Positions 1-64,000 of a stretch of 64,000 nt of DNA are shown in pieces. The position numbers and the translations under genes were made by a program. The notes beneath the pieces are model-generated. The model searched no databases and was not told where the DNA came from. It saw only the letters and a list, made by a program, of their open reading frames with translations. The stretch's first letter is position 1. Each line of letters starts with the position of its first letter. Origin of the DNA: Pelagibius litoralis (GTDB lineage Bacteria; Pseudomonadota; Alphaproteobacteria; Kiloniellales; DSM-21159); assembly GCA_029287455.1 (NCBI GenBank), contig JARFRB010000097.1, positions 1 through 64,000 on the forward strand, written 5' to 3'.

Positions 1-2
1 TG

Positions 3-335
3 CGGGACATCGAGGCGGTTACCGAAGCGGGACCCTATGGCGTTTGCCCGGCGATCACCGAGAGTTTCAAGAAACTCGTCGGGGCCAAGATCGGCCGGGG
101 CTGGCGCAAGACCTTGCTGGGCTTGTTCGGTGGGACGGCCGGGTGCACTCATCACCTGGAGATGCTTGTTGCCATGGCGACGGTCGCCTTCCAAACGCTC
201 TATCCCTTGCGCGAATCGAAGGGCAAGAACGTCGGGGCGGACAGCAAGCCTGTGCTGATCGATTCTTGCCACGCCTTCGCCAGCGGCGGCGCGCTCGTGA
301 AGCGCTACTGGCCCGATCACTACACTGGGGATTGA
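3..335 (+). CDS. DUF2889 family protein, C-terminal part
   Basis: The 5' end lies outside the window; about 110 codons remain, open from the first bases to a stop at 333-335. The visible part contains a Gly-Cys-Thr-His-His-Leu-Glu stretch near base 145, then a helix-rich tail with a conserved-looking Asp-Ser-Cys-His-Ala segment, as in the DUF2889 family. No catalytic role is established for that family, so none is assigned here. The stop lies 25 nt from the end of the convergent RHH gene. It could only be misassigned if the missing N-terminus carries another domain. Confidence 0.75.
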   Translation, partial: RDIEAVTEAGPYGVCPAITESFKKLVGAKIGRGWRKTLLGLFGGTAGCTHHLEMLVAMATVAFQTLYPLRESKGKNVGADSKPVLIDSCHAFASGGALVKRYWPDHYTGD

Positions 336-359
336 GGCCCCCGAAGGGGAGCCCAGCGG

Positions 360-737
360 CTATATATTCTGCTTGAGCGCGCTGCTCGCCAGCTCCGCGT
401 GCTTCGCGCCGAAGCCGCTGACCGACCCGTGCCCCGCCGCGGCATGCCCCGCTTCTGTGGAGGCGGCCCAGAAGTAGCTGAGGATGAAAGCGCGAACGGC
501 CGAGGTTCGGCCCGAACGGCCGCGTTTTCCGTCGATAAGCTTGATTATTTGGCCGGCCGACATGCGTTCGCGCCAGCAAATCTCGTCCAAGGCATCCCAC
601 ATCACGGGCTCCATGCGCATTGAAGTCCGTTGCTTGCCGGCGGTGACGTTGCGCGAAATCAGCGCGCCATAGGCGGCCGCCTCCTTATCGGCTTCGGCGG
701 GCCTTGTCACGGGATGGGAGCCTTCTTGGCTCGACAT
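360..737 (-). CDS. Ribbon-helix-helix (RHH_4-type) DNA-binding protein
   Basis: A 125-residue protein whose core (residues about 36-90) has the form of the RHH_4 family: a beta strand KQRTSMRMEP, then helix A starting at W47, a turn at RMSAGQI, and a second helix ending in the aromatic FILSYF. Proteins of this type bind operator DNA as dimers through the strand; the target is unknown. Residues 1-30 and 95-125 are low-complexity extensions. The start ATG follows an AT-rich stretch (738-880), a plausible self-regulated promoter. No partner gene is visible, so it is probably a stand-alone regulator rather than an antitoxin. Confidence 0.75.
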   Translation of the reverse strand: MSSQEGSHPVTRPAEADKEAAAYGALISRNVTAGKQRTSMRMEPVMWDALDEICWRERMSAGQIIKLIDGKRGRSGRTSAVRAFILSYFWAASTEAGHAAAGHGSVSGFGAKHAELASSALKQNI

Positions 738-880
738 TACACAATCTCAGGTAAATATAATTCCATTTAAAAGTGTATGGGCTTAGCTATAAATTGCAAC
801 CCAAAGGAATTAATAGCATATATTTTTTCCCGCAATTCGTGTGCATTTTGAATGCGGGAGAAGCGGTTACGCATACACTC
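738..880. promoter_or_regulatory. AT-rich intergenic region upstream of the RHH gene
   Basis: A 143-bp stretch conspicuously richer in A/T than its surroundings, between the RHH gene and bolA (both minus strand). It contains a TATATTTTTT tract near 820 and an imperfect hairpin with arms CCCGCAATTC (829-838) and GAATGCGGG (850-858), one base bulged. It probably contains the RHH promoter. No -35/-10 pair can be fixed by eye. Confidence 0.35.
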
Positions 881-1150
881 CTAGATTTCCGATGGCGCCC
901 GGGCTTGAATCTCCAGTGCGTGAATCGGGCCCGCCAGTTCCTCGGCAAGCAGCGCGTGGATTTGGCGTTGCCGGTCCAATCGGGATTTTCCTTCGAAGGC
1001 CGTGGCGACGATCTCCACGCGAAAGTGTGATTCTCCGCCGGGTCTGGCCCCGGCATGCCCGGCATGACGGGCCGAATCGTCGTGCACGGCCAAGCGCTGG
1101 GGCGCGAATTCAAGGCGCAGTTTTTCGGCGATGATGTCAGCGAGGGGCAT
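881..1150 (-). CDS. bolA: BolA family protein
   Basis: An 89-residue protein of typical BolA length. The family pattern is visible: an FEGKSRLDRQRQIH segment in the middle (residues about 53-66), followed by a helix, and the C-terminal strand with HALEIQARAP. BolA proteins pair with monothiol glutaredoxins to bind [2Fe-2S] clusters and influence morphology and stress responses. The start ATG is preceded by an AAGGAAAA purine tract about 8 nt upstream. Proximity to a J-domain gene and cobST agrees with an arrangement I recall for Rhodospirillales, here interrupted by an inserted transporter gene on the other strand. Confidence 0.88.
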   Translation of the reverse strand: MPLADIIAEKLRLEFAPQRLAVHDDSARHAGHAGARPGGESHFRVEIVATAFEGKSRLDRQRQIHALLAEELAGPIHALEIQARAPSEI

Positions 1151-1263
1151 GACGCGATTTTCCTTTTCTCTCCGGCTGGTTTGGCGTAGCCATGACGGTG
1201 CTCAGGCCCCCGAAAACTGCCGCAAAGGGCCGTGGCTCACAAGGCATCCCTAGGATTTGAACT

Positions 1264-2178
1264 CTGTCCATCCCGGCTCGACCTCTCATCATTCTTGCCG
1301 CCGTCATCGTCTTGTGGGGCGCAAATTGGCCGGTGATGAAGATCGGTGTGACTCTCATACCGCCGCTTTGGTTCGCAACCCTGCGGATTGCTCTTGGAGC
1401 GATCACGCTGTTCGCGGTTTTGGCGGCTACCGGCGCCTTGAAGCGGCCGGGGCGGGCCGATTTGCCCGCTATTCTCGCGGTGGGATTCCTGCATATGGCC
1501 GTTTTCCTGGGCTGCGTCAATTTGGCGCTGCTCTATGTGGGCGCCGGCAGGTCCGCCGTGCTTGCGTATACCACGCCGCTTTGGGTGGTGCCGGCCGCGG
1601 TGCTCTTTCTCGGCGAGCGGCTCGACCTCTTGAAGGCCGTCGGGCTGCTGATCGGCTTTCTGGGCATCTTGACGCTCTTCAACCCGGCCGCGATGGATTG
1701 GTCCGAGCCTACGGCGATCTTGGGCAACGGGCTGCTCATACTCGCCGCCTTCGCCTGGGCGGGTGCGATTGTGCAAGTCCGTGCCCATCGCTGGGAGTCC
1801 ACGCCGCTTCAACTGGCACCCTGGCAAATGCTGGTCGCCCTTCCGATTCTTGCCATCGTAGCATTCGTGGTCGAGGGCATCCCCGAGGTCTCCTGGTCGC
1901 CGAAACTCGGTTGGATCCTGGCCTACAACGGCCCCTTGGCGACGGCCTTCTGCTTCTGGGCGGCGACGACGGTCGCACGCGACCTGCCGGCGATCACCAC
2001 GTCCCTCGGGTTCTTTGGGGTGCCTATGGCGGGCATCTTGTTTTCCGGTCTGATTCTCGGCGAGCCGCTAGAGTTCAGCCTGGGCCTCGGGCTGGCGTCC
2101 CTGATCCTTGGCTTGACCCTGGTGAACCTTTCCGACAGCCGCCGCGCCAAGCAGGTGGGTGGGGGTGCGAAACCATGA
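1264..2178 (+). CDS. DMT superfamily (EamA) permease with non-AUG start
   Basis: About 304 residues with ten hydrophobic segments, arranged as two EamA repeats, as in drug/metabolite exporters of the inner membrane; substrate unknown. The first helix has the usual LWGANWPVMK signature at its end. The start is uncertain: the helix-1 coding sequence begins near 1280, before the first conventional candidate (TTG 1312), and a TGA at 1258-1260 closes the frame upstream. CTG 1264 is the only near-cognate codon giving a full first helix. An in-frame ATG at 1192 lies beyond the TGA. Either a rare CTG start or a nonsense/sequence error near the 5' end is implied. A second paralogue lies at 22.8 kb. 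Confidence 0.75.
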   Translation: MSIPARPLIILAAVIVLWGANWPVMKIGVTLIPPLWFATLRIALGAITLFAVLAATGALKRPGRADLPAILAVGFLHMAVFLGCVNLALLYVGAGRSAVLAYTTPLWVVPAAVLFLGERLDLLKAVGLLIGFLGILTLFNPAAMDWSEPTAILGNGLLILAAFAWAGAIVQVRAHRWESTPLQLAPWQMLVALPILAIVAFVVEGIPEVSWSPKLGWILAYNGPLATAFCFWAATTVARDLPAITTSLGFFGVPMAGILFSGLILGEPLEFSLGLGLASLILGLTLVNLSDSRRAKQVGGGAKP

Positions 2179-2243
2179 TCTTACTCCGCAATCTCCGCCT
2201 GGCCCGCCTTGCCTCGGTGGGTCCTCCGCTCCATACTCAGTGA

Positions 2244-2810
2244 ATGGCGAGAAGCGACGAACACGCCTTGAACGGCCCCTTTCTGGCGACGGGCGAAGCG
2301 GCAACCCCCTGCCAGCATCCTGACTGCGGCGAAGCGGGGAATTATCGGGCGCCCGTGGGCCGCGATAGGCCGAACGAATTCTACCGTTTCTGCCTCGAGC
2401 ATGTGCGCGCCTACAACAAGGAGTGGGACTATTACCGGGGCATGAGCCTCGACGAAATCGAGAAGGAGCGGGGTCGCGACGCGACCTGGCAGCGTCCAAC
2501 GTGGCGGTTGGGCGGCGCCAGTCCCCACGCTTTCACCGAGGACGACAAGGTCGTGGATCCGCTCGGCGTATTCTCCGCTCGCCAGGCAAGATCGCGGGCG
2601 CGCGCCAGAACGCGAAAGCTCAGCGAGGAAGAAAAGGCGCTCGACACGCTCGGCCTGAAACTGCCTTGCGGCTTGAGTGAGGTGCGGACCAGGTATAAGG
2701 AACTGGTTAAACGGCTGCACCCGGACGCCAATGGTGGCGACCGCGCCGCCGAGGAGCGCCTGAAACTGGTCAACCACGCCTATTCGACCCTGAAGGCGTT
2801 TTACGCCTAG
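2244..2810 (+). CDS. J-domain (DnaJ-like) protein
   Basis: 188 residues with the J domain unusually at the C-terminus (residues about 132-188): helix II, then the diagnostic HPD tripeptide at 159-161, then helix III ending at the final residue. The HPD loop stimulates Hsp70 (DnaK) ATPase activity. The N-terminal half has Cys23, Cys28, Cys50 and His53 spaced like a small metal site, followed by a charged linker. It lies 89 nt before cobS. The architecture (N-terminal extension, terminal J domain, no G/F or zinc-finger regions) marks a class C co-chaperone. The client is unknown; the neighbourhood suggests, but does not prove, a link with cobaltochelatase. Confidence 0.85.
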   Translation: MARSDEHALNGPFLATGEAATPCQHPDCGEAGNYRAPVGRDRPNEFYRFCLEHVRAYNKEWDYYRGMSLDEIEKERGRDATWQRPTWRLGGASPHAFTEDDKVVDPLGVFSARQARSRARARTRKLSEEEKALDTLGLKLPCGLSEVRTRYKELVKRLHPDANGGDRAAEERLKLVNHAYSTLKAFYA

Positions 2811-2899
2811 CGGTCAAGGTTCTACGGATGGTGAATTCGCGCCGCGGGATACGGCCTGGCGGCTAAGATTTTGGACACGGGGATCATTCGAGACTGACG

Positions 2900-3895
2900 A
2901 TGCAAGAAACCGAAACCTTGAACGACATGCCAAGCGGCACGCCGGATATCACAATTTCCGTCCGGCAGAGCTTTGGTATCGATTCCGACATGCAGGTGCC
3001 TGCCTATTCACAGGGCAGCGACTATGTTCCGGAGTTCGACGAAAGCTATCGCTTCGACCGCGATACCACGCTCGCCATTCTGGCCGGCTTTGCCTACAAC
3101 CGCCGCGTCATGATCCAGGGCTATCACGGCACCGGAAAGTCCACCCACATCGAGCAGGTGGCCTCGCGCTTGAACTGGCCCTGCATCCGGATCAACCTCG
3201 ACAGCCATGTCAGCCGCATCGACCTGGTGGGCAAGGATGCCATCGTCTTGAAGGACGGCAAGCAGGTGACGGAGTTCCGCGAAGGCCTGCTGCCCTGGGC
3301 CTTGCAGCGTCCCACGGCCTTGGTCTTCGACGAATACGACGCTGGCCGCGCGGACGTCATGTTCGTCATTCAGCGGGTGCTGGAGGTCGAAGGAAAGTTG
3401 ACGCTTTTGGACCAGAACCGCGTGATCCGTCCGCATCCCGCCTTCCGGCTTTTCGCCACCTCGAACACGGTCGGTCTTGGCGACACCACTGGGCTCTATC
3501 ACGGCACGCAGCAGATCAATCAGGGTCAAATGGACCGCTGGAACATCGTTGCGACCCTGAACTATCTGGAGCACGAGGAAGAAGAAGAGATCGTGCTTTC
3601 CAAGGCGCCGGACTACGACACCAAGGAAGGGCGTGAGCGCATCAAGGCCATGGTGGCGCTGGCGGACATGACCCGCGCCGGCTTCATCAATGGTGACATC
3701 TCCACCGTGATGAGCCCCCGGACCGTCATCACCTGGGCCGAGAACGCGCGCATTTTCAACGATGTGGGCTTCGCCTTCCGCACCACCTTCTTGAACAAGT
3801 GCGACGAGATCGAGCGCCCGGTCGTGGCGGAGTATTATCAGCGCTGCTTCGGAACCGAGTTGCCGGAAAGCGGCGTCAAGGCGACCCTGGTCTAA
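2900..3895 (+). CDS. cobS: Aerobic cobaltochelatase subunit CobS
   Basis: A 331-residue AAA+ ATPase of the usual CobS length. Walker A is GYHGTGKST (residues 74-82) and Walker B is LVFDEYDAG (about 141-149); the sensor region has [10 protein letters not shown]. CobS forms a ring with CobT that drives CobN to insert Co2+ into hydrogenobyrinic acid a,c-diamide in oxygen-dependent cobalamin synthesis. It is followed after 22 nt by cobT, clearly one transcription unit. The large subunit CobN and other cob genes are not in this window, so the pathway is split on the chromosome. No cobalamin riboswitch is evident upstream. Confidence 0.96.
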
Positions 3896-3917
3896 GGCCA
3901 GCCGGGAGCGCGAAGGG

Positions 3918-5807
3918 ATGAATCAGGCGGAAACCCCCATCGAGCGGTTCAAGCGGACCACCGGGGCGACGATCCGCGCCCTGTCCGAACGGGACGATCT
4001 GACCGCGAACTTCGCAGCGAACGCCCAAGGGCTCGTCGGGACCGAGGTGCGCCTGGCCTTGCCGTCGCGCGACCTGCCCGCCGGGGAAATTGCCAGCGTC
4101 CGGGGCGAGGCGGACGCGGTCGCCCTGCGCTTGCGCCACCATGACGACGCCCTGCATTCAGCCCTGCGCCCGGGCGAGGCCGCGGCGCGCGAGATCTATG
4201 ACGCGGCCGAGCAGGCGCGCTGCGAAGCGCTGGGCAGCCGCCGCATGGCCGGCTGCGCCGCCAACCTGGATGCCGCCTTGGAGGAACGCTATCGGGCGCG
4301 CGGCTATCACCGGGCAAAGAACCGCGAGGACGCGCCCTTGGCGGAGGTCTTGCGGGTCTTGACGCGCGAGGCCTTGACCGGCCAAGCGCCGCCGCCCGCC
4401 GCAAAGCCGATGATCGATCTATGGCGCTCTTCCCTCGACGCGCAGGTGCTCAAGGACATCGCAGAGTTGGGCGAGGTCATTCAGGATCAAGGCGCCTACG
4501 CCAAGGCGGTGCGGCAGATGCTGCGCCACCTCGACTTCGACCCGGGCGCGGACGAAGAACCCCTCAGCGACGACCAATCCGAGGAGGGGGAAGAGGAGAA
4601 CCAGCAGGACAACAGCGAGATGCGCGGCGAGTCCGGCGAGCAGGACACCAGCGAGTCGGGCGCGGCCGAGGAAGGCGCTGACGCGGAGATGGGGGAGGGC
4701 GAAGGCGGGGAGGACGATACCGCCGAAACCGAAGGCGAGATGATGGCGGGCGCCAGCGAGGAGGATCCGGGCAGCCCGGGCCGCCGTCCGCAGTTCGACG
4801 ACCGGCGCAACGCCAATCCCGAATCGCCCTATCACGCCTTCACCCTGGATTTCGATGAAACGGTCGAGGCGCAAGATCTCTGCGATGCGGACGAACTCAC
4901 CCGCTTGCGGCAGATGCTCGATCAGCAGCTCGCCCACCTGCAAGGCGTAATCGCGCGGCTTGCCAACCGTCTGCAGCGGCGGCTGCTCGCCAAGCAAACC
5001 CGGGCCTGGGAGTTCAATCTCGAGGAGGGCTTGCTGGACACAGCCCGGCTGGCCCGGATCATCGCCAATCCCAACCATTCCTTGTCCTTTAAGATCGAGC
5101 GCAAGACCGACTTCCGCGACACCGTCGTGACCTTGCTGATCGACAATTCCGGCTCCATGCGTGGCCGGCCGATCACCGTGGCGGCCATGAGCGCGGACAT
5201 CCTGGCGCGCACCCTGGAGCGCTGCGGCGTGAAGGTGGAGATACTTGGGTTCACCACGCGCATGTGGAAAGGCGGTCAGTCCCGTGAGCGCTGGATCTCC
5301 GCCGGAAAGCCGGGCAATCCGGGCCGGCTCAACGATCTGCGGCATATCATCTACAAGTCCGCCGACATGCCCTGGCGGCGGGCCCGCAAGAACCTCGGCC
5401 TGATGCTGCGCGAGGGAATCTTGAAAGAGAATATTGATGGAGAGGCCTTGTTGTGGGCCCACCAGCGCTTGCTTGCGCGCACGGAGCAGCGGCGCATTCT
5501 GATGGTGATTTCCGACGGCGCGCCCGTGGACGATTCGACCCTCTCGGTCAACGCGGGAAACTACCTTGAACGCCACCTTCGCGAGGTGATCGCAAGCATC
5601 GAGGCCCGTTCGCCGGTCGAACTGGTGGCCATTGGGATTGGACATGACGTGACCCGCTACTACCGGCGGGCCGTGACCATCGTGGACGCGGAACAACTTG
5701 GCGGCACCATGATGGAGAAGCTCGCCGAGCTCTTTGACGACGACCCGGCGTTAAAGGATAGCACGGCGCGCCCGAGCCCCGGCGCAAGGCGGCGGGCGGC
5801 CGGCTAG
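3918..5807 (+). CDS. cobT: Aerobic cobaltochelatase subunit CobT
   Basis: 629 residues, the expected size. Three parts are visible: an N-terminal helical region, a very acidic linker (residues about 208-290, runs of E/D with Q/N), and a C-terminal von Willebrand A domain whose MIDAS motif LLIDNSGSM is at about 407-415, with later metal-site residues around VISDGAP. The MIDAS-containing CobT binds the CobS AAA+ ring and transmits ATP-driven motion to CobN. The ATG has a GAAGGG ribosome-binding site 4 nt upstream and lies 22 nt after cobS. A 425-codon open frame on the opposite strand is a shadow caused by the high GC third positions. Confidence 0.96.
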
Positions 5808-6021
5808 CACACTTCGGCGCGGACCGCGGATAGCTCCGGTTTGGTGGAAGAAGCGCGCCGCTGACGAAGGCTATACCCCATTCCTGGCAAAAGCCGTCCC
5901 GTCGGCTGGCCAATGACCGGGGAACCGCGGCAACGAAAGACGAGCGCTTCTTCAACCCTGTGCGCTCCGCTTCCGATACGCGCCGTGGCTTCCGATCCAC
6001 GCGGGCAGCGGATTCGCGGCC

Positions 6022-6801
6022 CTATCCCCGCAAATGCTGGGCCAAGAAAGTCAGAGTGCGGGCCCAGGCGAGCTGGGCGTCCTCTTCGTCGTAGCGTCCG
6101 CCGGTCGGATTGGCGAAAGCGTGGTTGGCGACGTACCAGTGGGTTTCGTAGGCCTTGCCCGCATCGTTCATTGCGGCCTCGAAGCCGCCCACCATCTCCG
6201 GGTTGATGAACTTATCCTCGGTGCCGAAGTGCCCCAGCACGGGGCCGGCGAGGTGGACCAGCTTTTCCGCCGGCTTGTTGACCCGCCCATAGTAGACCAC
6301 GGTGGCATCGATCGGGGTCGCCGTCGAAGTCTCAAGGGACCAACCGCCGCCGAAGCACCAGCCCAGCGTGGCGATTTTTCCCGTCGTATCGGGCTGGCCG
6401 CGCAGCCACTCCACCCAGGACGTAAGGGTGTCCAGCGCGGCGCTGGGCTCAACCGCTTGCATCAAGAGGCGCGCGTTCTCCGGCGTGTCGGCGATTTCGC
6501 CGCCATAGAGGTCGACGGCCAGGGCCATGTAGCCTTGCTCGGCCAGGGCCGCGGCCATGGTCTTGATCTGGTCGTTCAGGCCCCACCACTCATGGATCAG
6601 CAGAACCGCAGGCGCCGGATCGCTTGAAGCCGGCCGGGCCAGGGACCCCGTCACTTCGCGCCCTTCACGCGTGTTGATGGTGATCGTCTCCAGACCTTCG
6701 GCCTGCGCCCGCGCCAGCCTGGGGTCCGCCAGCAGGGTGGCGAGGGGAAGGCTGGCCATGGCGGACAGAACCGTGCGCCGCGCGACGTTGGGTTGAGACA
6801 T
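6022..6801 (-). CDS. Exported dienelactone hydrolase family protein
   Basis: 259 residues. The N-terminus carries a twin-arginine-like signal (ARRTVLSAMASLPLATLLA, cleavage near LARAQA). The mature alpha/beta-hydrolase domain has the dienelactone hydrolase nucleophile elbow with cysteine (GWCFGGGW), an acid in GTEDKFIN and a histidine in NHAFANP. The fold hydrolyses lactones or esters; the natural substrate cannot be read from sequence. Start: ATG preceded by AGGGAACCAGGA. It is convergent with cobT across 214 bp in which I see no strong terminator or further gene. Confidence 0.9.
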   Translation of the reverse strand: MSQPNVARRTVLSAMASLPLATLLADPRLARAQAEGLETITINTREGREVTGSLARPASSDPAPAVLLIHEWWGLNDQIKTMAAALAEQGYMALAVDLYGGEIADTPENARLLMQAVEPSAALDTLTSWVEWLRGQPDTTGKIATLGWCFGGGWSLETSTATPIDATVVYYGRVNKPAEKLVHLAGPVLGHFGTEDKFINPEMVGGFEAAMNDAGKAYETHWYVANHAFANPTGGRYDEEDAQLAWARTLTFLAQHLRG

Positions 6802-6945
6802 TCCTGGTTCCCTAAGGCTTGTGTTTCATCGGACCGGAGCGCACCGCTGGGCCGCAACCCAAACCGGCGCCCCTTTTTGACATAAGTCCATGGCGCGCAT
6901 CTCTCAAGAGGATTCCGGCATTGCGCCACGCAGGCCGGTGCGAGG

Positions 6946-8169
6946 TCAATCCCGCCCGGGTCCCGAGGCAAAGTCCTCCGCGAAGGCCAGCAAGCTCGCG
7001 TCGCTACCTGCCGGTCCGATTAGCGAAAGCCCGAGTGGGCAGCCCGAAACCCGTGCCAGGGGCAAGGTCACTTGCGGCAGGCCGGAAAGCCCCGCAATGG
7101 AGGTCAAGGAGAGGACATGCAAGCGATGGCCGCCCAGGGCTTCTGCGCTCGCGGCGCAAAGCGGTGCTATGTTTGGCGCGGTTGGAATCGCCAGAAGCCT
7201 TCCAGGCGCCAGGCTCGCGCTCAAACGTTCGGCGAACTTGGCGCGCGCGGCACTGGCCGCCTGAGCCTCGGCCTCCCCGATAGTGCGGGCCCAGGCGAAA
7301 CGCTCGGCGATGTCCGGACCGAAGCGTGGGTTTTGGGCGGCGATCCAGTCGCCGTGGACGGCGGAGATCTCGCGCGCTTGGATGGTCCGGAAGCGCTGCA
7401 TCCATTCCCCCAGGCCACCGCCCGGTGCTCCGGCCTCGAAATCTTCGCCGCCGCCGAGGCGGGCACGCAAGAGTGCGACCTCCGGCTCCAGCGCGGCCCT
7501 GGCCGGCGGCTCGGCCAAGGCAAAGGCGTCGGTGGCGATCAGCAGCCGCTCGAAGGCCATGGGCGCCGGGTCCGGGCCAAGCAGCACCTCGCCCACCCGG
7601 CGAAGGGTTTCCGCGTCGCGCGCGAACCAGCCGACGGTGTCGAAGCTGGGCGCCAGGGGCATGACCCCCGTCAAGGGGATGCGCCCATGGGTCGGCCGCA
7701 GACCGAACACACCGCAGTAGCTTCCGGGGATGCGGACCGATCCGCCGGTATCGCTGCCCAGCGCCGTGTCGCAAAGCCCGCCCGCCACCGCCGCCGCCGA
7801 TCCGCAGGATGATCCGCCTGGAATTCGGCTCGGCGCGTTCACGTTGGCCGGCGTGCCGTAGTGAAAGTTTTGACCGTTCAAGCTATAGGCCAGCTCGTCC
7901 GTGATGGTCTTGCCGACCAGGCTGGCCCCTGCGTCAAGCAGGGCCTGGACCGCCCAGGCGTGCTGTTTGGCCGGGGCATGGCTTGCCGCCCAATCAGGGT
8001 TTCCGCAGCCTGTCACGAGGCCCTCGGTGTCGAAGATATCCTTGACGGCGAATTCCAGGCCGGAAAGCGGTCCAGGGCGGTTGGGGGGCAGGGTGTGGCG
8101 CGGGCCGGGCACAAATGCGCCCAAGGGATCTTGGAGAGGTGATGCAGGGGTCATTCCAGGCGGGCTCAC
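6946..8169 (-). CDS. Amidase, AMI1-like branch of the amidase-signature family
   Basis: 407 residues with the complete Ser-cisSer-Lys apparatus: Lys in AVKDIF near residue 43, cis-Ser in GGSSCGSA near 120, and the nucleophilic Ser in SDTGGSVRIP near 143. The surrounding sequence (GNPDWA, SYCGVFGLRPTHG) resembles the short amidase branch that includes plant indole-3-acetamide hydrolase AMI1 more than GatA. Substrate is therefore a small amide, unspecified. The start is GTG at 8169, overlapping the upstream gene's stop as GTGA, indicating translational coupling with the small secreted protein before it. Length is complete. Confidence 0.88.
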   Translation of the reverse strand: MSPPGMTPASPLQDPLGAFVPGPRHTLPPNRPGPLSGLEFAVKDIFDTEGLVTGCGNPDWAASHAPAKQHAWAVQALLDAGASLVGKTITDELAYSLNGQNFHYGTPANVNAPSRIPGGSSCGSAAAVAGGLCDTALGSDTGGSVRIPGSYCGVFGLRPTHGRIPLTGVMPLAPSFDTVGWFARDAETLRRVGEVLLGPDPAPMAFERLLIATDAFALAEPPARAALEPEVALLRARLGGGEDFEAGAPGGGLGEWMQRFRTIQAREISAVHGDWIAAQNPRFGPDIAERFAWARTIGEAEAQAASAARAKFAERLSASLAPGRLLAIPTAPNIAPLCAASAEALGGHRLHVLSLTSIAGLSGLPQVTLPLARVSGCPLGLSLIGPAGSDASLLAFAEDFASGPGRD

Positions 8170-8510
8170 GTGCTGGTGCTGTCGATTTCGGGATCGCTCG
8201 GCTGGTCCCCGGGCTCACGGTCCCGAGGCGGGTTTTTGCGGCGAATGATGATGTCGCCGTTCTCGTCGATGATTGGCTTTTCGTACTGGGGAAGGCTTTC
8301 GATGAAGGCGCTGAGCGCGCGCATCAAAGATGCTATGCCCTCGGCGGCCAGTTCCTCCGCCGACCGATCCTCGGCCCCAGGCGATTGCTCTTGCGCCCGG
8401 GCGAGCGGTGGGGACAACAGCACCGCCAGCACGAGCGCCATGGCCGCCAACCGCGGCCGGACGGTGCCAGTGGGCCCAGAGTGCGGCCCATCGAGGTCGC
8501 GGCGCGGCAT
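8166..8510 (-). CDS. Small secreted protein with GDIIIRRK motif
   Basis: 114 residues: a positively charged N-terminus, a hydrophobic signal segment (ALVLAVLLSPPLARA, cleavage after ARA), an acidic helical stretch, then the phrase NGDIIIRRKNPP before a disordered acidic tail. The same short motif, as I recall it, ends small periplasmic proteins found widely in Alphaproteobacteria, sometimes labelled 'AAA+ family ATPase' without any ATPase motif; none is present here either. Function unknown. The start may be further inside (TTG or ATG before the signal core). Its stop overlaps the GTG of the amidase gene by 4 nt. Confidence 0.7.
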   Translation of the reverse strand: MPRRDLDGPHSGPTGTVRPRLAAMALVLAVLLSPPLARAQEQSPGAEDRSAEELAAEGIASLMRALSAFIESLPQYEKPIIDENGDIIIRRKNPPRDREPGDQPSDPEIDSTST

Positions 8511-8626
8511 TCCCCCTTACTCCTCTTTCCGGTTTCTGCGCTCCTCAACAGCAGTTAAGCTCTTTCGCACCCCGCCGCAAGCCGTTGGCGGCGCTCATGA
8601 CCCCGGAGTAGGGACAGGATAAGCGG

Positions 8627-10033
8627 ATGAGCGACGATCTGGCCTTAATGTCCGCGGTCGAGATCCTGCGCGGGTTCGCGGATGGCCGTTTGTCACCGGT
8701 GGAGGTGACGCAGGCCGCGCTGAAACAAGTGAAAACGCATGACGGCACCTTGAATGCCTTCGTCTTGCTGGACGAGGAAGCTGCTGTCGAAGCGGCCCGG
8801 CAAAGCGAGGCACGCTGGCAGCATAAGGCCCCGCTCGGGCGCTTGGACGGTGTCCCCACGACCATCAAAGACATCGTGCTGACCAAAGGTTGGCCGACGC
8901 TTCGCGGTTCCGCTGCCGTCGACCCGGCCGGCCCTTGGCGAGAAGACGCGCCCGCGACGGCGCGCTTGCGCGAGCACGGCGCGGTTCTGCTCGGAAAGAC
9001 AACGACCCCGGAATTTGGCTGGAAGGGTGTTACGGATTCCCCGGTGAGCGGCATAACGCGCAACCCCTGGGATCCAAGCATGACGCCAGGGGGATCGAGC
9101 GGGGGTGCCGCGGCGGCGGCGGCGGCCGGCATGGGGGCCTTGCATGTGGGAACCGATGGCGGAGGATCCATCCGCATTCCCTGCGGCTTTACGGGCATCC
9201 CGGGGATCAAGGCGACGTTTGGGCGGGTTCCGGCCTGGCCCTTGAGCCCTTTCGGCACCGTTTCACACGTCGGCCCCATGGCGCGCACCGTGGCCGATTG
9301 TGCCTTGATGCTTACAGTGATGGCTGAACCCGATGCGCGTGACCCCTACGCACTTCCCTACGCGGGCGAGGACTACACCGATGGGCTCGACAACGGGGTT
9401 CAGGGCCTCAAGCTTGCTTACTTTCCGTCGCTGGGCGGCTACCCCGTGGATCCCGAGGTGGCCCGCCTGGTCGACGCCGCGGCACGGAGCTTTGAGGATT
9501 TGGGGGCGCTGGTGGAGCAGCCGGAGCTTCAGCTTCCCGATCTCGTGGAGGTATTCAAGGTAATGTGGTGCGGCGGCGCGGCCAATCTGCTGCGCAAGCT
9601 TACACCGGACCAAGAAGGGCGCGTGGAACCGGGCCTGCGGGAAATCGCGCAGGCAGGCGCGGCCTATTCCCTTTATGACTACCTTGACGCCTTGGCGGCG
9701 CGCGAAGCCTTGACCTCGACGCTTGCCCTCTTGCAACGCCAGTTTGATCTCTTGCTTCTGCCCAGCTTGCCAATTACCGCCTTCGAGGCGGGGCGGGAGG
9801 TGCCCGAGGGGGCGGGTCAGGCGCGCTGGTGGGAGTGGACGCCCTTCACCTGGCCTTTCAACCTGACCGGCCAGCCAGCCGCCAGCGTGCCTTGTGGCCT
9901 CGCCGGAAACGGCTTGCCCGTTGGGCTGCAACTGGTAGGACGCCGCTACGATGACGCCTTGGTTCTGCGGGCGGCGCAGGCCTTCGAGGCGCGCTTTCCC
10001 CCGAAGTTTCCGAGGCTCGCGGGCGCGCCTTAG
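8627..10033 (+). CDS. Amidase (amidase-signature family, GatA-like)
   Basis: 468 residues, full length for the family. The triad is visible: Lys in TTIKDIV (about residue 80), cis-Ser in GGSSGGAA (about 158) and the nucleophile in DGGGSIRIP (about 179). It is a second, longer amidase next to the AMI1-like one but divergently oriented across 116 bp. It is not expected to be the aminoacyl-tRNA amidotransferase subunit, because gatB and gatC are absent. Substrate unknown. Its stop overlaps the convergent gcrA stop by 4 nt (10030-10033). Confidence 0.9.
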   Translation: MSDDLALMSAVEILRGFADGRLSPVEVTQAALKQVKTHDGTLNAFVLLDEEAAVEAARQSEARWQHKAPLGRLDGVPTTIKDIVLTKGWPTLRGSAAVDPAGPWREDAPATARLREHGAVLLGKTTTPEFGWKGVTDSPVSGITRNPWDPSMTPGGSSGGAAAAAAAGMGALHVGTDGGGSIRIPCGFTGIPGIKATFGRVPAWPLSPFGTVSHVGPMARTVADCALMLTVMAEPDARDPYALPYAGEDYTDGLDNGVQGLKLAYFPSLGGYPVDPEVARLVDAAARSFEDLGALVEQPELQLPDLVEVFKVMWCGGAANLLRKLTPDQEGRVEPGLREIAQAGAAYSLYDYLDALAAREALTSTLALLQRQFDLLLLPSLPITAFEAGREVPEGAGQARWWEWTPFTWPFNLTGQPAASVPCGLAGNGLPVGLQLVGRRYDDALVLRAAQAFEARFPPKFPRLAGAP

Positions 10034-10497
10034 GCGGCAGCGGACTCCCGCTCGCGCGTTTTCGACACATAAGCAAGTTCGCAATGCGCCCGGCAGTAAG
10101 GTTTGCCGGGGGCAGTTGCCTCGCCGCAGAAATGGAAGTCGGCCGTCGCCGGATCACCGATTGGCCAGGCACAGCTCTGTTGACCCGCGCTGGTGCGCTT
10201 GCCAGAAGAGCGCGGCGGCTCGACGGCCGGTGTCGGCTCGGAAGCGACTTCCGGGTCTTCCGGCGGCAGCGGAGCAGCGGCCTCGATCAGCGGTTTGGCG
10301 AAGATGGCGGAGCGCCGCCGCGGCGCAGAGCCGCTGCCCTTACGGATGGGTGAAGGGCGCGAGGGCAGCTTGAGCCGATGCGCCTTCCCAACGACCGCGT
10401 TCTTGGAAATACCGAGTTTCTTGCCGATGACGGAGGCTGAATGTCCCGCGTCCCAAAGGTGCACGAGCTCCTCAATACGTTCCTCTGTCCAAGTCAT
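10030..10497 (-). CDS. gcrA: GcrA cell-cycle transcriptional regulator
   Basis: 155 residues from the ATG at 10497. The N-terminal helix-turn-helix begins MTWTEERIEEL and continues through SASVIGKKLG to NAVVGKAHRL, the GcrA DNA-binding signature. A proline- and charge-rich linker follows, then a C-terminal domain with C-W-P, C-G and YCRAHC cysteines/histidines, which contacts sigma-70 RNA polymerase. GcrA acts at promoters containing GANTC sites methylated by CcrM. A start 11 codons upstream is possible, but the conserved N-terminus and an AGGGAG 11 nt upstream favour this one. Confidence 0.93.
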   Translation of the reverse strand: MTWTEERIEELVHLWDAGHSASVIGKKLGISKNAVVGKAHRLKLPSRPSPIRKGSGSAPRRRSAIFAKPLIEAAAPLPPEDPEVASEPTPAVEPPRSSGKRTSAGQQSCAWPIGDPATADFHFCGEATAPGKPYCRAHCELAYVSKTRERESAAA

Positions 10498-10740
10498 CGC
10501 TGATACGCTCCCTAGATATGCCATTAACAAAATATGGAAAGAAATCTATTCGACCACACCATATCGTGTAGCTTTATCGAAGTCGAGTGGGGAAGGTGAC
10601 GTTTCTGTGGAAAACCGTTTCCCGGCCGCCCCCTCGAATCATCGGCTGGCGCCGGACGGCGCCTTTTGCTAGGAGAACGCCACGGAACAGGTGTCGCGCG
10701 GCCTTTGCGGGGCGTGACGGAGTGGAGTGGGAAAGCGTAG

Positions 10741-11271
10741 ATGAGTTACAGCAGCCGCGGCGTGCTCTTGGGCGTGTTGTCGATGGTCGTCATCGTCACC
10801 GCCTCCAACATCTTGGTGCAGTACCCGATCAACGACTTCCTCACCTACGGCGCTTTCACCTACCCCGTGGCGTTCCTGATAACCGACCTGTCCAACCGCA
10901 CCTTGGGACCGGCCAAGGCGCGTCAAGTGGTTGCGGCCGGTTTCGTGGTCGCTGTGATTGCATCGCTGGAACTCGCGACCGTGCGGATCGCGCTTGCTTC
11001 GGGCTCCGCTTTCCTGGTCGCCCAGCTTTTGGACATCACGGTCTTTGACCGCCTGCGCCGGATGGCATGGTGGCAGGCGCCGCTGTTTTCCTCCGTCATC
11101 GCCTCGGCGCTCGATACAGCGCTTTTCTTCGCCCTGGCCTTCGCCGGAACGGACGTGCCATGGGTCACCCTGGCGATGGGCGACTACTTGGTGAAGCTTC
11201 TGGTCGCCCTCGCGATGCTGATACCCTTCCGCTTGCTGATGAGCCAGCTTCCCGCGCGCGGTGCGGCGTAG
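10741..11271 (+). CDS. VUT/YhhQ family transporter (queuosine precursor type)
   Basis: 176 residues with about five to six hydrophobic helices. The family landmarks are present: NILVQYP and the TYPVAFLITDLSNR segment, the Asp-Leu-Thr/Ser-Asn signature shared by YhhQ/COG1738 proteins that import 7-cyano- or 7-aminomethyl-7-deazaguanine for queuosine synthesis. It is in the inner membrane. The 207-bp leader was inspected for a preQ1 aptamer and none was recognised. Assignment to the VUT family is firm; the exact deazapurine transported is inferred. Confidence 0.85.
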   Translation: MSYSSRGVLLGVLSMVVIVTASNILVQYPINDFLTYGAFTYPVAFLITDLSNRTLGPAKARQVVAAGFVVAVIASLELATVRIALASGSAFLVAQLLDITVFDRLRRMAWWQAPLFSSVIASALDTALFFALAFAGTDVPWVTLAMGDYLVKLLVALAMLIPFRLLMSQLPARGAA

Positions 11272-11319
11272 AGCGATTCCGCGAACCTTGGCTTGGGGCC
11301 ACGCGTATCGGAGCGCTGG

Positions 11320-11655
11320 TTATTGCCCAAGGGAATCGAGATAGCGCACCAGGTCTTCAACCTCTTGGTTCGTAAGCTGGGGATCTGGCATGCGCGGATG
11401 CGGGTCCACGAGAAATCCGCGGAGTTGAGCCTCCGTCACTCCGGGCTGAGTGGCGACCTGCCGGAAAGAGGGCACGGCGTCGGTGCCGCGGCCGCCCTCT
11501 TCCACGACGTGGCAATGGGCGCAGACCTGCCGGGCGATATCCAAGCCGCGCGCCGCGTCACCCTGCTGGGATAGCGCCGCCGGCGCGAAACCGGCCAGGA
11601 GCGTGAAGACCCCCAAGGGGACAAGAGCGAAGCGAAGGGTACGAGGCCTGACCAT
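11320..11655 (-). CDS. Periplasmic c-type cytochrome
   Basis: 111 residues with an N-terminal signal peptide (hydrophobic core FALVPLGVFTLLAGFAP, cleavage near ALSQ). The mature domain of about 80 residues has one haem-attachment motif CAHCH and, near the end, a probable Met axial ligand in HPRMPDP, followed by the terminal helix VEDLVRYLDSL. This is a small class I monohaem cytochrome acting in periplasmic electron transfer. No oxidase or dehydrogenase gene adjoins it, so the partner is unknown. Confidence 0.9.
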   Translation of the reverse strand: MVRPRTLRFALVPLGVFTLLAGFAPAALSQQGDAARGLDIARQVCAHCHVVEEGGRGTDAVPSFRQVATQPGVTEAQLRGFLVDPHPRMPDPQLTNQEVEDLVRYLDSLGQ

Positions 11656-11849
11656 GGCGCCACCTTTCCTGAAGCTGGCGGAAGTTCCCGCCTGGAGTCC
11701 GAAACAACCGCCTTAACGCGAGTTTGTGGGGAAAAGGCTACCCGATATCGCGCCCAGATTCGCGAAAAAATGCGTTATATAGTATGTAATGAGGCCGATG
11801 TGCCAAACACCCTATAAGCCTCGTTCACAGTTTGAGCCTAGGCGCGAAG

Positions 11850-12434
11850 ATGGACGTCGATAGTCTCTACCAAGCCCTGTTGGCGCACGCCGGATCGCCG
11901 TCGGTCGTTGCCCTCGGCATTCTAGCGGCCACCTTTGTGCTGGAAGATGTGGCCAGTGTCGCCGCCGCGCTTTTGGCCGCCGCTGGCGTTATCGCCCCTG
12001 GTTTAGCCTTGGCGGCGCTTTTCGCCGGCATCGTGCTTGGGGATCTTGGGCTCTATGGATTGGGCCGTTTGGCGACGCGAAATCCTTTTGCCAGGCGGAT
12101 CCTGCGGCGCCGGGGATTGATTCAAGCGCGGGGATGGATGGACTCAAGGCTTTTCGCCTCGGTTTTCGGTGCGCGTTTCGTGCCCGGCGCGCGGCTGCCC
12201 ACCTACACGGCCAGCGGATTTCTGGGCCTGTCGTTCCTGCGGTTCGCGCTCGCGGCGGTGATCGCGAGCGTGATTTGGACCAGCGGCCTTTTCGCTGTGA
12301 TCTATTCCTTCGGCGCTTTGGTTTGGCAAGAGCTCGGCCCATGGCGCTGGGCCGCCGCCGCGACGCTGCTGTCTTGCGCGATTGTTCTTCCGCGTCTTTG
12401 GGTTCGTTTTGGCCGAGTCACGCAGCGGGGGTGA
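11850..12434 (+). CDS. DedA family membrane protein
   Basis: 194 residues with the DedA/SNARE-associated layout: two re-entrant or short hydrophobic segments (FVLEDVASVAAALLA, then LGLYGLGRL), the conserved basic loop with FGARFVPGARLPTYTASG, and C-terminal helices. DedA proteins are inner-membrane proteins involved in envelope lipid (undecaprenyl phosphate or phospholipid) translocation and proton-motive homeostasis. The ATG at 11850 is preferred over a TTG six codons upstream. Only 6 nt separate its stop from the following ATP-grasp gene, so the two are almost certainly co-translated. Confidence 0.88.
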   Translation: MDVDSLYQALLAHAGSPSVVALGILAATFVLEDVASVAAALLAAAGVIAPGLALAALFAGIVLGDLGLYGLGRLATRNPFARRILRRRGLIQARGWMDSRLFASVFGARFVPGARLPTYTASGFLGLSFLRFALAAVIASVIWTSGLFAVIYSFGALVWQELGPWRWAAAATLLSCAIVLPRLWVRFGRVTQRG

Positions 12435-12440
12435 AGGGTC

Positions 12441-13610
12441 ATGCCCACGCTCCAGAGCTTTTCTCATGAGAAGGCCGTCGGACCGGTAAATGGGGAGGCG
12501 CAGCCAGCGCCAGACCTCCACCCGGGCATGCCGCCACTCGACCTCTCAGGTAAGCAACTGTCGTTCTTCGAGTTCTGGCCGACCAAGCTGTTCTACATCC
12601 CAATTGGCGTGCAATGGCTTTGGCTCTCGTTGAAGTTCCGGGGCTTGACGCTGCCGACGCTTGCCAACCCCGGCTTTCCCTTCGGTGGACTGATCGGGGA
12701 GTCGAAGTCCCGGATATTGGACCTCGCCGGCCCCGCGGCCCGAGCGCGCATCGCCCCGTGGATACTGGTTCGCGGCGCGGCCGACCAGGGCCGTCCAGGG
12801 TTGGATTGCCGGCGGATTCAGGAGCGCTTGGATTCGGCGGGCCTTAGCTTTCCCCTGGTGGCCAAGCCGGATATCGGCTGCCGGGGAGCGGGTGTGAGGC
12901 TATTGCGCGGCCCGCGCGATCTCGCTGGCTATCTCGCGGGCTTTCCCCAGGATTGCGACCTTGTTCTGCAACGCTATGTGCCTCACGAGGGCGAGGCCGG
13001 CGTGTTCTACGTGAAGCTGCCAGGTGAGTCGAAGGGCAAGCTTTTATCGGTGACCCTGAAGTACTTTCCCAAGGTGGTGGGCGACGGGCGCGCGACCCTG
13101 CGCGAGCTGATTGCCCGAGATCCCCGGGCCAGGCGGGTCGCGCGGCTTTATATCCGGCGCCATCGCGCACGCCTGAACGAGGTCATTCCCGAGGGCGAGC
13201 CCTACCGGCTGGTGTTCTCCGGCAGCCACTGCCGAGGGGCCATTTTCCGCGATGGCCGGCCCTACGTGACTCCCGCGATGACCGAGGCGTTCGAGGAAAT
13301 AGCCCGGGACTTGCCGGAATTCTACTTCGGGCGCTTTGATGTGCGGTTTCCCGACATCGAGTCATTGCGCCGGGGCGAGGACTTCACCGTGGTGGAAATC
13401 AATGGGGCCGGTAGCGAGGGCACGCACATCTGGGACCGCAAGACCACCTTGCTAGAAGCGTATCGTTCCTTGATGGAGCAAAGCGCGCTGCTCTACGAGG
13501 TCGGTTTCCGCAACCGCGCCCGCGGGTTTCGACCGGCGAACCTGCGCCAGGTTTGGCGGGTCTACTGGTCGGAGAAAAGGCTCGTCGCGCAATATCCCTC
13601 AACCGATTGA
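12441..13610 (+). CDS. ATP-grasp ligase-like protein paired with DedA
   Basis: 389 residues. The N-terminal third has an aromatic, possibly membrane-associated segment (FFEFWPTKLFYIPIGVQWLW). The remainder resembles an ATP-grasp domain: lysine in FPLVAKPDIGCRGAGV (about residues 137-152), an adenine-clamp stretch LVLQRYVP, and Mg2+ ligands in DVRF and VVEINGAGSEG near 315-330. ATP-grasp enzymes join a carboxylate to an amine or thiol through an acyl phosphate; the substrates here are unknown. Such genes are sometimes called D-alanine-D-alanine ligase, but the true Ddl signatures are not obvious. Coupled to dedA, so a role in an envelope modification is an inference. Confidence 0.8.
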   Translation: MPTLQSFSHEKAVGPVNGEAQPAPDLHPGMPPLDLSGKQLSFFEFWPTKLFYIPIGVQWLWLSLKFRGLTLPTLANPGFPFGGLIGESKSRILDLAGPAARARIAPWILVRGAADQGRPGLDCRRIQERLDSAGLSFPLVAKPDIGCRGAGVRLLRGPRDLAGYLAGFPQDCDLVLQRYVPHEGEAGVFYVKLPGESKGKLLSVTLKYFPKVVGDGRATLRELIARDPRARRVARLYIRRHRARLNEVIPEGEPYRLVFSGSHCRGAIFRDGRPYVTPAMTEAFEEIARDLPEFYFGRFDVRFPDIESLRRGEDFTVVEINGAGSEGTHIWDRKTTLLEAYRSLMEQSALLYEVGFRNRARGFRPANLRQVWRVYWSEKRLVAQYPSTD

Positions 13611-13660
13611 CGCTTTTGCCGCCGCGGCGGCCAGGAGCCCCGTTTCGTTGGCGAACGCGG

Positions 13661-14578
13661 CTAGGCGAGCAGGCTCGCGGCCCCGGCGATGCGGTAGTGG
13701 CCCTGCGCGACCACGTCCGACGGCGCTCGCCGCCAATCGGCCTCCATAAAGTCCAACGCGGTGGCGTAGCGATCCACCAGGTCGCTATTGCCGACGAGCA
13801 ACACGCTTTCGCGGGTCCTCATGAAGTTCGCGCGGCCTTCGCGCAGTTCCTCTCCGATGAGAAGGCCCGAGAGATAATCGGCCGCCGCCTCCTTCTCAAG
13901 CTGATGGAACAAGGTGAGGGTGCGCGAGGCGAAAAGCCTGTGTAAGAGCGCCCCTTCACCAGCCATTCCCGCCGTCAGTCCACGCAAGAATCCTTCCCGG
14001 CGAAACGGGCCTGTCACCATCAGGCGCCCAAGGATGGTGTGATCGCGCAAGGCTGCGAAGACTTCGCCGGTCATATATGTCGCGAAGCGGGTCAGCGCGC
14101 GGTTCTCTAGCCGGACCCACTTGCTATGAGTGCCCGGAAGAATGAGCAGCGCCGTGTCCCCGCTCTCTGGAAAGCACCCTAGAATCTGCGTTTCCTCGCC
14201 CCGCATGACGTCCGGCGTGCCCTCGGCGTCGTGGTGACGCAAGCCCGCGACGAAATGGATGGTCCGCCCGCTGGCGGTGGTATGGGAAATCAGGCTTCGC
14301 GCGAGATCGGATAAGTTGCACGGCGTCGTGAGATAGGGTGTTTCGATCCAGCCCTGACGGCTCGTGATCATTCCCGAGGCAAGTGTGGGAAGGTTTGGGT
14401 ATCTCTCCAACCAAGTGGACAGAACCGATTCAAGCACGTCTTCGAAGGCGTTGTCCGGCGTGTTGAGGATTCCCCAAGGGCCCTCGGCGCGCTCGCGCAC
14501 TTCGCCCGACGCGCCGACCAGATAGGCGCGGAACGACGATGTGCCCCAGTCGACACTGATCAGGCTGGGTTCTGCCAT
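13661..14578 (-). CDS. dgoK: 2-dehydro-3-deoxygalactonokinase
   Basis: 305 residues from the ATG at 14578 (an ATG six codons upstream is also possible). The N-terminus SVDWGTSSFRAYL is the phosphate-binding loop of the DgoK family, and LPGTHSKWV with a later TGEVFAAL segment are further family landmarks. The enzyme phosphorylates 2-keto-3-deoxygalactonate in the De Ley-Doudoroff galactose/galactonate route. The usual partner aldolase (DgoA) and dehydratase are not adjacent, so the pathway is scattered or incomplete here. Confidence 0.9.
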   Translation of the reverse strand: MAEPSLISVDWGTSSFRAYLVGASGEVRERAEGPWGILNTPDNAFEDVLESVLSTWLERYPNLPTLASGMITSRQGWIETPYLTTPCNLSDLARSLISHTTASGRTIHFVAGLRHHDAEGTPDVMRGEETQILGCFPESGDTALLILPGTHSKWVRLENRALTRFATYMTGEVFAALRDHTILGRLMVTGPFRREGFLRGLTAGMAGEGALLHRLFASRTLTLFHQLEKEAAADYLSGLLIGEELREGRANFMRTRESVLLVGNSDLVDRYATALDFMEADWRRAPSDVVAQGHYRIAGAASLLA

Positions 14579-14648
14579 GGCGCTTGCTCCTGGCACGGCA
14601 TCGTCCGCACGTCAAGGCAACGATGCGCCGGTGGGGAAGGATAGCGGC

Positions 14649-16562
14649 TCAGGGCTGTAGCCAGAAGGAATCGGGCTCGTACAATCCGAAGTTGGCGCCG
14701 GGATACCAGGCGAAGATGCCCTCTTCCGGAACGTTCATCAGGCCGCGCGACACCACGATGGGCTGGGGCACGCTCGCGACCGTGCCGATGGTGAATACCT
14801 GCTGGGCGTGAATTGCGAGCATTTCGAGCCAGAGGTCCGCGCGTTCGGTGTCATCGGTCGCTTCCGTCCACTGTGCTTGCAGGTCCAAAAGCTTCTGGAC
14901 TTCCGGCAGATCCACGGGCTCACCCGCTTGACCGTCGGTTTGCTCATAAGCACCCCATTTCGGCCATTGCGGATTGAAGCGGTGATCGGGCACCAGCTCC
15001 TCGGGAGTGGTTTGGGCCGTCGCGATGCCTTTGGATAGGCCGGTCCACACCGACATCACAGTTTCGCCCGAGGCGATGCGGCCCCGGACCACGTCGCGCT
15101 GACTGGGCTTCGGCAGCAGCTTGACGCCAACCTCCGCCCAGGTGCTTTTGATGAGTTCGAGGATATCGGTTTGCTCGCTGCTCTCGCCCGCTGTCTCGAC
15201 GATGAGATCGAGGGGGCGGCCATCGGGCAGGAGCCGGATGCCTTGATCCGTGCGCTCGGTAAGGCCCATCTCATCGAGCAGCCGGTTCGCACCTTCCAGG
15301 TCGAAGGTGGCCGAGGCTTCGGCGAATTCTGGGCGGAAGAGGGGGCTCGAAGGCAGGACGGTATTGGCGCTGGGCCGCGCCAGGCCGTAGTAAAGCACGG
15401 CATTGATGGTGTCCCGGTCGATAGCCAGGCTCAGCGCGCGCCGAAAGCGCGAGTCACGCAGGACCTCGCGCCAAGCCGGATCGTTGACGTTGAGGTTGGG
15501 GTAAAGCGCCATTTGGGAGCCGATGCCCTGGCTCCACAACAGCGTCGCATAGTCGGCCTCACCCTCTTGGTCGCGCAGCATCGCCATGTCGTTGAAGGAA
15601 AGTCCGCGCGCCTGAAGATCGCTTTCTCCTGTGGTGGTCTTGGCGGGAATGAGGCTGTTACTCGTGACCAAGAGAACCACCTCGTCGAGATAGGGAAGTT
15701 GGCGCCCCTCCTCGTCCACCCTATGGAAATAAGGATTGCGGGGCGCGCGAAACCGCTTCGCCGGCGGCCGGTTGCCGAGCCGCCAGGCCTGCAGCGTCGG
15801 CAGGTCGGGATTGTCCAGGCGGTACATGTTGCCGAAGCGCTCGTGCAGGGCCGCCCAACTCTCCACCACCTCCTCCTCGCTGAGGCGCTCTAGAGCCTCA
15901 GGGTCGGCGTAGCCGCCGTGGAACTGTTTGAGATAGTGGGCCGGGCGATAGACGAAGAGCGGATAGGCGCCGGCGATCCGGGGCAGGAAGAAGGGGTTGG
16001 GCCGGCTCCAGGTATAACGGACGGTATAGTCGTCGAGCACCTCGAAGAGCGGTGCTTCCCCCTCGACGAGCATGGCGCTGGGCGGGCCGCCCGGCGAGAG
16101 CTCTTCGTTGTTTGCCACATCCTCCCAGAAATACCGGAAATCCTCGGCGGTGAAGGGGTGGCCATCGGACCAGCGATGCCCTTCACGCAGCTTGAAGGTG
16201 AAGATCCGGCCCTCGTCCACGGTGATATCCCGCAAAATATCCGGGCGAAGCTGCAAGTCGCGATCGTAGCCAACCAAGCGGGCATAGCCGTAGACCACGA
16301 GAAGCTTCGTGTCCGATGGATTTCTCACCATGGTCCTGAGGGCGCCGCCGTACTGGCCTGTTTGGCGGCCGGTCGCCGCCATGTTCACAACGAGGGGCTC
16401 CACCGGCAAGCGCTCGGCCAAGGGCGGAAGCTCGCCGGCGGCAACGGCTTCCGCCAGACTTGGTGGATCCTCCGCAACTGCCGCAGCGGGAAATGCAATG
16501 ACAGCCGAAAGCGCCGCGCCGCGGAGCCACCTAGCTAGCCATGGGGCGCGTTTCGCTTCCAT
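14649..16562 (-). CDS. ABC transporter substrate-binding protein, peptide (SBP_5) type
   Basis: 637 residues, large even for cluster C binding proteins. A signal peptide precedes residue 35 (ALSAVIAFPAAAVAEDP). The mature part has the SBP_5 layout, including GGALRTM, a FTFKLREGHRWSDGHPF segment, FRRALSLAIDR and a long C-terminal lobe. It would deliver oligopeptides or other amphipathic solutes to an ABC permease, but no permease or ATPase genes adjoin it, making it an orphan. The ATG at 16562 is chosen over one 16 codons upstream because it gives a standard signal peptide. Confidence 0.9.
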   Translation of the reverse strand: MEAKRAPWLARWLRGAALSAVIAFPAAAVAEDPPSLAEAVAAGELPPLAERLPVEPLVVNMAATGRQTGQYGGALRTMVRNPSDTKLLVVYGYARLVGYDRDLQLRPDILRDITVDEGRIFTFKLREGHRWSDGHPFTAEDFRYFWEDVANNEELSPGGPPSAMLVEGEAPLFEVLDDYTVRYTWSRPNPFFLPRIAGAYPLFVYRPAHYLKQFHGGYADPEALERLSEEEVVESWAALHERFGNMYRLDNPDLPTLQAWRLGNRPPAKRFRAPRNPYFHRVDEEGRQLPYLDEVVLLVTSNSLIPAKTTTGESDLQARGLSFNDMAMLRDQEGEADYATLLWSQGIGSQMALYPNLNVNDPAWREVLRDSRFRRALSLAIDRDTINAVLYYGLARPSANTVLPSSPLFRPEFAEASATFDLEGANRLLDEMGLTERTDQGIRLLPDGRPLDLIVETAGESSEQTDILELIKSTWAEVGVKLLPKPSQRDVVRGRIASGETVMSVWTGLSKGIATAQTTPEELVPDHRFNPQWPKWGAYEQTDGQAGEPVDLPEVQKLLDLQAQWTEATDDTERADLWLEMLAIHAQQVFTIGTVASVPQPIVVSRGLMNVPEEGIFAWYPGANFGLYEPDSFWLQP

Positions 16563-16708
16563 CACAGCCCTCAAGCACGACGATGCGGCACGAAGTGCCG
16601 GGCGCTTCACCTCTGCGCCCGAAACAAGAAAATAGCATCCGGCGGTATCGCTTAAAACCCAATTCGGGCCTCGTCGCGATACCGCCGGGCGCGGCTTCGA
16701 GCGCTTGA

Positions 16709-17503
16709 TCAGAAAGTGCGGGTTTCGCCCGGCTCCATGACCACGACCTCGGCCTCGGTCTCGCCCAGGGCTTCAATCAGTTCTTCCGGCGTGCCCTTCA
16801 GCAGCGGGAAGGTACCGTAGTGAACCGGCACGATGGTTCGGGGGCCTAGCAGGTTCTCGATGGCGTAAGCGGCGTGCGTCGGGTCCATGGTGAAGTGCCC
16901 GCCGATCGGCAGGAAAGCCACGTCCGGATCGTAGAACGAGCCGATGAAGGCCATGTCCGCGAAGACGCCGGTGTCGCCCGCGTGATAGATCGTCTTGCCG
17001 TCCTCCAGCTCGATGATGAAGCCGATGGGCTCGCCACCGGGGTGCACGGCGCCGTCGTGAATGACCTCGGAGCTATGATCCGCGCCGACCATGGTCACCG
17101 TGATTCCCTCCACCGGCTGGATCGGGCCGCCCTTGTTGAAGCGGATCAACTGCTCCTTCGAGAGCAGGCCCAAGAGGCGGAAGGTTTGACCCATGTCGGA
17201 ATTCATGGCGACCTTGGCCCCTGTCATTCCAGCCAGCTCTACGGTGTCGCCGACATGATCGCCGTGCCCGTGGGTCAGGAGGATGAGGTCCACTTCGCCA
17301 ATCTTGGACAGGTCCTTGTATTCTTCCGGGGTCTTGGGGTTGTTGGAGATGAAGGGGTCGACGAGGATCACCTTGCCGCCCGGTGTTGAAATTTTGAGGG
17401 CGGATTGCTCGAACCATTGAATTTCCACCGCGAGGGCGGGCGCGGCCGCTAGGCACAACACGGCCATGGCGATGGCCCCGATCCGGGCGAACGTGATCGT
17501 CAT
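16709..17503 (-). CDS. Secreted metallo-beta-lactamase-fold hydrolase (UPF0173-like)
   Basis: 264 residues. Signal peptide with core IGAIAMAVLCLAAAP, cleavage after ALA. The mature protein matches the UPF0173/YtkL-type metal-dependent hydrolases: LLTHGHGDHVGD (the HxHxDH metal motif), HAGDTGVF, and HYGTFPLL near the end. The cytoplasmic homologues lack a signal peptide, so this copy looks like a periplasmic version. Substrate is unknown. The start is fixed by an AAGGAAG ribosome-binding site 7 nt before the ATG at 17503. Confidence 0.9.
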   Translation of the reverse strand: MTITFARIGAIAMAVLCLAAAPALAVEIQWFEQSALKISTPGGKVILVDPFISNNPKTPEEYKDLSKIGEVDLILLTHGHGDHVGDTVELAGMTGAKVAMNSDMGQTFRLLGLLSKEQLIRFNKGGPIQPVEGITVTMVGADHSSEVIHDGAVHPGGEPIGFIIELEDGKTIYHAGDTGVFADMAFIGSFYDPDVAFLPIGGHFTMDPTHAAYAIENLLGPRTIVPVHYGTFPLLKGTPEELIEALGETEAEVVVMEPGETRTF

Positions 17504-17684
17504 GCGAAACTTCCTTGCTGGGATTGAGCGCAAACGAGCTTAGACGAGTTGGCCACTGCGCGATATTGAATTTCCGTGAGCGGAAGAAGCCGGGCGCTCC
17601 GGTGCAAGGGGCTCGGGCCAAAGGGGGTTCGGGCCGAAAGGGGCGCGTGCGGAATGGGGCGACAGTGGAAGGGCGGGACCGCAA

Positions 17685-18008
17685 TCAGGCCCTTTGCTGC
17701 TTCCACTTTTTCAGCCGCCGCTCCATCACGTCGAAGGCGTCACGCACCGCGACCATGACATCGGCATGGGCATCGACGTTGCCCGGTTTTCCGGTCACCA
17801 GCAATTCCGACCCCGGCACGCGCACCTCGATGTGAACCTCGTAAAGGTTGCCGCTTTGGTGACTTTCGTGGGGGGCCTTGATGAAGACGTGGCAACTGGT
17901 GATCCCGCTATAAAAACGCTCAAGCCTCTGCGCACGCTCGCGAACCCGAGTCTCGACCGCCGGGGATACGTCCATATTGCGAAAGGAAATTTCCAAGGGT
18001 GTTTGCAT
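17685..18008 (-). CDS. hpf: Short ribosome hibernation-promoting factor (HPF/RaiA)
   Basis: 107 residues starting MQTPLEISFRNMD. The fold is the beta-alpha-beta-beta-beta-alpha HPF/RaiA domain: helix VETRVRERAQRLERFY, strand SCHVFIKAP, and the basic C-terminal helix DAFDVMERRLKKWKQ that sits in the mRNA/tRNA channel of the 30S subunit. There is no C-terminal dimerisation domain, so this is a short HPF or YfiA-like form; many alphaproteobacteria also have a long HPF elsewhere. It is divergent from a host-attachment-family gene across 154 bp, which suggests shared stress control. Confidence 0.88.
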   Translation of the reverse strand: MQTPLEISFRNMDVSPAVETRVRERAQRLERFYSGITSCHVFIKAPHESHQSGNLYEVHIEVRVPGSELLVTGKPGNVDAHADVMVAVRDAFDVMERRLKKWKQQRA

Positions 18009-18162
18009 TCGCGCACCGCCGCCTCTATCGCACATTCTGAAGAACCTAACATCCCGCCGCCAGCGTGGGTTCCGGGGGCGTCGGTCAGGGAACTTATAGC
18101 AAGGGCGGTTGTATATCTTCAAAGTCTCCAAAGCGACTGGCATTCGAGGAAGGGGTTGGACA

Positions 18163-18612
18163 ATGACCTCCGGGACGACATGGCTCGTGGTGGCCGACGC
18201 AGCCCGGGCGCGGATCTTCCGCGTCGAGGATCGTGGAAGCAAGCTGGTACCCGCATCCAATCATCAACTTGTACATGCGAGTCTCGCCGACAAGGAACTC
18301 GTGAGCGATAAGCCGGGCCGCACCTTCGACCGTTTCGGGCAGGGCCGCCATGCCAAGGAGCCACCGAGCGACCCGGCGGATATCGAGGCGCGGCGTTTCG
18401 CCCGGGAAGTCGTGGAGACTCTCGACGCGGAGCGTAAGAAGGGTGCCCTCAGCCATGTGATACTCGTCGCGCCGCCTGGCTTTCTCGGCGATTTGAGGGC
18501 GGAGATGCGCGAACCTTTGAGCCGTATTGTCGCGGCGCAGGTCAATAAGGATCTTTCGAAGCTCACCCCAGCCGAATTGATTGAGCATTTGGGGGAGATG
18601 CTCTCCATTTGA
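18163..18612 (+). CDS. Host attachment protein family (PF10116-type)
   Basis: 149 residues. It begins TSGTTWLVVADAARARIF and has HAKEPPSD, an AEVVETL-like helix and the VAPPGFLGDLRAEM segment, all typical of the family annotated as 'protein required for attachment to host cells'. The fold is related to archaeal release factor eRF1 domains and is better read as a stress-associated nucleotide/RNA-binding protein than an adhesin; it has no signal peptide. A GAGGAAGG site lies 8 nt before the ATG. It is divergent from hpf. Confidence 0.85.
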   Translation: MTSGTTWLVVADAARARIFRVEDRGSKLVPASNHQLVHASLADKELVSDKPGRTFDRFGQGRHAKEPPSDPADIEARRFAREVVETLDAERKKGALSHVILVAPPGFLGDLRAEMREPLSRIVAAQVNKDLSKLTPAELIEHLGEMLSI

Positions 18613-18740
18613 TCGGATAGGCGACGGCGATTTCGGGACAGAACTGGTGAGCCTTAAGCGCCATTTGCCCGCGATGTCAGGCCTTTAGTCTTCCAGGCTG
18701 GTTGCAAACGTCTGGAAGAGGGTTCGTGCTCGAACGCTTT

Positions 18741-19388
18741 ATGCATCTTCGCGCCTCCGCGATTGGCCTGCCCGCCTGCGTGCTTTTGCTGTTGGGGGGA
18801 TGCGCGCTCTGGCAGGATGAATCCGGGGAAATCTGCGGTGGCCGCTCTTGCGAACCGGCCAAAGCCGCCATTGTCGATGTGGGGTCGAGCAACGCCCCAT
18901 CCGGGGATGCAGCGGCGGATTTCTCCTTGGCGCCTTCGCTTGCCCCACCGGCCGAGGCGGATAGCGAGCCCCCTTCGTCCTCGGAGCCGGTCATGATGCC
19001 GACCCCGACCTTCTTTCTTATCGCCCCGAAGCCGGTTGTGACCTTCGAGGCTAGCGATCTTGGCAATGACGCCAGTGCTTCCGGTGGCGGCGATGGCGGC
19101 GCGGCGGGTAACGATGGCGCGGCGGGTAACGACGGCGCCGGTCCGTCGGGAGACGCGGGAGCGGACGGGGCCGCCGGCGGGAGCAGTGGAGATGATGGCA
19201 ATGGAGGCAGCAACGGCGGCGGCAACGGCAACGGCGGGGGCAACGGGGGTGGTAACGGGGGCAATGGGAATGGCGGGGGCAACGGAAATGGCGGGGGTAA
19301 CGGGAACGGCAACGGGAATGGCGGGGGTAACGGCAACGGCGGCGGAAATGGAGGCGGCAACGGCGGCGGGAACGGCAACGGCCGCTAG
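18741..19388 (+). CDS. Lipoprotein with long Gly/Asn repeat tail
   Basis: 215 residues from the ATG at 18741. The first 21 form a lipoprotein signal with lipobox LGGC, so the protein is expected to be anchored in the outer or inner membrane. A short acidic, proline-rich middle part follows; then from about residue 110 to the end the sequence is almost only Gly, Asn, Asp and Ala, becoming pure Gly/Asn (units such as GGGNGN) in the last 65 residues. No domain is recognisable. GTG 18726, close behind GGAAGAGG, is an alternative start. The tail is encoded by degenerate 9-15-bp repeats with varied third positions, which argues that it is translated and selected. Confidence 0.7.
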   Translation: MHLRASAIGLPACVLLLLGGCALWQDESGEICGGRSCEPAKAAIVDVGSSNAPSGDAAADFSLAPSLAPPAEADSEPPSSSEPVMMPTPTFFLIAPKPVVTFEASDLGNDASASGGGDGGAAGNDGAAGNDGAGPSGDAGADGAAGGSSGDDGNGGSNGGGNGNGGGNGGGNGGNGNGGGNGNGGGNGNGNGNGGGNGNGGGNGGGNGGGNGNGR

Positions 19389-19471
19389 AACGCAAAGCTG
19401 ACATCTTCGCGCGAAGTCCTCTGCCAGGATAAGCGCTTGCGGAGGGTGGCGGGCGGTTAGAGAATGCCGTC

Positions 19472-20128
19472 ATGCACTTCGACCCACTGCGCGAGCGCCA
19501 CGGGTTGGCGTACGATCCCTTCAAGAGTTGCACGGTGCCGCGCCCGATCGGGTGGCTGTCCACGGTGAGCCAGGAGGGCGTGCACAATCTGGCACCCTAC
19601 AGCCAATGGCAAAACCTCAGCTTCGATCCGCCCATGGTGATGTTTGCCGCCAATCGGACCCCCGATGGCCGACGCAAGGACACGGTGGTCAATGCCGAGA
19701 CCACCGGTTTTTTCGTCTGGAACATGGCAACCTTTGAACTGCGCGAGGCCGTCAATTCCTCCGCCCAGGCGGTGGCTCCGGAGGTCGATGAGTTCCTGGA
19801 AGCAGGCGTGACGAAGGCGCCTTGCGTCGAGGTGCCTGGCGCGCGGGTCGCGGAATCGCCTGTGCACTTCGAATGCCGCTATCTCAGCACCCAAAGCCTC
19901 GAGGGCGAAAGCCCGGTGGGGACGGTTGATGTGGTCTTCGGGAGAGTCGTACGCATACACATTCGGGATGACGTCATCGGTGCCGATGGGAAGCTCGATA
20001 TCTTGAAGATCAGGCCCATTGCCCGCATGGGCTACTATGACTACACAGTGGTCGATAATATCTTCGAAATGCGCATTCCCAACGCCAGCGCGGCTGAGTT
20101 GGCCGGGCTCGAGGGTCGCGGAGATTAA
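19472..20128 (+). CDS. Flavin reductase family protein
   Basis: 218 residues of the flavin reductase-like, FMN-binding split-barrel family. The N-terminal PRPIGWLSTVSQEGVHNLAPYS is the family's flavin-binding signature, and later features (DTVVNAETTGFFVWN; GTVDVVFGRVVRIH) fit the DIM6/NTAB-type group. These proteins bind FMN and either reduce it or form part of two-component oxygenases; no oxygenase gene adjoins. It precedes a DUF1330 gene by 38 nt, probably one transcript. Confidence 0.9.
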   Translation: MHFDPLRERHGLAYDPFKSCTVPRPIGWLSTVSQEGVHNLAPYSQWQNLSFDPPMVMFAANRTPDGRRKDTVVNAETTGFFVWNMATFELREAVNSSAQAVAPEVDEFLEAGVTKAPCVEVPGARVAESPVHFECRYLSTQSLEGESPVGTVDVVFGRVVRIHIRDDVIGADGKLDILKIRPIARMGYYDYTVVDNIFEMRIPNASAAELAGLEGRGD

Positions 20129-20166
20129 GGTGGCGCAGGCATTGCGCCCTAGGGAAAGGAGGGAGC

Positions 20167-20505
20167 ATGAGCGCGTACTTGGTCTGTCTCGTAAAGGTCA
20201 AGGATCCGGAAACCTACAAGAAGTACACCGCGCGTACACCTGAGCTGATTCGCAAGTACGGCGGCCGCTTTCTGGTTCGTGGCGGTCCGGTGGAGGTGAT
20301 CGAAGGAGCGCCCTTCGAAGACCGCTTGGTGGTGCTTGAGTTTCCCTCGGTTGAAGTGGCGAAGACTTTCCATGCATCGCCGGAGTATCGTGAAGCCATG
20401 CAACATCGCCTGGCGGCGTCCGAAGCGACATTTCTGCTGGCCGAGGGTGTGCCGGAGGGTGTCGCGGCCCCTGACGACAAGGTCGAGGCTTCGGGCCCTG
20501 GATGA
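20167..20505 (+). CDS. DUF1330 domain protein
   Basis: 112 residues. The dimeric alpha/beta (ferredoxin-like) DUF1330 pattern is clear: YLVCLVKVKDPETYKKY, a middle GGRFLVRGG strand, VVLEFPSVEVAKTFHASPEY, and a C-terminal tail. Biochemical function of the family is unknown. An AGGAGG-like site (GGAAAGGAGGGAGC) lies directly before the ATG, an unusually strong ribosome-binding site. It probably follows the flavin reductase in one operon. Confidence 0.88.
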   Translation: MSAYLVCLVKVKDPETYKKYTARTPELIRKYGGRFLVRGGPVEVIEGAPFEDRLVVLEFPSVEVAKTFHASPEYREAMQHRLAASEATFLLAEGVPEGVAAPDDKVEASGPG

Positions 20506-20675
20506 GGGCTGAACCCCCTCTCGACGCCTTGGCCAGAGAGGCCAGCGGCGCCATCGCGCGCGCGGAGGCGAACTTGGCGGCCGGACAAGTGAAAGCCGCC
20601 ACCTGTGGATGAAGATGCGGTTCGGCTTGGGCACGAGGGTGTCCTCCGGATCCGAGGCAGGGAGAGCCAAGACCG

Positions 20676-21788
20676 ATGACGCCGAAAGAGGAACCAGCCC
20701 GCTCCCGCTTGGCCATCGGCGCGATCAGCGGCACCTCCATGGACGGAATCGACGTGGCCTTGGTGGAAACCGATGGCGAGGGGGTGGCGAGGCAAGGGCC
20801 AGGAGCCACCTACGCTTACCCCGCGGCCACCCGTGAAAGCCTTCTGCGACTCCTGTCGAATCCGGAGGCGGCTGAACTGGACCCCTTGCGCGAGCTCGAG
20901 GCTGACGTCACTGAAGCCCATGCCGAAGCGATCGAGAAATTCATCGCCGACTTCGCTCTGGAGCCTCGAGAAGTTGCCGTGGTTGGCCTGCATGGGCAGA
21001 CGGTGCTGCATCGTCCGGAACGCCGGTTTACCCGGCAACTCGGCGATCCCGCGGCTGTCGCCAGGCGCTTGGGAATCGGCACGGTCGGGCACTTCCGCCA
21101 TGCCGACGTCGCAGCGGGCGGGCAAGGCGCGCCTTTCGCGCCGCTTTACCACCGGGCCCTGGCGTCCGGGCTCGAGCACCCGGTGATGGTTCTCAATCTT
21201 GGCGGTGTGGGCAACGTCACCTACATCGACGGGGAGTTCGTGACGGCTTTTGATACCGGCCCGGCCTCGGCCTTACTGGACGATTTCATGGCGGCCCGGC
21301 GCGGTGTGGCTTTCGACAAGGACGGCGCCTTGGCGGCGGAGGGAGAGGCTCGGCGCGATTTGGTGGATGCCTTCATGGCAAACCCCTTCTTCGCCCGAAA
21401 GCCACCCAAGTCCCTCGATCGCAATGACTTCCACGGCGCCGCACGGAGTGTGGAGGGCTTGCCGGATGCCGAGGGTGCTGCGACCCTCGCCGCTTTCACG
21501 GTTGCCGCGAGTGCCGCCGCGCTGGATCACGTGCCCCGGCCGCCCAAGCGCTGGCTGGTCTGTGGCGGGGGGCGCCTCAACCAAAGCTTCATGCGGGGCT
21601 TGCGCGAGGCCCTCGGCGTGCCAGTGGATCCGGTTGAGGCGGTTGGCTGGAACGGCGATTATCTGGAAGCCCAGTGCTTCGGCTTCCTCGCTGTGCGTGC
21701 GCTCGAGGGGCTGCCGCTCAGCCTACCCGCCACCACCGGGGTGCCGCATCCCATGCCGGGCGGCGAGCTCTATCGGGCCAGCGCCTAA
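20676..21788 (+). CDS. anmK: Anhydro-N-acetylmuramic acid kinase
   Basis: 370 residues, standard AnmK length. Landmarks: AISGTSMDGIDVALVE at the N-terminus (ATP phosphate loop), GLHGQTVLHRP, HFRHADVAAGGQGAPF, LNLGGVGNVTY and FDTGPASALLDD. The enzyme hydrolyses and phosphorylates 1,6-anhydroMurNAc from peptidoglycan turnover to MurNAc-6-phosphate. The 170-bp leader has no recognisable gene. The stop overlaps the convergent aldo/keto reductase stop by 4 nt. Confidence 0.95.
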   Translation: MTPKEEPARSRLAIGAISGTSMDGIDVALVETDGEGVARQGPGATYAYPAATRESLLRLLSNPEAAELDPLRELEADVTEAHAEAIEKFIADFALEPREVAVVGLHGQTVLHRPERRFTRQLGDPAAVARRLGIGTVGHFRHADVAAGGQGAPFAPLYHRALASGLEHPVMVLNLGGVGNVTYIDGEFVTAFDTGPASALLDDFMAARRGVAFDKDGALAAEGEARRDLVDAFMANPFFARKPPKSLDRNDFHGAARSVEGLPDAEGAATLAAFTVAASAAALDHVPRPPKRWLVCGGGRLNQSFMRGLREALGVPVDPVEAVGWNGDYLEAQCFGFLAVRALEGLPLSLPATTGVPHPMPGGELYRASA

Positions 21789-22720
21789 AGCTCCCTGACG
21801 AACTCCAGCATCTTCTCGCGCTCGCTCGCGTCGGGCAGCCGGCCCGAAAGGGCGCCCATGTTCTCGGCCATGTGGTCGGGACGGCTCGTGGCGGGAATGG
21901 CGCAGGTAATGGCGGGGTGGGAGACGATGAACTTCAGCAGGAACTGCGGCCAGTTCGCGCAGTTGATCTCCGCCGCCCAGCCGGGCAGCGGCTTGGCGGC
22001 AAGGCGGTTGAGCAAAGCGCCGCGCTGGAAAGGGCGGTTGGCGATCACCGCCTGTCCGCGCTCGGCCGCCAGCGGCAGCAGTCGCGCCTCCGCTTCCCGG
22101 TCCGTGATGTTGTAGGTGAGCTGCACGAAGTCGATGGGATGGCGCTCCATGATCGCAAGCAGTTTCTCGTGGCGGCGGCCGTGGGAGGTGGTGATGCCGA
22201 TGTAGCGAACGCGCCCCGCGGCCTTCCATTCGAGGAGAGTCTCGAGGTGCGCTTCCCAATCCAGCAGATTGTGGATCTGCATCAGATCGAACTGGGTTTC
22301 GCCCCAAAGCTCCTCCGAGGCCTCCATCTGGCTAATGCCCAGCCAGCGGGTCATGGTCCAGACCTTGGTGGCGGAGAACAGGCTGCCCGCATCCGGCACA
22401 CGCTCCAGGCAGCGCCCCATCACGGCCTCGGCGGAACCGTACATGGGTGAGGAATCGACCATGCCGCCCCCCATCCGGAAGAAGGTTTCGAGAACTTCGA
22501 CCCGTGTGTCCAGCGCCGCCGTGTCCTCGCCGATGTCGAAGGTCAGCCAGGTCCCCATGCCGATTGCCGGGATGGCCTCACCGGTCGCGGGGATGGGCTT
22601 GCGCAGCAGGTCGGCGGGTGCCGCCAAGGCCGCCGTCCGCGCCAACCAAGGCGAGCCCAACGAGACCAAGCCAAGTGATCTCAGCACGTCGCGGCGGCTT
22701 GGGGTGAAAGGGTCGGGCAT
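21785..22720 (-). CDS. Aldo/keto reductase with Tat signal
   Basis: 311 residues. The N-terminus has a twin-arginine motif (SRRDVLRSLG) and hydrophobic segment, so folded enzyme is expected to be exported to the periplasm. The barrel has the AKR Asp and Tyr in MVDSSPMYGSAE and the Lys in FSATKVW; the His position reads LMQIHN. This subset of exported aldo/keto reductases is of unknown substrate. NADPH would not normally be available in the periplasm, so a bound cofactor or non-classical role is likely. Confidence 0.88.
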   Translation of the reverse strand: MPDPFTPSRRDVLRSLGLVSLGSPWLARTAALAAPADLLRKPIPATGEAIPAIGMGTWLTFDIGEDTAALDTRVEVLETFFRMGGGMVDSSPMYGSAEAVMGRCLERVPDAGSLFSATKVWTMTRWLGISQMEASEELWGETQFDLMQIHNLLDWEAHLETLLEWKAAGRVRYIGITTSHGRRHEKLLAIMERHPIDFVQLTYNITDREAEARLLPLAAERGQAVIANRPFQRGALLNRLAAKPLPGWAAEINCANWPQFLLKFIVSHPAITCAIPATSRPDHMAENMGALSGRLPDASEREKMLEFVREL

Positions 22721-22804
22721 TCTCTCAGCGGGCCCTTCTTCGCGTCGGGTGCATTGGGCTTAGCTGGCGGCGGAGAAGGCGCGCGTCAATCCCGCTGGGG
22801 GCGC

Positions 22805-23731
22805 TTAACCGCTCGATGTCACGGGCTTGCCGCGCTCGGCCAGCCAAATTCCACCTAACACGAGTAGCAAGGCTAGCGCATGAAAGACCTCGAAGGCTTC
22901 ACCCAGCACGATAACCGCGAGGATCGAGGCGAAGATCGGCACCAGATTGACAAATATACCCGCCCGGCCGGGTCCAATTAGCGAAACGCCCTGGATGAAG
23001 CAGACTTGCGCCAGGAAAGAGGGGAAAAGCGTGACCAGTACCACCACCAGCCAGCCTTGGCGGGTCGGCCATTGGAAATGGCCCAGGGAGGCCTCTACCG
23101 CCACCAGCGGCAGTGACGCGATAAAGGCGGCCGCGGCGAAGCCGGCGAAGAGGGCCAGCGCCGGAACCGCTGGACGGCGCCTTAGGCCCACGGTGTAGCT
23201 CGCGTAGAGAAAGCAGGCCGCGATCATCAGCAAGTCGCCGCTGTTCAAGGTCAGGCGCGCGAGCGCGGTCAGGTCTCCTCCGCAGGCCACCAAGGCAACA
23301 CCGACGATGGTCACCGCCACACCGGCAATTTGCAGCGCGGATACCTTGGTGCGATAGACCAGGAAGATGCCCAGAAGCACGAACACGGGGATCGACCCCT
23401 GCAGGATGCCGATGTTGACGGCTGTTGTGCGATGCGCCGCGACGTAGAAGAGCGCGTTGAACGCGGCGAAGCCCAGTGCCCCCATGGCGGCCACGAAGGC
23501 CCAATGCGGCCGCAGCGCCCGCCACCCCTCGATCAGCGTGCTGCGCGCGAAGAGCGTCAGCAGGGTGAGCACCCCTAGCCAGCGCAAGGAAACCAGCAGC
23601 ATCGGCGAAATCTCGTTCACCGCCAGCCGACCAAAGACCGCGTTGCCACCCCAGCAAAGGGCGGTGATCGTCAGAAAAACGTAGGCCTTGCCGTAGGCCT
23701 GGAAAGGTTGTGAGTCGGTGGATTGCGCCAC
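22805..23731 (-). CDS. DMT superfamily (EamA) permease
   Basis: 308 residues with ten hydrophobic segments in two EamA repeats; the first helix contains TALCWGGNAVFGRLA and the loop after helix 3 LFYVAAHRTTAVNIGILQGSIPVF, both typical of the family. It is an inner-membrane exporter or exchanger of unknown substrate. GTG at 23731 is chosen because it gives a short N-terminus before helix 1 and has a GGGAAG site upstream; the frame stays open much further 5' without family similarity. Confidence 0.87.
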   Translation of the reverse strand: MAQSTDSQPFQAYGKAYVFLTITALCWGGNAVFGRLAVNEISPMLLVSLRWLGVLTLLTLFARSTLIEGWRALRPHWAFVAAMGALGFAAFNALFYVAAHRTTAVNIGILQGSIPVFVLLGIFLVYRTKVSALQIAGVAVTIVGVALVACGGDLTALARLTLNSGDLLMIAACFLYASYTVGLRRRPAVPALALFAGFAAAAFIASLPLVAVEASLGHFQWPTRQGWLVVVLVTLFPSFLAQVCFIQGVSLIGPGRAGIFVNLVPIFASILAVIVLGEAFEVFHALALLLVLGGIWLAERGKPVTSSG

Positions 23732-23934
23732 TCTGAGCTTCCCGCTCGATCCGTTTTCCGCCCGCGCGCGGGATGTGCCGGAGCATAGGTGCAGCCATCG
23801 GTTTTCGCTAGCGCGCTCGGCGCATAACTGTATTGCCGCACTCCAAAAAGAAGTTCTTCTGTAACTCTTTCGCTTTATTTCGAAATGCTTACAGTGTAAC
23901 TTGCACCTCGAAAGACAAGCTGGAAGGGGTGCGG

Positions 23935-25086
23935 ATGCCGGCCCACGTGACGACATCCTGGCGGGATCGTGTGGAAGCACAGCCTTCGGACGACGGGTGC
24001 CTCTTGAAGCTGAAGGGCGTCTGGAAGCTGTCCGACGGGCTGATTTCTCCGTCCGAAGTGCTGTCCGGGGACCCGGTGCTGAAGGGCGCTGGGCATGTCA
24101 CGGTGGATGGCACGGAGATCGAGTCGTGGGATTCCGCGCTGGTCTGCTTCCTCGTAGACTTCAAGAAGGCGGGGGACGCCGCGGGCCGGCGGATTGACTT
24201 CTCCGCCCTGCCGGACGGCGCGCAGCGGCTGGTCAAGCTGGCCTTGGCCGTGCCGGAGCGCGAAGGCGCTAAGCAGTCGGGCGGCACCTCCGCGGGCTTT
24301 GTGGAAACGCTTGGCAAGCAGACGCTAGAGGCCTGGAAGGGTGCGGGCGAGATGATGGGCTTCCTTGGGGAGACCGTCATCGCCCTTGGCCAGGTACTTC
24401 GTGGTAAGGCAAGGTTTCGCAAGTCCGATATCCTTTTGGTCTTCGACGAATGCGGCCCGAAGGCTCTGCCGATCGTCACGCTAATCTCTTTTCTGGTGGG
24501 CATGATCCTGGCGTTCGTCGGGCTGGTGCAGTTGGAGCAGTTCGGCGCAGACATCTACGTGGCGAACCTCGTGGCGATCGCCATGGTGCGCGAGATGGGC
24601 GGTATGATGACGGGGATCATCATGGCCGGGCGCACCGGGGCGGCCTTCGCGGCACAGCTTGGCACCATGCAGGTCAACGACGAAATTGCGGCGTTCAGGA
24701 CCTTCTCCATCCCACCAATCGGCTTCCTGGTCTTGCCGCGCATGCTGGCCCTGATTATCGCCGTGCCCTTGCTGACCTGCTACGCCAACGTGGTGGGAAT
24801 GCTGGGCGGTTCCGCCGTCACGGGCGCGATGTCGGATGTATCCTTGCTTCAATATTACGTGCAGACCGTGGGCTCGGCCGACCTTGTCGATTGGGCTAGC
24901 GGGTTGTTCAAGGCCTCGGTCTACGGCGTCATCATCGCGGTTGCCGGTTGCATGCGGGGCATTCAGAGCGGCAAGAACGCCGCCGCGGTGGGTCAGGCCG
25001 CGACCTCGGCGGTGGTGCTGGCCATCGTCATGATCATTCTCGCCGAGGCCGTGCTGACCATCCTCTACCAGATCATGGGGATCTAG
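23935..25086 (+). CDS. STAS-MlaE fusion permease of a lipid-transport ABC system
   Basis: 383 residues. Residues 1 to about 105 look like a STAS/MlaB-type domain (strand LKLKGVWKL, strand VTVDGTEIESWDSALVCFLVD, helix to LALAV). The rest is an MlaE permease: LLVFDECGPKALPIVTLISFLVGMI, AMVREMGGMMTGIIMAGRTGAAFAAQLGTM and YVQTVGSADL are the family's core helices. The MlaE permease works with an ATPase and an MCE protein to move phospholipid between envelope membranes. In E. coli the STAS part is the separate protein MlaB; here it is fused. A GGAAGGGG site precedes the ATG at 23935. First gene of a four-gene operon. Confidence 0.93.
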   Translation: MPAHVTTSWRDRVEAQPSDDGCLLKLKGVWKLSDGLISPSEVLSGDPVLKGAGHVTVDGTEIESWDSALVCFLVDFKKAGDAAGRRIDFSALPDGAQRLVKLALAVPEREGAKQSGGTSAGFVETLGKQTLEAWKGAGEMMGFLGETVIALGQVLRGKARFRKSDILLVFDECGPKALPIVTLISFLVGMILAFVGLVQLEQFGADIYVANLVAIAMVREMGGMMTGIIMAGRTGAAFAAQLGTMQVNDEIAAFRTFSIPPIGFLVLPRMLALIIAVPLLTCYANVVGMLGGSAVTGAMSDVSLLQYYVQTVGSADLVDWASGLFKASVYGVIIAVAGCMRGIQSGKNAAAVGQAATSAVVLAIVMIILAEAVLTILYQIMGI

Positions 25087-25088
25087 CC

Positions 25089-25901
25089 ATGGCGGAAGCG
25101 GGCATGGTTCAGGGAACGCAAACGCCGCCTTCACCGGCTCCGACGACCGGCGCCCCGCCGCCCATCGTGGTTCAGGACGTGACAATGGCCTACGGCAGCT
25201 TCGTCGTGCAGCGGGACCTCAATTTCACGGTCGAGAAGGGCGATATCTTCATCATCATGGGGGGGAGCGGGTGTGGCAAGAGCACGGTGATACGCGCGCT
25301 CTTCGGCATGCAGCCGCCCGCCAAGGGCCGCGTTTTCGTGAACGGCGAAAGCCTATGGGAAGAGGACGAGGACGGCCGACAACGCGTGCTGCGCAACTCG
25401 GGCGTGGTGTTTCAAAGCGGTGGCATGTGGAGCACCATGACCCTGGCCGAGAACATCGGCTTGGTGCTGGAAGCCTATACCGATCTCACCCCCGCTGAAG
25501 CGCGGGACGTGGCGAGGTTGAAGCTCGCGTTGGTCGGGCTCAGCGGGTTTGAGGACTATTACCCTTCCGAGATTTCGGGCGGCATGCAGCGGCGGGCCGG
25601 TGTGGCGCGCGCGCTCTCCCTCGATCCCGAAATCCTGTTTCTTGACGAGCCTTCGGCGGGCCTGGACCCGATCTCCTCGCGCTTGCTGGATGATCTCATC
25701 ATTGAACTGCGTGACAGCCTGGGCGCCACCTTCGTCGTGGTCACCCACGAGTTGCCCAGCATTTTCACCATCGGCAACAATTCGGTGGTCTTGGACCCGG
25801 CCACCAAAACCCAGATCGCGACCGGGGATCCGAAGTGGCTGCGCGATCACAGCGAAAACCCTAGCGTCCGCGAGTTCCTCAATCGCGGCGAGAAAGGATA
25901 G
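25089..25901 (+). CDS. MlaF-like ABC ATPase of the lipid-transport system
   Basis: 270 residues from the ATG 2 nt after the permease stop. All ABC motifs are intact: Walker A GGSGCGKST (58-66), Q-loop VVFQSGG (107-113), signature SGGMQRR (163-169), Walker B ILFLDEPSAGLDP with catalytic Glu187, and H-loop His220 in VVTHELPSI. A 25-residue Pro/Thr-rich leader precedes the domain. It powers the MlaE-type permease. It is a useful intact comparison for the degenerate paralogue at 28.6-29.4 kb. Confidence 0.94.
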   Translation: MAEAGMVQGTQTPPSPAPTTGAPPPIVVQDVTMAYGSFVVQRDLNFTVEKGDIFIIMGGSGCGKSTVIRALFGMQPPAKGRVFVNGESLWEEDEDGRQRVLRNSGVVFQSGGMWSTMTLAENIGLVLEAYTDLTPAEARDVARLKLALVGLSGFEDYYPSEISGGMQRRAGVARALSLDPEILFLDEPSAGLDPISSRLLDDLIIELRDSLGATFVVVTHELPSIFTIGNNSVVLDPATKTQIATGDPKWLRDHSENPSVREFLNRGEKG

Positions 25902-25933
25902 TTAAAGCGGATGCGGCGCGGGGGCGGAGATCC

Positions 25934-26977
25934 ATGAAGAAGGCAAATCCAAAGGCGGTGGGCGGCTTCGTGCTGGGGGCGATCCTGCTCGCAATCGTAG
26001 TCATTCTGGTGTTTGGCGGCGGCAAGTTCTTCGAGGAGCGGGAGAAGTTCGTGGTCTACTTCCCCGGCTCTCTCCAAGGCTTGCGCGTTGGTGCGCCTGT
26101 CGAGATCAGCGGCGTTCAAGTTGGAACGGTCACCAACATTGCGATCCGGGTGAACAAGGATTTGAAGTTCACTTTCCCTGTGGTCTTCGAAACTGTGCGC
26201 GGGCAGGTAGAAGGCATCACCGATCAGATGATGGAGAAGGTGACCCTTGACGACCTCATCGCCAAGGGCTTGCGGGCGCAACTTGTGGCGACGAGCTTCG
26301 TCACCGGCCAGCAGAGCATCCAGCTGGTGTTTCTCCCCGATACGCCGGTGATCCTGACGGAGAACGACTATCCCTACGACCAAGTCCCCTCGCTTCCCTC
26401 GGCGGCGGAGAAGATCAAGGGCTCGTTGGAAGAGGCAGCGGAGCAGGCCAGCAAGGTCCTCGCTCGGATCAACGAATTCATGACCGACGAGAACCGCGAT
26501 AAGATCGAGAAGATGATCCTCGAAACCTCGGATGCGATCTCAGAGATTGGACCGACGCTGGAGTCCTTCCAGACTGCCGCGGAAACCATGAACGAGACGC
26601 TCAAGGACTTCCAGGAGGAAGGCGAGCCGCTCAGCGACTTCCTGACCTCCGGGGAGGCAACAATGAAGTCCTACAAAGCCTTGGCGGAGCGTGCGGACGG
26701 TATGCTGGTGGCGAACGAGGAGAACATCCAGCGGGCGATCGCGGGCATGATCAGCGCCGAGCAAAAGCTGTCCAGGCTTTCCGATACGGCGAACGCGATG
26801 ATCGAAGAGAATAGGCGGGGCATGCGGGAATTTTCCGAAAGCGGCCTGGCCGAGATTTCCAACATGGCGATCGACGCCCAGGGGGCGATCGAGCAGTTTC
26901 GGCGTGTGATGGAGGAAATGGAGCGGGACCCCGCCCGTTTCTTCCTTGGTGGACCCGGAACCTTGGAGGTGCAGTAA
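25934..26977 (+). CDS. MlaD/MCE-domain substrate-binding protein
   Basis: 347 residues. One N-terminal transmembrane helix (FVLGAILLAIVVILVF) is followed by a single MCE domain (residues about 40-120: FPGSLQGLRVGAPVEISGVQVGTV, LVATSFVTGQQSIQLVF) and a long helical region rich in Glu/Ala to the C-terminus, expected to form the hexameric periplasmic ring and tunnel seen in MCE proteins. It lies 32 nt after the ATPase and 1 nt before the lipoprotein gene. The extended helical tail is closer to PqiB/YebT or LetB-type or mycobacterial-like organisation than to short E. coli MlaD. Confidence 0.93.
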   Translation: MKKANPKAVGGFVLGAILLAIVVILVFGGGKFFEEREKFVVYFPGSLQGLRVGAPVEISGVQVGTVTNIAIRVNKDLKFTFPVVFETVRGQVEGITDQMMEKVTLDDLIAKGLRAQLVATSFVTGQQSIQLVFLPDTPVILTENDYPYDQVPSLPSAAEKIKGSLEEAAEQASKVLARINEFMTDENRDKIEKMILETSDAISEIGPTLESFQTAAETMNETLKDFQEEGEPLSDFLTSGEATMKSYKALAERADGMLVANEENIQRAIAGMISAEQKLSRLSDTANAMIEENRRGMREFSESGLAEISNMAIDAQGAIEQFRRVMEEMERDPARFFLGGPGTLEVQ

Positions 26978-26978
26978 G

Positions 26979-27641
26979 ATGGTTGATGCTCGGGGGAAGA
27001 CTGGCGTTGAGGGTCGGCGAAAGCTGCTACTCGGGGTGGCGGGACTGGCTGCGTTGGCTCTGCCGGCGTGCACGCTTCCAGGTGGCGGCCCGCCGCCTCG
27101 GCGCATCCGTCTCAACCCCGCAACGGAGTTTCCGCCGAATATGCCTTCGGTGGGATGGAAACTTGTCGTGGACGAGCCGAGCGCCACGCAGTCGATCAAC
27201 AACGCCCGAATCTCGATCTTTCGGACCGATGGCTCGATCGAGTATCTCTCGACGGGCCTATGGGCTAGCCGCGCGCCGGAAATGGTCATGGAGCTCCTGG
27301 TCGATTCCTTCAAGAACTCGAACAGGATCCTGGTGGTGGGCGACCGGCGCTCGCGGATCCGGCCGGACTTCGAGCTGGAGTCTCGCCTGACGGATTTCCA
27401 GGTGAATTCCACAGGGGCGTCCGGTTCCGGCACCGGCAACGCGGCCACCGTGAAGGTGGGACTGGACGTGAGCTTACTCCAACGTCCGCGGCGCACCGCG
27501 CTCGCCACGATGTTCTTCGAGTCGGAAGTTCAGATATCCGAGGAATCCCTGGACTCCGGCGTCGCGGCCTTCGATCGGGCCTTGCAGGATGTGATGGCGG
27601 ACGTGGTGGACTGGACACTTAGGACCGGCGCCGGGGCCTAA
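26979..27641 (+). CDS. ABC-type transport auxiliary lipoprotein (PqiC/LprB-like)
   Basis: 220 residues. A lipoprotein signal ends in lipobox LPAC near residue 27. The mature part contains WKLVVDEPSA, a YLSTGLWASRAPEMVMELLVDSF segment and a final helical VAAFDRALQDVMADVVDW, as in the ABC-type transport auxiliary lipoprotein family (PqiC-like) that tethers MCE systems to the outer membrane. Start ATG is 2 nt after the previous stop. It closes the operon; 50 bp separate it from the convergent SYLF gene. Confidence 0.9.
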   Translation: MVDARGKTGVEGRRKLLLGVAGLAALALPACTLPGGGPPPRRIRLNPATEFPPNMPSVGWKLVVDEPSATQSINNARISIFRTDGSIEYLSTGLWASRAPEMVMELLVDSFKNSNRILVVGDRRSRIRPDFELESRLTDFQVNSTGASGSGTGNAATVKVGLDVSLLQRPRRTALATMFFESEVQISEESLDSGVAAFDRALQDVMADVVDWTLRTGAGA

Positions 27642-27691
27642 CCGTCGCCGAGACCTAACCATCGACGGGATCCAACCGCCGAGAGGCGACG

Positions 27692-28258
27692 CTAGTCCTC
27701 GAGCTTCGAGACCTTGGTGCCCTCTAGGCTGACGCCGGCCATCAGGCCTTGCTCCCCGAAATTAAAGGCCACCACGGGATTTTGGGCGGAGATGGTGTCG
27801 TAGGAGCCCGTCGCTCCTGACTGGATCACGGCGACTTGAGCGTCCACGCCGGCTTCCCAGCCGCTGGACTCCATGAACTTCTTGAGCGCTTCGTCCGTCA
27901 AGAACATGATCACCAGCGATCGGGTGGAGATGCCGAGCTGCAAACCGATCGAGCCCGAGGCACTGCTGTAGTAACCGGTCGTCTTTCCGCCGGTGCGCAG
28001 AACGCCTTCGCCGTACTCGCCCCCGACAATAATGCCCCCCTTGGTGATCTCCGGAAAGATGAGGATGCCCTTCGCGTTGGCGCCTAGATCCTTTGCCACC
28101 GTCGATTCGGCATAGAGCTTGTCGAGGGCTTCAGTGGATTTGACGTCGAGAGTCGCTCTCGAGTCGGCGGCGGCCGGCGAGGCCATGGGCGATTGCGCGA
28201 GCGTTAGAAGCGCGCCGAGCGCCAGGGCGGTTGTGATGCCAGAAAGAAGACGCAGCAT
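27692..28258 (-). CDS. Exported SYLF (Ysc84-type) lipid-binding protein
   Basis: 188 residues with signal peptide (cleavage near AAADS). The mature domain is a typical SYLF domain: AKGILIFPEITKGGIIVGGEYGEGVL, YYSSASGSIGLQLG, VIMFLTDEALKKF and AGVSLEGTKVSKL. SYLF proteins bind phosphoinositides or other lipids; bacterial periplasmic members have no settled role. Its position facing the Mla-like operon suggests a shared envelope-lipid function, which is an inference. Confidence 0.92.
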   Translation of the reverse strand: MLRLLSGITTALALGALLTLAQSPMASPAAADSRATLDVKSTEALDKLYAESTVAKDLGANAKGILIFPEITKGGIIVGGEYGEGVLRTGGKTTGYYSSASGSIGLQLGISTRSLVIMFLTDEALKKFMESSGWEAGVDAQVAVIQSGATGSYDTISAQNPVVAFNFGEQGLMAGVSLEGTKVSKLED

Positions 28259-28312
28259 GTGGGATTCCTTTTTCTCTGCCTAGGTCGGGATTTGCGGGAT
28301 CGGCGGCACCCG

Positions 28313-28519
28313 TCACCGTGAGCGGCGCAGGGCTTGGCGCAGGCGATAGGGGATTTCCTCTCGCAGAATCGGGTCATAGAGACGGTGAAGGCGCCGGGCC
28401 ACACTATCCCGGGCAGCAATGTTTTCGCGATTTTGCCGGTCCTCGCCGGGTGCGGCCCCCGGGGCGCCGCTCGCCCGTGGACCCGCTAAGCTCGCAAAGA
28501 TTCGAAGATGCCTTTCCAT
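28313..28519 (-). CDS. Small NepR-like protein
   Basis: 68 residues. The C-terminal half (residues about 36-68) has the amphipathic pattern VARRLHRLYDPILREEIPYRL, matching what I know of NepR-type anti-sigma factors (Leu-x-x-x-Tyr-Asp-x-x-x-x-Glu-x-(Ile/Val)-Pro-x-Arg). NepR sequesters EcfG until phospho-PhyR displaces it. No phyR or ecfG gene lies nearby, so this could be an orphan NepR paralogue or an unrelated small basic protein. The start follows a GGCGGGACGG purine tract. It sits between the degenerate ABC ATPase and the SYLF gene, same strand. Confidence 0.45.
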   Translation of the reverse strand: MERHLRIFASLAGPRASGAPGAAPGEDRQNRENIAARDSVARRLHRLYDPILREEIPYRLRQALRRSR

Positions 28520-28603
28520 CGCACCGTCCCGCCCGCCATCGATCTTCGGTAAGGTAAACCGTCGAGACGGGCGACCGTTCCCAGCGGTTCGCCCAAAAAG
28601 CAG

Positions 28604-29422
28604 CTAGGCCCGTGCGCGAAGCGCGATCGGGCCGTCTGATTTTCCGGACAGCAGCTGGTGCAGGCGCGGGTCGTCGCTTTGGCCGGCCTCGGCGGTGGTG
28701 CCGGACCAGACGATCCGCCCTTCGTGGAGCATGGCCAGGTCGTCGTAGTAGGCAAGGGCGGCGCGCATATCCCCGGTGACGGAAAGAACCGTCGTGCCGC
28801 CGCGCTGGACGGCCCTGCGGATCAAGTCGTTGGTCGCGTGGGTCATGATGGGATCCAGGCCGTCGGTCGGCGCGTCCAGCAGCAGAATGTCGGGATCGGT
28901 GGCGAAAGCCCGCGCCAAGGCCACGCGCTTTTGCATGCCGCCGGAGATCTCCACGGGGAAGCGGTCGGCGACGTCGGGGCGCAGCCCGAACATCGCCAAT
29001 TTCTCGATCGCCATGGCGCGGGCCTCGCTGCGGCCCATGCCATGGTTGTGAATCGGCCGGAAGGCCACGTTCTCCCAGACCGATAGGCTGTCGAAGAGCG
29101 CGTTGCGCTGGAACACCATCGAGATCTTGTCGGCGAGGCTTTCGCGCTCGGCCGAGGTCAAGCGCGCGGTATCCCGCCCTTCGATCTCGATTCGTCCCGC
29201 TTCAGGCTCGATCAACCCCGCCACGCACTTCATGAAGACCGTCTTGCCGGAGGACGATGGCCCTATCAGCACCGTGGAGCGGGCCCGCGAGACGCCCAAA
29301 TCGACGCCGGTCAGCACAGCCCGCCCGGCAAAGGAGACGTGAAGGCCGACGGAGCGGATCACGCTTTGCGTTGCTGTTTGGGTTTCTGGCGACAAAGTCG
29401 TTTCCGTTTCTTCCCGATTCAC
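28604..29422 (-). CDS. Degenerate MlaF-like ABC ATPase
   Basis: About 272 residues from GTG 29422 (start tentative; weak ribosome-binding site). The fold-defining motifs are kept: Walker A GPSSSGKT (54-61), Q-loop MVFQRNA (Gln106), signature SGGMQKR (160-166) and the D-loop GLDP. However Walker B reads LLLDAPTDG, so the catalytic Glu is Ala184, and the H-loop reads SVTGDM, so the switch His is Gly217. Both substitutions are clear single-codon readings (GCG and GGG). The protein probably binds ATP but should hydrolyse it poorly or not at all. No permease gene is adjacent. The closest relative in the window is the intact ATPase at 25.1 kb. Confidence 0.87.
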   Translation of the reverse strand: MNREETETTLSPETQTATQSVIRSVGLHVSFAGRAVLTGVDLGVSRARSTVLIGPSSSGKTVFMKCVAGLIEPEAGRIEIEGRDTARLTSAERESLADKISMVFQRNALFDSLSVWENVAFRPIHNHGMGRSEARAMAIEKLAMFGLRPDVADRFPVEISGGMQKRVALARAFATDPDILLLDAPTDGLDPIMTHATNDLIRRAVQRGGTTVLSVTGDMRAALAYYDDLAMLHEGRIVWSGTTAEAGQSDDPRLHQLLSGKSDGPIALRARA

Positions 29423-29640
29423 CCCTGGCGCGCGGACGCTACCCTGAGTCCGGGGGGTGTCCGCGCCTTGGGATCGACAAACTATCAGGTGCGGGAAATT
29501 GGGCAAGGCACCGAACACCCCAGACCGAACACCCCTGCAGGCTTGCACCTTGCGGGCAGTCCCGGCAATCTAGAGCGGGTTAAGGGCGCTCGAGCGTCCA
29601 CCCTTGGCCCATGGGGCGGTGCAGGCGAGGAGTCGATATC

Positions 29641-30144
29641 ATGACGAGCTTAGGTCCTTCGGTAGCCTTGGCGAGCTTCTGCCTTCTCATGGCCGGCTGC
29701 GCTCAGCTCCACGAAGTCGACGACTATCCGCCGATCGCCTGCGACCAGGAACCGGACCAGCGCGTCGAGGCAGATCCCTGGTTCGAAGGAAAGTGGCTGG
29801 CTGGCGAAGGGCCGCCCTTGATCAACTGGACCGGCTGCGATCGTTCGGCGGCGCAGCTGGCGAACAGCTATCTGGGTAGCGCCCAGCTCAGCAAGGCGGA
29901 CCTGTCGTCCGCGGATCTGAGCATGAGTTATTTGAGCGCCGCAAACCTGACCGGGGCTAATCTGAAGGGCGCGGATTTGCGGGGTGCCGTGATGCAGGCC
30001 GTTTTCCTGCGCGACGCGGACCTCAGCCAGGCCAATTTGGACGGGGCCGTCCTGTCCGGGACCTTCCTAGGGGCGGATTTCTCCGGCGCGACCTGGATCG
30101 ACGGTCGTCGCTGCGCGGAAGGGTCCGTGGGCGAGTGCCGGTAA
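29641..30144 (+). CDS. Pentapeptide-repeat lipoprotein
   Basis: 167 residues from ATG 29641. A lipoprotein signal ends LMAGC near residue 20. After a short acidic region, residues about 70-155 consist of roughly a dozen A(D/N)LxX pentapeptide repeats (SKADLSSADLSMSYL, ANLKGADLRGA, QANLDGAVL), which build a right-handed square beta-helix. The repeats begin after a Cys-Asp pair and end near a Cys pair, a possible disulfide. Function is unknown; many pentapeptide proteins mimic nucleic acids but a membrane-anchored one more likely acts in the envelope. Confidence 0.88.
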   Translation: MTSLGPSVALASFCLLMAGCAQLHEVDDYPPIACDQEPDQRVEADPWFEGKWLAGEGPPLINWTGCDRSAAQLANSYLGSAQLSKADLSSADLSMSYLSAANLTGANLKGADLRGAVMQAVFLRDADLSQANLDGAVLSGTFLGADFSGATWIDGRRCAEGSVGECR

Positions 30145-30205
30145 AGCCGAGGCATCCCTTCCGGCGCGGATCGCACCAAAGCTGACGGCCGTCGGGAGAG
30201 CGCGC

Positions 30206-30862
30206 ATGTCCACTTTCTGGAGAATCCTGGGAATTGCCGTCAAGGTGATCCCGATTCTCGTCGTGTTGGTCTTTTTCTGGTTCTACCTGCCAAGCAACGA
30301 TGTGGTGCGGATCGTCGATACAGATGTGAAGCGCATGGACCGCACGGTAACGCGCACGGACAGCGCCACCGGCGATAAAATCACCCAGGAAATCAGCCGC
30401 GACGTTCGCTTTATCAACGCCGTTTGGCCGGACGACGAGCCGCGGGTCTACCGTAACGAGGAAACCGGCTGGGGATTTCCTTGGTACTTCAAGTTCGACA
30501 GCGGCAACCTGCAGACCGAGGCGCAAAATCTGCGCTCGACTCGGGAGGATCCGCGCTGGGTGCGGGTCACCCATTACGGGTGGCGGATCGAAATCCTCGA
30601 TATGTTTCCGAACGTGATTGCCTTGCGGCAGGTTGACAGCCCGGATTATTGGGCAATCCCCTGGATCCAGATCGTGGTCTTGATCTTCTTCGGGATGATC
30701 CTTTTCGCTATCTGGTATGCTTGGCGCTGGTTGGTCGAGATCCACTGGAAGCCCTTCATGCGCCGCTTGCATGCCGATACCCGTTTCGAGGACGGGCCGA
30801 ACGCCGCATCCCAGATTTCACGCTGGACGAAGGCGAACCTGCGGGAATTGGGGAAACGCTGA
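30206..30862 (+). CDS. DUF1523 family membrane protein
   Basis: 218 residues. Two transmembrane helices (VIPILVVLVFFWFYLP near the N-terminus; WIQIVVLIFFGMILFAIWYAW near residue 160) flank an extracytoplasmic domain with VRIVDTDVKRMD, RDVRFINAVW and NEETGWGFPWYFKFDS, the DUF1523 pattern. Function of the family is unknown. It follows the pentapeptide lipoprotein by 61 nt on the same strand. It is convergent with the next lipoprotein gene. Confidence 0.87.
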   Translation: MSTFWRILGIAVKVIPILVVLVFFWFYLPSNDVVRIVDTDVKRMDRTVTRTDSATGDKITQEISRDVRFINAVWPDDEPRVYRNEETGWGFPWYFKFDSGNLQTEAQNLRSTREDPRWVRVTHYGWRIEILDMFPNVIALRQVDSPDYWAIPWIQIVVLIFFGMILFAIWYAWRWLVEIHWKPFMRRLHADTRFEDGPNAASQISRWTKANLRELGKR

Positions 30863-30885
30863 CCCAGAGGCTGGGCCGTTTTGCT

Positions 30886-31272
30886 TCAGCCGGGCGCGGT
30901 CAGCGGCTGGAAACACAGATAGTTGGCGCGCAGGGGCTGGAACACCGGACAGGTGTTCAGGAAGCGGTCGTCTCCCCGGTACTCCAGGCGCTCGCCTTCG
31001 GCCTCGCAGGACTTTGCCGCCAGGCTCTCCACTTCGCTGAGTTCATTGATCATGCGCGAATAGCAAAGCGAGATGATCCGGGCCTGGAAGCCCTGCGGGA
31101 CCAAGACCGGGTCCGGTGGCGAGCCGTCGGCGGGGAAGACAGCCTCGGAAAGCGCTTTAGGGGCCTGCGTCCGAAACGGCTCGTTGGCGCAGGCGCCAAG
31201 CAGAACGGGCGCCGCAATCGCGAACAACAAGCCGATCGCGGATGATGTCGGCGGCCACGAAATTCTCTTCAT
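30886..31272 (-). CDS. Small cysteine-containing lipoprotein
   Basis: 128 residues if started at the ATG at 31272, giving a signal with lipobox LGAC at about residue 28. The mature part is short and has five further cysteines (in LCYSR, SCEAEG, NTCPVF, YLCFQP) with conserved-looking aromatic residues; the frame remains open upstream, so the start is a choice based on the signal peptide. No family recognised. Predicted periplasmic, probably disulfide-bonded. Confidence 0.6.
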   Translation of the reverse strand: MKRISWPPTSSAIGLLFAIAAPVLLGACANEPFRTQAPKALSEAVFPADGSPPDPVLVPQGFQARIISLCYSRMINELSEVESLAAKSCEAEGERLEYRGDDRFLNTCPVFQPLRANYLCFQPLTAPG

Positions 31273-31330
31273 GCGGCGAAGTCTATCGCCCTTCTTGGCG
31301 TTTGGCATCCACCACTTTTGCCAGAGCGGC

Positions 31331-31846
31331 TTATCGGCGGGTTCTGGACTCCCGCAGAGCGCCCAAAGCCCGCTCGCTCCGGTCCAAAGCCTGGTCGAAG
31401 GCGGCTTCGTCCGAAGTGGAGTGATCCGCGTCTTTCGCAAGCGCATGCGCGGCTTCCAGGACGCCTGCCGCCATGGTCAGAAGAGCTAGAACTTTGGCGT
31501 CGCGGCTGGTTTCCGCGACATCGCCCGGCTCCCGGAGCGTGAGCTTGAAGGGAGAGTCTTCGAGAAAATACTCGGCGAAACGGCGATCTGGTGCCGCCGC
31601 GATCAAGGCGCGCACCTCTTCCGGACTGAACACCACGCGGCCGTTGATGCGGCTATAGAACGTGTTGTACGCCAGACCCATGCGCCTGGCGATCTCGGTC
31701 ATTGCCCCATGGTCGGTCGCGGATAACGCTTCATGCACCAACCGTCGAAAAGCCTCACCTCTGCTTTCGTACACCTTCCGCTCCCAGGCCGCGGGCGAAG
31801 ATGAAAACGTCTTGCACCCTTCCGCGGCTGTCCGGTCTCTATCCAA
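31331..31846 (-). CDS. CII-like helix-turn-helix DNA-binding protein
   Basis: 171 residues. The segment from about residue 30 to 100 (FRRLVHEAL, MTEIARRMGLAYNTFYSRINGRVVFSPEEVRALI, AEYFLEDSPF) resembles the phage regulatory CII family: a helix-turn-helix that reads operator DNA followed by a regulatory helix. The rest is an alpha-helical tail. No phage genes are nearby, so it is probably a domesticated regulator. A short palindrome lies directly upstream of its start, and SpmAB is divergent from it. Confidence 0.75.
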   Translation of the reverse strand: MDRDRTAAEGCKTFSSSPAAWERKVYESRGEAFRRLVHEALSATDHGAMTEIARRMGLAYNTFYSRINGRVVFSPEEVRALIAAAPDRRFAEYFLEDSPFKLTLREPGDVAETSRDAKVLALLTMAAGVLEAAHALAKDADHSTSDEAAFDQALDRSERALGALRESRTRR

Positions 31847-31853
31847 GTGATAG

Positions 31854-31868
31854 AAACTATTAAAGTTT
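31854..31868. promoter_or_regulatory. Candidate operator palindrome between CII-like gene and spmAB
   Basis: AAACT-ATTAA-AGTTT, a perfect 5-bp inverted repeat around a 5-bp centre, in a local AT-rich patch 8 nt upstream of the CII-like start codon and about 120 nt from the spmAB start. The position suits self-repression; the short arms mean chance occurrence cannot be excluded. Confidence 0.3.
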
Positions 31869-31988
31869 TTTTCGCTTCATAATCCAATGATCCATTGCCG
31901 TCCAGAGGGGCATGCGTCCCTGGCGGCTTCACGAATCGGGTGAAAACGGGAAAGGTGAATCTCTCTCGCATCCGATTTTGGCTGAAAC

Positions 31989-33341
31989 TTGAACCTAATC
32001 TTTCTCCTCATCGTCTCCATCGCCTTCGTAGTGGCCGCTTTGCGGCAGATCGCCTGGGATCCGGGCGGTCCGGAGGAGGTGGCGCCGATGGATTTGCTCG
32101 GGCAATCAATCATTCAATCGGCGAGCGGCGCGGTTGAACTGGCCATAGGCCTGGTTGGTGTCATGGCGCTTTTTCTCGGTCTCATGAAGGTGGCGGAGGC
32201 GGGGGGATTGCTGGTCGTCATCGCCAAGACCGTGCGTCCGCTCATGGTGCGGCTCTTTCCCGAAGTGCCCCCGGATCACCCGGCCATGGGTGCGATGATC
32301 CTGAACATCTCGGCGAACGCGTTGGGTCTTGGGAATGCGGCGACACCTTTCGGAATCCGCGCCATGCAGGAGCTGGACCGGCTGAACCCGGTCAAGGGAA
32401 CTGCTACCAACGCCATGGTATTGTTTCTGGCGATCAATACCTCGAGTGTTACGCTTCTGCCAACCGGTGTGATTGCCTTGCGCGCCGCCGCTGGGTCCGG
32501 AGACCCCGCTGGCATCGTCCCCACCACGCTTTTCGCGACGATCTGCTCCACGACGATTGCGATTATCGCCGCCAAACTGCTTCAGCGGTTCTTTCCCGTC
32601 GAGCCCGCGGCGTCACGGGACGAGACAGGGCCACCTTTTCAGCAGCAGGAGGAAGGCACCGCCGAGAGCGAGGCCCCGATTCCCGAAGCTTCCAAGGTCG
32701 CGCTCGGGTCGGAAGCCTCCAGCGGCTATCCGATGTGGATCTCGGCTCTGGTGCTTTGCGGCATAGCGGCCCTGGTGCCTTTGACGATTCTCTATGGCCG
32801 TGACATCGCACCTTGGATCATCCCGGGCCTCGTCGTTGGCTTGCTCGGTTTCGGCGCGATCAAGCGAGTTCGCATCTACGAGAGTTTCGTCGAGGGGGCA
32901 AAGGAAGGCTTTCAGGTGGCGTTGCGGATCATCCCCTATCTTGTGGCGATCCTCGTCGCGGTGGGCATGTTCCGGGCCAGCGGCGCCTTGGAGGCGATTA
33001 TCGGGCCGCTTGGCCGGGTGACAGGGCTGGTCGGCTTGCCGCCGGAAGCCCTGCCAATGGCCCTGCTAAGGCCGCTCTCCGGATCCGGCGCCTTTGGGAT
33101 TCTCGCTTCGGTGATAGAGGATCCCTCGATCGGTCCGGATAGCTATACCGGCTATCTGGTTTCCACCTTGCAAGGCTCGACCGAGACGACATTCTATGTT
33201 CTGGCCGTGTACTTCGGCGCGGTTCAGGTGCGCCGTTTCCGCCATGCGCTTGCCGCCGGATTGACGGCGGACCTGGCGGGCGTGGCGGCGGCGGTCCTGA
33301 TTTGCGGTGTGCTCTATGGCGCCTTGACGGCCGTGGGTTGA
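31989..33341 (+). CDS. SpmA-SpmB fusion membrane protein (nucleoside-recognition domains)
   Basis: 450 residues: an N-terminal SpmA-like half (helix NLIFLLIVSIAFVVAAL, Gate/nucleoside-recognition region GMMILNISANALGLGNAATPFGIRAM-type motif around residues 100-120) and a C-terminal SpmB-like half (PLSGSGAFGILASV, TLQGSTETTFYVLAVYFG) joined by a polar linker. In Bacillus SpmA and SpmB act in spore core dehydration; in non-sporulating proteobacteria the fused homologues are predicted inner-membrane transporters with unknown substrate. TTG start at 31989, with no upstream ATG. Confidence 0.9.
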   Translation: MNLIFLLIVSIAFVVAALRQIAWDPGGPEEVAPMDLLGQSIIQSASGAVELAIGLVGVMALFLGLMKVAEAGGLLVVIAKTVRPLMVRLFPEVPPDHPAMGAMILNISANALGLGNAATPFGIRAMQELDRLNPVKGTATNAMVLFLAINTSSVTLLPTGVIALRAAAGSGDPAGIVPTTLFATICSTTIAIIAAKLLQRFFPVEPAASRDETGPPFQQQEEGTAESEAPIPEASKVALGSEASSGYPMWISALVLCGIAALVPLTILYGRDIAPWIIPGLVVGLLGFGAIKRVRIYESFVEGAKEGFQVALRIIPYLVAILVAVGMFRASGALEAIIGPLGRVTGLVGLPPEALPMALLRPLSGSGAFGILASVIEDPSIGPDSYTGYLVSTLQGSTETTFYVLAVYFGAVQVRRFRHALAAGLTADLAGVAAAVLICGVLYGALTAVG

Positions 33342-33353
33342 GGCGAAGGCAAG

Positions 33354-33689
33354 GTGGAAGAGCGGATACCCTCTCACGTTTGGATCATGGCACAGGTTCG
33401 CCGCTGCAACGCGGACGGCCTTCCGGCCATGGTGATCCGGCGGGGCGAGCGCATGAGCGGACTCGTGATGCTGAAGCTTAACCTATTGAACGGCGAGGCT
33501 CGCGTGCTTACCCAGCAGCGCGATCTCGACGGACGGCTCGCCTGGCTAGAGGCCCTTGGCGAAGGGCCGGTGGCGGAGAGCGAAGCGGATGCCTACATCG
33601 ACCGATCGACCCAGCGGGACCCGGACGTCTGGGTTGTCGAGGTTGAAACCCGATCAGGCGAAAACCCGTTCGAGGGCAAGCTCATTTAA
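33354..33689 (+). CDS. DUF1491 family protein
   Basis: 111 residues from a GTG start 12 nt after spmAB. The DUF1491 pattern is present: HVWIMAQVRRCNADGLPAMVIRRG, KLNLLNGEARVLTQ and a closing RDPDVWVVEVE. The family is short, cytoplasmic and found mostly in Alphaproteobacteria; function unknown. Co-transcription with spmAB is likely from the spacing. Confidence 0.88.
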   Translation: MEERIPSHVWIMAQVRRCNADGLPAMVIRRGERMSGLVMLKLNLLNGEARVLTQQRDLDGRLAWLEALGEGPVAESEADAYIDRSTQRDPDVWVVEVETRSGENPFEGKLI

Positions 33690-33761
33690 GGCCTCGCGGG
33701 TTTTCCGGGTTGGCGTCCGTTTGGCACGCTTGACCCGGATTTGCCGCGCGGCGCCGCTTGG

Positions 33762-35249
33762 CTAAAGCTCCGCCTCCAAACGGTCCGCGAGGGTCTTGAG
33801 AACCTTTACACGGGCAAAATACTTGTCGTTGGCTTCGACCAAGGTCCAGGGCGCGTGGGTGGTTCCGGTGCGATCGACCATGTCGTGCACCGCGCGGGCG
33901 TAGTCGTCCCACTTTTCGCGGTTGCGCCAATCCTCCTCGGTGATCTTGTAGCGCTTGTAACCGATTTTCTCCCGCTCCTTGAACCGCCTAAGCTGCTCGT
34001 CCTTGTCGATGGAAAGCCAGAACTTCACGACGATGACGCCGTAGTCTGTCAGTTCCGCTTCGAAGTTTCGGATCTCCTCGTAGGCCCGCATCCAGGCACC
34101 GTCCGTCGCAAAACCTTCAACCCGCTCCACAAGCACCCGGCCGTACCACGAGCGGTCAAAAATCGTCGTATGCCCGCGGCGGGGGATATGCCGCCAGAAT
34201 CGCCAGAGATAGGGTTGGGCCTGCTCCTCGTCGCTGGGTGCCGCGATGGGAATGACCCGCGTGATGCGCGGATCCAGCGCCTGCACGACGCGGCGGATCG
34301 ACCCGCCCTTGCCGGCCGCGTCATTGCCCTCGAACACGGCAACCAGCGAGCGTTTTTCGAACTTCTTGCCAAGCGTTAGGGCCGTGACGCGCCGCTGCTG
34401 GTCCTTTAGGCCTTTCTTATAGTCCTTCTTGGCAAGGGATTGATCGAGGTCTAGCGATTGGAGAACGTTCGGAGTGTCGTTGGAGGTAAGCGCGCTCGCC
34501 CCCAAGTTCGGAATCGGCGGCGGTACCGCCTTCAAACGGGCCTGAATGGCATCGACAAGGGTGCGACCGATGGTGAGGTCCCGGTAATTCGGATCGGCGC
34601 TTGGAAGCGGCATCCAAGGGGCGTAAGCGGTGCTGGACGCGCCGATGATCTCCTCAACGACGGCAAGAGCGTTTTCGTAGCGCTTAGCGAACTGCTTGCC
34701 GATCTCCTTTTCTTCCTCCGAGATTTTCCACGCCACGGAATGATCGCCGCGAAGTTTCTTGATCTCCTTGAGCGACTTGTCTTTTGGAAGGAAGAACAGG
34801 AACTTCAACACCAGCGCGCCCTCGCGCGACAGCATCTGCTCGAAAGCCACGATCTCGTCGATATGCATGCGGAAACGGGCGTCGTCGATTCTTCCGAGGA
34901 AGTAGTCGACCGAGGGTTCCTCATACCACCCGTTCAAAAAGAGACCGATCCGCCCCTTCGCCGGCAAGGCTCGCCAGAACCGCCACATCCGGGGGCGTTC
35001 TCGCTCCTCGTCGCTGGGTTTGATTAGGGCGTAGGGGCGAACATGGCGCGGATCCAACCAGCTCAGCAGCTGCCTCGCGGCTTGGCCCCGCCCCAGAACG
35101 TCCATGCCGACGAAGAGCACTATCACCGGGAAAGTGCCGTTCTCCAGCAGGTCGAACTGTGCGTCGATCAACTCGCCGCGCAGCTTCGGCTCGACGGCTT
35201 TGAACTCCGCCTTGTCGATCTCGTGCTTCATCTTCAGGGATTCGAACAT
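33762..35249 (-). CDS. pap: Polyphosphate:AMP phosphotransferase (tandem PPK2)
   Basis: 495 residues from ATG 35249 (MFESLKMKHEIDK). Two PPK2 domains are fused. The C-terminal domain has a complete Walker A, EGNDAAGKGGSIR, and lid region WRHIPRRGHTTIFDRSWYGR. The N-terminal domain's loop reads GMDVLGRGQAAR, lacking the P-loop Lys, so it is structural, as in known class II PPK2 enzymes whose activity resides in the C-terminal half. The enzyme transfers phosphate from polyphosphate to AMP, giving ADP. It may help regenerate adenylates under stress. Confidence 0.93.
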   Translation of the reverse strand: MFESLKMKHEIDKAEFKAVEPKLRGELIDAQFDLLENGTFPVIVLFVGMDVLGRGQAARQLLSWLDPRHVRPYALIKPSDEERERPRMWRFWRALPAKGRIGLFLNGWYEEPSVDYFLGRIDDARFRMHIDEIVAFEQMLSREGALVLKFLFFLPKDKSLKEIKKLRGDHSVAWKISEEEKEIGKQFAKRYENALAVVEEIIGASSTAYAPWMPLPSADPNYRDLTIGRTLVDAIQARLKAVPPPIPNLGASALTSNDTPNVLQSLDLDQSLAKKDYKKGLKDQQRRVTALTLGKKFEKRSLVAVFEGNDAAGKGGSIRRVVQALDPRITRVIPIAAPSDEEQAQPYLWRFWRHIPRRGHTTIFDRSWYGRVLVERVEGFATDGAWMRAYEEIRNFEAELTDYGVIVVKFWLSIDKDEQLRRFKEREKIGYKRYKITEEDWRNREKWDDYARAVHDMVDRTGTTHAPWTLVEANDKYFARVKVLKTLADRLEAEL

Positions 35250-35329
35250 GGCCGTTCCCTTATCTTGGTTTTCCTTCGCGCCGCGAATTGGGCGCTCGCA
35301 TGACAGGAATTTCATGATGCGGTAACCGT

Positions 35330-35445
35330 GGTGAAGGCTGCAAGCACGCAGACTGAATGTCAGCAGCTAACAGTAAGAAAAGGCTGCGCCGCTGCGGTAA
35401 CTTGAAGCGCCGCCCTCTCTCACCCCGGGGGCGGCGTTTTCTTTT
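35330..35445 (+). ncRNA. Candidate small RNA ending at an intrinsic terminator
   Basis: The hairpin plus T-tract at 35408-35445 is oriented to terminate rightward transcription, but the nearest upstream gene on this strand ends at 33689 and the gene between is on the opposite strand. The parsimonious explanation is a short independent transcript. The 5' end is a guess. The region before the terminator has a GCGCCGCTGCGG-containing stretch that can fold. No known sRNA family was identified by eye. A read-through product of the PPK2 antisense strand is an alternative. Confidence 0.33.
35408..35445 (+). terminator. Intrinsic terminator
   Basis: Arms CGCCGCCC (35408-35415) and GGGCGGCG (35429-35436) form a perfect 8-bp GC stem with a 13-nt loop, followed at once by TTTTCTTTT (35437-35445). 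This is the clearest Rho-independent terminator in the window. Confidence 0.7.
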
Positions 35446-35549
35446 GCTGCGAGAGGCCGCGCTCACGCGGCGGGCGAAGGGGGCCTTTACCGAAAATTAA
35501 CCGCGTCGGCGTAGGTAACGAGGAGTTTTGGCGAGCACGGGAAAGAGCG

Positions 35550-36716
35550 ATGACGCTGACCGAAACCTTGGCGCACACGCCGAATTTGGGACAGCCTTCC
35601 ATCATGGAAAGCATGCGGGCGGCCGCACGGGATTTCGGCAAGCCCCCCGTGGAGCAGGTGCGGGAACTGGCGCGCCTTTGCTTTGGGCCGGGCAAGTTGA
35701 AGCCGGAAGAGTATTTCTACTACGGCCTTTTCGGAGATCGCTACGACACGGGGCTGCAGCGCCGCTTTGTCGGCAAGAGCCTCGAGGTGAAGCTGCATCA
35801 CCTGACCTGCGACACCCAGGCTTGGCTGATCGCCCATGACAAGGTCGTCTGCTATGGCCTGCTGGAGTCCCTGGGCTATCCGGTGCCAAAGACCCGTGCC
35901 ATCTATCGCCGGGGGGCATCCTTCCCCGGCTTGCGAACGCTCGGCGATGAAGCCGCCTTGGCTCAGGCGCTGCGCGGTGGCATGACGGGACCGCTGTTCG
36001 GTAAGCCCGCGCGCGGCATCCGCAGCGCCGCGGCGCTCAGCATCGAAGGTTACGACGCGGACCGCGATATCCTGCGCCTTGGCTTCGGCCAGACCGCGAC
36101 CGTGGAGGAGATCGTGGAGGCCGTGGAGCGCTACGCCGAGGATGGCTACTTGCTGCAGGACCGCATCCAGCAGCATCCCGAAGTGACGAAGATTTGCGGC
36201 CCAGCCACCGCGACGGCGCGCATCGTCGTTCTGTTGCAAGGTGGCGAGGCTGAGATCTACAGGACGCTCTGGAAGATCCCGGCGGGCGACAACGTCGCGG
36301 ACAACTTCTGGAGAGATGGCAACTGCCTGGCGCTGCTTGATCCGGAAACCGGCGTTATTCAGCGCGCCGTCCAGGGCATCGGTCCGGCCCTGCGGGAAGT
36401 AGATGCTCATCCGACCAGCGGCGAGCACTTGATTGGCTTTGGCCTGCCCCATTGGCCAGCTGCGCGCGAGCTGGTGCTGTCGGCTGCTCACGCCTTTCCA
36501 GATCTGCGCTTGCAGGCATGGGATGTGGCCTTCGGCGAGGACGGCCCGATCCTGGTCGAGGTGAATGTCGGTGGGGACTTCAATCTGCCGCAACTGGCCA
36601 CCGGCGCTGGCATGCTGGACGACCGCTTCCTCGGCTTCCTGCGCGACTGTGCCGTGGAGCGGGGGATGGAAAAGGATTTTAGGCGCCTCAAGCTGTCTCA
36701 AGCCGCGGCGGGGTAG
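35550..36716 (+). CDS. Sugar-transfer-associated ATP-grasp protein
   Basis: 388 residues matching the 'sugar-transfer associated' ATP-grasp group (PF14397-type). Features in order: helical N-terminus with YFYYGLFGDRYD, ATP-binding strands GPLFGKPARGIRSAAAL and GYLLQDRI, then ARIVVLLQGGEAEIYRTLWKIP, and the metal-binding end VEVNVGGDFNLPQLATGAG. These proteins occur in polysaccharide clusters and probably ligate or activate a sugar or acyl group; the reaction is unknown. It precedes a GT-D glycosyltransferase by 147 bp, with a strong hairpin between them. Confidence 0.83.
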   Translation: MTLTETLAHTPNLGQPSIMESMRAAARDFGKPPVEQVRELARLCFGPGKLKPEEYFYYGLFGDRYDTGLQRRFVGKSLEVKLHHLTCDTQAWLIAHDKVVCYGLLESLGYPVPKTRAIYRRGASFPGLRTLGDEAALAQALRGGMTGPLFGKPARGIRSAAALSIEGYDADRDILRLGFGQTATVEEIVEAVERYAEDGYLLQDRIQQHPEVTKICGPATATARIVVLLQGGEAEIYRTLWKIPAGDNVADNFWRDGNCLALLDPETGVIQRAVQGIGPALREVDAHPTSGEHLIGFGLPHWPAARELVLSAAHAFPDLRLQAWDVAFGEDGPILVEVNVGGDFNLPQLATGAGMLDDRFLGFLRDCAVERGMEKDFRRLKLSQAAAG

Positions 36717-36723
36717 CGCCCGT

Positions 36724-36750
36724 CGCCCGGCCCGGGCGTCGGGCCGGGCG
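36724..36750 (+). terminator. GC hairpin after the ATP-grasp gene
   Basis: Perfect 10-bp arms CGCCCGGCCC (36724-36733) and GGGCCGGGCG (36741-36750) with a 7-nt loop, 8 nt after the ATP-grasp stop. No T-tract follows (next bases CGCCTGACAT), so it may be a Rho-assisted or inefficient terminator, or an mRNA 3'-stabilising structure. Confidence 0.4.
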
Positions 36751-36863
36751 CGCCTGACATCCCATCGCGCTTTCCCCGCGCAGGCTCGATAGCCTATGCT
36801 CCCCGCTAGAAGAACGGATGGGCCGCCGGCCTACGAGCGTGTCTCAACGAGTGGATCGCGGCT

Positions 36864-37898
36864 TTGGTGTCGGTCAAGAAGGTAGTCAAAGTCGGGGCGT
36901 CGCGATTTCTAGGCCGTCGCCGCGGCCGCGGGTTTCCACGCCAATCTATTCCGCAAGCTGAACTCGATCTCTTCGGCAAGCAGATCCTCTCCCGCCCGGA
37001 ATACCTGGACACGAACTTCATGTGCGAGGCCTACCGGTCTCTGGGCTGGGAAGTCCTGCCGGACCCGTTCGATCCAGGCATCCCAGCGCGGGTGAAGTCC
37101 GCGCTTGAGACGGCGACGCCGTTCTCGATCGTGCGGATCGGCGATGGCGAAGCGAATATCCTGGCCTTCGAAGCCTATGCGGATGCACCTCACATCGACC
37201 GCCACGCCTTCGAGGAAACCGTGGCTGGGCAATCGGATACCTGTACGCTCGACGAACTTTGGATGACCGTTCTGAAGGAGATGATGGAAAACGCCGTTGC
37301 CACGGCCGATGTGGTTGGGGTTCTAGGGCTTTGGGTCGCGGGCGATGGCGCTGGCGACGCCGGTCGGTTCCAACGCCACTTCCTGCGCGATCCGCGTGGC
37401 ATGGCGGGACAATGGCGCGGTCGCGATCTGATGCTGCGCTGGGCGCGGGAGCGGTCGTTCAACGCGGCGGTCTTGGCCTCCGCCCACCTCTATCTCGGCG
37501 TACTGGCGCAGTTGGAGGAGCTTGCCGACAGCGCCCGCGAGGTGGTCTGCATTTCCGACCGTGCCGCCGCCGTCGCCGCGCTGCGGGCCCGCTTTCCGGA
37601 AAAGCCGGTCACGCATCTTCCCGTCGGCGGTGCGCGCGGGCGAAGAGGCGGCCGGCAGGGGCGGCCGGACTTCCTGCTTCGCACACGCGAGGCCTTGCCG
37701 GTGGATTTGCGGGGCCGCCTCTGCCTGGTGGGTGCCGGTCCTTGGGCGAAAATCTACTGCGGCTGGATCAAGCGGCGCGGCGGCGTCGCCGTCGACCTGG
37801 GCAGTGGCTTCGACCTGCTGGAAGGAAAGCTCACGCGCTCGATCCATAAAGAGCTGCCACAGGAGCTGCTGAACCGGCTCTCCTCAATGGCGGTTTAG
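36864..37898 (+). CDS. GT-D fold glycosyltransferase-like protein
   Basis: 344 residues from TTG 36864 (GTG in the next codon is equally possible). The pattern FSIVRIGDGEANILAFE near residue 87-103 and the C-terminal LVGAGPWAKIYCGWIKRRGGVAVDLGSGFDL with a later THR-like TRSIH are the landmarks of the GT-D fold domain found in many bacterial surface-glycan clusters. Acceptor and donor are unknown. The low-complexity GARGRRGGRQGR stretch near residue 256 is unlike the rest and may be a loop insertion. Preceded by the sugar-transfer ATP-grasp gene. Confidence 0.75.
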   Translation: MVSVKKVVKVGASRFLGRRRGRGFPRQSIPQAELDLFGKQILSRPEYLDTNFMCEAYRSLGWEVLPDPFDPGIPARVKSALETATPFSIVRIGDGEANILAFEAYADAPHIDRHAFEETVAGQSDTCTLDELWMTVLKEMMENAVATADVVGVLGLWVAGDGAGDAGRFQRHFLRDPRGMAGQWRGRDLMLRWARERSFNAAVLASAHLYLGVLAQLEELADSAREVVCISDRAAAVAALRARFPEKPVTHLPVGGARGRRGGRQGRPDFLLRTREALPVDLRGRLCLVGAGPWAKIYCGWIKRRGGVAVDLGSGFDLLEGKLTRSIHKELPQELLNRLSSMAV

Positions 37899-37952
37899 TG
37901 CCCGCTATGCTTTAAAAGCACGGCGGTCATCCCCGGTCCCGAGGAGAATCTC

Positions 37953-38693
37953 ATGAGCACGCGGCCGGACCCCTTCGTCCATCATCCGGAGTTGCGCGGT
38001 GAGATCGCCGATCCGCTTGGGTCCTATTTTCGAAGCTTCACGATCGACGAGCTCGCCGCGAAAACGCGGCAGATGGGTTTGCCTGGGGGCTGGTGGCACA
38101 GCGACGCCGAACGGGAGGCCATGCGAAACCAGACCCTCGCCGGCCATAGGGACGAGGACCTTTGGGTTTTCGCCTATGGCTCCTTGATGTGGGACCCGGG
38201 GGTCCGCTTCACCGAGGTGCGGCGGGCCCGGATTTCCGATCATGCCCGGCGCTTCATCCTGAAGGACATTTATGGCGGCAGGGGAACCCGCGAGGCGCCA
38301 GGCATCATGGCGGCCCTCGACACGGGCGCTGGCTGCGAGGGTCTCGCCTTCCGCATCGCCAAGGACCACATCGAGGAAGAGACACAGGTTCTCTGGCGCC
38401 GGGAGATAGTCGGACCGGCCTATCTCCCCGCGTTCGTGGAGACCGCCATGGCGGACGGCGTAACGAAAACCCTTACCTTCGTCGCCGATCACGACGCTGA
38501 GATCATCGACGCGGAGGTTTCGCGCGCGGACCAAATCCGCTTCCTGGCCACCGGCGCCGGCTTTCTGGGAACGAGCCTCGACTACCTCAAGAACATCGAC
38601 CGAAAGTTCGCCGCCCTCGGCATCCACGACGAGGAAGTGACATCGCTGCTACGCGACACGCTGGCTTATATCGATGGAAGCGGCGGGGGGTGA
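37953..38693 (+). CDS. ChaC-like gamma-glutamylcyclotransferase
   Basis: 246 residues. The active-site loop VFAYGSLMWDPG is at about 69-80; the catalytic Glu lies further on in the fold, probably in the DHIEEE region. The protein has a roughly 65-residue N-terminal extension before the domain and a C-terminal helix. ChaC enzymes cleave glutathione (gamma-glutamyl bond) to 5-oxoproline and Cys-Gly in the cytoplasm. Likely start ATG with AGGAGAAT upstream. Confidence 0.88.
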   Translation: MSTRPDPFVHHPELRGEIADPLGSYFRSFTIDELAAKTRQMGLPGGWWHSDAEREAMRNQTLAGHRDEDLWVFAYGSLMWDPGVRFTEVRRARISDHARRFILKDIYGGRGTREAPGIMAALDTGAGCEGLAFRIAKDHIEEETQVLWRREIVGPAYLPAFVETAMADGVTKTLTFVADHDAEIIDAEVSRADQIRFLATGAGFLGTSLDYLKNIDRKFAALGIHDEEVTSLLRDTLAYIDGSGGG

Positions 38694-38725
38694 AGGCGAA
38701 GCACGGGGACGTCAGGCCTGGGCGA

Positions 38726-38800
<75 letters not shown>

Positions 38801-38847
38801 GGAAGGACTGCCCGTTAGCAGCCGGAGGCATAGCTAGCCCAAGCGTG

Positions 38848-38937
38848 CCCCCGCGTCAATCGCCCCCACGTCAACCGGCCCCACGTCAATCGCCCCCACG
38901 TCAACCGGCCCCACGTCAACCGCCCCCACGTCAACCG
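38848..38937. repeat. 15-bp tandem repeat, six copies
   Basis: Six head-to-tail units of consensus CCCCCACGTCAACCG with G/C variation at the first base and A/G, T/C variation elsewhere, no spacer. It lies between the hemY stop (38951) and tRNA-Thr. It lies outside every annotated coding region. The length is a multiple of three, so all frames through it stay open, which produces spurious repetitive ORFs on both strands. Confidence 0.85.
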
Positions 38938-38950
38938 GCCGCGCCGCGCT

Positions 38951-40399
38951 TCAGCGCGCCGTGTCCGGCGAGGAGCTTGAGGCCGGGCTTGGCGCGGGTA
39001 GGGGCCTCGCGGTTTCACCGCCGGTTTCGCGAGGGCTCAGCACCTCGGTGCTGCCGGGCGACGCGGGTGCGGCGGCCTCTTCCGGCACGGCCTCCGGCAG
39101 CGCGAGGGTCTGGATGCGTGGGGGCAGGCCCCAGGCCAGACTGTCGAAATGGTCGCAGTTGCGGCAGCGCAGGGCCCAGGCCTCGGCCACCGCGCCGCAG
39201 TTTCCGCAGACCCAGGCCGGATCCGCTTCGGCGGTTTCGGCGCGGCGCCACCAGCCGCCCGCTGCCAGCTCGTCGCCATGCTCCTTGAGCTCCAGCTCGG
39301 CCATCAGGGCACAGACTCGATGGCTTGGCCGCCCGTCCGTCAAGGGCTTGAGATGGCGGCGCGCTTCGCCCCAAAGCTCTGCGTCAAGGGCGGCGCGAGC
39401 CAGCAGAAGGATGGCCTCGGGGCTCTCCCGCTCGCCAAGGAAGCGGTCCAAGGCCTTGTAGCGGTCGAGCGGCGTTCTGTCCGCCTGTAGGCTGAGCCAC
39501 ATCGCCCCGACTTCTGGATGTGGCTGCCGCGCCCAGGCTTTCTCCAGTATGCCCCGCGCCTTGCCGACCTTGCCGTGGTCCGCCTCCATCCTGGCCAGAA
39601 GAAGGCTTGCGGGTGTGAAGTCCGGTGCCAGCTTCAGGGCATCGCGCGCGGCTCTGGCGGCGGCGTCGCTTTGGCCGGCGTCCGCTGCCAGCCGGGCTTT
39701 CTCCATCAGGATCGCGGCCCGTTTGTGCTCCGCCTCCTCGCGAGGCAGGACCTTGTTTCGGACTGCCACCTGAAGCGCCTCGGCCGCCTGGTCCAAATCC
39801 CCGGCGCGCAGGCTCACCTCGATCATGTTGGTGAGGACCCAAGGGGTTTGCGGGCGAAGGCGATAGGCCTCCGACAGATACTTCTTCGCCGCGTCCTCGT
39901 CGCCGTCGCGCAAGGCCTGCATCAATAGCCCCCGCAAGCCGAGGAACCGAGTGTCCGCGGAGTCGAGCATGTCGTCGAAATGGCGCTTGGCTGCCGCTTC
40001 GTCTCCGGCAAGCTGGGCGGCTTGAGCGGACAGCAGGCGGCGCAGCGGCACCTCTTCGATCAGGCCGTCGGCCTTGCGGGCCCAACGGCGCGCCTCGTCG
40101 ACATCCCCCGCGGCGACCGCGACCATCCCTTGGGAGAGCGCCTCGTAGCCCTTCTTGCGCCGGCTGGCGTCGAGGGACCGGCCGACCGAGCCGGGCGCGC
40201 GGCGCAAAATCTTCCACAGGTAATACAGCAGTGCTGCTATTCCCGCGATTACCAGCGCCGCCAGAAGTAGGATGCCGACCGAGCTATCGACCCGGTAGCC
40301 AAGCCATTCGATTGACACCTGACCCGGATGGCGCGCCACCCAGATCGCAATCGCCACGACGATGGCAAGCTTGATGAAGTAGAAAACGCCTTGCCACAT
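38951..40399 (-). CDS. hemY: HemY-like TPR membrane protein with terminal zinc ribbon
   Basis: 482 residues. Two N-terminal helices (FYFIKLAIVVAIAIWVA and ILLLAALVIAGIAALLYYL) form the HemY_N anchor; the bulk is TPR repeats facing the cytoplasm (e.g. LSEAYRLRPQTPWVLTNM). Near residue 415-440 is a WVCGNCG...WALRCRNC sequence, a CxxC-x12-CxxC rubredoxin-like ribbon similar to that in LapB/YciM. The tail is Ser/Pro-rich. HemY proteins are linked to tetrapyrrole synthesis (not the oxidase of the same name). It starts 3 nt after the mic60 region; end of the hemC-hemD-mic60-hemY unit. Confidence 0.93.
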   Translation of the reverse strand: MWQGVFYFIKLAIVVAIAIWVARHPGQVSIEWLGYRVDSSVGILLLAALVIAGIAALLYYLWKILRRAPGSVGRSLDASRRKKGYEALSQGMVAVAAGDVDEARRWARKADGLIEEVPLRRLLSAQAAQLAGDEAAAKRHFDDMLDSADTRFLGLRGLLMQALRDGDEDAAKKYLSEAYRLRPQTPWVLTNMIEVSLRAGDLDQAAEALQVAVRNKVLPREEAEHKRAAILMEKARLAADAGQSDAAARAARDALKLAPDFTPASLLLARMEADHGKVGKARGILEKAWARQPHPEVGAMWLSLQADRTPLDRYKALDRFLGERESPEAILLLARAALDAELWGEARRHLKPLTDGRPSHRVCALMAELELKEHGDELAAGGWWRRAETAEADPAWVCGNCGAVAEAWALRCRNCDHFDSLAWGLPPRIQTLALPEAVPEEAAAPASPGSTEVLSPRETGGETARPLPAPSPASSSSPDTAR

Positions 40400-40402
40400 G
40401 GC

Positions 40403-42691
40403 TCAGCTCTCCGTCGGCGCCAAGCGCCCGATAGCTTGCTGAATCAAATCGGCCATGGCCGCTTCGGCGTCCAGGCGCGTTTTCGCTTGCGCCAGCCAGC
40501 CCGCTGCTGCCGCCGCGGGCTCGCCCTGCAGGGATTCAAGCTCGGTCACGGCGCCGGACAGATCGCCGTCGGCGAGCTTGGATTCCGACCGCGCCACGAT
40601 GGCCGAGGCGCTATCGCCCTCGACGTCGCCCACCTGGCGCACACTCACGACCTTGGAAGCGCGGCGCACGATTCCGGCGACCCAGCCTTCCTCGCCTTCG
40701 CCATAGCTCGCCGCGACGACGTCGCCGGCCATCTCCGGAAAGCTTGCTGTCAAATCGTCCAGCGTGGGCACGCCCGTCGCCGCGTGGGCCTCGAGCGTCC
40801 CAAGCGCCGCCGCGCCGGACTCGCCCGCCAAGGCCGCGATACCCTTCATTTGCTCGGCATAGGGCGCGGAGAAGCGCAAGGCTTCCCGAAGCTGGCCGAG
40901 CGCCAGAGCCAGCGCGGCCGCGCGCGCTTCGGAAGCCCCCGCCTGTTGCTGCGCCTCGCGCAACTGGGCCAACTTGCCGTCGAGATCCGAAACCCGCTCG
41001 CGTAAGTCCACGCTGGTCTGCTTGATCTCCGTGATCTCACCTTCAACGTCGGTGCTGGCCTCCAGGTCCGCCAGGCGCTGACTAAGCTGCCCGAGCTGTG
41101 TTCCGAAGTCGTTGAGTTGGCTGGCAATTTGTCCGCTCACCGCGGAGCTTGCCTCGGTGCCTTGAGGGGGTGCCTCGGCCAGGCTCTTGGCAAGCTCCGC
41201 CACCTGTCCCTCCCTGACCTCGACCCGCGTGCGCATCTCGTTGAGGGGTTGCGCGAGGTCCGGCGCTTGCGGGCGTTCCTCCAACCGCGTGACCCGGCTC
41301 TGCAGGTTGGCGATATCCTGGGCTGCGGGACTGCTCGCGCCGCCGTCCACCATTGGCAGCCAAAGGTCGCGCGAGGCGACGGCGGCGCCGAGCCCCAAGA
41401 TCAAGATACCGGCCCCCAGGACCAATCCCATGCCCAGACCGGATCCACCGGAGCCCTTCGCCGCGCTTGCCGCCGGGCTCGACTCCGCCGAAGCTTCGGC
41501 GGATTGCGCGCTCGCGGCGCCGGAAGAGACCTTGGAGCTGGCGGCAGCTGTCGCCGATTGCGTGGTCCCGGAACCTTCGGCGGAGCCCTTCGGTGACGGT
41601 GCGCGATCGTCTCCCGCCCTCTCCTTGACTGTTTCAGGCGACCAAGGGCGCTGGGCGGGATCGCTCGCGGTTTCGGTGGCCGCCGCCAGGTCGGATTCGG
41701 AGATATCGATTGCGTACTTGCGCGCGGCGGCGAGAATGTCCTCCTGGCGCGCCGCCGGAATATGCCCCCGAGCCTTCCATCCCTGGACCGTCGAGACGGC
41801 GATCTGGAGCTTATTCGCCATCGGCCTTAGGCCACCAAAGCGCTGGATGACCTCTTCGGCTGGGTTGGTTGCGGCTTTCTCTTGCCCTTCCTGGCCGCCA
41901 TTGACCTCCGGCGTCTCACCGCGCGCTACGGGTTCCTTTTCCTTGTCCTGCTCGGCCATGGTTGCCTGATGCCCCCTCGCATGGGTTTCCTCGCTGGCTA
42001 TGAGGGCCAGCAAGGCGGCCTGATTCGGCTGCTTGGCGACCCGCGTCCTCGCCCAGCCTTGACCGGCGGCTTCCGCCACCGCCGGCGACAAGCAGTAAGC
42101 TGTAAGCGTCGCGCGAACCTTCGCCAAGTTCGCCGCCGCGATAAGCGTACCAAAGGTGTGGGCCGTACGGGGAGAGAAAAATACGATGGCATCAAGACTG
42201 CCGGTTTCGAGACGAGTACGTACGTTCTCACTCAAGTTCATCGCAGGTACGGCCTCGTACAGCTCTAGCCGGACCACATCGAAGCCCGCCCCGCCCAAAG
42301 ATGCTTCTAGGGTGTCGCTACTCTCCCGCCCCGTCGCGTGGAGGAGTCTCCCGGCCGAGGGGGTAAGTTGTTCTTGGATCAGGGCGGCGAGGCGCTCTGC
42401 ATCGCCCGCTGCGGACGCAACGGCGGTGAAGCCGGCGTGGCGCGCCGCTTTGGCGGTCGCGTCGCCGACCGCGAAGACCGAAATGCCGCGCGCGCCGCTT
42501 GCCTCGGCGAAGGACCTAACCCCGTTCCGGCTGGTAAATAGCAGCGCCTGATATCCATCAAGCGGTGGAATCTCGGCGCCCAGCGGTCGAGGTGTCAGCA
42601 TTGGCTCGATGACAACCTCGTGCCCCGTGGCGCGCAAGGCCTCGGCCGTCTCGCGCGCGTCTTCGGCCGGCCGCGTGACCAGCAGGCGCAT
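40403..42691 (-). CDS. hemD: HemD-HTH-Mic60 (mitofilin) continuous reading frame
   Basis: 762 codons without a stop. Residues 1-240 are uroporphyrinogen-III synthase (LVTRPAEDA, YQALLFTSRNGVRSF, ATGRESSDTL, IVFFSPRTAHTF). After residue 245 comes a charged linker, a helix-turn-helix of the carph-isopro/CII-like type (about 280-328), a low-complexity linker, one transmembrane helix (about 418-438), a coiled coil and the C-terminal mitofilin domain (GWVAGIVRRASKVVSVRQ; W-L-A-Q-A-K end). Bacterial Mic60 bends inner membrane. HemD closes the hydroxymethylbilane ring. An ATG at 41959 (codon 245) with a purine-rich GAGGGGG 13-19 nt upstream could start Mic60 separately. Start overlaps hemC stop (TGATG). 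Confidence 0.9.
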   Translation of the reverse strand: MRLLVTRPAEDARETAEALRATGHEVVIEPMLTPRPLGAEIPPLDGYQALLFTSRNGVRSFAEASGARGISVFAVGDATAKAARHAGFTAVASAAGDAERLAALIQEQLTPSAGRLLHATGRESSDTLEASLGGAGFDVVRLELYEAVPAMNLSENVRTRLETGSLDAIVFFSPRTAHTFGTLIAAANLAKVRATLTAYCLSPAVAEAAGQGWARTRVAKQPNQAALLALIASEETHARGHQATMAEQDKEKEPVARGETPEVNGGQEGQEKAATNPAEEVIQRFGGLRPMANKLQIAVSTVQGWKARGHIPAARQEDILAAARKYAIDISESDLAAATETASDPAQRPWSPETVKERAGDDRAPSPKGSAEGSGTTQSATAAASSKVSSGAASAQSAEASAESSPAASAAKGSGGSGLGMGLVLGAGILILGLGAAVASRDLWLPMVDGGASSPAAQDIANLQSRVTRLEERPQAPDLAQPLNEMRTRVEVREGQVAELAKSLAEAPPQGTEASSAVSGQIASQLNDFGTQLGQLSQRLADLEASTDVEGEITEIKQTSVDLRERVSDLDGKLAQLREAQQQAGASEARAAALALALGQLREALRFSAPYAEQMKGIAALAGESGAAALGTLEAHAATGVPTLDDLTASFPEMAGDVVAASYGEGEEGWVAGIVRRASKVVSVRQVGDVEGDSASAIVARSESKLADGDLSGAVTELESLQGEPAAAAAGWLAQAKTRLDAEAAMADLIQQAIGRLAPTES

Positions 42692-43632
42692 CAGGTTTCT
42701 CCGAGCGCCGTGAAAAAGGCGTCCCCTGCGTCGGCGCGCAGCCGCTCGCCCAAGCTTCGGCCTAGCTCTGCCGCGGTTTCCGCCGGGCCTGAGTCTTCCG
42801 ACGCCCAGGATCGCGAGCCATCCGGCATCGCGAGCAAGGCGCGCAGCCTCAGGCGCTCTTCACCCTCGAACTCGGCGTAGGCGGCGATGGGGGTGCGGCA
42901 AGATCCGTCCAAGACGGCCAGGCAGGCGCGCTCCGCGACCACCCGCTTGCTGGACGCCGCGTCGTTGAGAGCCGAGAGGTAGTCGCGAGTCCTTCGGTCA
43001 TCACACCTGATTTCCAAGCCAAGCGCACCCTGCGCAACGGCGGGCAACATCTCTTCGGGCGACAGCACCGCCTGTATCATCTCCGCCATGCCCAGGCGCT
43101 TCAGCCCGGCGGCCGCGAGCAGCGTTGCGTCAACCTGTCCGGCCGCGAGTTTGCTGAGACGGGTTTGCACGTTCCCGCGCAGCGGCACCACGGTGAGGTC
43201 CGGCCGAGCCCGCAGGACTTGGGCCTGGCGCCGCAGCGAGGCGGTTCCGACCACGGCACCCGGCGGCAAAGCCGCCAAGGTGGCGCCGTGGGGAGAGAAG
43301 AAAGCATCGCGAGGGTCCTCGCGTGGCAGGATCGCCGAGATCTCAAGTCCCTCCGGCAGCCAGGTCGGGACGTCCTTCATCGAATGCACCGCGACATCGA
43401 TTCGGCCGTCGATCAAGGCTTCCTCAATCTCCTTGGTGAACAGCCCCTTACCGCCGATTTCCGAAAGCTTGCGGTCCTGGATCCAGTCGCCGGTCGTGCG
43501 GATGACCTCGATATCGATTGCGTCGGGCGGGCTCAATTCAGGGTGCGCCGCGCCAAGCCGGTCCCGGACTTCGCGCGCCTGGGCAAGGGCCAAGGGCGAG
43601 CCGCGGGTGCCAATCCGCAAGTGGGCCATCAA
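42691..43632 (-). CDS. hemC: Hydroxymethylbilane synthase (porphobilinogen deaminase)
   Basis: 313 residues. N-terminal RIGTRGSPLALAQA and the arginine-rich TASLRRQAQ segment are catalytic landmarks; the dipyrromethane cofactor Cys is in VLDGSCRTPI near residue 245. It condenses four porphobilinogens to hydroxymethylbilane for HemD. Two adjacent ATGs are possible starts. First gene of the heme/mic60 cluster; its stop shares an A with the hemD ATG, indicating translational coupling. Confidence 0.97.
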   Translation of the reverse strand: MMAHLRIGTRGSPLALAQAREVRDRLGAAHPELSPPDAIDIEVIRTTGDWIQDRKLSEIGGKGLFTKEIEEALIDGRIDVAVHSMKDVPTWLPEGLEISAILPREDPRDAFFSPHGATLAALPPGAVVGTASLRRQAQVLRARPDLTVVPLRGNVQTRLSKLAAGQVDATLLAAAGLKRLGMAEMIQAVLSPEEMLPAVAQGALGLEIRCDDRRTRDYLSALNDAASSKRVVAERACLAVLDGSCRTPIAAYAEFEGEERLRLRALLAMPDGSRSWASEDSGPAETAAELGRSLGERLRADAGDAFFTALGET

Positions 43633-43653
43633 GACATCCTCGAAGCTAGTAGT

Positions 43654-44559
43654 TCAAGAAGCGGGCCCCGTGCCCACCCGCGCCTTGATGAAACTCAGGA
43701 GCGCGGAAGCTTGAGTAGCACGGAAACAAGGATCGAAGGCGAGAAAATGGGGAAACTTACTCTTGCAGTCTCGGCCGCCGATGCGCCGCACGCCGGTCTT
43801 GCGAAACTCCACCCCGGGGACCCGTGACAGAAACGCCAAATCCTCTGGCCGTTCCAGGCTATCGCCTTCAAAGGCGTAGACCAGTGCCGGCAGATAGGCA
43901 AAGCCCGCCAGTTCGCGCGCCAAGCGGTCCCGTAGCATCTGCCAGCCGGGCGAACGGTCCGCCCGCCGTCCCGCGAAGGCGGGCGCGAAGGCGATCACGC
44001 CACCAATCTCCGGGGTTTCCGCCGAGCGCCCCACCGCCAGCAAAGAGGCCCAGCCACCCGCCGATTGGCCGGCGAGGAAAATCTGCCGGCGCGGGACACC
44101 CGCCGCGGCGTAGGCTTCGGCAAGATCAGCGATCTCCTTGCTGCGGCGCTCGATCTTTGGCTCGCCCCGGCCGCTTCTGTGATCGAAGGTGCCGGTCTTG
44201 GAGGGCGTGCAATAGACGAAGACAGCCACCCGCTTGCTGGCAAGCGTGGCGCCCGCCAAATCGGCGATCACGCCGGGTTTGGCGCCGCCCCTGGCCGCGC
44301 AGCTATCCCTCCGGAACTCCTGCTTGGAGCCGTGGTTGTAGATCACGACGATACTGTCGCCCGGTTCGGCAAGCGCCAATGGCCCTTGTCCCTCGAGACG
44401 AGGCGCGGGCGCAAGGTAGGCGCCATCCGGCGCGGCCAACTGCGCGCGTGCACACGGCGCGCAGGCCATTAGCATCAAACCCCCGGCGAGAAGCCGAAGG
44501 GCGTTTTCCCGGAGCAAACGCAAGGCTGCCCTCTTTTTCTTGCCGTCTTCTCGAACCAC
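43654..44559 (-). CDS. Exported alpha/beta hydrolase
   Basis: 301 residues from GTG 44559. The N-terminus has a charged region, then [17 protein letters not shown], which could be a signal peptide cleaved after ARA or a lipoprotein signal (LMAC). The hydrolase core has nucleophile elbow GQSAGGW near residue 165, a probable acid in YAFEGDS and a His near the end in FPHFLAFD. Six or seven cysteines suggest periplasmic disulfides. Substrate unknown. It precedes hemC on the same strand by 21 nt, but functional linkage is unproven. Confidence 0.83.
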
Positions 44560-44628
44560 TCTATAGGCTGCGGTCTTGGGGTCGAACGGCTTTCAATTAG
44601 TGTCGCGGTTTTGGCCCGCGGAGTGAAG

Positions 44629-45675
44629 ATGTACGTTCTGGGTATCGAAACCTCTTGCGATGAAACTGCCGCCGCCGTGGTGACGAGCGATAGGGCTATT
44701 CGCGCCAACTTGGTGGTGTCGCAGTTCGACGCGCACCGTCCTTTCGGGGGTGTGGTGCCCGAAATCGCGGCGCGCTCGCACCTCGATCATCTGGACGGTG
44801 TCGTTGAACGCGCCATGGCGGAAGCCGGGCTCGACTTCGCGGAACTGGACGGCATCGCGGCCACGGCGGGACCGGGCTTGATCGGCGGGGTCATGGTGGG
44901 CGTGATGACCGCCAAGGCGATCGCGGCCGTTCACGCCAAGCCCTTCCTCGCGGTCAACCATCTGGAGGGTCACGCACTCACGGTTCGGCTGACCGAAGGT
45001 TTGGCGTTCCCCTACCTCCTGCTCCTGGTCTCGGGCGGGCATTGCCAATTGCTTTCGGTGGAGGGCGTGGGCGCTTACCGCCGGCTTGGCGGGACGATTG
45101 ACGACGCGGTCGGCGAGGCCTTCGACAAGACCGCCAAGCTCCTGGGTCTAGGCTTTCCTGGTGGGCCGGCCGTGGAGGCCGCGGCCAAGCAGGGAAACCC
45201 CGCCCGTTTCGCCCTGCCGCGCCCGATGCTGGGGCGGCAAGGCTGCGACTTTTCCTTCTCCGGATTGAAGACCGCCGTCCGCCACACAGTGCGCGATCTG
45301 GAACCGCTCGACGCCACCACCCGCGCCGACCTCGCCGCGAGCTTTCAGGCGGCCGTCGCGGAGGTACTTGTCGACCGGACCCGCCGCGCGCTCCAGCGCT
45401 TTGCCGCGACCCATGGCGTGCCGGGGCCGCTGGTGGTGGCCGGCGGCGTTGCGGCTAACCTGACCCTGCGCTCCGCCTTGGCCGAGCTTGCCGAGAGCGA
45501 GGGCACGCGCTTGGTGGCGCCGCCGCTGGCGCTTTGCACCGACAACGCGGCAATGATCGCCTGGGCCGGTCTTGAGCGATTGCGCCTGGGTGCCGCCGAC
45601 CCCCTCGACTTTCCCGCCCGGCCGCGCTGGCCGCTCGACAGTCTCGCCAGGCCCGATAAGGAGGCGGCGGAGTAG
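44629..45675 (+). CDS. tsaD: tRNA N6-adenosine threonylcarbamoyltransferase
   Basis: 348 residues beginning [18 protein letters not shown]. The metal-binding histidines are in NHLEGHA near residue 110, with [31 protein letters not shown] and the late [12 protein letters not shown] motif. TsaD transfers the threonylcarbamoyl group to A37 of ANN-decoding tRNAs, with TsaB/E/C. An in-frame ATG six codons upstream is a weaker start. It is divergent from the hydrolase-hem genes. Its stop overlaps the next gene's GTG by one base. Confidence 0.97.
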
Positions 45676-46319
45676 TGGCCGAGGCACCGCGCCATCGCCT
45701 GGAAGTAGACCTTCGGCCCCTCTTTCCGACGCCTGTGGCGGTGGCGCGGCTGCATGGCTGGAAAGAGGTGAACGCGGTGCTGAAGCCGGTGATCCTCGAG
45801 CATGAGCGGAGCCATCCTTCCACCCAGCACTCCAATCTCGGCGGCTGGCAATCCACCTGGGACCTTTTGGATTGGGGTGGTCCGGCTGCAGGCGCCGTTA
45901 TCGAGGCTGCGAAGGCGCTGGCCACCAAGCTGACCTGCGATCGGGAAGGCAAGGCTGTGCGCATGGGTTGGCGGGTCAATGCCTGGGCCAACGTCAATCG
46001 CGGCGGCCATGGCAACGAATTCCATACCCATCCTGGCGCCTATTGGTCCGGCACCTACTACGTGGACGACGGCGGCATCGGCGCCGATCCATCCCTTGGC
46101 GGCGAGTTCGAGATTCAAGATCCCCGCGGCGTGGCGCCCGCCATGTACGCGCCCCGGCTCGCCTTCGCTGTTCCCGGCGGGCTGGCCGCGGGTGCCTCGG
46201 AGCTTATCCGCCCGCAAAGCGGCCTGATCGTGCTCTTTCCAAGCTGGCTGAGTCATGCAGTCAGGCCCTACACCGGGGAGCGTACCCGCATTTCCATCGC
46301 GTACAACTTCAGCCTCTGA
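45675..46319 (+). CDS. TIGR02466-type putative 2OG-Fe(II) oxygenase
   Basis: 214 residues from GTG 45675, which shares a base with the tsaD stop. The sequence FPTPVAVARL, WRVNAWANVNRGGHGNEFHTHPGAYWSGTYYV and LIVLFPSWLSHAVRPYTGERTRISIAYNF matches the TIGR02466 family. The H-x-H in FHTHPG and the late SHAV His plus Arg in ERTRISI suit 2-oxoglutarate/iron binding. Target is unknown. Position between tsaD and gpsA, tightly coupled to tsaD, is the only functional hint. Confidence 0.85.
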   Translation: MAEAPRHRLEVDLRPLFPTPVAVARLHGWKEVNAVLKPVILEHERSHPSTQHSNLGGWQSTWDLLDWGGPAAGAVIEAAKALATKLTCDREGKAVRMGWRVNAWANVNRGGHGNEFHTHPGAYWSGTYYVDDGGIGADPSLGGEFEIQDPRGVAPAMYAPRLAFAVPGGLAAGASELIRPQSGLIVLFPSWLSHAVRPYTGERTRISIAYNFSL

Positions 46320-46331
46320 GGGGTGAGGGCA

Positions 46332-47336
46332 ATGGAACGCGTCGGTGTCATAGGGGCAGGCGCCTGGGGGACGGCGCTGGCCGAGGTGGTCGGGTCCCAA
46401 GGGCGGCCCGTGCTGCTCTGGGCCCGGGACCCGGACTTGGCTGCCGAGATCCGGCGGGACCGCGAGAACGCCCGCCGTCTGCCGGGGGTCCGACTGTCCA
46501 AATCGGTCCAGCCCACGTCGGACGTGGCGGAGGTCGCGCGCTTCGCCGAGGTTCTTCTGCTCGTCACACCCGCCCAAACGTTGCGCGATCTTGGCCGGCG
46601 GCTGGAGCCGCTTGTGCCAGATGCGACCCCGGTGGTGATCTGCGCCAAGGGGATTGAGCGCGGTACGGGCAAGCTGACCACGGAGGTTGTCTCGGAGGTC
46701 TTGCCCGGACGGCCGCTGGCGGTCTTGTCCGGCCCGACCTTCGCGGCGGAAGTGGCGGCCGGGCTTCCCGCGGCCGTGACGCTCGCTTGCGAGGACCGCG
46801 ATGCCGGCGCTGCTGTCGTCAAAGCCCTGGGCTCGCCGACGTTCCGGCCTTACTTGTCGGACGACCCGGTGGGGGCGGCCATCGGAGGGGCAATCAAGAA
46901 CGTTATCGCCATTGCCTGCGGCATCGTGGCCGGCCGCCAGCTCGGCGAGAACGCGCGCGCCGCCCTGGTGACCCGCGGCCTTGCCGAGGTGGCGCGGCTA
47001 AGCGCCGCCAAGGGCGCGAAACCAACGACCCTCATGGGGCTTTCCGGCCTCGGCGACCTCATCCTCACCTGCACCTCCGAGCGCTCGCGCAACTACGCCT
47101 TCGGCCTCCGGTTGGGTCAGGGCCTGGGGCAAGAGGGCGGCAGCGGTCCGGAGGCTGGGCCAAGGGGCATCGTCGAAGGGGCCTTCACCGCACAGGCCGC
47201 GCTGGAACTGGGGGACGCTCTCTCGATCGATTTGCCCATTATCGCGGCTGTGAACGCCGTCTTGTCGGATAGTTCGGCCATCGACGCCACCATCGCCGGC
47301 TTGCTTGCGCGGCCCTTCCGCGAGGAAACCGCGTAG
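46332..47336 (+). CDS. gpsA: Glycerol-3-phosphate dehydrogenase [NAD(P)+]
   Basis: 334 residues. N-terminal dinucleotide-binding GVIGAGAWGTALA, then VICAKGIERGTG, LSGPTFAAEVA, AIGGAIKNVIAIACGI with the catalytic Lys, and GLSGLGDLILTCTSERSRNYAFG. It reduces dihydroxyacetone phosphate to sn-glycerol-3-phosphate for phospholipids. The ATG at 46332 is favoured over GTG three codons upstream. tsaD, 2OG-oxygenase, gpsA and yciI are consecutive and probably one operon, with tsaD-gpsA linkage conserved in alphaproteobacteria. Confidence 0.97.
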   Translation: MERVGVIGAGAWGTALAEVVGSQGRPVLLWARDPDLAAEIRRDRENARRLPGVRLSKSVQPTSDVAEVARFAEVLLLVTPAQTLRDLGRRLEPLVPDATPVVICAKGIERGTGKLTTEVVSEVLPGRPLAVLSGPTFAAEVAAGLPAAVTLACEDRDAGAAVVKALGSPTFRPYLSDDPVGAAIGGAIKNVIAIACGIVAGRQLGENARAALVTRGLAEVARLSAAKGAKPTTLMGLSGLGDLILTCTSERSRNYAFGLRLGQGLGQEGGSGPEAGPRGIVEGAFTAQAALELGDALSIDLPIIAAVNAVLSDSSAIDATIAGLLARPFREETA

Positions 47337-47434
47337 CGGAAGACGAAAGCGCTCCCCTCGACCCTTTCCCATGCGCCAGGCTGGACATAAGCTCGCCGCC
47401 GAGCACGTCATGCAGCCAACTCAACGGAGGAACC

Positions 47435-47719
47435 ATGCTCTTCGCCCTAATCTGCCGCGACAAGCCGGGCAGTCTGGACACGCGCCTATCGAACCGGCCC
47501 GCGCATGTGGATTATCTCGCCGCGAACGCGGAGATTTTCATCTATGCCGGCCCCTTGCTGGGCGCGGACGGGGAAACCCCGGTCGGCAGCCTCTTGGTCA
47601 TAGACGTGGCCGACCGTGCGGCCGCGGAGGCTTTCGCCGCGGGCGATCCTTACGCCAAGGCCGAACTTTTCGCTGATGTCGAGATTTCGGCGACGCGGCA
47701 GGTCTTCCCCAAGACTTGA
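47435..47719 (+). CDS. YciI family protein
   Basis: 94 residues, the typical YciI size. Pattern: LFALICRDKPGSLDTRLSNRPAHVDYL, IYAGPLLGADGETPVGSLLVIDVADRAAAEAFAAGDPY, AELFADVEISATRQVF. The ferredoxin-like dimer has a conserved His-Asp pair (His28-Asp30) proposed as active site, but the reaction is unknown in most organisms. An AACGGAGG site precedes the ATG. It follows gpsA by 98 bp. Confidence 0.9.
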   Translation: MLFALICRDKPGSLDTRLSNRPAHVDYLAANAEIFIYAGPLLGADGETPVGSLLVIDVADRAAAEAFAAGDPYAKAELFADVEISATRQVFPKT

Positions 47720-47733
47720 TCCAGAGAGCGGTG

Positions 47734-48288
47734 CTAAAGACCCTGAATCCGCCCGGTTTCGTCCGGCGGGTTCATGCGCGGCGCGAAGACGGCCTGATCA
47801 CGAGTCGCGCGGTAATCCGCGAGTGCCCAGTGCACGCTCGGGAAAGCGATATCCTCCCAGGGAATGTCCTCCCACGCGAACAGCCCGACTTCCTGGCTTT
47901 CAGGCCCCGCCTCGACTTCGCCGGATAGAAGACGCGCTCGGTAGATAAGTTGAATCTGGCTCAGCCGTTGAATGCTATAGACCGCAAGCAGCTGATCGAT
48001 CTCCAAGCGCGCCCGAGCCTCTTCCCAGGCTTCGCGCAGGGCACCTTCAGCGGTTGCTTCCTGCAGTTCCAAGTAGCCTGCCGGCAGGGTCCAGAAGCCC
48101 TCGCGCGGCGGGATCGCCCGCTTGCACAGCAGGATGCGGTCTTGCCAAACGGCAACGGAGCCCACAACGATTTTGGGATTCTCGTAGTTGACGAAGCCGC
48201 AGTCCTGGCAGACCAGCCGTTCGCGGTCGTCGCCCGCGGGAATGCTGCGCGCGAACCTCTTGTGCGGCGGTTCCTTGTGCTCGGTCAT
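47734..48288 (-). CDS. NUDIX hydrolase with N-terminal zinc ribbon
   Basis: 184 residues from ATG 48288. N-terminal CQDCGFVNYENPK is a zinc-ribbon half; the Nudix box is G-x5-E-x7-REAWEEA (about residues 86-108). ADP-ribose or NADH-type pyrophosphatase activity is plausible for this zinc-ribbon group (NudC-like relatives) but unproven; the second CxxC is not obvious. It is convergent with yciI (14-bp gap). An upstream ATG 11 codons earlier is possible. Confidence 0.88.
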   Translation of the reverse strand: MTEHKEPPHKRFARSIPAGDDRERLVCQDCGFVNYENPKIVVGSVAVWQDRILLCKRAIPPREGFWTLPAGYLELQEATAEGALREAWEEARARLEIDQLLAVYSIQRLSQIQLIYRARLLSGEVEAGPESQEVGLFAWEDIPWEDIAFPSVHWALADYRATRDQAVFAPRMNPPDETGRIQGL

Positions 48289-48339
48289 GCGATCAGCTTG
48301 GCGCTTGAACGCCGCGGGCACAAGCCGAAGCGCGTGGTG

Positions 48340-48549
48340 TCAGGTCTTGATGTCCACGAAACTGCCGCGCTCGGGCGGCCGGTCCGACTGGGCCGCGCGC
48401 TCGGCGGCTTGGATCGTCGAGGCTTCCGGCAAGGGGTTTGTCTCGCCCGTGGAGAATCGCGGCGCCACCGGGCTGCTGGGCTGGGCGAGGCCGGTCAACG
48501 CCTGGACCAAGGGATTGGCCGGTGCCATGGTGGGTGATGAGCTTTGCAT
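48340..48549 (-). CDS. Small hypothetical protein, PPERGSFVDI C-terminus
   Basis: 69 residues, mostly polar and disordered-looking, with a C-terminal PPERGSFVDIKT. I recall short alphaproteobacterial proteins ending in a similar RGS-(L/F)-(V/L)-D-I motif, which supports this as real, but no function is known. The start codon overlies the AT-rich leader of rsmB on the other strand. Confidence is moderate because composition alone does not separate it from a chance frame. Confidence 0.5.
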   Translation of the reverse strand: MQSSSPTMAPANPLVQALTGLAQPSSPVAPRFSTGETNPLPEASTIQAAERAAQSDRPPERGSFVDIKT

Positions 48550-48646
48550 GGGCGAGAGCCTATATCGGCGCGAATGAAATAAACGTTAAAGACGATTAAT
48601 CGACGGAAATATCCCGTATAACAAGATTATAGAGTGACATAAGAGC

Positions 48647-49948
48647 ATGGCACCTCGCCCCGTAAATGCCCGCGCGATCGCACTACAGCTCATCGAGGCG
48701 GTGCTGCGAGACGGTCAGCCTCTTGACGAGGCCTGGGCGAGCGCGAAAGCCTTGGCGCGTCTGGAGCCGCGCGATCGGGCCTTCGCGCGGGTGCTTGCGG
48801 CAACGGTCTTGAGGCGCCTCGGACAGTTGGACGCCCTTATCGACGGCTGTATGGACCGGCCTCTCAAACCCAAGCTTGACCGCTTGCGCGGCGTGCTTCG
48901 GCTTGGCGCGGCGCAAATCGCTTTTCTGGGGACACCTCCCCACGCAGCCGTCAACAGCAGTGTGGACCTTGCCGTCGCCAGCCGGCTCGGAACTTTCAAG
49001 GGGCTGGTGAACGCGGTTTTGAGGCGGGTGGCGCGCGAGGGCGAGGCGCTCGTCGCCGGGCAGGACGCGGCACGGCTGAACACGCCTGCTTGGCTTTGGG
49101 AGAGTTGGGTGGCCTGCCACGGCGAGGCGGTGGCCCGCGCCATCGCGGAGGCGCATTTGGCCGACCCACCCCTGGATCTGACCTTGAAGCTCTCGGAGGA
49201 CGTGGAGACTTGGGCCGCCCGCCTGGGCGCGATTGCGCTTCCCGGCGGGGGCTTGCGGCTTGGGCCGGGCCAGGGGGATGTGGCGGGGCTCGCGGGCTTC
49301 GCGGAAGGGGCCTGGTGGGTGCAGGATTTCGCCGCGTCGCTTCCCGCCAAGCTGCTTGGCCCCGTTGCTGGTCTCAGGGTGGCCGACCTTTGCGCGGCGC
49401 CCGGCGGCAAGACCATGCAGCTGGCGGCGGCGGGTGCGGCCGTTACCGCTGTCGACCTCTCGCGACGACGGCTGGAACGGGTTTCGGAGAACCTTGCCCG
49501 CACCAACCTCGCGGCGGAGCTGATCCGCGCGGATGCAACCGAATGGAGGCCTAAAGAGCCCTTTGACGCGGTCTTGCTAGATGCGGCCTGCAGCGCCACG
49601 GGGACTCTGCGCCGGCATCCGGACATCGCGCACCTAAAACAGCCGGCTGACCTGGTCGCCTTGACCGAACTGCAGGACCGGCTATTGGCCAACGCGATCC
49701 AGATGGTCAAGCCTGGTGGGCTTCTGGTCTACGCGACCTGCTCCCTCCAGCCCGAGGAAGGGGTGGAGCGGATGGCCAAGCTGCTGACGGCGGATGGGGC
49801 GCTAAGCCGGCGCCTGATCGAGCCCGCCGAAATCGGCGGCGCGGCCAAAGCCGTCACCGAAGAGGGCGATCTGCGCACGCTGCCTTCCTTCTGGCCCGAT
49901 CGGGGCGGCATGGATGGATTCTATGCTTGCCGCCTCACCCGCGCTTGA
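48647..49948 (+). CDS. rsmB: RsmB-type rRNA (cytosine-C5) methyltransferase
   Basis: 433 residues: a NusB-like RNA-binding domain (residues about 1-140) then a Rossmann methyltransferase with SAM motif CAAPGGKTMQLA, DRR-containing strand VDLSRRRLERV, Cys motif DAACSATGTLRRHPD (about 312) and catalytic Cys in YATCSLQPEEG (about 365). It methylates C967 of 16S rRNA in E. coli. The preceding region (48550-48646) is AT-rich and likely the promoter; TTAA-N6-TTAA at 48586-48599 is near but not at CtrA spacing. Followed by rpe after 162 bp. Confidence 0.94.
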   Translation: MAPRPVNARAIALQLIEAVLRDGQPLDEAWASAKALARLEPRDRAFARVLAATVLRRLGQLDALIDGCMDRPLKPKLDRLRGVLRLGAAQIAFLGTPPHAAVNSSVDLAVASRLGTFKGLVNAVLRRVAREGEALVAGQDAARLNTPAWLWESWVACHGEAVARAIAEAHLADPPLDLTLKLSEDVETWAARLGAIALPGGGLRLGPGQGDVAGLAGFAEGAWWVQDFAASLPAKLLGPVAGLRVADLCAAPGGKTMQLAAAGAAVTAVDLSRRRLERVSENLARTNLAAELIRADATEWRPKEPFDAVLLDAACSATGTLRRHPDIAHLKQPADLVALTELQDRLLANAIQMVKPGGLLVYATCSLQPEEGVERMAKLLTADGALSRRLIEPAEIGGAAKAVTEEGDLRTLPSFWPDRGGMDGFYACRLTRA

Positions 49949-50110
49949 GGGGCGTTGGGCGAAATTCCGAGCGCTATTGCGTTGAATAGCATCGCATTCG
50001 CGGATACAAGGCTGTCACGAGCTGATTCGCGCTGTGATGCGATTCGGCCGGGCGCCGCGGGTAACCCCGCCGATATCCGACTCCGCCACCTAGGCTAAAA
50101 GCATACGCAG

Positions 50111-50776
50111 ATGCAGCAAGAGACCCGGATCGCCCCTTCCATCCTCTCCGCCGATTTCGCCAATCTGGGCGCGGAGGTGCGCGCCATCACCGAGGCCGGA
50201 GCCGATTACGTGCACGTGGACGTCATGGACGGGCACTTCGTGCCGAACCTGACGATCGGCCCAGGGGTGGTGAAAGCATTGCGGCCCCACAGCGCCTTAA
50301 CCTTCGATGTGCATCTGATGATCTCGCCGGTGGATATCTTCGTGCCCGCCTTCGCGGAAGCCGGGGCCGATATCATCACCGTGCATCCGGAAGCGGGGCC
50401 CCACGTGCATCGGACCCTGCAACTGATCAAGACGCTGGGCAAGAAGGCTGGGATCTCACTGAACCCCGGCACGCCGGTCGAGGCGGTGGATCCTGTGCTC
50501 GATCTTCTAGACCTTGTCCTGGTGATGAGCGTCAATCCTGGTTTCGGGGGCCAGGCCTTCATCCCCGGGGTGCTACGTAAGATCGAGGCGCTGCGCCGGC
50601 GCATCGACGACAGCGGCCGGGACATCGATCTGGAAGTGGACGGAGGGATCAACGCCGAAACCGCGCGAGACGCGGTCGCGGCGGGCGCGGACGTCCTGGT
50701 GGCGGGCACCGCCACTTTCCAAGGCGGCGCTTCCGCCTATGCCGAGAACATCCGAACACTGCGGGGCGGAAGCTGA
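50111..50776 (+). CDS. rpe: Ribulose-phosphate 3-epimerase
   Basis: 221 residues, standard length. TIM-barrel landmarks: [58 protein letters not shown] and [12 protein letters not shown]. Interconverts D-ribulose-5-phosphate and D-xylulose-5-phosphate in the pentose phosphate/Calvin pathways. The heparinase-like gene starts 1 nt after its stop. No rubisco or other Calvin genes are visible here. Confidence 0.97.
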
Positions 50777-50777
50777 G

Positions 50778-52628
50778 ATGGCACGACCGGCGGCGGACAG
50801 CGATACACGAGGAGGCAAGCTCCCCTTACAGCGCCGCCTCGCCGGTCGGGGCGCCAAGGCCACCGGCGATTCGGGCAACGCCCTCAACACTCCATCTCCG
50901 GTCGGGCCGGACCAGGCCCCGTCGTTTGCCGAGCAGTTCGCGCTGCTGCGTGCCTTGCCGCTCGAGACGGTGCTGGGGGAACTCGGTTACGTCGCGCGCA
51001 AGCCTTACTTGCGCTCGCCGCTGTACCGATGGAGGCTCGGGCGTGGCACCCCGGTCGTCGCGCCGCTTGCCACACCGCCGGACCCTTGGCCGGGCAACGC
51101 CGAACAAGGGGCCGCCATCGCCGCGGGTAGCTGGCGGCTGCTTGGCCGTGTCATTGATGGCCCCGGCCGGCTTTGGACGGCGCAGGGTGCAGGCCCGCTC
51201 TGGCTGGCGGAGCTGCATAGCTTCTCCTGGCTGCGCGACTTGCGCGCCATGGGGGGCGATTTGGCCCGCCGCGCCGCCCGCGAGCTGACAAGCGACTGGC
51301 TGATTGCCCACCAAGCTTGGGACGCGGTTTCCTGGGACCCCTTGACCACTGCGCGCAGGCTGTCCCACTGGCTAGGGCAGTACGATTTCTTCGCCAGCAG
51401 CGCGGAGGTGATGTTTCGGCAAAGCCTGCTCGACTCCGCGGGCCGGCAGCTGCGCTATCTGCAGGCCATCTTGCCGGCCGGCCTGGCAGGCGGGGACTTG
51501 CTGCTCGCCATCAAGGGCCTGGTGATCGGCGGTGCCTGCTTGCCCAAGTCGGAAAAGGCGCTCGCCCAGGGCTTGAGCTTGCTGTCGCGCGAGCTGCCGC
51601 GGCAGATCCTGGCGGACGGGGGGCAGGTTGAGCGCTGCCCGGGGCGGCTGCTCGCCGTCTTGCGCGATCTGATCGACATAAAATCGACCCTGCGCGCGGC
51701 GGAGCGGGAGGTGCCGGAGGATCTGCAGGCGGCGATCGACTCCATGGCGCCGATGCTGCGCCTCTTCCAGCACGGAGACGGTGGCCTCGCGCTGTTCAAC
51801 GGCGCCTTCGAGGAAGAGGGGCTGAGAATCGACATGGTCCTGCAGCGCGCCGACGGCAGCGGCAGGCCCAGGCTTTCGGCCCCGCAATCTGGCTTTCAGC
51901 GCCTGCAAGCGGGCCGCACGCTGGTGCTCGTGGACACGGGCCGCCCACCGCCGCCGGGCCTGGACGCCCAAGCCCACGCCGGCACCTTGTCGTTCGAGAT
52001 GAGCTTCGGACGCGAGCGCCTGATCGTCAACTGCGGCCACGCCATAGCCCTTGGCGCGGCCGAGCAGTGGAACCGCGCCCTGCGCGCCACGGCGGCGCAT
52101 TCCACCTTGACCATAGAAGAGGAAAACTCCTCGCCGCTCTCGCCCGCGTCGATCTTCGGGCGGCGCGGCCTGAAGCGCCGGCCAACCAGCGTGCAATGCC
52201 GGCGCGAGGAAGCGGACGGCAACCTGCTGCTGGAGGTCGCGCACGACGGATATCTTCCGGCCTTCGGGCAGGTGCATCACCGCCGGATCTATCTGGCCCA
52301 AAGCGGCGACGACCTGCGCGGGGAGGATCATCTCGTACCGGCAGAGGGCAGCCCGGCGCGCAGCGGTGCCTTCGCCATCCGCTTTCACCTGCACCCCGAA
52401 GTGGCGGCGGGTTTGCTGCAGGACGGCAGCTCCGTCCTGCTGCGCCTGCCCAAGGGCGGGGTCTGGCGCCTGCGCGCTTCCGGTGCGCGCGTGGCCCTGG
52501 AAGATAGCGTCTATCTCGGCGGCCCGGACATGCGGCGCTGCCAACAAGTCGTTCTCACCGGCCGCTTTGCCAACCGCGAAACCGTTGTCCGCTGGGCCCT
52601 GCGCCGCGAAGCCCCGCCGCGGCGGTAG
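50778..52628 (+). CDS. Heparinase II/III family protein
   Basis: 616 residues from ATG 50778. N-terminal alpha/alpha-toroid with WLAELHSFSWLRDLRAMGGD, ELTSDWLIAHQAWDAVSWDP and ARRLSHWLGQYDFF, then a beta-sandwich half with GTLSFEMSFGRERLIVNCGHA and AHSTLTIEEENS. This fold degrades uronic-acid polysaccharides by lyase action, but many proteobacterial members lack a signal peptide, as here, so the true role may be cytoplasmic. In alphaproteobacteria this gene usually stands between rpe and purH; here the next gene is an unrelated SDR on the other strand. Confidence 0.9.
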   Translation: MARPAADSDTRGGKLPLQRRLAGRGAKATGDSGNALNTPSPVGPDQAPSFAEQFALLRALPLETVLGELGYVARKPYLRSPLYRWRLGRGTPVVAPLATPPDPWPGNAEQGAAIAAGSWRLLGRVIDGPGRLWTAQGAGPLWLAELHSFSWLRDLRAMGGDLARRAARELTSDWLIAHQAWDAVSWDPLTTARRLSHWLGQYDFFASSAEVMFRQSLLDSAGRQLRYLQAILPAGLAGGDLLLAIKGLVIGGACLPKSEKALAQGLSLLSRELPRQILADGGQVERCPGRLLAVLRDLIDIKSTLRAAEREVPEDLQAAIDSMAPMLRLFQHGDGGLALFNGAFEEEGLRIDMVLQRADGSGRPRLSAPQSGFQRLQAGRTLVLVDTGRPPPPGLDAQAHAGTLSFEMSFGRERLIVNCGHAIALGAAEQWNRALRATAAHSTLTIEEENSSPLSPASIFGRRGLKRRPTSVQCRREEADGNLLLEVAHDGYLPAFGQVHHRRIYLAQSGDDLRGEDHLVPAEGSPARSGAFAIRFHLHPEVAAGLLQDGSSVLLRLPKGGVWRLRASGARVALEDSVYLGGPDMRRCQQVVLTGRFANRETVVRWALRREAPPRR

Positions 52629-52637
52629 GCAATCCCT

Positions 52638-53396
52638 CTACTGCATGCGCATGCCGCCGTCGAGGCGGAAGGTGTCCATGTTCAGCATGGTGTTCTCGAC
52701 GATGTGCATGACCAGAGAGGAGAACTCTTCGGGGTGGCCGAAGCGCTTGGGGAAGGGGACTTGGCCTGCCAGATTGTCCTGCACCTCTTGGGGCATATTG
52801 AGCAGCAAGGGCGTGCCGATCAGGCCGGGCGCGATGGTCAGCACGCGCACGCCCGAACGGGCGAACTCCCGAGCCGCGGGGATCATCATGCCCACGATGC
52901 CAGCCTTGGAGGCGGCATAGGCGGCCTGGCCCACCTGGCCTTCAACCGCGGCGACCGAGGCGGTGGAAATGACCACCCCGCGCTCGCCGTCGTCGTTGAC
53001 CGGGTCCGCGCCGACCATCTCCGCCGCGCAAAGCCGCATCAGGTTGAAGCTGCCCACCAGGTTGGCGCGGATCACCTTCTCGAAGTCGGCGAGCGGCATG
53101 GGGCCGTCGCGTCCGACGATCCGCTTGGCGGGCGCGATCCCGGCGCAATTCACCAGCACCCGGCAGGGCCCGTGGGCCTGGCTGGCGGCGGTCACCGCGG
53201 CCTCTGCCTCCTCGGCGCTGCCCACGTCGCAGGCCTGGCCCAGGCCGCCGATCTCCTTGGCGACAGCCTCCGCGGCCTCGCCGTTGAGGTCGAGCACGGC
53301 GACCTTGGCGCCCGCCGCCGCGAGCGCGTGGACGCTCGCCGCCCCCAATCCGGAACCGCCGCCCGTCACCACCGCGGCCAAACCCTTAACGTCCAT
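52638..53396 (-). CDS. Short-chain dehydrogenase (3-hydroxyacyl-CoA dehydrogenase type)
   Basis: 252 residues from ATG 53396. NAD(P)-binding GGGSGLGAASV, catalytic Ser in VVISTASVAAVEGQVGQ, and YAASKAG with catalytic Tyr and Lys. The overall sequence resembles 3-hydroxyacyl-CoA dehydrogenase type 2 (HSD17B10-like), suggesting fatty- or branched-chain acid oxidation. The C-terminal LDGGMRMQ is characteristic. Upstream open frame lacks family similarity, so the long alternative was rejected. Confidence 0.9.
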   Translation of the reverse strand: MDVKGLAAVVTGGGSGLGAASVHALAAAGAKVAVLDLNGEAAEAVAKEIGGLGQACDVGSAEEAEAAVTAASQAHGPCRVLVNCAGIAPAKRIVGRDGPMPLADFEKVIRANLVGSFNLMRLCAAEMVGADPVNDDGERGVVISTASVAAVEGQVGQAAYAASKAGIVGMMIPAAREFARSGVRVLTIAPGLIGTPLLLNMPQEVQDNLAGQVPFPKRFGHPEEFSSLVMHIVENTMLNMDTFRLDGGMRMQ

Positions 53397-53484
53397 CCGA
53401 CCCAACCTCCCGAAATTCCGATAAAGCGAAGGGCCGGGTCTATAGCAGAGCCCGGCGCGGCGCGACAAGGCGGCTGGGCCGCCT

Positions 53485-54321
53485 TTAGGGCCGTTTGCGC
53501 TGGGACATGAAGGCGCCGACATCCGCGTCAGGCACGGCGGCCTCGGCGAAGGTGAAGCTTCCCCGCTCCCGCACCTCCCGGGCCGCGGACAGGAAGGCGC
53601 CGAGCGCAGCACGGGCGAAGGCGCCACCGACGCTCACGCGCTTGACGCCCGCCCCCTCGAGGTCCTCCAAGGTGTAGCGTGAGAGATTGAGGCCCATGAC
53701 CACGTTGACCGGTTTGTCCACTGCTTGGCAAATGGCCCGGATCGACTCCAAGTCCGGCAGGCCCGGCGCGTAGAGCACATGGGCTCCCGCCTTGGAAAAA
53801 GCCTGGAGCCGCGCGATGGTGTCGTCCAAATCCGGCCGCCCATAGAGAAAACTTTCGGCGCGCGCGGTCAGCAGGAAAGGCAAATCCTTCGCCGCTTCGC
53901 TGGCGGCCTCGATTCGCTCGACAGCATGACCGAAAGGGAAAATCGGATCCGCCGGGTCGCCTGTCGCATCCTCGATCGATCCGCCCACCAAGCCGACCTC
54001 CGCCGCGCGGCGAATCGTTTCGGCGCAGTCTTCAGGACGCGGCCCGAAACCTTCTTCCAGATCGGCGGAAACCGGAAGATCGGTGGCCTCAACGATCTCG
54101 CGGGCATTGGCCAACACCTCGTCCCGGGTCAAGGCCCCAAAAGAATCCCGCCGCCCCACGGAGAGTGCGTAGCCGGCACTGGTGGTCGCCAGCGCCTCGA
54201 AGCCGAGGCCGCTCAAGACGCGGGCGGTTCCGGCGTTCCAGGGATTGGGAATCGTGAAGATGCCGGGCCGCTCGTGCAGCGCCTTGAAGCGTTCATAGGT
54301 TTCGCGCCGGTCGGTCGTCAT
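53485..54321 (-). CDS. Isocitrate lyase/PEP mutase family protein
   Basis: 278 residues, TIM-barrel of the ICL/PEPM superfamily: FTIPNPWNAGTARVLSGLGFEALATTSAG, LPVSADLEEGFGPRPED, GSIEDATGDPADPI and ARAESFLYG. The KKCGH motif of true isocitrate lyase is absent, so it is a PEP-mutase-like or 2-methylisocitrate-lyase-like enzyme; many act on oxalacetate-type or carboxyphosphono substrates. Substrate uncertain. Next to an SDR and a GST on the same strand. Confidence 0.87.
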   Translation of the reverse strand: MTTDRRETYERFKALHERPGIFTIPNPWNAGTARVLSGLGFEALATTSAGYALSVGRRDSFGALTRDEVLANAREIVEATDLPVSADLEEGFGPRPEDCAETIRRAAEVGLVGGSIEDATGDPADPIFPFGHAVERIEAASEAAKDLPFLLTARAESFLYGRPDLDDTIARLQAFSKAGAHVLYAPGLPDLESIRAICQAVDKPVNVVMGLNLSRYTLEDLEGAGVKRVSVGGAFARAALGAFLSAAREVRERGSFTFAEAAVPDADVGAFMSQRKRP

Positions 54322-54334
54322 GGCACTGCCCCTC

Positions 54335-54955
54335 CTAGGTCAGTGGAATCATCACGTGCTCTTGGAAGGCCGGCCGTGTGCTCAGACGTTTGTAGTAGGC
54401 CGCGAGGTTCGGTGCCGTGCCATGCTCAACATCAAGGGCGAACCAGCGGTAAGCGGCGGCGCCGAGCGGGATGTCGGCCATGGTGAAGGCCTCGCCCAGA
54501 ACGAAGGGACGGTCGGCCAAGCGGGCGTCGAGAATGGCGAGCGCCGACCGGCAGGCCGCAACGCCCTCGGCGATGGCTTGCGGGTCGCGATCTTCCGGCG
54601 CATGCCGCACCAGATTCCAGAACACCGGCGTCATGGGCGGCATGACTGTGGAGACCACCCAGTCCATCCATTGATCCGCCAAAGCCTGAGCCTGGATGTG
54701 CTCCGGCGAGAGAGTGCGGGCGCCGTAGGTCCGCGAAAGGTAGCGGACGATGGCGTTGGACTCCCAAAGCACGAAGTCCCCGTCCTCGATCACCGGGACC
54801 CGGCGGTTGGGGTTAAGGGCGCCGTACTCAGGCGTGTCCAAGCCGCCGAACGCGCCACCCACCTCGATGTGCTCCACGGGCAGGCTCAACTCCGCCGCGC
54901 ACCACATCACCTTCTGAACGTTGATCGAGTTCCGCCGTCCCCACACCCGTAGCAT
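54335..54955 (-). CDS. Glutathione S-transferase
   Basis: 206 residues from ATG 54955. N-terminal thioredoxin-like domain with RRNSINVQKVMWCAAELSLPVEHIEV, cis-Pro RRVPVIED and WESNAIVRYL; C-terminal helical domain with FVLGEAFTMADIPLGAAAYRW. It conjugates glutathione to electrophiles or acts on intermediates; the Ser in the catalytic N-terminal region suggests a theta- or beta-like class. 13 nt precede the PEP-mutase-like gene downstream, so one operon is likely. Confidence 0.92.
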   Translation of the reverse strand: MLRVWGRRNSINVQKVMWCAAELSLPVEHIEVGGAFGGLDTPEYGALNPNRRVPVIEDGDFVLWESNAIVRYLSRTYGARTLSPEHIQAQALADQWMDWVVSTVMPPMTPVFWNLVRHAPEDRDPQAIAEGVAACRSALAILDARLADRPFVLGEAFTMADIPLGAAAYRWFALDVEHGTAPNLAAYYKRLSTRPAFQEHVMIPLT

Positions 54956-55024
54956 TGCGCGCCTCCCCGCTGAATGCCTCATCTAAGCGCGCCAAAGCCC
55001 GCGCCACAAGGGCCGCGCGGTGGA

Positions 55025-55097
55025 TATTCACGGTATGGTCCAACGAGATTTTGGGAGTCGCGATTCCGGCCCCCCTAGACTTAGCGCATGGGGAACA
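55025..55097. repeat. Direct repeat, left copy
   Basis: A 73-bp stretch whose core TCCAACGAGATTTTGGGAGT (55039-55058) recurs at 56933-56952 with one mismatch; the next six bases CGCGAT versus CGCGAA continue, and similarity extends weakly for about 15 bp on each side. It sits between the GST start and the response-regulator stop. Confidence 0.75.
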
Positions 55098-55129
55098 GAT
55101 GAAGACGGTCCGTTCTTTATCCGTGCTTA

Positions 55130-55507
55130 TTAGCCTGGATTTCGCCTCAAGAGCAGATCGACGGCGGTCAGCAAGGCCGCCCTGGAGAACGGCTTGGCCA
55201 GGACAGCGTCCGCGTTTTCGCGGGCCAGGGCCAGCGCGCCCTCGGTATCAGCCCACGCGCCGCCGCCGGATATCGCGAGAACCGGAGTCCCGGCCCCGTT
55301 CCGTTTGAGCGAGAGGATGACCTCCGAGCCGTCCAGATTCGGCATGACGACATCCGTGACCACGAGATTGAATTGCTGCTCGCGTGCCCGCTCGAGGCCG
55401 ACCCGGCCGTCCTCCGCCTCCACCACGCTGTGACCGGCGAGCGAGAGCACCGTCCTGAGGGAGGACCGCACGCCGTCTAAGTCCTCGACGAGAAGAATCC
55501 TGGCCAT
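55130..55507 (-). CDS. Single-domain response regulator
   Basis: 125 residues, a receiver domain only: ILLVEDLDGVRSSLRTVL, phosphorylation Asp in VVTDVVMPNLDGSEVI, and the Lys in VLAKPFSRAALL. No output domain, so it acts as a phosphate sink or binds another protein. ATG 55507 is 1 nt after the kinase stop; the upstream alternative ATG would overlap. Intact, whereas the linked kinase carries two nonsense codons. Confidence 0.9.
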   Translation of the reverse strand: MARILLVEDLDGVRSSLRTVLSLAGHSVVEAEDGRVGLERAREQQFNLVVTDVVMPNLDGSEVILSLKRNGAGTPVLAISGGGAWADTEGALALARENADAVLAKPFSRAALLTAVDLLLRRNPG

Positions 55508-55508
55508 T

Positions 55509-56654
55509 TCAGCCCTCACCTGGATCGCCAACCACGGGAATGAAAATATGGAAGCTCGTTCCCTTGCCCGGCACGCTTTGCGCTTCGATGCACCCGCCCC
55601 AGCGCTCCACGATCCCGCTGCACATGGACAGCCCGAGACCCGTTCCCCGGCCGGGGGATTTTGTGGTGAAGAAGGGCTCGAAGATGCGCTTCATGGTAAT
55701 GGGATCGATGCCCCGGCCGGTGTCGGTGATGGAGATGGTCAGTTCGCTTGGGGACTCTGGGGCCGCGGCGCTGAGAGCAACCGCGATCTCTCCCTTCCCG
55801 CCACTGGCTTCGGCGGCGTTGAGGAAGACATTGGTGAGGACCTGGCAGAGTGCGGTCCGGTTGACCCTGATGCGCAGCCTCGCGAGGGGGCCGGAGGGAT
55901 CGAAGCCCGTTTGGCGGATGGACACCGAGCTCGGCAAGTGGCCGGCGCAAAAGCAAACCGCTTCTCCGAGGATCGCCAAGGCATCGTGCTCCCGATCGGC
56001 GGTGGGGTCTTGCCGCCCGAAGGCTAGAATGCCGCTGACCACATCCTCCGTGAAACGGGTGCTTTCCACGATCTCCCGGACGTAGCGCCGGCAGCGCTAG
56101 CCTTGCAGTTCCTCGTCGTCACGCAAGAGCTCGCTGAAGAGCCGGATGGGCTGCAGAGCGTTGTTCAGTTCATGGGCCACGCCGCCGGCCAGCCGCCCAA
56201 GGGTTTCGAGCTTTTGGCGCTGGTTTTCCGTGCCGATGCGATCGACATCCTCGGTGATATCCACCTGCATGCCAAGTTAGGCTTCGAGACGGCCTTTGGA
56301 GTCGTGCAGCGGCGAGAGCTGAAGGCGGTTCCAAAACCGGGAGCCATCTTTCCGGTAGTTCAGGATCAGCACGGTCGCAGCCTTCTCCGCGCGGATCGTA
56401 TCGCGAATCATCTCCACGCTGTGGCGGTCGGTTTCCGGGCCTTGAAGGAAGCGGCAGTTCCGCCCGTAAGTTTCCGCAGTCGAGTAGCCGCTCAATTTCT
56501 CGAAAGCGCGGTTTGAGTGGACCAGGGGCATATCCGCTCGGCGCGCGTCCGCGATGGTCACGCCGAAAGCGCATTGTTGGACCGCTTGGGCCAGAATGGC
56601 CTCTGGATACTGGTCACCTTGGCTCAAAGGCGACTTGGAGCTCGCGAACGACAT
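55509..56654 (-). pseudogene. LOV-histidine kinase broken by two in-frame nonsense codons
   Basis: One continuous frame of 382 codons, from ATG 56654 to TGA 55509, would encode a LOV/PAS-histidine kinase. Codon 67 is the photo-adduct Cys in GRNCRFLQG; LILNYRKDGSRFWNRL is a LOV strand; His161 is in GGVAHELNNALQPI; then the ATPase domain with Asn279 (VFLNAAE), DTGRG (311-315) and GTGLGLSM. Codon 126 is TAA (56277-56279), where the last LOV strand begins, and codon 186 is TAG (56097-56099), between H-box and ATPase. There are no frameshifts and no deletions. Either a young pseudogene, or readthrough/assembly error. Confidence 0.88.
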
Positions 56655-57118
56655 CAGGCGTCCTCAACCAGATTTCGGGATCGCCAAACACGGAAGGTTT
56701 GGCAGGCTATATTCCCTTATAGGTAGCGTCCGAACCTTAACGTAGGGTTACCCAAGATTGAGTGGCCTGGCCGCGATATCGCCTATTGCCTGCGCTTGGA
56801 TAACGCGGAAGAATATGGGATTCGCTCGCCATTGCTCGTCGATGGCTGGCGGCGCCGGGTGTGGGTTGGCGTCTTCTCAAAGCCCAGGCCAAAGCCCAGG
56901 CCAGCTCGGCCAGCTGTGTATTCGCCTTATGTTCCAACAAGATTTTGGGAGTCGCGAATTCGCGCCCCCCAGACCTGGACGCGGAGGAACATTACGGGTA
57001 GATTCGTTTGTGATTTGTGCTGAAACGCCAATAGCTTCTATCGACATACATAAGTAAGATTAGAAGATTGGTGTTATCGGCTGTTGCGGATGCTTGGGGG
57101 AAGAGGGTTTTAGAACGG
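56655..57118. other. Intergenic region with decayed-looking sequence and a direct repeat
   Basis: 464 bp between the kinase start and the aminotransferase start. I find no credible protein gene: the open frames on either strand give no family-like sequence. It holds the right copy of a direct repeat (56919-56991), a nearby GCCCAGGCCAAAGCCCAGGC short tandem duplication (56881-56902), and AT-richer DNA near 57040-57065 before the aminotransferase. It is plausibly a scar of past rearrangement. Confidence 0.6.
56919..56991. repeat. Direct repeat, right copy
   Basis: Same orientation as 55025-55097, offset 1894 bp. Core TCCAACAAGATTTTGGGAGT at 56933-56952, with one mismatch in the first 25 positions and further similarity TATTC...TATG upstream and CCCCCC-AGAC downstream. 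The two copies bracket the response regulator/LOV kinase locus. They do not resemble a transposon terminal inverted repeat. Confidence 0.75.
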
Positions 57119-58366
57119 ATGACAGCGATCCGTCCGGACATCGCTTCGGCGAGCCATGCCAGCATGGGCGCGGCCCGCGACCCGCGCGCCTTTCAGCCGT
57201 TCCTCCAGCTAAACCGCTTGCTGGCCGGGACCGCGCCCGGTAACTCGCCCGCGCCCGACGGAGCGCCGATCAATTTGGCCCCTGGCGATCCCATGCTGAG
57301 CCCGCCACGGCTGATCGCCGAGACCTTGGCGCGCTATCCCGAGGCTTGGTCGCGCTACCCGCCGCCACGCGGGACCGACGATTTCCGGTCCGCGGCGCTG
57401 GGCTGGCTGCGCCGCCGCTATGGCCTTGGGGAGGGGATGATCGATCCGCCCCGCCACATGCTTCCCGTGCCGGGCAGCCGTGAGGGCTTGTTCCTCTGCG
57501 CCCTGGCGGCGATTTCCCAGGGCAGGGACTCCGGCCGGCGCAAAGTGCTGATTCCGGCACCGGCCTATCACGCCTATGCCGGCGGCGCGGTGGCTGGTGA
57601 TGCCGAGCCCGTTTTCGTGCCGGCGCGCCGGGAAACGGGCTTCTTGCCGGACTACGAAAGCCTTCCGCCGGACTTGCTGGACCAAGTGGCCATCGCCTTC
57701 ATCTGCTCGCCGTCCAATCCGGAAGGGGCGGCCGCGGACCTGCCGCGCTGGCGCGGCCTGCTGCGCCTGGCACGGCGCCATGGATTTCTTTTGGCCGCCG
57801 ATGAATGCTATGCGGACACCTACCTCGGCGATCCCACCGCCGGGCTTTTGCAGGCGGCGGAGATGGAGGGGGGCTCGCTCGACCGAATGGTCTCCTTCAA
57901 CTCGCTCTCGAAGCGGTCGAGTGCAGCGGGGCTGCGCTGCGGCTTTGCCACGGGAGAGGCCGAAGCGATCGACGCCATCGCCGCTTTCGCCATGGTCGGC
58001 GGGGCAGGGGTGCCGGCACCCACGCTTCAGGCCGGGGCGGCGCTTTACAATGATGACGAGCATGCCGCGGAGATGCGGGATTTTTACCACGATCTCTTCG
58101 CGCTGGCGGAGCGCAAACTGGGAAACCGTTTTGGGTGGACGAAGCCGGCGGGGGGCTTCTTCCTCTGGCTGGACGTCGGGGACGGCGAAGCGGCGGCGAA
58201 GCGGCTCTGGGCGGAGGCGGGGATTCGCGTGCTGCCGGGGGCCTTCATGTGCCCGGCGCAATTCGCGGAGGGCAATCCGGGCGCTGGTTACATCAGGGCC
58301 GCGTTAATTCATCCGCCGGAAATCACCGCGCCCGCACTCGACCGCATGGTCGAGATCTTGAGTTGA
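57119..58366 (+). CDS. PLP-dependent aminotransferase (class I/II)
   Basis: About 415 residues from ATG 57119 (start uncertain: TTG 57068 and ATG 57164 are alternatives). Class I/II landmarks: [58 protein letters not shown] and the Schiff-base Lys in [18 protein letters not shown], followed by Arg in [11 protein letters not shown]. The set resembles N-succinyldiaminopimelate aminotransferase (DapC)-like proteins, consistent with lysine/meso-DAP synthesis, but other amino acids cannot be excluded. It precedes ftsK by 28 nt. Confidence 0.88.
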
Positions 58367-58394
58367 GAGTTGTTGTAGGAACGGAGTAAGCGCG

Positions 58395-60830
58395 ATGGCC
58401 ATGCGCGAAAGTTTGGGCAAAAGCGACCACGGGAGGCTTCGCCTTTTCCCCGAGGGGACCGGTGGGGCGCTGCGCCGGCGCCTGCGGCAAGCTTTTGGCG
58501 TACTGCTTGCGCTCGCCGGCTTCGCCCTCTTTGTCGCCTGTTTTGGCTATAACTCACAAGATCCCTCCTTGAACCGGGCGAGCGATGGGTCGGTTGCGAA
58601 CCTGCTGGGCTTGCCGGGCGCCTATCTCGCAGACGTCGCGTTGCAAACCTTGGGGCTAGCGGTCCTTCCGGCAGGACTGCTGCTGGCCGCCTGGGGTTGG
58701 CGCCTGCTGCGCGAGGAAGCCTTGCCGCGCGCCTGGCTGCGGGTGGCGCTTCTGCCGCTCGTCCTTTTGGCCCTGGCGATGGCCTTCAGCGCCCTGCCGG
58801 AGCCTGGCCGCTGGCCCCTGCGCAGCGGCTTGGGCGGGTTCTCCGGCGACTTGCTGCTTGGCCGTATGACGGGGGCAACCGGCCTGCCGATGGCGGTGCT
58901 GGGTTTTGGCGCCGCGGTCTTGGGCTGCCTGCTGTTCTTATACGTTGCGGGTCTGCGCAGGCGGGAATGGAGTACCGGCTGGAACGGCGCGCGGGCTGGG
59001 GCGAAAGGCGCCTGGCGGGGCGTTTGCTGGGCCGCCGGAGCCGCGGCCTTGGCGAGGCGCAGCCTTCAGCGGCCGGACTCGAAAGACGACGATGAAGACG
59101 AAGCAGAGGTGGACGTTACTCCCGCGCGTGCCCGCAAGGCCCGGAAAGAGCGCCGGGAGCCCAATCTCATCGTCGAGCGACCTTTGGCGGCCGACAAAGC
59201 CGAGGCTCCCGCGCCGGCGCAAAGGGTCGAGGCGGAGCCGCTTGTGGAAACCAAGCCGAAACGCCCTGCTCCCGGCAAGAAGGGCCGGGAAGCGGCACAA
59301 GGGCGCTTGGCACTCGGCGGGGACTACGAGACGCCGCCGCTTTCCTTGCTCCACGAGGCGCCATCTGGGACCAACGATCCGGAGGCCGACCGCGACTCCT
59401 TGGAGAAAAACGCCCGGCTGCTCGAGGGCGTGCTACAGGACTTCGGCGTGCGCGGCGAGATCGTGAAGGTGCGGCCTGGCCCCGTGGTGACGCGCTACGA
59501 GCTGGAACCGGCACCGGGCACCAAGACCAGCCGGGTGGTGGGGCTCGCCGACGACATCGCCCGGTCCATGTCCGCGATTTCCGTCCGGGTCGCCGTGGTG
59601 CCCGGATCCAGCGTGATCGGCATCGAACTGCCGAACCGCAGCCGGGAGATCGTTTATCTGCACGAGTTGCTCTCCGCCAACGCCTTCGAGCAGAACAAGG
59701 GCAACCTGCCCTTGGTGCTGGGCAAGGACATCGGAGGGATGCCGCAAATCGTCGACCTGGCGCGCATGCCGCATCTTTTGGTCGCCGGCACCACGGGCTC
59801 GGGCAAGTCGGTCGCGGTGAACGCGATGATCCTCTCCTTGCTCTACCGCTTGCCGCCGGATCAGTGCAAATTCATCATGGTCGATCCCAAGATGCTGGAA
59901 CTCAGCGTCTACGACGGAATCCCTCATCTGCTGGCGCCGGTGGTTACCGAGCCCAAGAAGGCCGTGGTGGCGCTGAAATGGGTGGTGCGCGAGATGGAGG
60001 AGCGCTACCGCTCCATGAGCCGCCTGGGTGTGCGCAACATCGATGGCTACAACGCTCGCGTCGAGCAGGCCCGCAAGACCGGCGAGGAGTTGACCCGCCG
60101 GGTGCAGACCGGCTTCGACCCCGACACCGGCCAGCCGGTCTACGAGGAGCAGCCCTTCGATCTGGAGCCTTTGCCCTTCATCGTGGTCATCGTCGACGAG
60201 ATGGCCGATTTGATGCTAGTGGCCGGCAAGGATGTGGAGGCGGCCATTCAGCGCCTGGCGCAGATGGCGCGCGCCGCGGGCATCCATCTCATCATGGCGA
60301 CGCAGCGCCCCTCGGTGGATGTCATCACCGGCACCATCAAGGCGAACTTCCCGACCCGTGTCTCCTTCCACGTCACTTCCAAGATCGATAGCCGCACCAT
60401 TCTTGGCGAGTCCGGCGCCGAGCACCTTTTGGGCCAGGGCGATATGCTCTATATGGCGCAAGGCGGACGGATCACCCGCGTCCACGGCCCTCTGGTCACC
60501 GATCAGGAGGTCGAGGAAATCGTCGCCTTTCTGAAGGCCCAGGGCCAGCCCTCCTACATCGAGAGCGTGACCGAGGAGGAGGGAGACGCGGGGGCCGACG
60601 GCTTGGGGCTTGGCGAAGAAAGCTCGGGCGACCAACTCTTCGATCAGGCTGTGGCGATCGTCGCCCAGCATCGAAAGGCCTCGACGTCCTTCATCCAACG
60701 GCAATTGCAGATCGGGTATAATCGGGCGGCGCGCATCGTAGAACAGATGGAGGCGCAGGGCATGGTCAGCCCCGCCAATCATGTGGGCAAGCGGGAAGTC
60801 CTGCTGCCCAACCACGGAAGCGACGCCTAG
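58395..60830 (+). CDS. ftsK: FtsK DNA translocase
   Basis: 811 residues. N-terminal membrane domain with four or five helices ([18 protein letters not shown] and others), a charged linker rich in Lys/Glu (about 230-310), the alpha/beta motor with Walker [12 protein letters not shown] (about 464-474) and Walker [14 protein letters not shown], and the C-terminal gamma winged helix ([19 protein letters not shown]) that recognises polar sequences. FtsK localises to the septum, pumps chromosomal DNA and activates XerCD at dif. Full length. The following lolA starts 13 nt after it. Confidence 0.96.
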
Positions 60831-60843
60831 GAACACCAACTTT

Positions 60844-61491
60844 ATGAGACGAGCCCTCGTAGCGCTGCCGATCCTTCTCGCGGCCGTCCTTGGCACTCCA
60901 GTGGAAAGTGTCATGGCGCAAGAAGCGGCGCTCACCGACCAGGACCGCGCCGACGTGGCGCGGGTCGAAGAGTATCTCAACGGCATCGACACCATGCAGG
61001 CTCGTTTCGTCCAGGTCTCCTCGAACGGGGACTACGCCGAGGGCACGGTGGTGCTTGATCGTCCCTCGCGGATCCGCTTCGACTACGACCCGCCCAACCC
61101 GGTTTTGCTGATCGCCGACGGGCTGATCCTTCTCTACTACGACCGGGAGCTGGAGCAAGCGAGCCAGGTCCCCCTTTGGGAAACGCCGCTGTGGTTCCTG
61201 CTGCGCGAAGATGTGAACCTGGGCGAAGGCCTGGAGGTTCTCGGTGTCGAGCGCGGGGCGGCGATCTTGACGATCCGGGCGCGCCAGGAAGATTCCCCGG
61301 ATCAAGGGGAGGTGACGCTTGTCTTCGGCGATCGGCCCTTGCAGCTGCTGCGCTGGGAGATCATCGACTCCCGAGGGACGAAGACGCAAGTGGCGCTCAT
61401 CGACCCGCGCTTCGGAGTTGAGGTCGATCGCGAGCTCTTCAGCTGGTCCGATCTTCCAGGCGCTGGCTTGCCAGAGCGTAACGACCGTTAG
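60844..61491 (+). CDS. lolA: LolA-type outer-membrane lipoprotein carrier
   Basis: 215 residues. Signal peptide RRALVALPILLAAVLGTPVESVMAQ. Mature sequence has YLNGIDTMQARFVQVSSNGDYAEGTVVLDRPSRIRFDYDPPNPVLLIADG, a typical LolA N-terminal half, and the curved beta-sheet pattern in the second half (WEIIDSRGTKTQVAL). It ferries lipoproteins through the periplasm to LolB. ATG 60844. The ftsK-lolA pair is conserved widely in proteobacteria. Confidence 0.95.
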   Translation: MRRALVALPILLAAVLGTPVESVMAQEAALTDQDRADVARVEEYLNGIDTMQARFVQVSSNGDYAEGTVVLDRPSRIRFDYDPPNPVLLIADGLILLYYDRELEQASQVPLWETPLWFLLREDVNLGEGLEVLGVERGAAILTIRARQEDSPDQGEVTLVFGDRPLQLLRWEIIDSRGTKTQVALIDPRFGVEVDRELFSWSDLPGAGLPERNDR

Positions 61492-61511
61492 GTCCAATCC
61501 CTAGTCAAAGA

Positions 61512-62738
61512 CTACCTGGTCCTCAGCAATAGGCGGTTCACGCCGCCCAGTGCGGCGACGAGATCGCGGGCCTGCTGCTGGAAGGCCACGCGGGTAATCC
61601 GGCGGTCCTTGAGTGCCAGCGCAGCGAAGATCTCCTGAAAAGATCGCCGCCCATCAATGCCAGCGACAATCCCCGGAGCTAGCGGCGGCACGGGAAGCTC
61701 GAGGGGGATCCCGTCGAGGGTGAGCTTCAGGCGGCCGGCCTTCGCCAAGCTCCTGGCCAGGGCCGGGGCGGGCAGATCGACGAGGCAGGGTACGGCCTCC
61801 AAGCTCTCAAAGGCCGCCACGCTGCCTTGCCTGCGCGACAGATAGACGGTGTGCTGCTTCATGTTTCCGGCCAAGCGCTCGGCCAAGGCTGCCCGCTCAA
61901 GGGGGGCGAGCGCCTTCGCGCGCCGGATCAGTTCAGGGTCCGATAAGTAGGTTTCCGGGGCATAGCGCAGCGGCTCGATGAAGCTGGCGATGTGAAGGCC
62001 AGCACCTTCGGCGAGCGCCGCCAGCTCCGGCACGGTGTAGGCACGGTCCTGGCTGTGCAGAAGAAGATCAACAAGCTCCGCGTCCCCCAGACGATGATCG
62101 CCCAGAAAGGGGTTGCGGCGGAATCCGTTGGTTGGCGGTAACTGCTCCAGCAGCCGTCGCGCAAGTTCCACCCGCCTCTCCAGCGGCAGGTCCGCCGACA
62201 ATTGCCGCAAGGCGTCTTGCAATGGATAGAGGCCCTCACGCCCGAAAGTGCCATAGACCATTAGGCCAATGCCGCCATCGGGGCTTAAGGCATCTACTAG
62301 AGCGGCAAGACCGGCCGGAGGGTCGGCGAGGTGGTGCAGGACGCCGCAGCAATCGATGTAATCGAAGCGGCCCAGATTCAGGCGAGGCAGGTCCAGCAAG
62401 GACCCCGATAGAAAGCGCAGGTTCCGCAAGCCGCGCGCGGACACCCGCGCCTCCGCCACCGCCCGTGCCGTTTCGGAGAGGTCGAGGTAGACGACCTCCG
62501 CGTTTGCCGCCCCGATGTCGGCGAGCTGTTGCGCCAGCATCACCGTGCCGTCGCCGGTGCCACCCCCGGCGACAAGCGCACGGAACGGCGCTTGCCAATC
62601 CTGCCGCCCCTGGAAAAGGTAATGATCGATTTCCGCGACCCGGCTGGGCGAACCGGTGATCAGCCGCTTGGCTTCGTCGGCCGGATCTCGAGCCGGATAG
62701 GGAAACTGCTCGTACTGTTTTTTGACCGCGTCGCTCAT
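61512..62738 (-). CDS. Class I SAM-dependent methyltransferase with regulatory domain
   Basis: 408 residues. The N-terminal methyltransferase begins KKQYEQFPYPARDP and has SAM motif I LVAGGGTGDGTVMLAQQLAD, an acidic strand VVYLDLSETA and FDYIDCCGVLHHL. The following segment (FGREGLYPLQDALRQL) and C-terminal half fit the class with a 'methyltransferase regulatory domain' seen beside some TPR-type methyltransferases. Target is unknown. Convergent with lolA across 20 bp. Confidence 0.87.
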   Translation of the reverse strand: MSDAVKKQYEQFPYPARDPADEAKRLITGSPSRVAEIDHYLFQGRQDWQAPFRALVAGGGTGDGTVMLAQQLADIGAANAEVVYLDLSETARAVAEARVSARGLRNLRFLSGSLLDLPRLNLGRFDYIDCCGVLHHLADPPAGLAALVDALSPDGGIGLMVYGTFGREGLYPLQDALRQLSADLPLERRVELARRLLEQLPPTNGFRRNPFLGDHRLGDAELVDLLLHSQDRAYTVPELAALAEGAGLHIASFIEPLRYAPETYLSDPELIRRAKALAPLERAALAERLAGNMKQHTVYLSRRQGSVAAFESLEAVPCLVDLPAPALARSLAKAGRLKLTLDGIPLELPVPPLAPGIVAGIDGRRSFQEIFAALALKDRRITRVAFQQQARDLVAALGGVNRLLLRTR

Positions 62739-62754
62739 GGCACCGGCCCCGGCG

Positions 62755-63732
62755 TCAAGACAGATCGAGAACGACCTTGCCGCTCGCTTTTCGCTCCACC
62801 AGAAGCATCAAGGCCTCCGCCACTGCTTCTAGCGGCAAGCGGTCGGAAATACGCGGGTTCAGTTTTCCCTCGGCATGCCAGCCGCACAGCACCTCGAACT
62901 GCTGGCGCAGCATCTCTGGCGCCTTCTGCAGGTAGGAACCCCAATGGACTCCCATGGCCGCCACGTTCTTCACCAGAAGGTGATTCGCGGGGATCTGCTG
63001 GACCCGGCCCCCGGCAAAGCCGATGACAAGGATCCGGCCGCCCCAGGCGATAGCCCGCAAGGACGCATCGAAGACGTCGCCGCCGACCGGGTCGAAGACC
63101 ACATCCGCGCCCCGCCCATCCGTCAGCTCCTTCATGCGGGTGCGCAGGTCCTCCGAGCGGTAGTCGATACAGGCATCGGCGCCATGGCGTTTAGCGATCT
63201 CCAGCTTCTCGGCGCCGCCCGCGGTGGCGATGACCTTCGCTCCCATGGCCTTACCGACTTCCACCGCCGCGAGCCCGACACCGCCGGCCGCCCCGTGCAC
63301 AACCAGTGTCTCACCGGGCACGAGACGGGCATGCCACTCCAAGGCACCTAGCGCGGTGCCGTAGGTGATCGTAAACCCGGCGGCGATATCGAAGGGCATG
63401 GACTCCGGCACGGCGAAGACGGAGGTGGCGGGGGCCACCACCTTTTCCGCGAAGCCGCCCCAGGCCGGCAGGGCAAGCACGCGCTGCCCCACGCTCAAGC
63501 CGGAAACCCCGGCCCCCAAGGCCTCCACATGACCGGCCACCTCAAGCCCTGGCGTGAAGGGTAGCGGCGGTTTCACCTGGTATTCATGGCGGATCATCAG
63601 GGTGTCGGCGAAATTAATTCCAGCCGCCGCCACGGCGATCAGCACCTCTCCCTCTCCGGGCTCGGGCGTCGCAACCTCCTCCAGGGTCAAGACCTCGGGG
63701 GCGCCGAGGGTTCCGCACACGACCGCGCGCAT
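62755..63732 (-). CDS. NADPH:quinone oxidoreductase family protein (zinc-independent MDR)
   Basis: 325 residues. Medium-chain reductase with N-terminal GroES-like domain (GEGEVLIAVAAAGINFADTLM, PFTPGLEVAGHVEALG) and NADP-binding HGAAGGVGLAAVEVGKAMGAKVIA. It lacks the zinc-binding Cys cluster, as in QorA/zeta-crystallin relatives. It would reduce quinones or enones by one or two electrons. It is 16 nt upstream of the methyltransferase on the same strand and 3 nt from the preceding partial gene. Confidence 0.93.
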   Translation of the reverse strand: MRAVVCGTLGAPEVLTLEEVATPEPGEGEVLIAVAAAGINFADTLMIRHEYQVKPPLPFTPGLEVAGHVEALGAGVSGLSVGQRVLALPAWGGFAEKVVAPATSVFAVPESMPFDIAAGFTITYGTALGALEWHARLVPGETLVVHGAAGGVGLAAVEVGKAMGAKVIATAGGAEKLEIAKRHGADACIDYRSEDLRTRMKELTDGRGADVVFDPVGGDVFDASLRAIAWGGRILVIGFAGGRVQQIPANHLLVKNVAAMGVHWGSYLQKAPEMLRQQFEVLCGWHAEGKLNPRISDRLPLEAVAEALMLLVERKASGKVVLDLS

Positions 63733-63735
63733 GGC

Positions 63736-64000
63736 TTAGAGAGGCCCGCCGGCCGCCGGTCGGACCTCGCCGACCGCGAGTCCGACACGATTGCGCACCG
63801 TTGGGACCAACACCTCGGCCAAGGCTTCGCTAGCGGCGGCGTCGATCGCTTCGAGACGGGTCAGGACATGCCCCATAACCACTTCCGAAGCGCGGGTCGC
63901 CCCGTCATCCACCTTCAACGCGATCCCGAGGCCGCTGTCTGGAAGGCTGGCGCAAAACACCCCTTCCGCGCCGGTCTTCACGATGGCGTGCCCCTGGGTG
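63736..64000 (-). CDS. Asparaginase, C-terminal part (AnsA-II/COG4448-like)
   Basis: Open to the window edge; the final 87 or so codons read TQGHAIVKTGAEGVFCASLPDSG, then GIALKVDDGATRASEVVMG and the closing helical VLVPTVRNRVGLAVGEVRP. These match the C-terminal end of the thermolabile-type or Rhizobium-type L-asparaginase (COG4448) family, including the KTGAEGV segment and the active-site Lys/Asp region. The N-terminal half is outside the window. The stop is 3 nt from the downstream oxidoreductase start. Confidence 0.83.
   Translation of the reverse strand, partial: TQGHAIVKTGAEGVFCASLPDSGLGIALKVDDGATRASEVVMGHVLTRLEAIDAAASEALAEVLVPTVRNRVGLAVGEVRPAAGGPL

Follow-up and report, generated by a model that had tools for sequence, protein, structure and literature searches.

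An orphan MlaF-type ABC protein of Pelagibius litoralis without the catalytic glutamate and switch histidine

Introduction

The direction of Mla transport and the regulation of the complex are debated. The ATPase of the system, MlaF, is represented in MlaFEDB structures from E. coli (6XGY, 6XBD), P. aeruginosa (7CH8) and A. baumannii (7D06). An LSGGM signature in place of LSGGQ was described as an MlaF feature, and the terminal helix of E. coli MlaF, with Tyr261, Leu265 and Leu266, docks on the neighboring MlaF-MlaB (PMC7367683). Neither the K47A nor the E170Q variant of E. coli MlaF complements in vivo (PMC7367683). An MlaF-type ATPase described in Alphaproteobacteria is MpcF of the chimeric Mla-Pqi system of Brucella, which is encoded in a four-gene operon together with its own permease (PMC12436622).

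Each ATP site of an ABC dimer combines Walker A, Walker B, the Q-loop and the H-loop of one subunit with the signature motif of the other (PMC7756269). In transporters with a degenerate site the Walker B Glu is commonly replaced by Asp and the H-loop is often changed as well; in the human examples the signature motif of the partner is always altered (PMC7756269). ABC subunits with a degenerate site are well known. In the open-licence literature that we searched, neither a conserved pseudo-MlaF nor any other inactive MlaF paralogue was reported.

Here we describe an MlaF-type gene without an adjoining permease, referred to as the orphan, in a 64,000-nucleotide stretch of P. litoralis DNA (the window). 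The encoded protein resembles MlaF of MlaFEDB in fold over the whole domain, and shares with it the [LI]SGGM signature, the Q-loop, the D-loop and a C-terminal region that reaches to about residue 257 of the E. coli protein. Unlike these MlaF proteins, it lacks both the catalytic Glu and the switch His, its Walker A glycines are altered, its gene is not part of an mlaE/mlaD operon, and its chain stops short of the helix that terminates the E. coli extension. With the degenerate-site nucleotide-binding domains of TAP, ABCC1 and Pdr5 the orphan has in common a lost Walker B Glu, a changed H-loop and a site under selection (PMC7756269). In those transporters the domain usually lies on the same polypeptide as the membrane domain and the partner signature is altered, whereas the orphan gene is unlinked to a permease gene and the signature of its candidate partner is mostly intact.

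Results

Identity of the gene product

The orphan gene occupies positions 28604..29422 of the minus strand, and translation from the GTG at 29422 to the stop at 28604 gives a protein of 272 amino acids. Conservation is absent from the first 19 residues, which were also modeled with low confidence, so the true start may be internal, at a TTG near 29395 or a GTG near 29361. Scans for promoters and terminators around the gene gave nothing above chance. The protein matched the Pfam family ABC_tran, and its best NCBIfam match was MlaF (PRK11831), with a score that was the highest obtained yet far under the curated equivalog cut-off of that model. Its signature reads ISGGM and is of the MlaF type, not of the LSGGQ type. 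In sequence and fold the orphan thus belongs with the MlaF-type ABC ATPases, as translation, both family databases, its orthologues and an AlphaFold model agree.

Motifs of the ATP site

The motifs of the ATP site are all encoded on the minus strand. Walker A is GPSSSGKT (residues 54–61, 29240..29263), followed by the Q-loop MVFQ, of which VFQ forms residues 103–105; the segment from there to residue 125, which includes the region expected to receive the coupling helix of the permease, is NALFDSLSVWENVAFRPIHN (29048..29116). The signature is EISGGMQKR, with SGGMQKR at residues 160–166 (28925..28945). Walker B, ILLLDAPTDGLDP, continues into the D-loop as LDAPTDGLDPI (residues 182–192, 28847..28879), and the H-loop lies in SVTGDM (residues 214–219, 28766..28783). 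An active ATPase carries the catalytic Glu and the switch His. The orphan has Ala184 at the MlaF position of the former, within LLLDAP, and Gly217 at that of the latter, within VTGDM, while the D-loop GLDP is preserved. Translation of the minus strand therefore bears out the original prediction of an MlaF-type ATPase with precisely these two replacements. Walker A had been called intact, which holds for the P-loop pattern GxxxxGKT including its Lys; two glycines of the usual MlaF form GGSGSGKS have been replaced. Replacement of the Walker B Glu and/or the H-loop His with retention of the ATP-binding motifs is the pattern of a degenerate site, and the orphan shows it.

Loss and retention were counted in 16 distinct orphan sequences, using as reference the 87 columns that are near-invariant in canonical MlaF. 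Several of these columns were lost: His217 was kept in none of the 16 and Glu184 in five, and of the Walker A glycines Gly55 was kept in none and Gly57 in two. The P-loop Lys, the Q-loop Gln, SGGM, GLDP and an LFDS..W.N..F motif were kept in every orphan. The losses thus hit the protein's own ATP site, and the residues that act on the site of a partner (SGGM, GLDP) are invariant. Such a pattern fits a subunit that does not burn ATP itself and yet would complete the site of its partner.

Predicted structure

The AlphaFold2 model of the orphan, computed from a 37-row alignment, had a pLDDT of 91.2 and a pTM of 0.86, with low confidence for the first 20 residues. E. coli MlaF (6xgy) ranked first in a Foldseek search with this model. 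With the structural aligner VIA-align, MlaF chains reached Z scores of 29–33, tied with other nucleotide-binding domains such as those of MetN and PhnK. Residues 18–272 of the orphan matched the MlaF structures, and the aligned part ended at residue 257–258 of E. coli MlaF, before the terminal helix of the extension through which E. coli MlaF subunits form their handshake. Contact with MlaB of the E. coli type can therefore not be assumed. The missing helix seems to be characteristic of the class and not a loss specific to the orphan, because canonical alphaproteobacterial MlaF proteins are of similar length; a GPI motif and the region of residues 250–268 are also common to the orphan and these canonical proteins.

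Orthologues and selection

Within the family of P. litoralis the orphan was present in 5 of 12 genomes, distributed over three genera. With a profile of five sequences, built from these same family orphans, they scored 483–525 bits; the matches that followed, at 302 bits or below, were all to canonical MlaF. The four orthologues from the other genomes are 56–59% identical to the orphan. Alignment with relatives, the check proposed with the original prediction, gave LDAPTDGLDP in each of the five proteins, hence Ala184 throughout, and an H-loop without His in all of them, with Gly in the orphan of the window, Thr in three and Ala in one; no orthologue with Glu and His was found. Three different codons encode Ala184 among the five genes, which means that the amino acid was kept while the DNA changed.

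Pairs of orphan genes that lack both residues gave dN/dS values of about 0.11–0.14. Canonical MlaF genes gave 0.06–0.10 in those of the same genome pairs for which the comparison was made; the values were obtained by the NG86 method, and the larger distances are near saturation. The orphan gene is under purifying selection, and it almost certainly encodes a conserved functional protein and is not a product of decay. The view in the original prediction that the substitutions are not random decay is upheld by this selection, by the orthologues that lack both residues and by a wider subfamily without the His.

Distribution and phylogeny

A search of 385 sampled alphaproteobacterial genomes with a profile of 14 orphan proteins showed that the orphan belongs to a patchy subfamily, present in nine of them. 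Every match above the 385-bit threshold that separated these nine had an H-loop without His, and the matches read just below it, at 371 bits or less, had both Glu and His. Among 398 genomes sampled from the phylum no further orphan member was added at the threshold used, and one more canonical sequence scored 374.7 bits. The class matches together with members from the order of P. litoralis make up the 16 distinct orphans. Position 184 is occupied in them by Asp (6), Ala (5) or Glu (5), and position 217 by Ser (8), Gly (3), Thr (3), Ala (1) or Asn (1); the signature is [LI]SGGM in all 16. Because the distribution is patchy, normal Mla function does not need the orphan, and since five orphans keep Glu, not all members need be inactive.

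Among 186 distinct MlaF-like sequences, 170 had both Glu and His, and the 16 without His were all orphans. Eleven of these also lacked Glu, and none of the 186 had lost Glu alone, which suggests that the residues disappeared stepwise, His first and Glu later, rather than in one paired event. The original prediction had the two residues lost together; both are absent from the family orthologues, and the pattern of the subfamily points to successive losses.

For a maximum-likelihood tree, the columns of Walker A, Walker B and the H-loop were left out of the alignment. All 33 canonical MlaF proteins fell on one side of a branch with support 98/99, and 14 of the 16 orphans formed a clade with support 99/96; the remaining two, both from one genome (G035), were unresolved near the base. 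Within the family of P. litoralis the branching order was the same for the orphan and the canonical genes, as vertical inheritance predicts. A scan of genome contigs with the single protein returned mostly MlaF relatives from Bacteroidota and no new orphan; these relatives have Glu and His and served only as controls. No match to the orphan with at least 60% identity was present in plasmid records. Three of these records were opened, and the two that carry annotation were alr-permease-ATPase loci.

Genomic context

The original prediction that no permease gene adjoins the orphan is true in the window, and no permease was found beside it at any independent locus with readable neighbors. An MlaE gene accompanied by its own ATPase gene is located on the opposite strand at a distance of 3.5 kb. 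This permease, with an N-terminal STAS-like domain (23929..25086, plus strand), is paired with an intact ATPase that has Glu and His (25095..25901, plus strand). The intact ATPase had been noted as a paralogue 3 kb from the orphan with both hydrolysis residues, and these are present; at about 29% identity, it is a distant paralogue and neither the relevant parent nor the predicted partner. The two genes belong to a four-gene operon (23833–27641) which further encodes a long PqiB-like MCE protein and an auxiliary lipoprotein, in the layout of the Brucella Mla-Pqi (Mpc) system (PMC12436622). MpcF and the orphan are both MlaF-type ATPases of Alphaproteobacteria, and it is the intact ATPase of the window, not the orphan, whose setting matches that of MpcF. 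A second set of this operon occurs on contig C13 of the same genome, and the copy in the window is divergent.

Within the genome, the paralogue most similar to the orphan, with 44% identity, is a canonical MlaF encoded in an alr-mlaE-mlaF-radA locus on contig C88. Proteins from such loci are the closest canonical relatives of the orphan in general (about 43–50% identity), with a similar length and the same coupling-groove region. They differ from it in having Glu and His, in a permease gene directly upstream and in their separate branch of the tree. The gene order of the canonical locus, dnaB-alr-permease-ATPase, is that of Azospirillum, and alr-permease-ATPase is that of Paracoccus; in Azospirillum lipoferum 4B the canonical relative WP_014250104.1 adjoins dnaB-alr-permease.

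The neighbors of the orphan vary by lineage and include CoA-transferase, MnmC-like and methylenetetrahydrofolate reductase genes. A conserved neighbor that would tie the gene to Mla was looked for across the loci and none was found. In the window, the next gene downstream on the same strand (27692–28258) encodes a SYLF-domain (Ysc84-like) lipoprotein of the BPSL1445 family, a pairing not seen at other orphan loci. Divergent from the orphan lies a gene for a pentapeptide-repeat protein with a signal- or lipoprotein-like N-terminus (29611–30144); in Caulobacter, a pentapeptide protein that is secreted is reported to affect antibiotic sensitivity via the outer membrane (PMC12864828). Three of the five family genomes have, immediately downstream of the orphan, a gene for a small secreted protein without a Pfam family (L123 9034–9486, L125 10379–10831, L124 10540–10974), and the homologue of this protein in P. 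litoralis is on a different contig (C62, L280), not beside the orphan. In two genomes of family f133 the orphan shares four bases with the end of a CoA-transferase family III gene (L234 8022–10009, L235 7697–9813), which suggests co-expression of the two genes there.

Candidate partner

P. litoralis has three MlaE genes in total, each with an adjoining ATPase gene. A spare, unpaired MlaE was searched for in 22 genomes; each has one to three MlaE genes, and the number is no higher in orphan carriers than in relatives that have no orphan. The only MlaE of genome G346, which is 99% complete, adjoins a canonical MlaF; one MlaD and the orphan are also present, so any use of MlaE by the orphan must be shared in that organism.

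From general knowledge of ABC transporters, the region up to residue 125 is expected to form the coupling-helix groove. In this region the orphans are 66% identical to alr-locus MlaF and 42% identical to the ATPases of MCE operons; in the C-terminal region the values are 47% and 19%. Due to these resemblances, and to the single MlaE of G346, MlaE of the alr locus, and not the MCE operon of the window, appears to offer the best candidate partner.

In the candidate partner MlaF of P. litoralis itself SGGM is intact, and a change occurs just after the motif (GGMRKQ). The signature is likewise intact in nearly all hosts of the orphan and is clearly altered only in G035. There, the canonical MlaF has LSVGM (L131 9828–10607), the sole altered signature among the Mla-type canonical sequences examined; the same genome carries two orphan ATPases without His.

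Discussion

We propose, at about an even chance, that the orphan is a pseudo-nucleotide-binding subunit that joins MlaE and MlaF of the alr locus as an asymmetric or regulatory partner. The protein would still clamp ATP and be unable to hydrolyze it, and it would work in trans by replacing one MlaF on the shared MlaE. In such a heterodimer its intact signature and D-loop would complete the site at which the normal MlaF hydrolyzes ATP, and the orphan's own site would stay a non-hydrolyzing clamp. A facultative hetero-form that tunes phospholipid transport would be more likely than an obligatory one because the signature of the normal MlaF is intact in almost all host genomes; a modulator or brake used only at times would fit better than an obligate heterodimer. 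A pure orphan homodimer should not drive transport, as K47A and E170Q do not complement in E. coli. The regulatory or structural role of a pseudo-ATPase that the original prediction suggested for the protein is supported, as a role that we infer from sequence comparison. More tentatively, and with some doubt, certain Alphaproteobacteria may have an asymmetric Mla in which one normal MlaF and one pseudo-MlaF encoded elsewhere sit on the same MlaE.

An unlikely alternative is that the orphan acts purely as a brake, a homodimer or mixed dimer that locks MlaE in an ATP-bound, non-hydrolyzing state, so that its expression would switch Mla off. Loss of both hydrolysis residues with retention of the ATP-clamp motifs would give such a locked state, the failure of K47A and E170Q in vivo (PMC7367683) agrees with it, and the intact signature of canonical MlaF in nearly all hosts is expected if the normal homodimer is the working form. 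However, there is no sign that the orphan protein is present only under certain conditions, and the Glu kept in five relatives is unexpected for a pure brake.

The orphan might instead have left Mla and serve as an ATP-dependent clamp or scaffold for another, perhaps soluble, partner, which we regard as improbable. No permease adjoins the gene, and its neighbors differ in each lineage. ABC proteins without a membrane partner do exist, such as PhnK on C-P lyase, and PhnK also matches the orphan model. The groove and C-terminal regions are nevertheless near those of alr-locus MlaF, which would be unexpected for a protein freed from MlaE.

There is very little to recommend the orphan as a spare ATPase of the Mpc-like MCE operon 3 kb away: the genes are physically close in the window, but the operon already has an intact ATPase of its own, the orphan is unlike MCE-operon ATPases in its groove and C-terminus, and orthologues in other genomes are not beside an MCE operon. 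That the gene is a decaying duplicate without function, as the absence of the two catalytic residues could indicate, is hardly credible: over three genera the reading frames are open and under purifying selection, the Glu position has retained one and the same substitution, and the subfamily is class-wide.

That some bacteria have long kept a natural MlaF without the hydrolysis residues beside a working one points to a subunit that is unlinked and either regulatory or asymmetric. If annotation relies on the ABC family alone, such proteins are labeled as working ATPases. The orphan also offers a direct route to studying the part that a single ATP site plays in an MCE transporter. If the proposed asymmetric Mla exists, it would be an MCE transporter with one working site, unlike the symmetric MlaF2 complexes solved so far.
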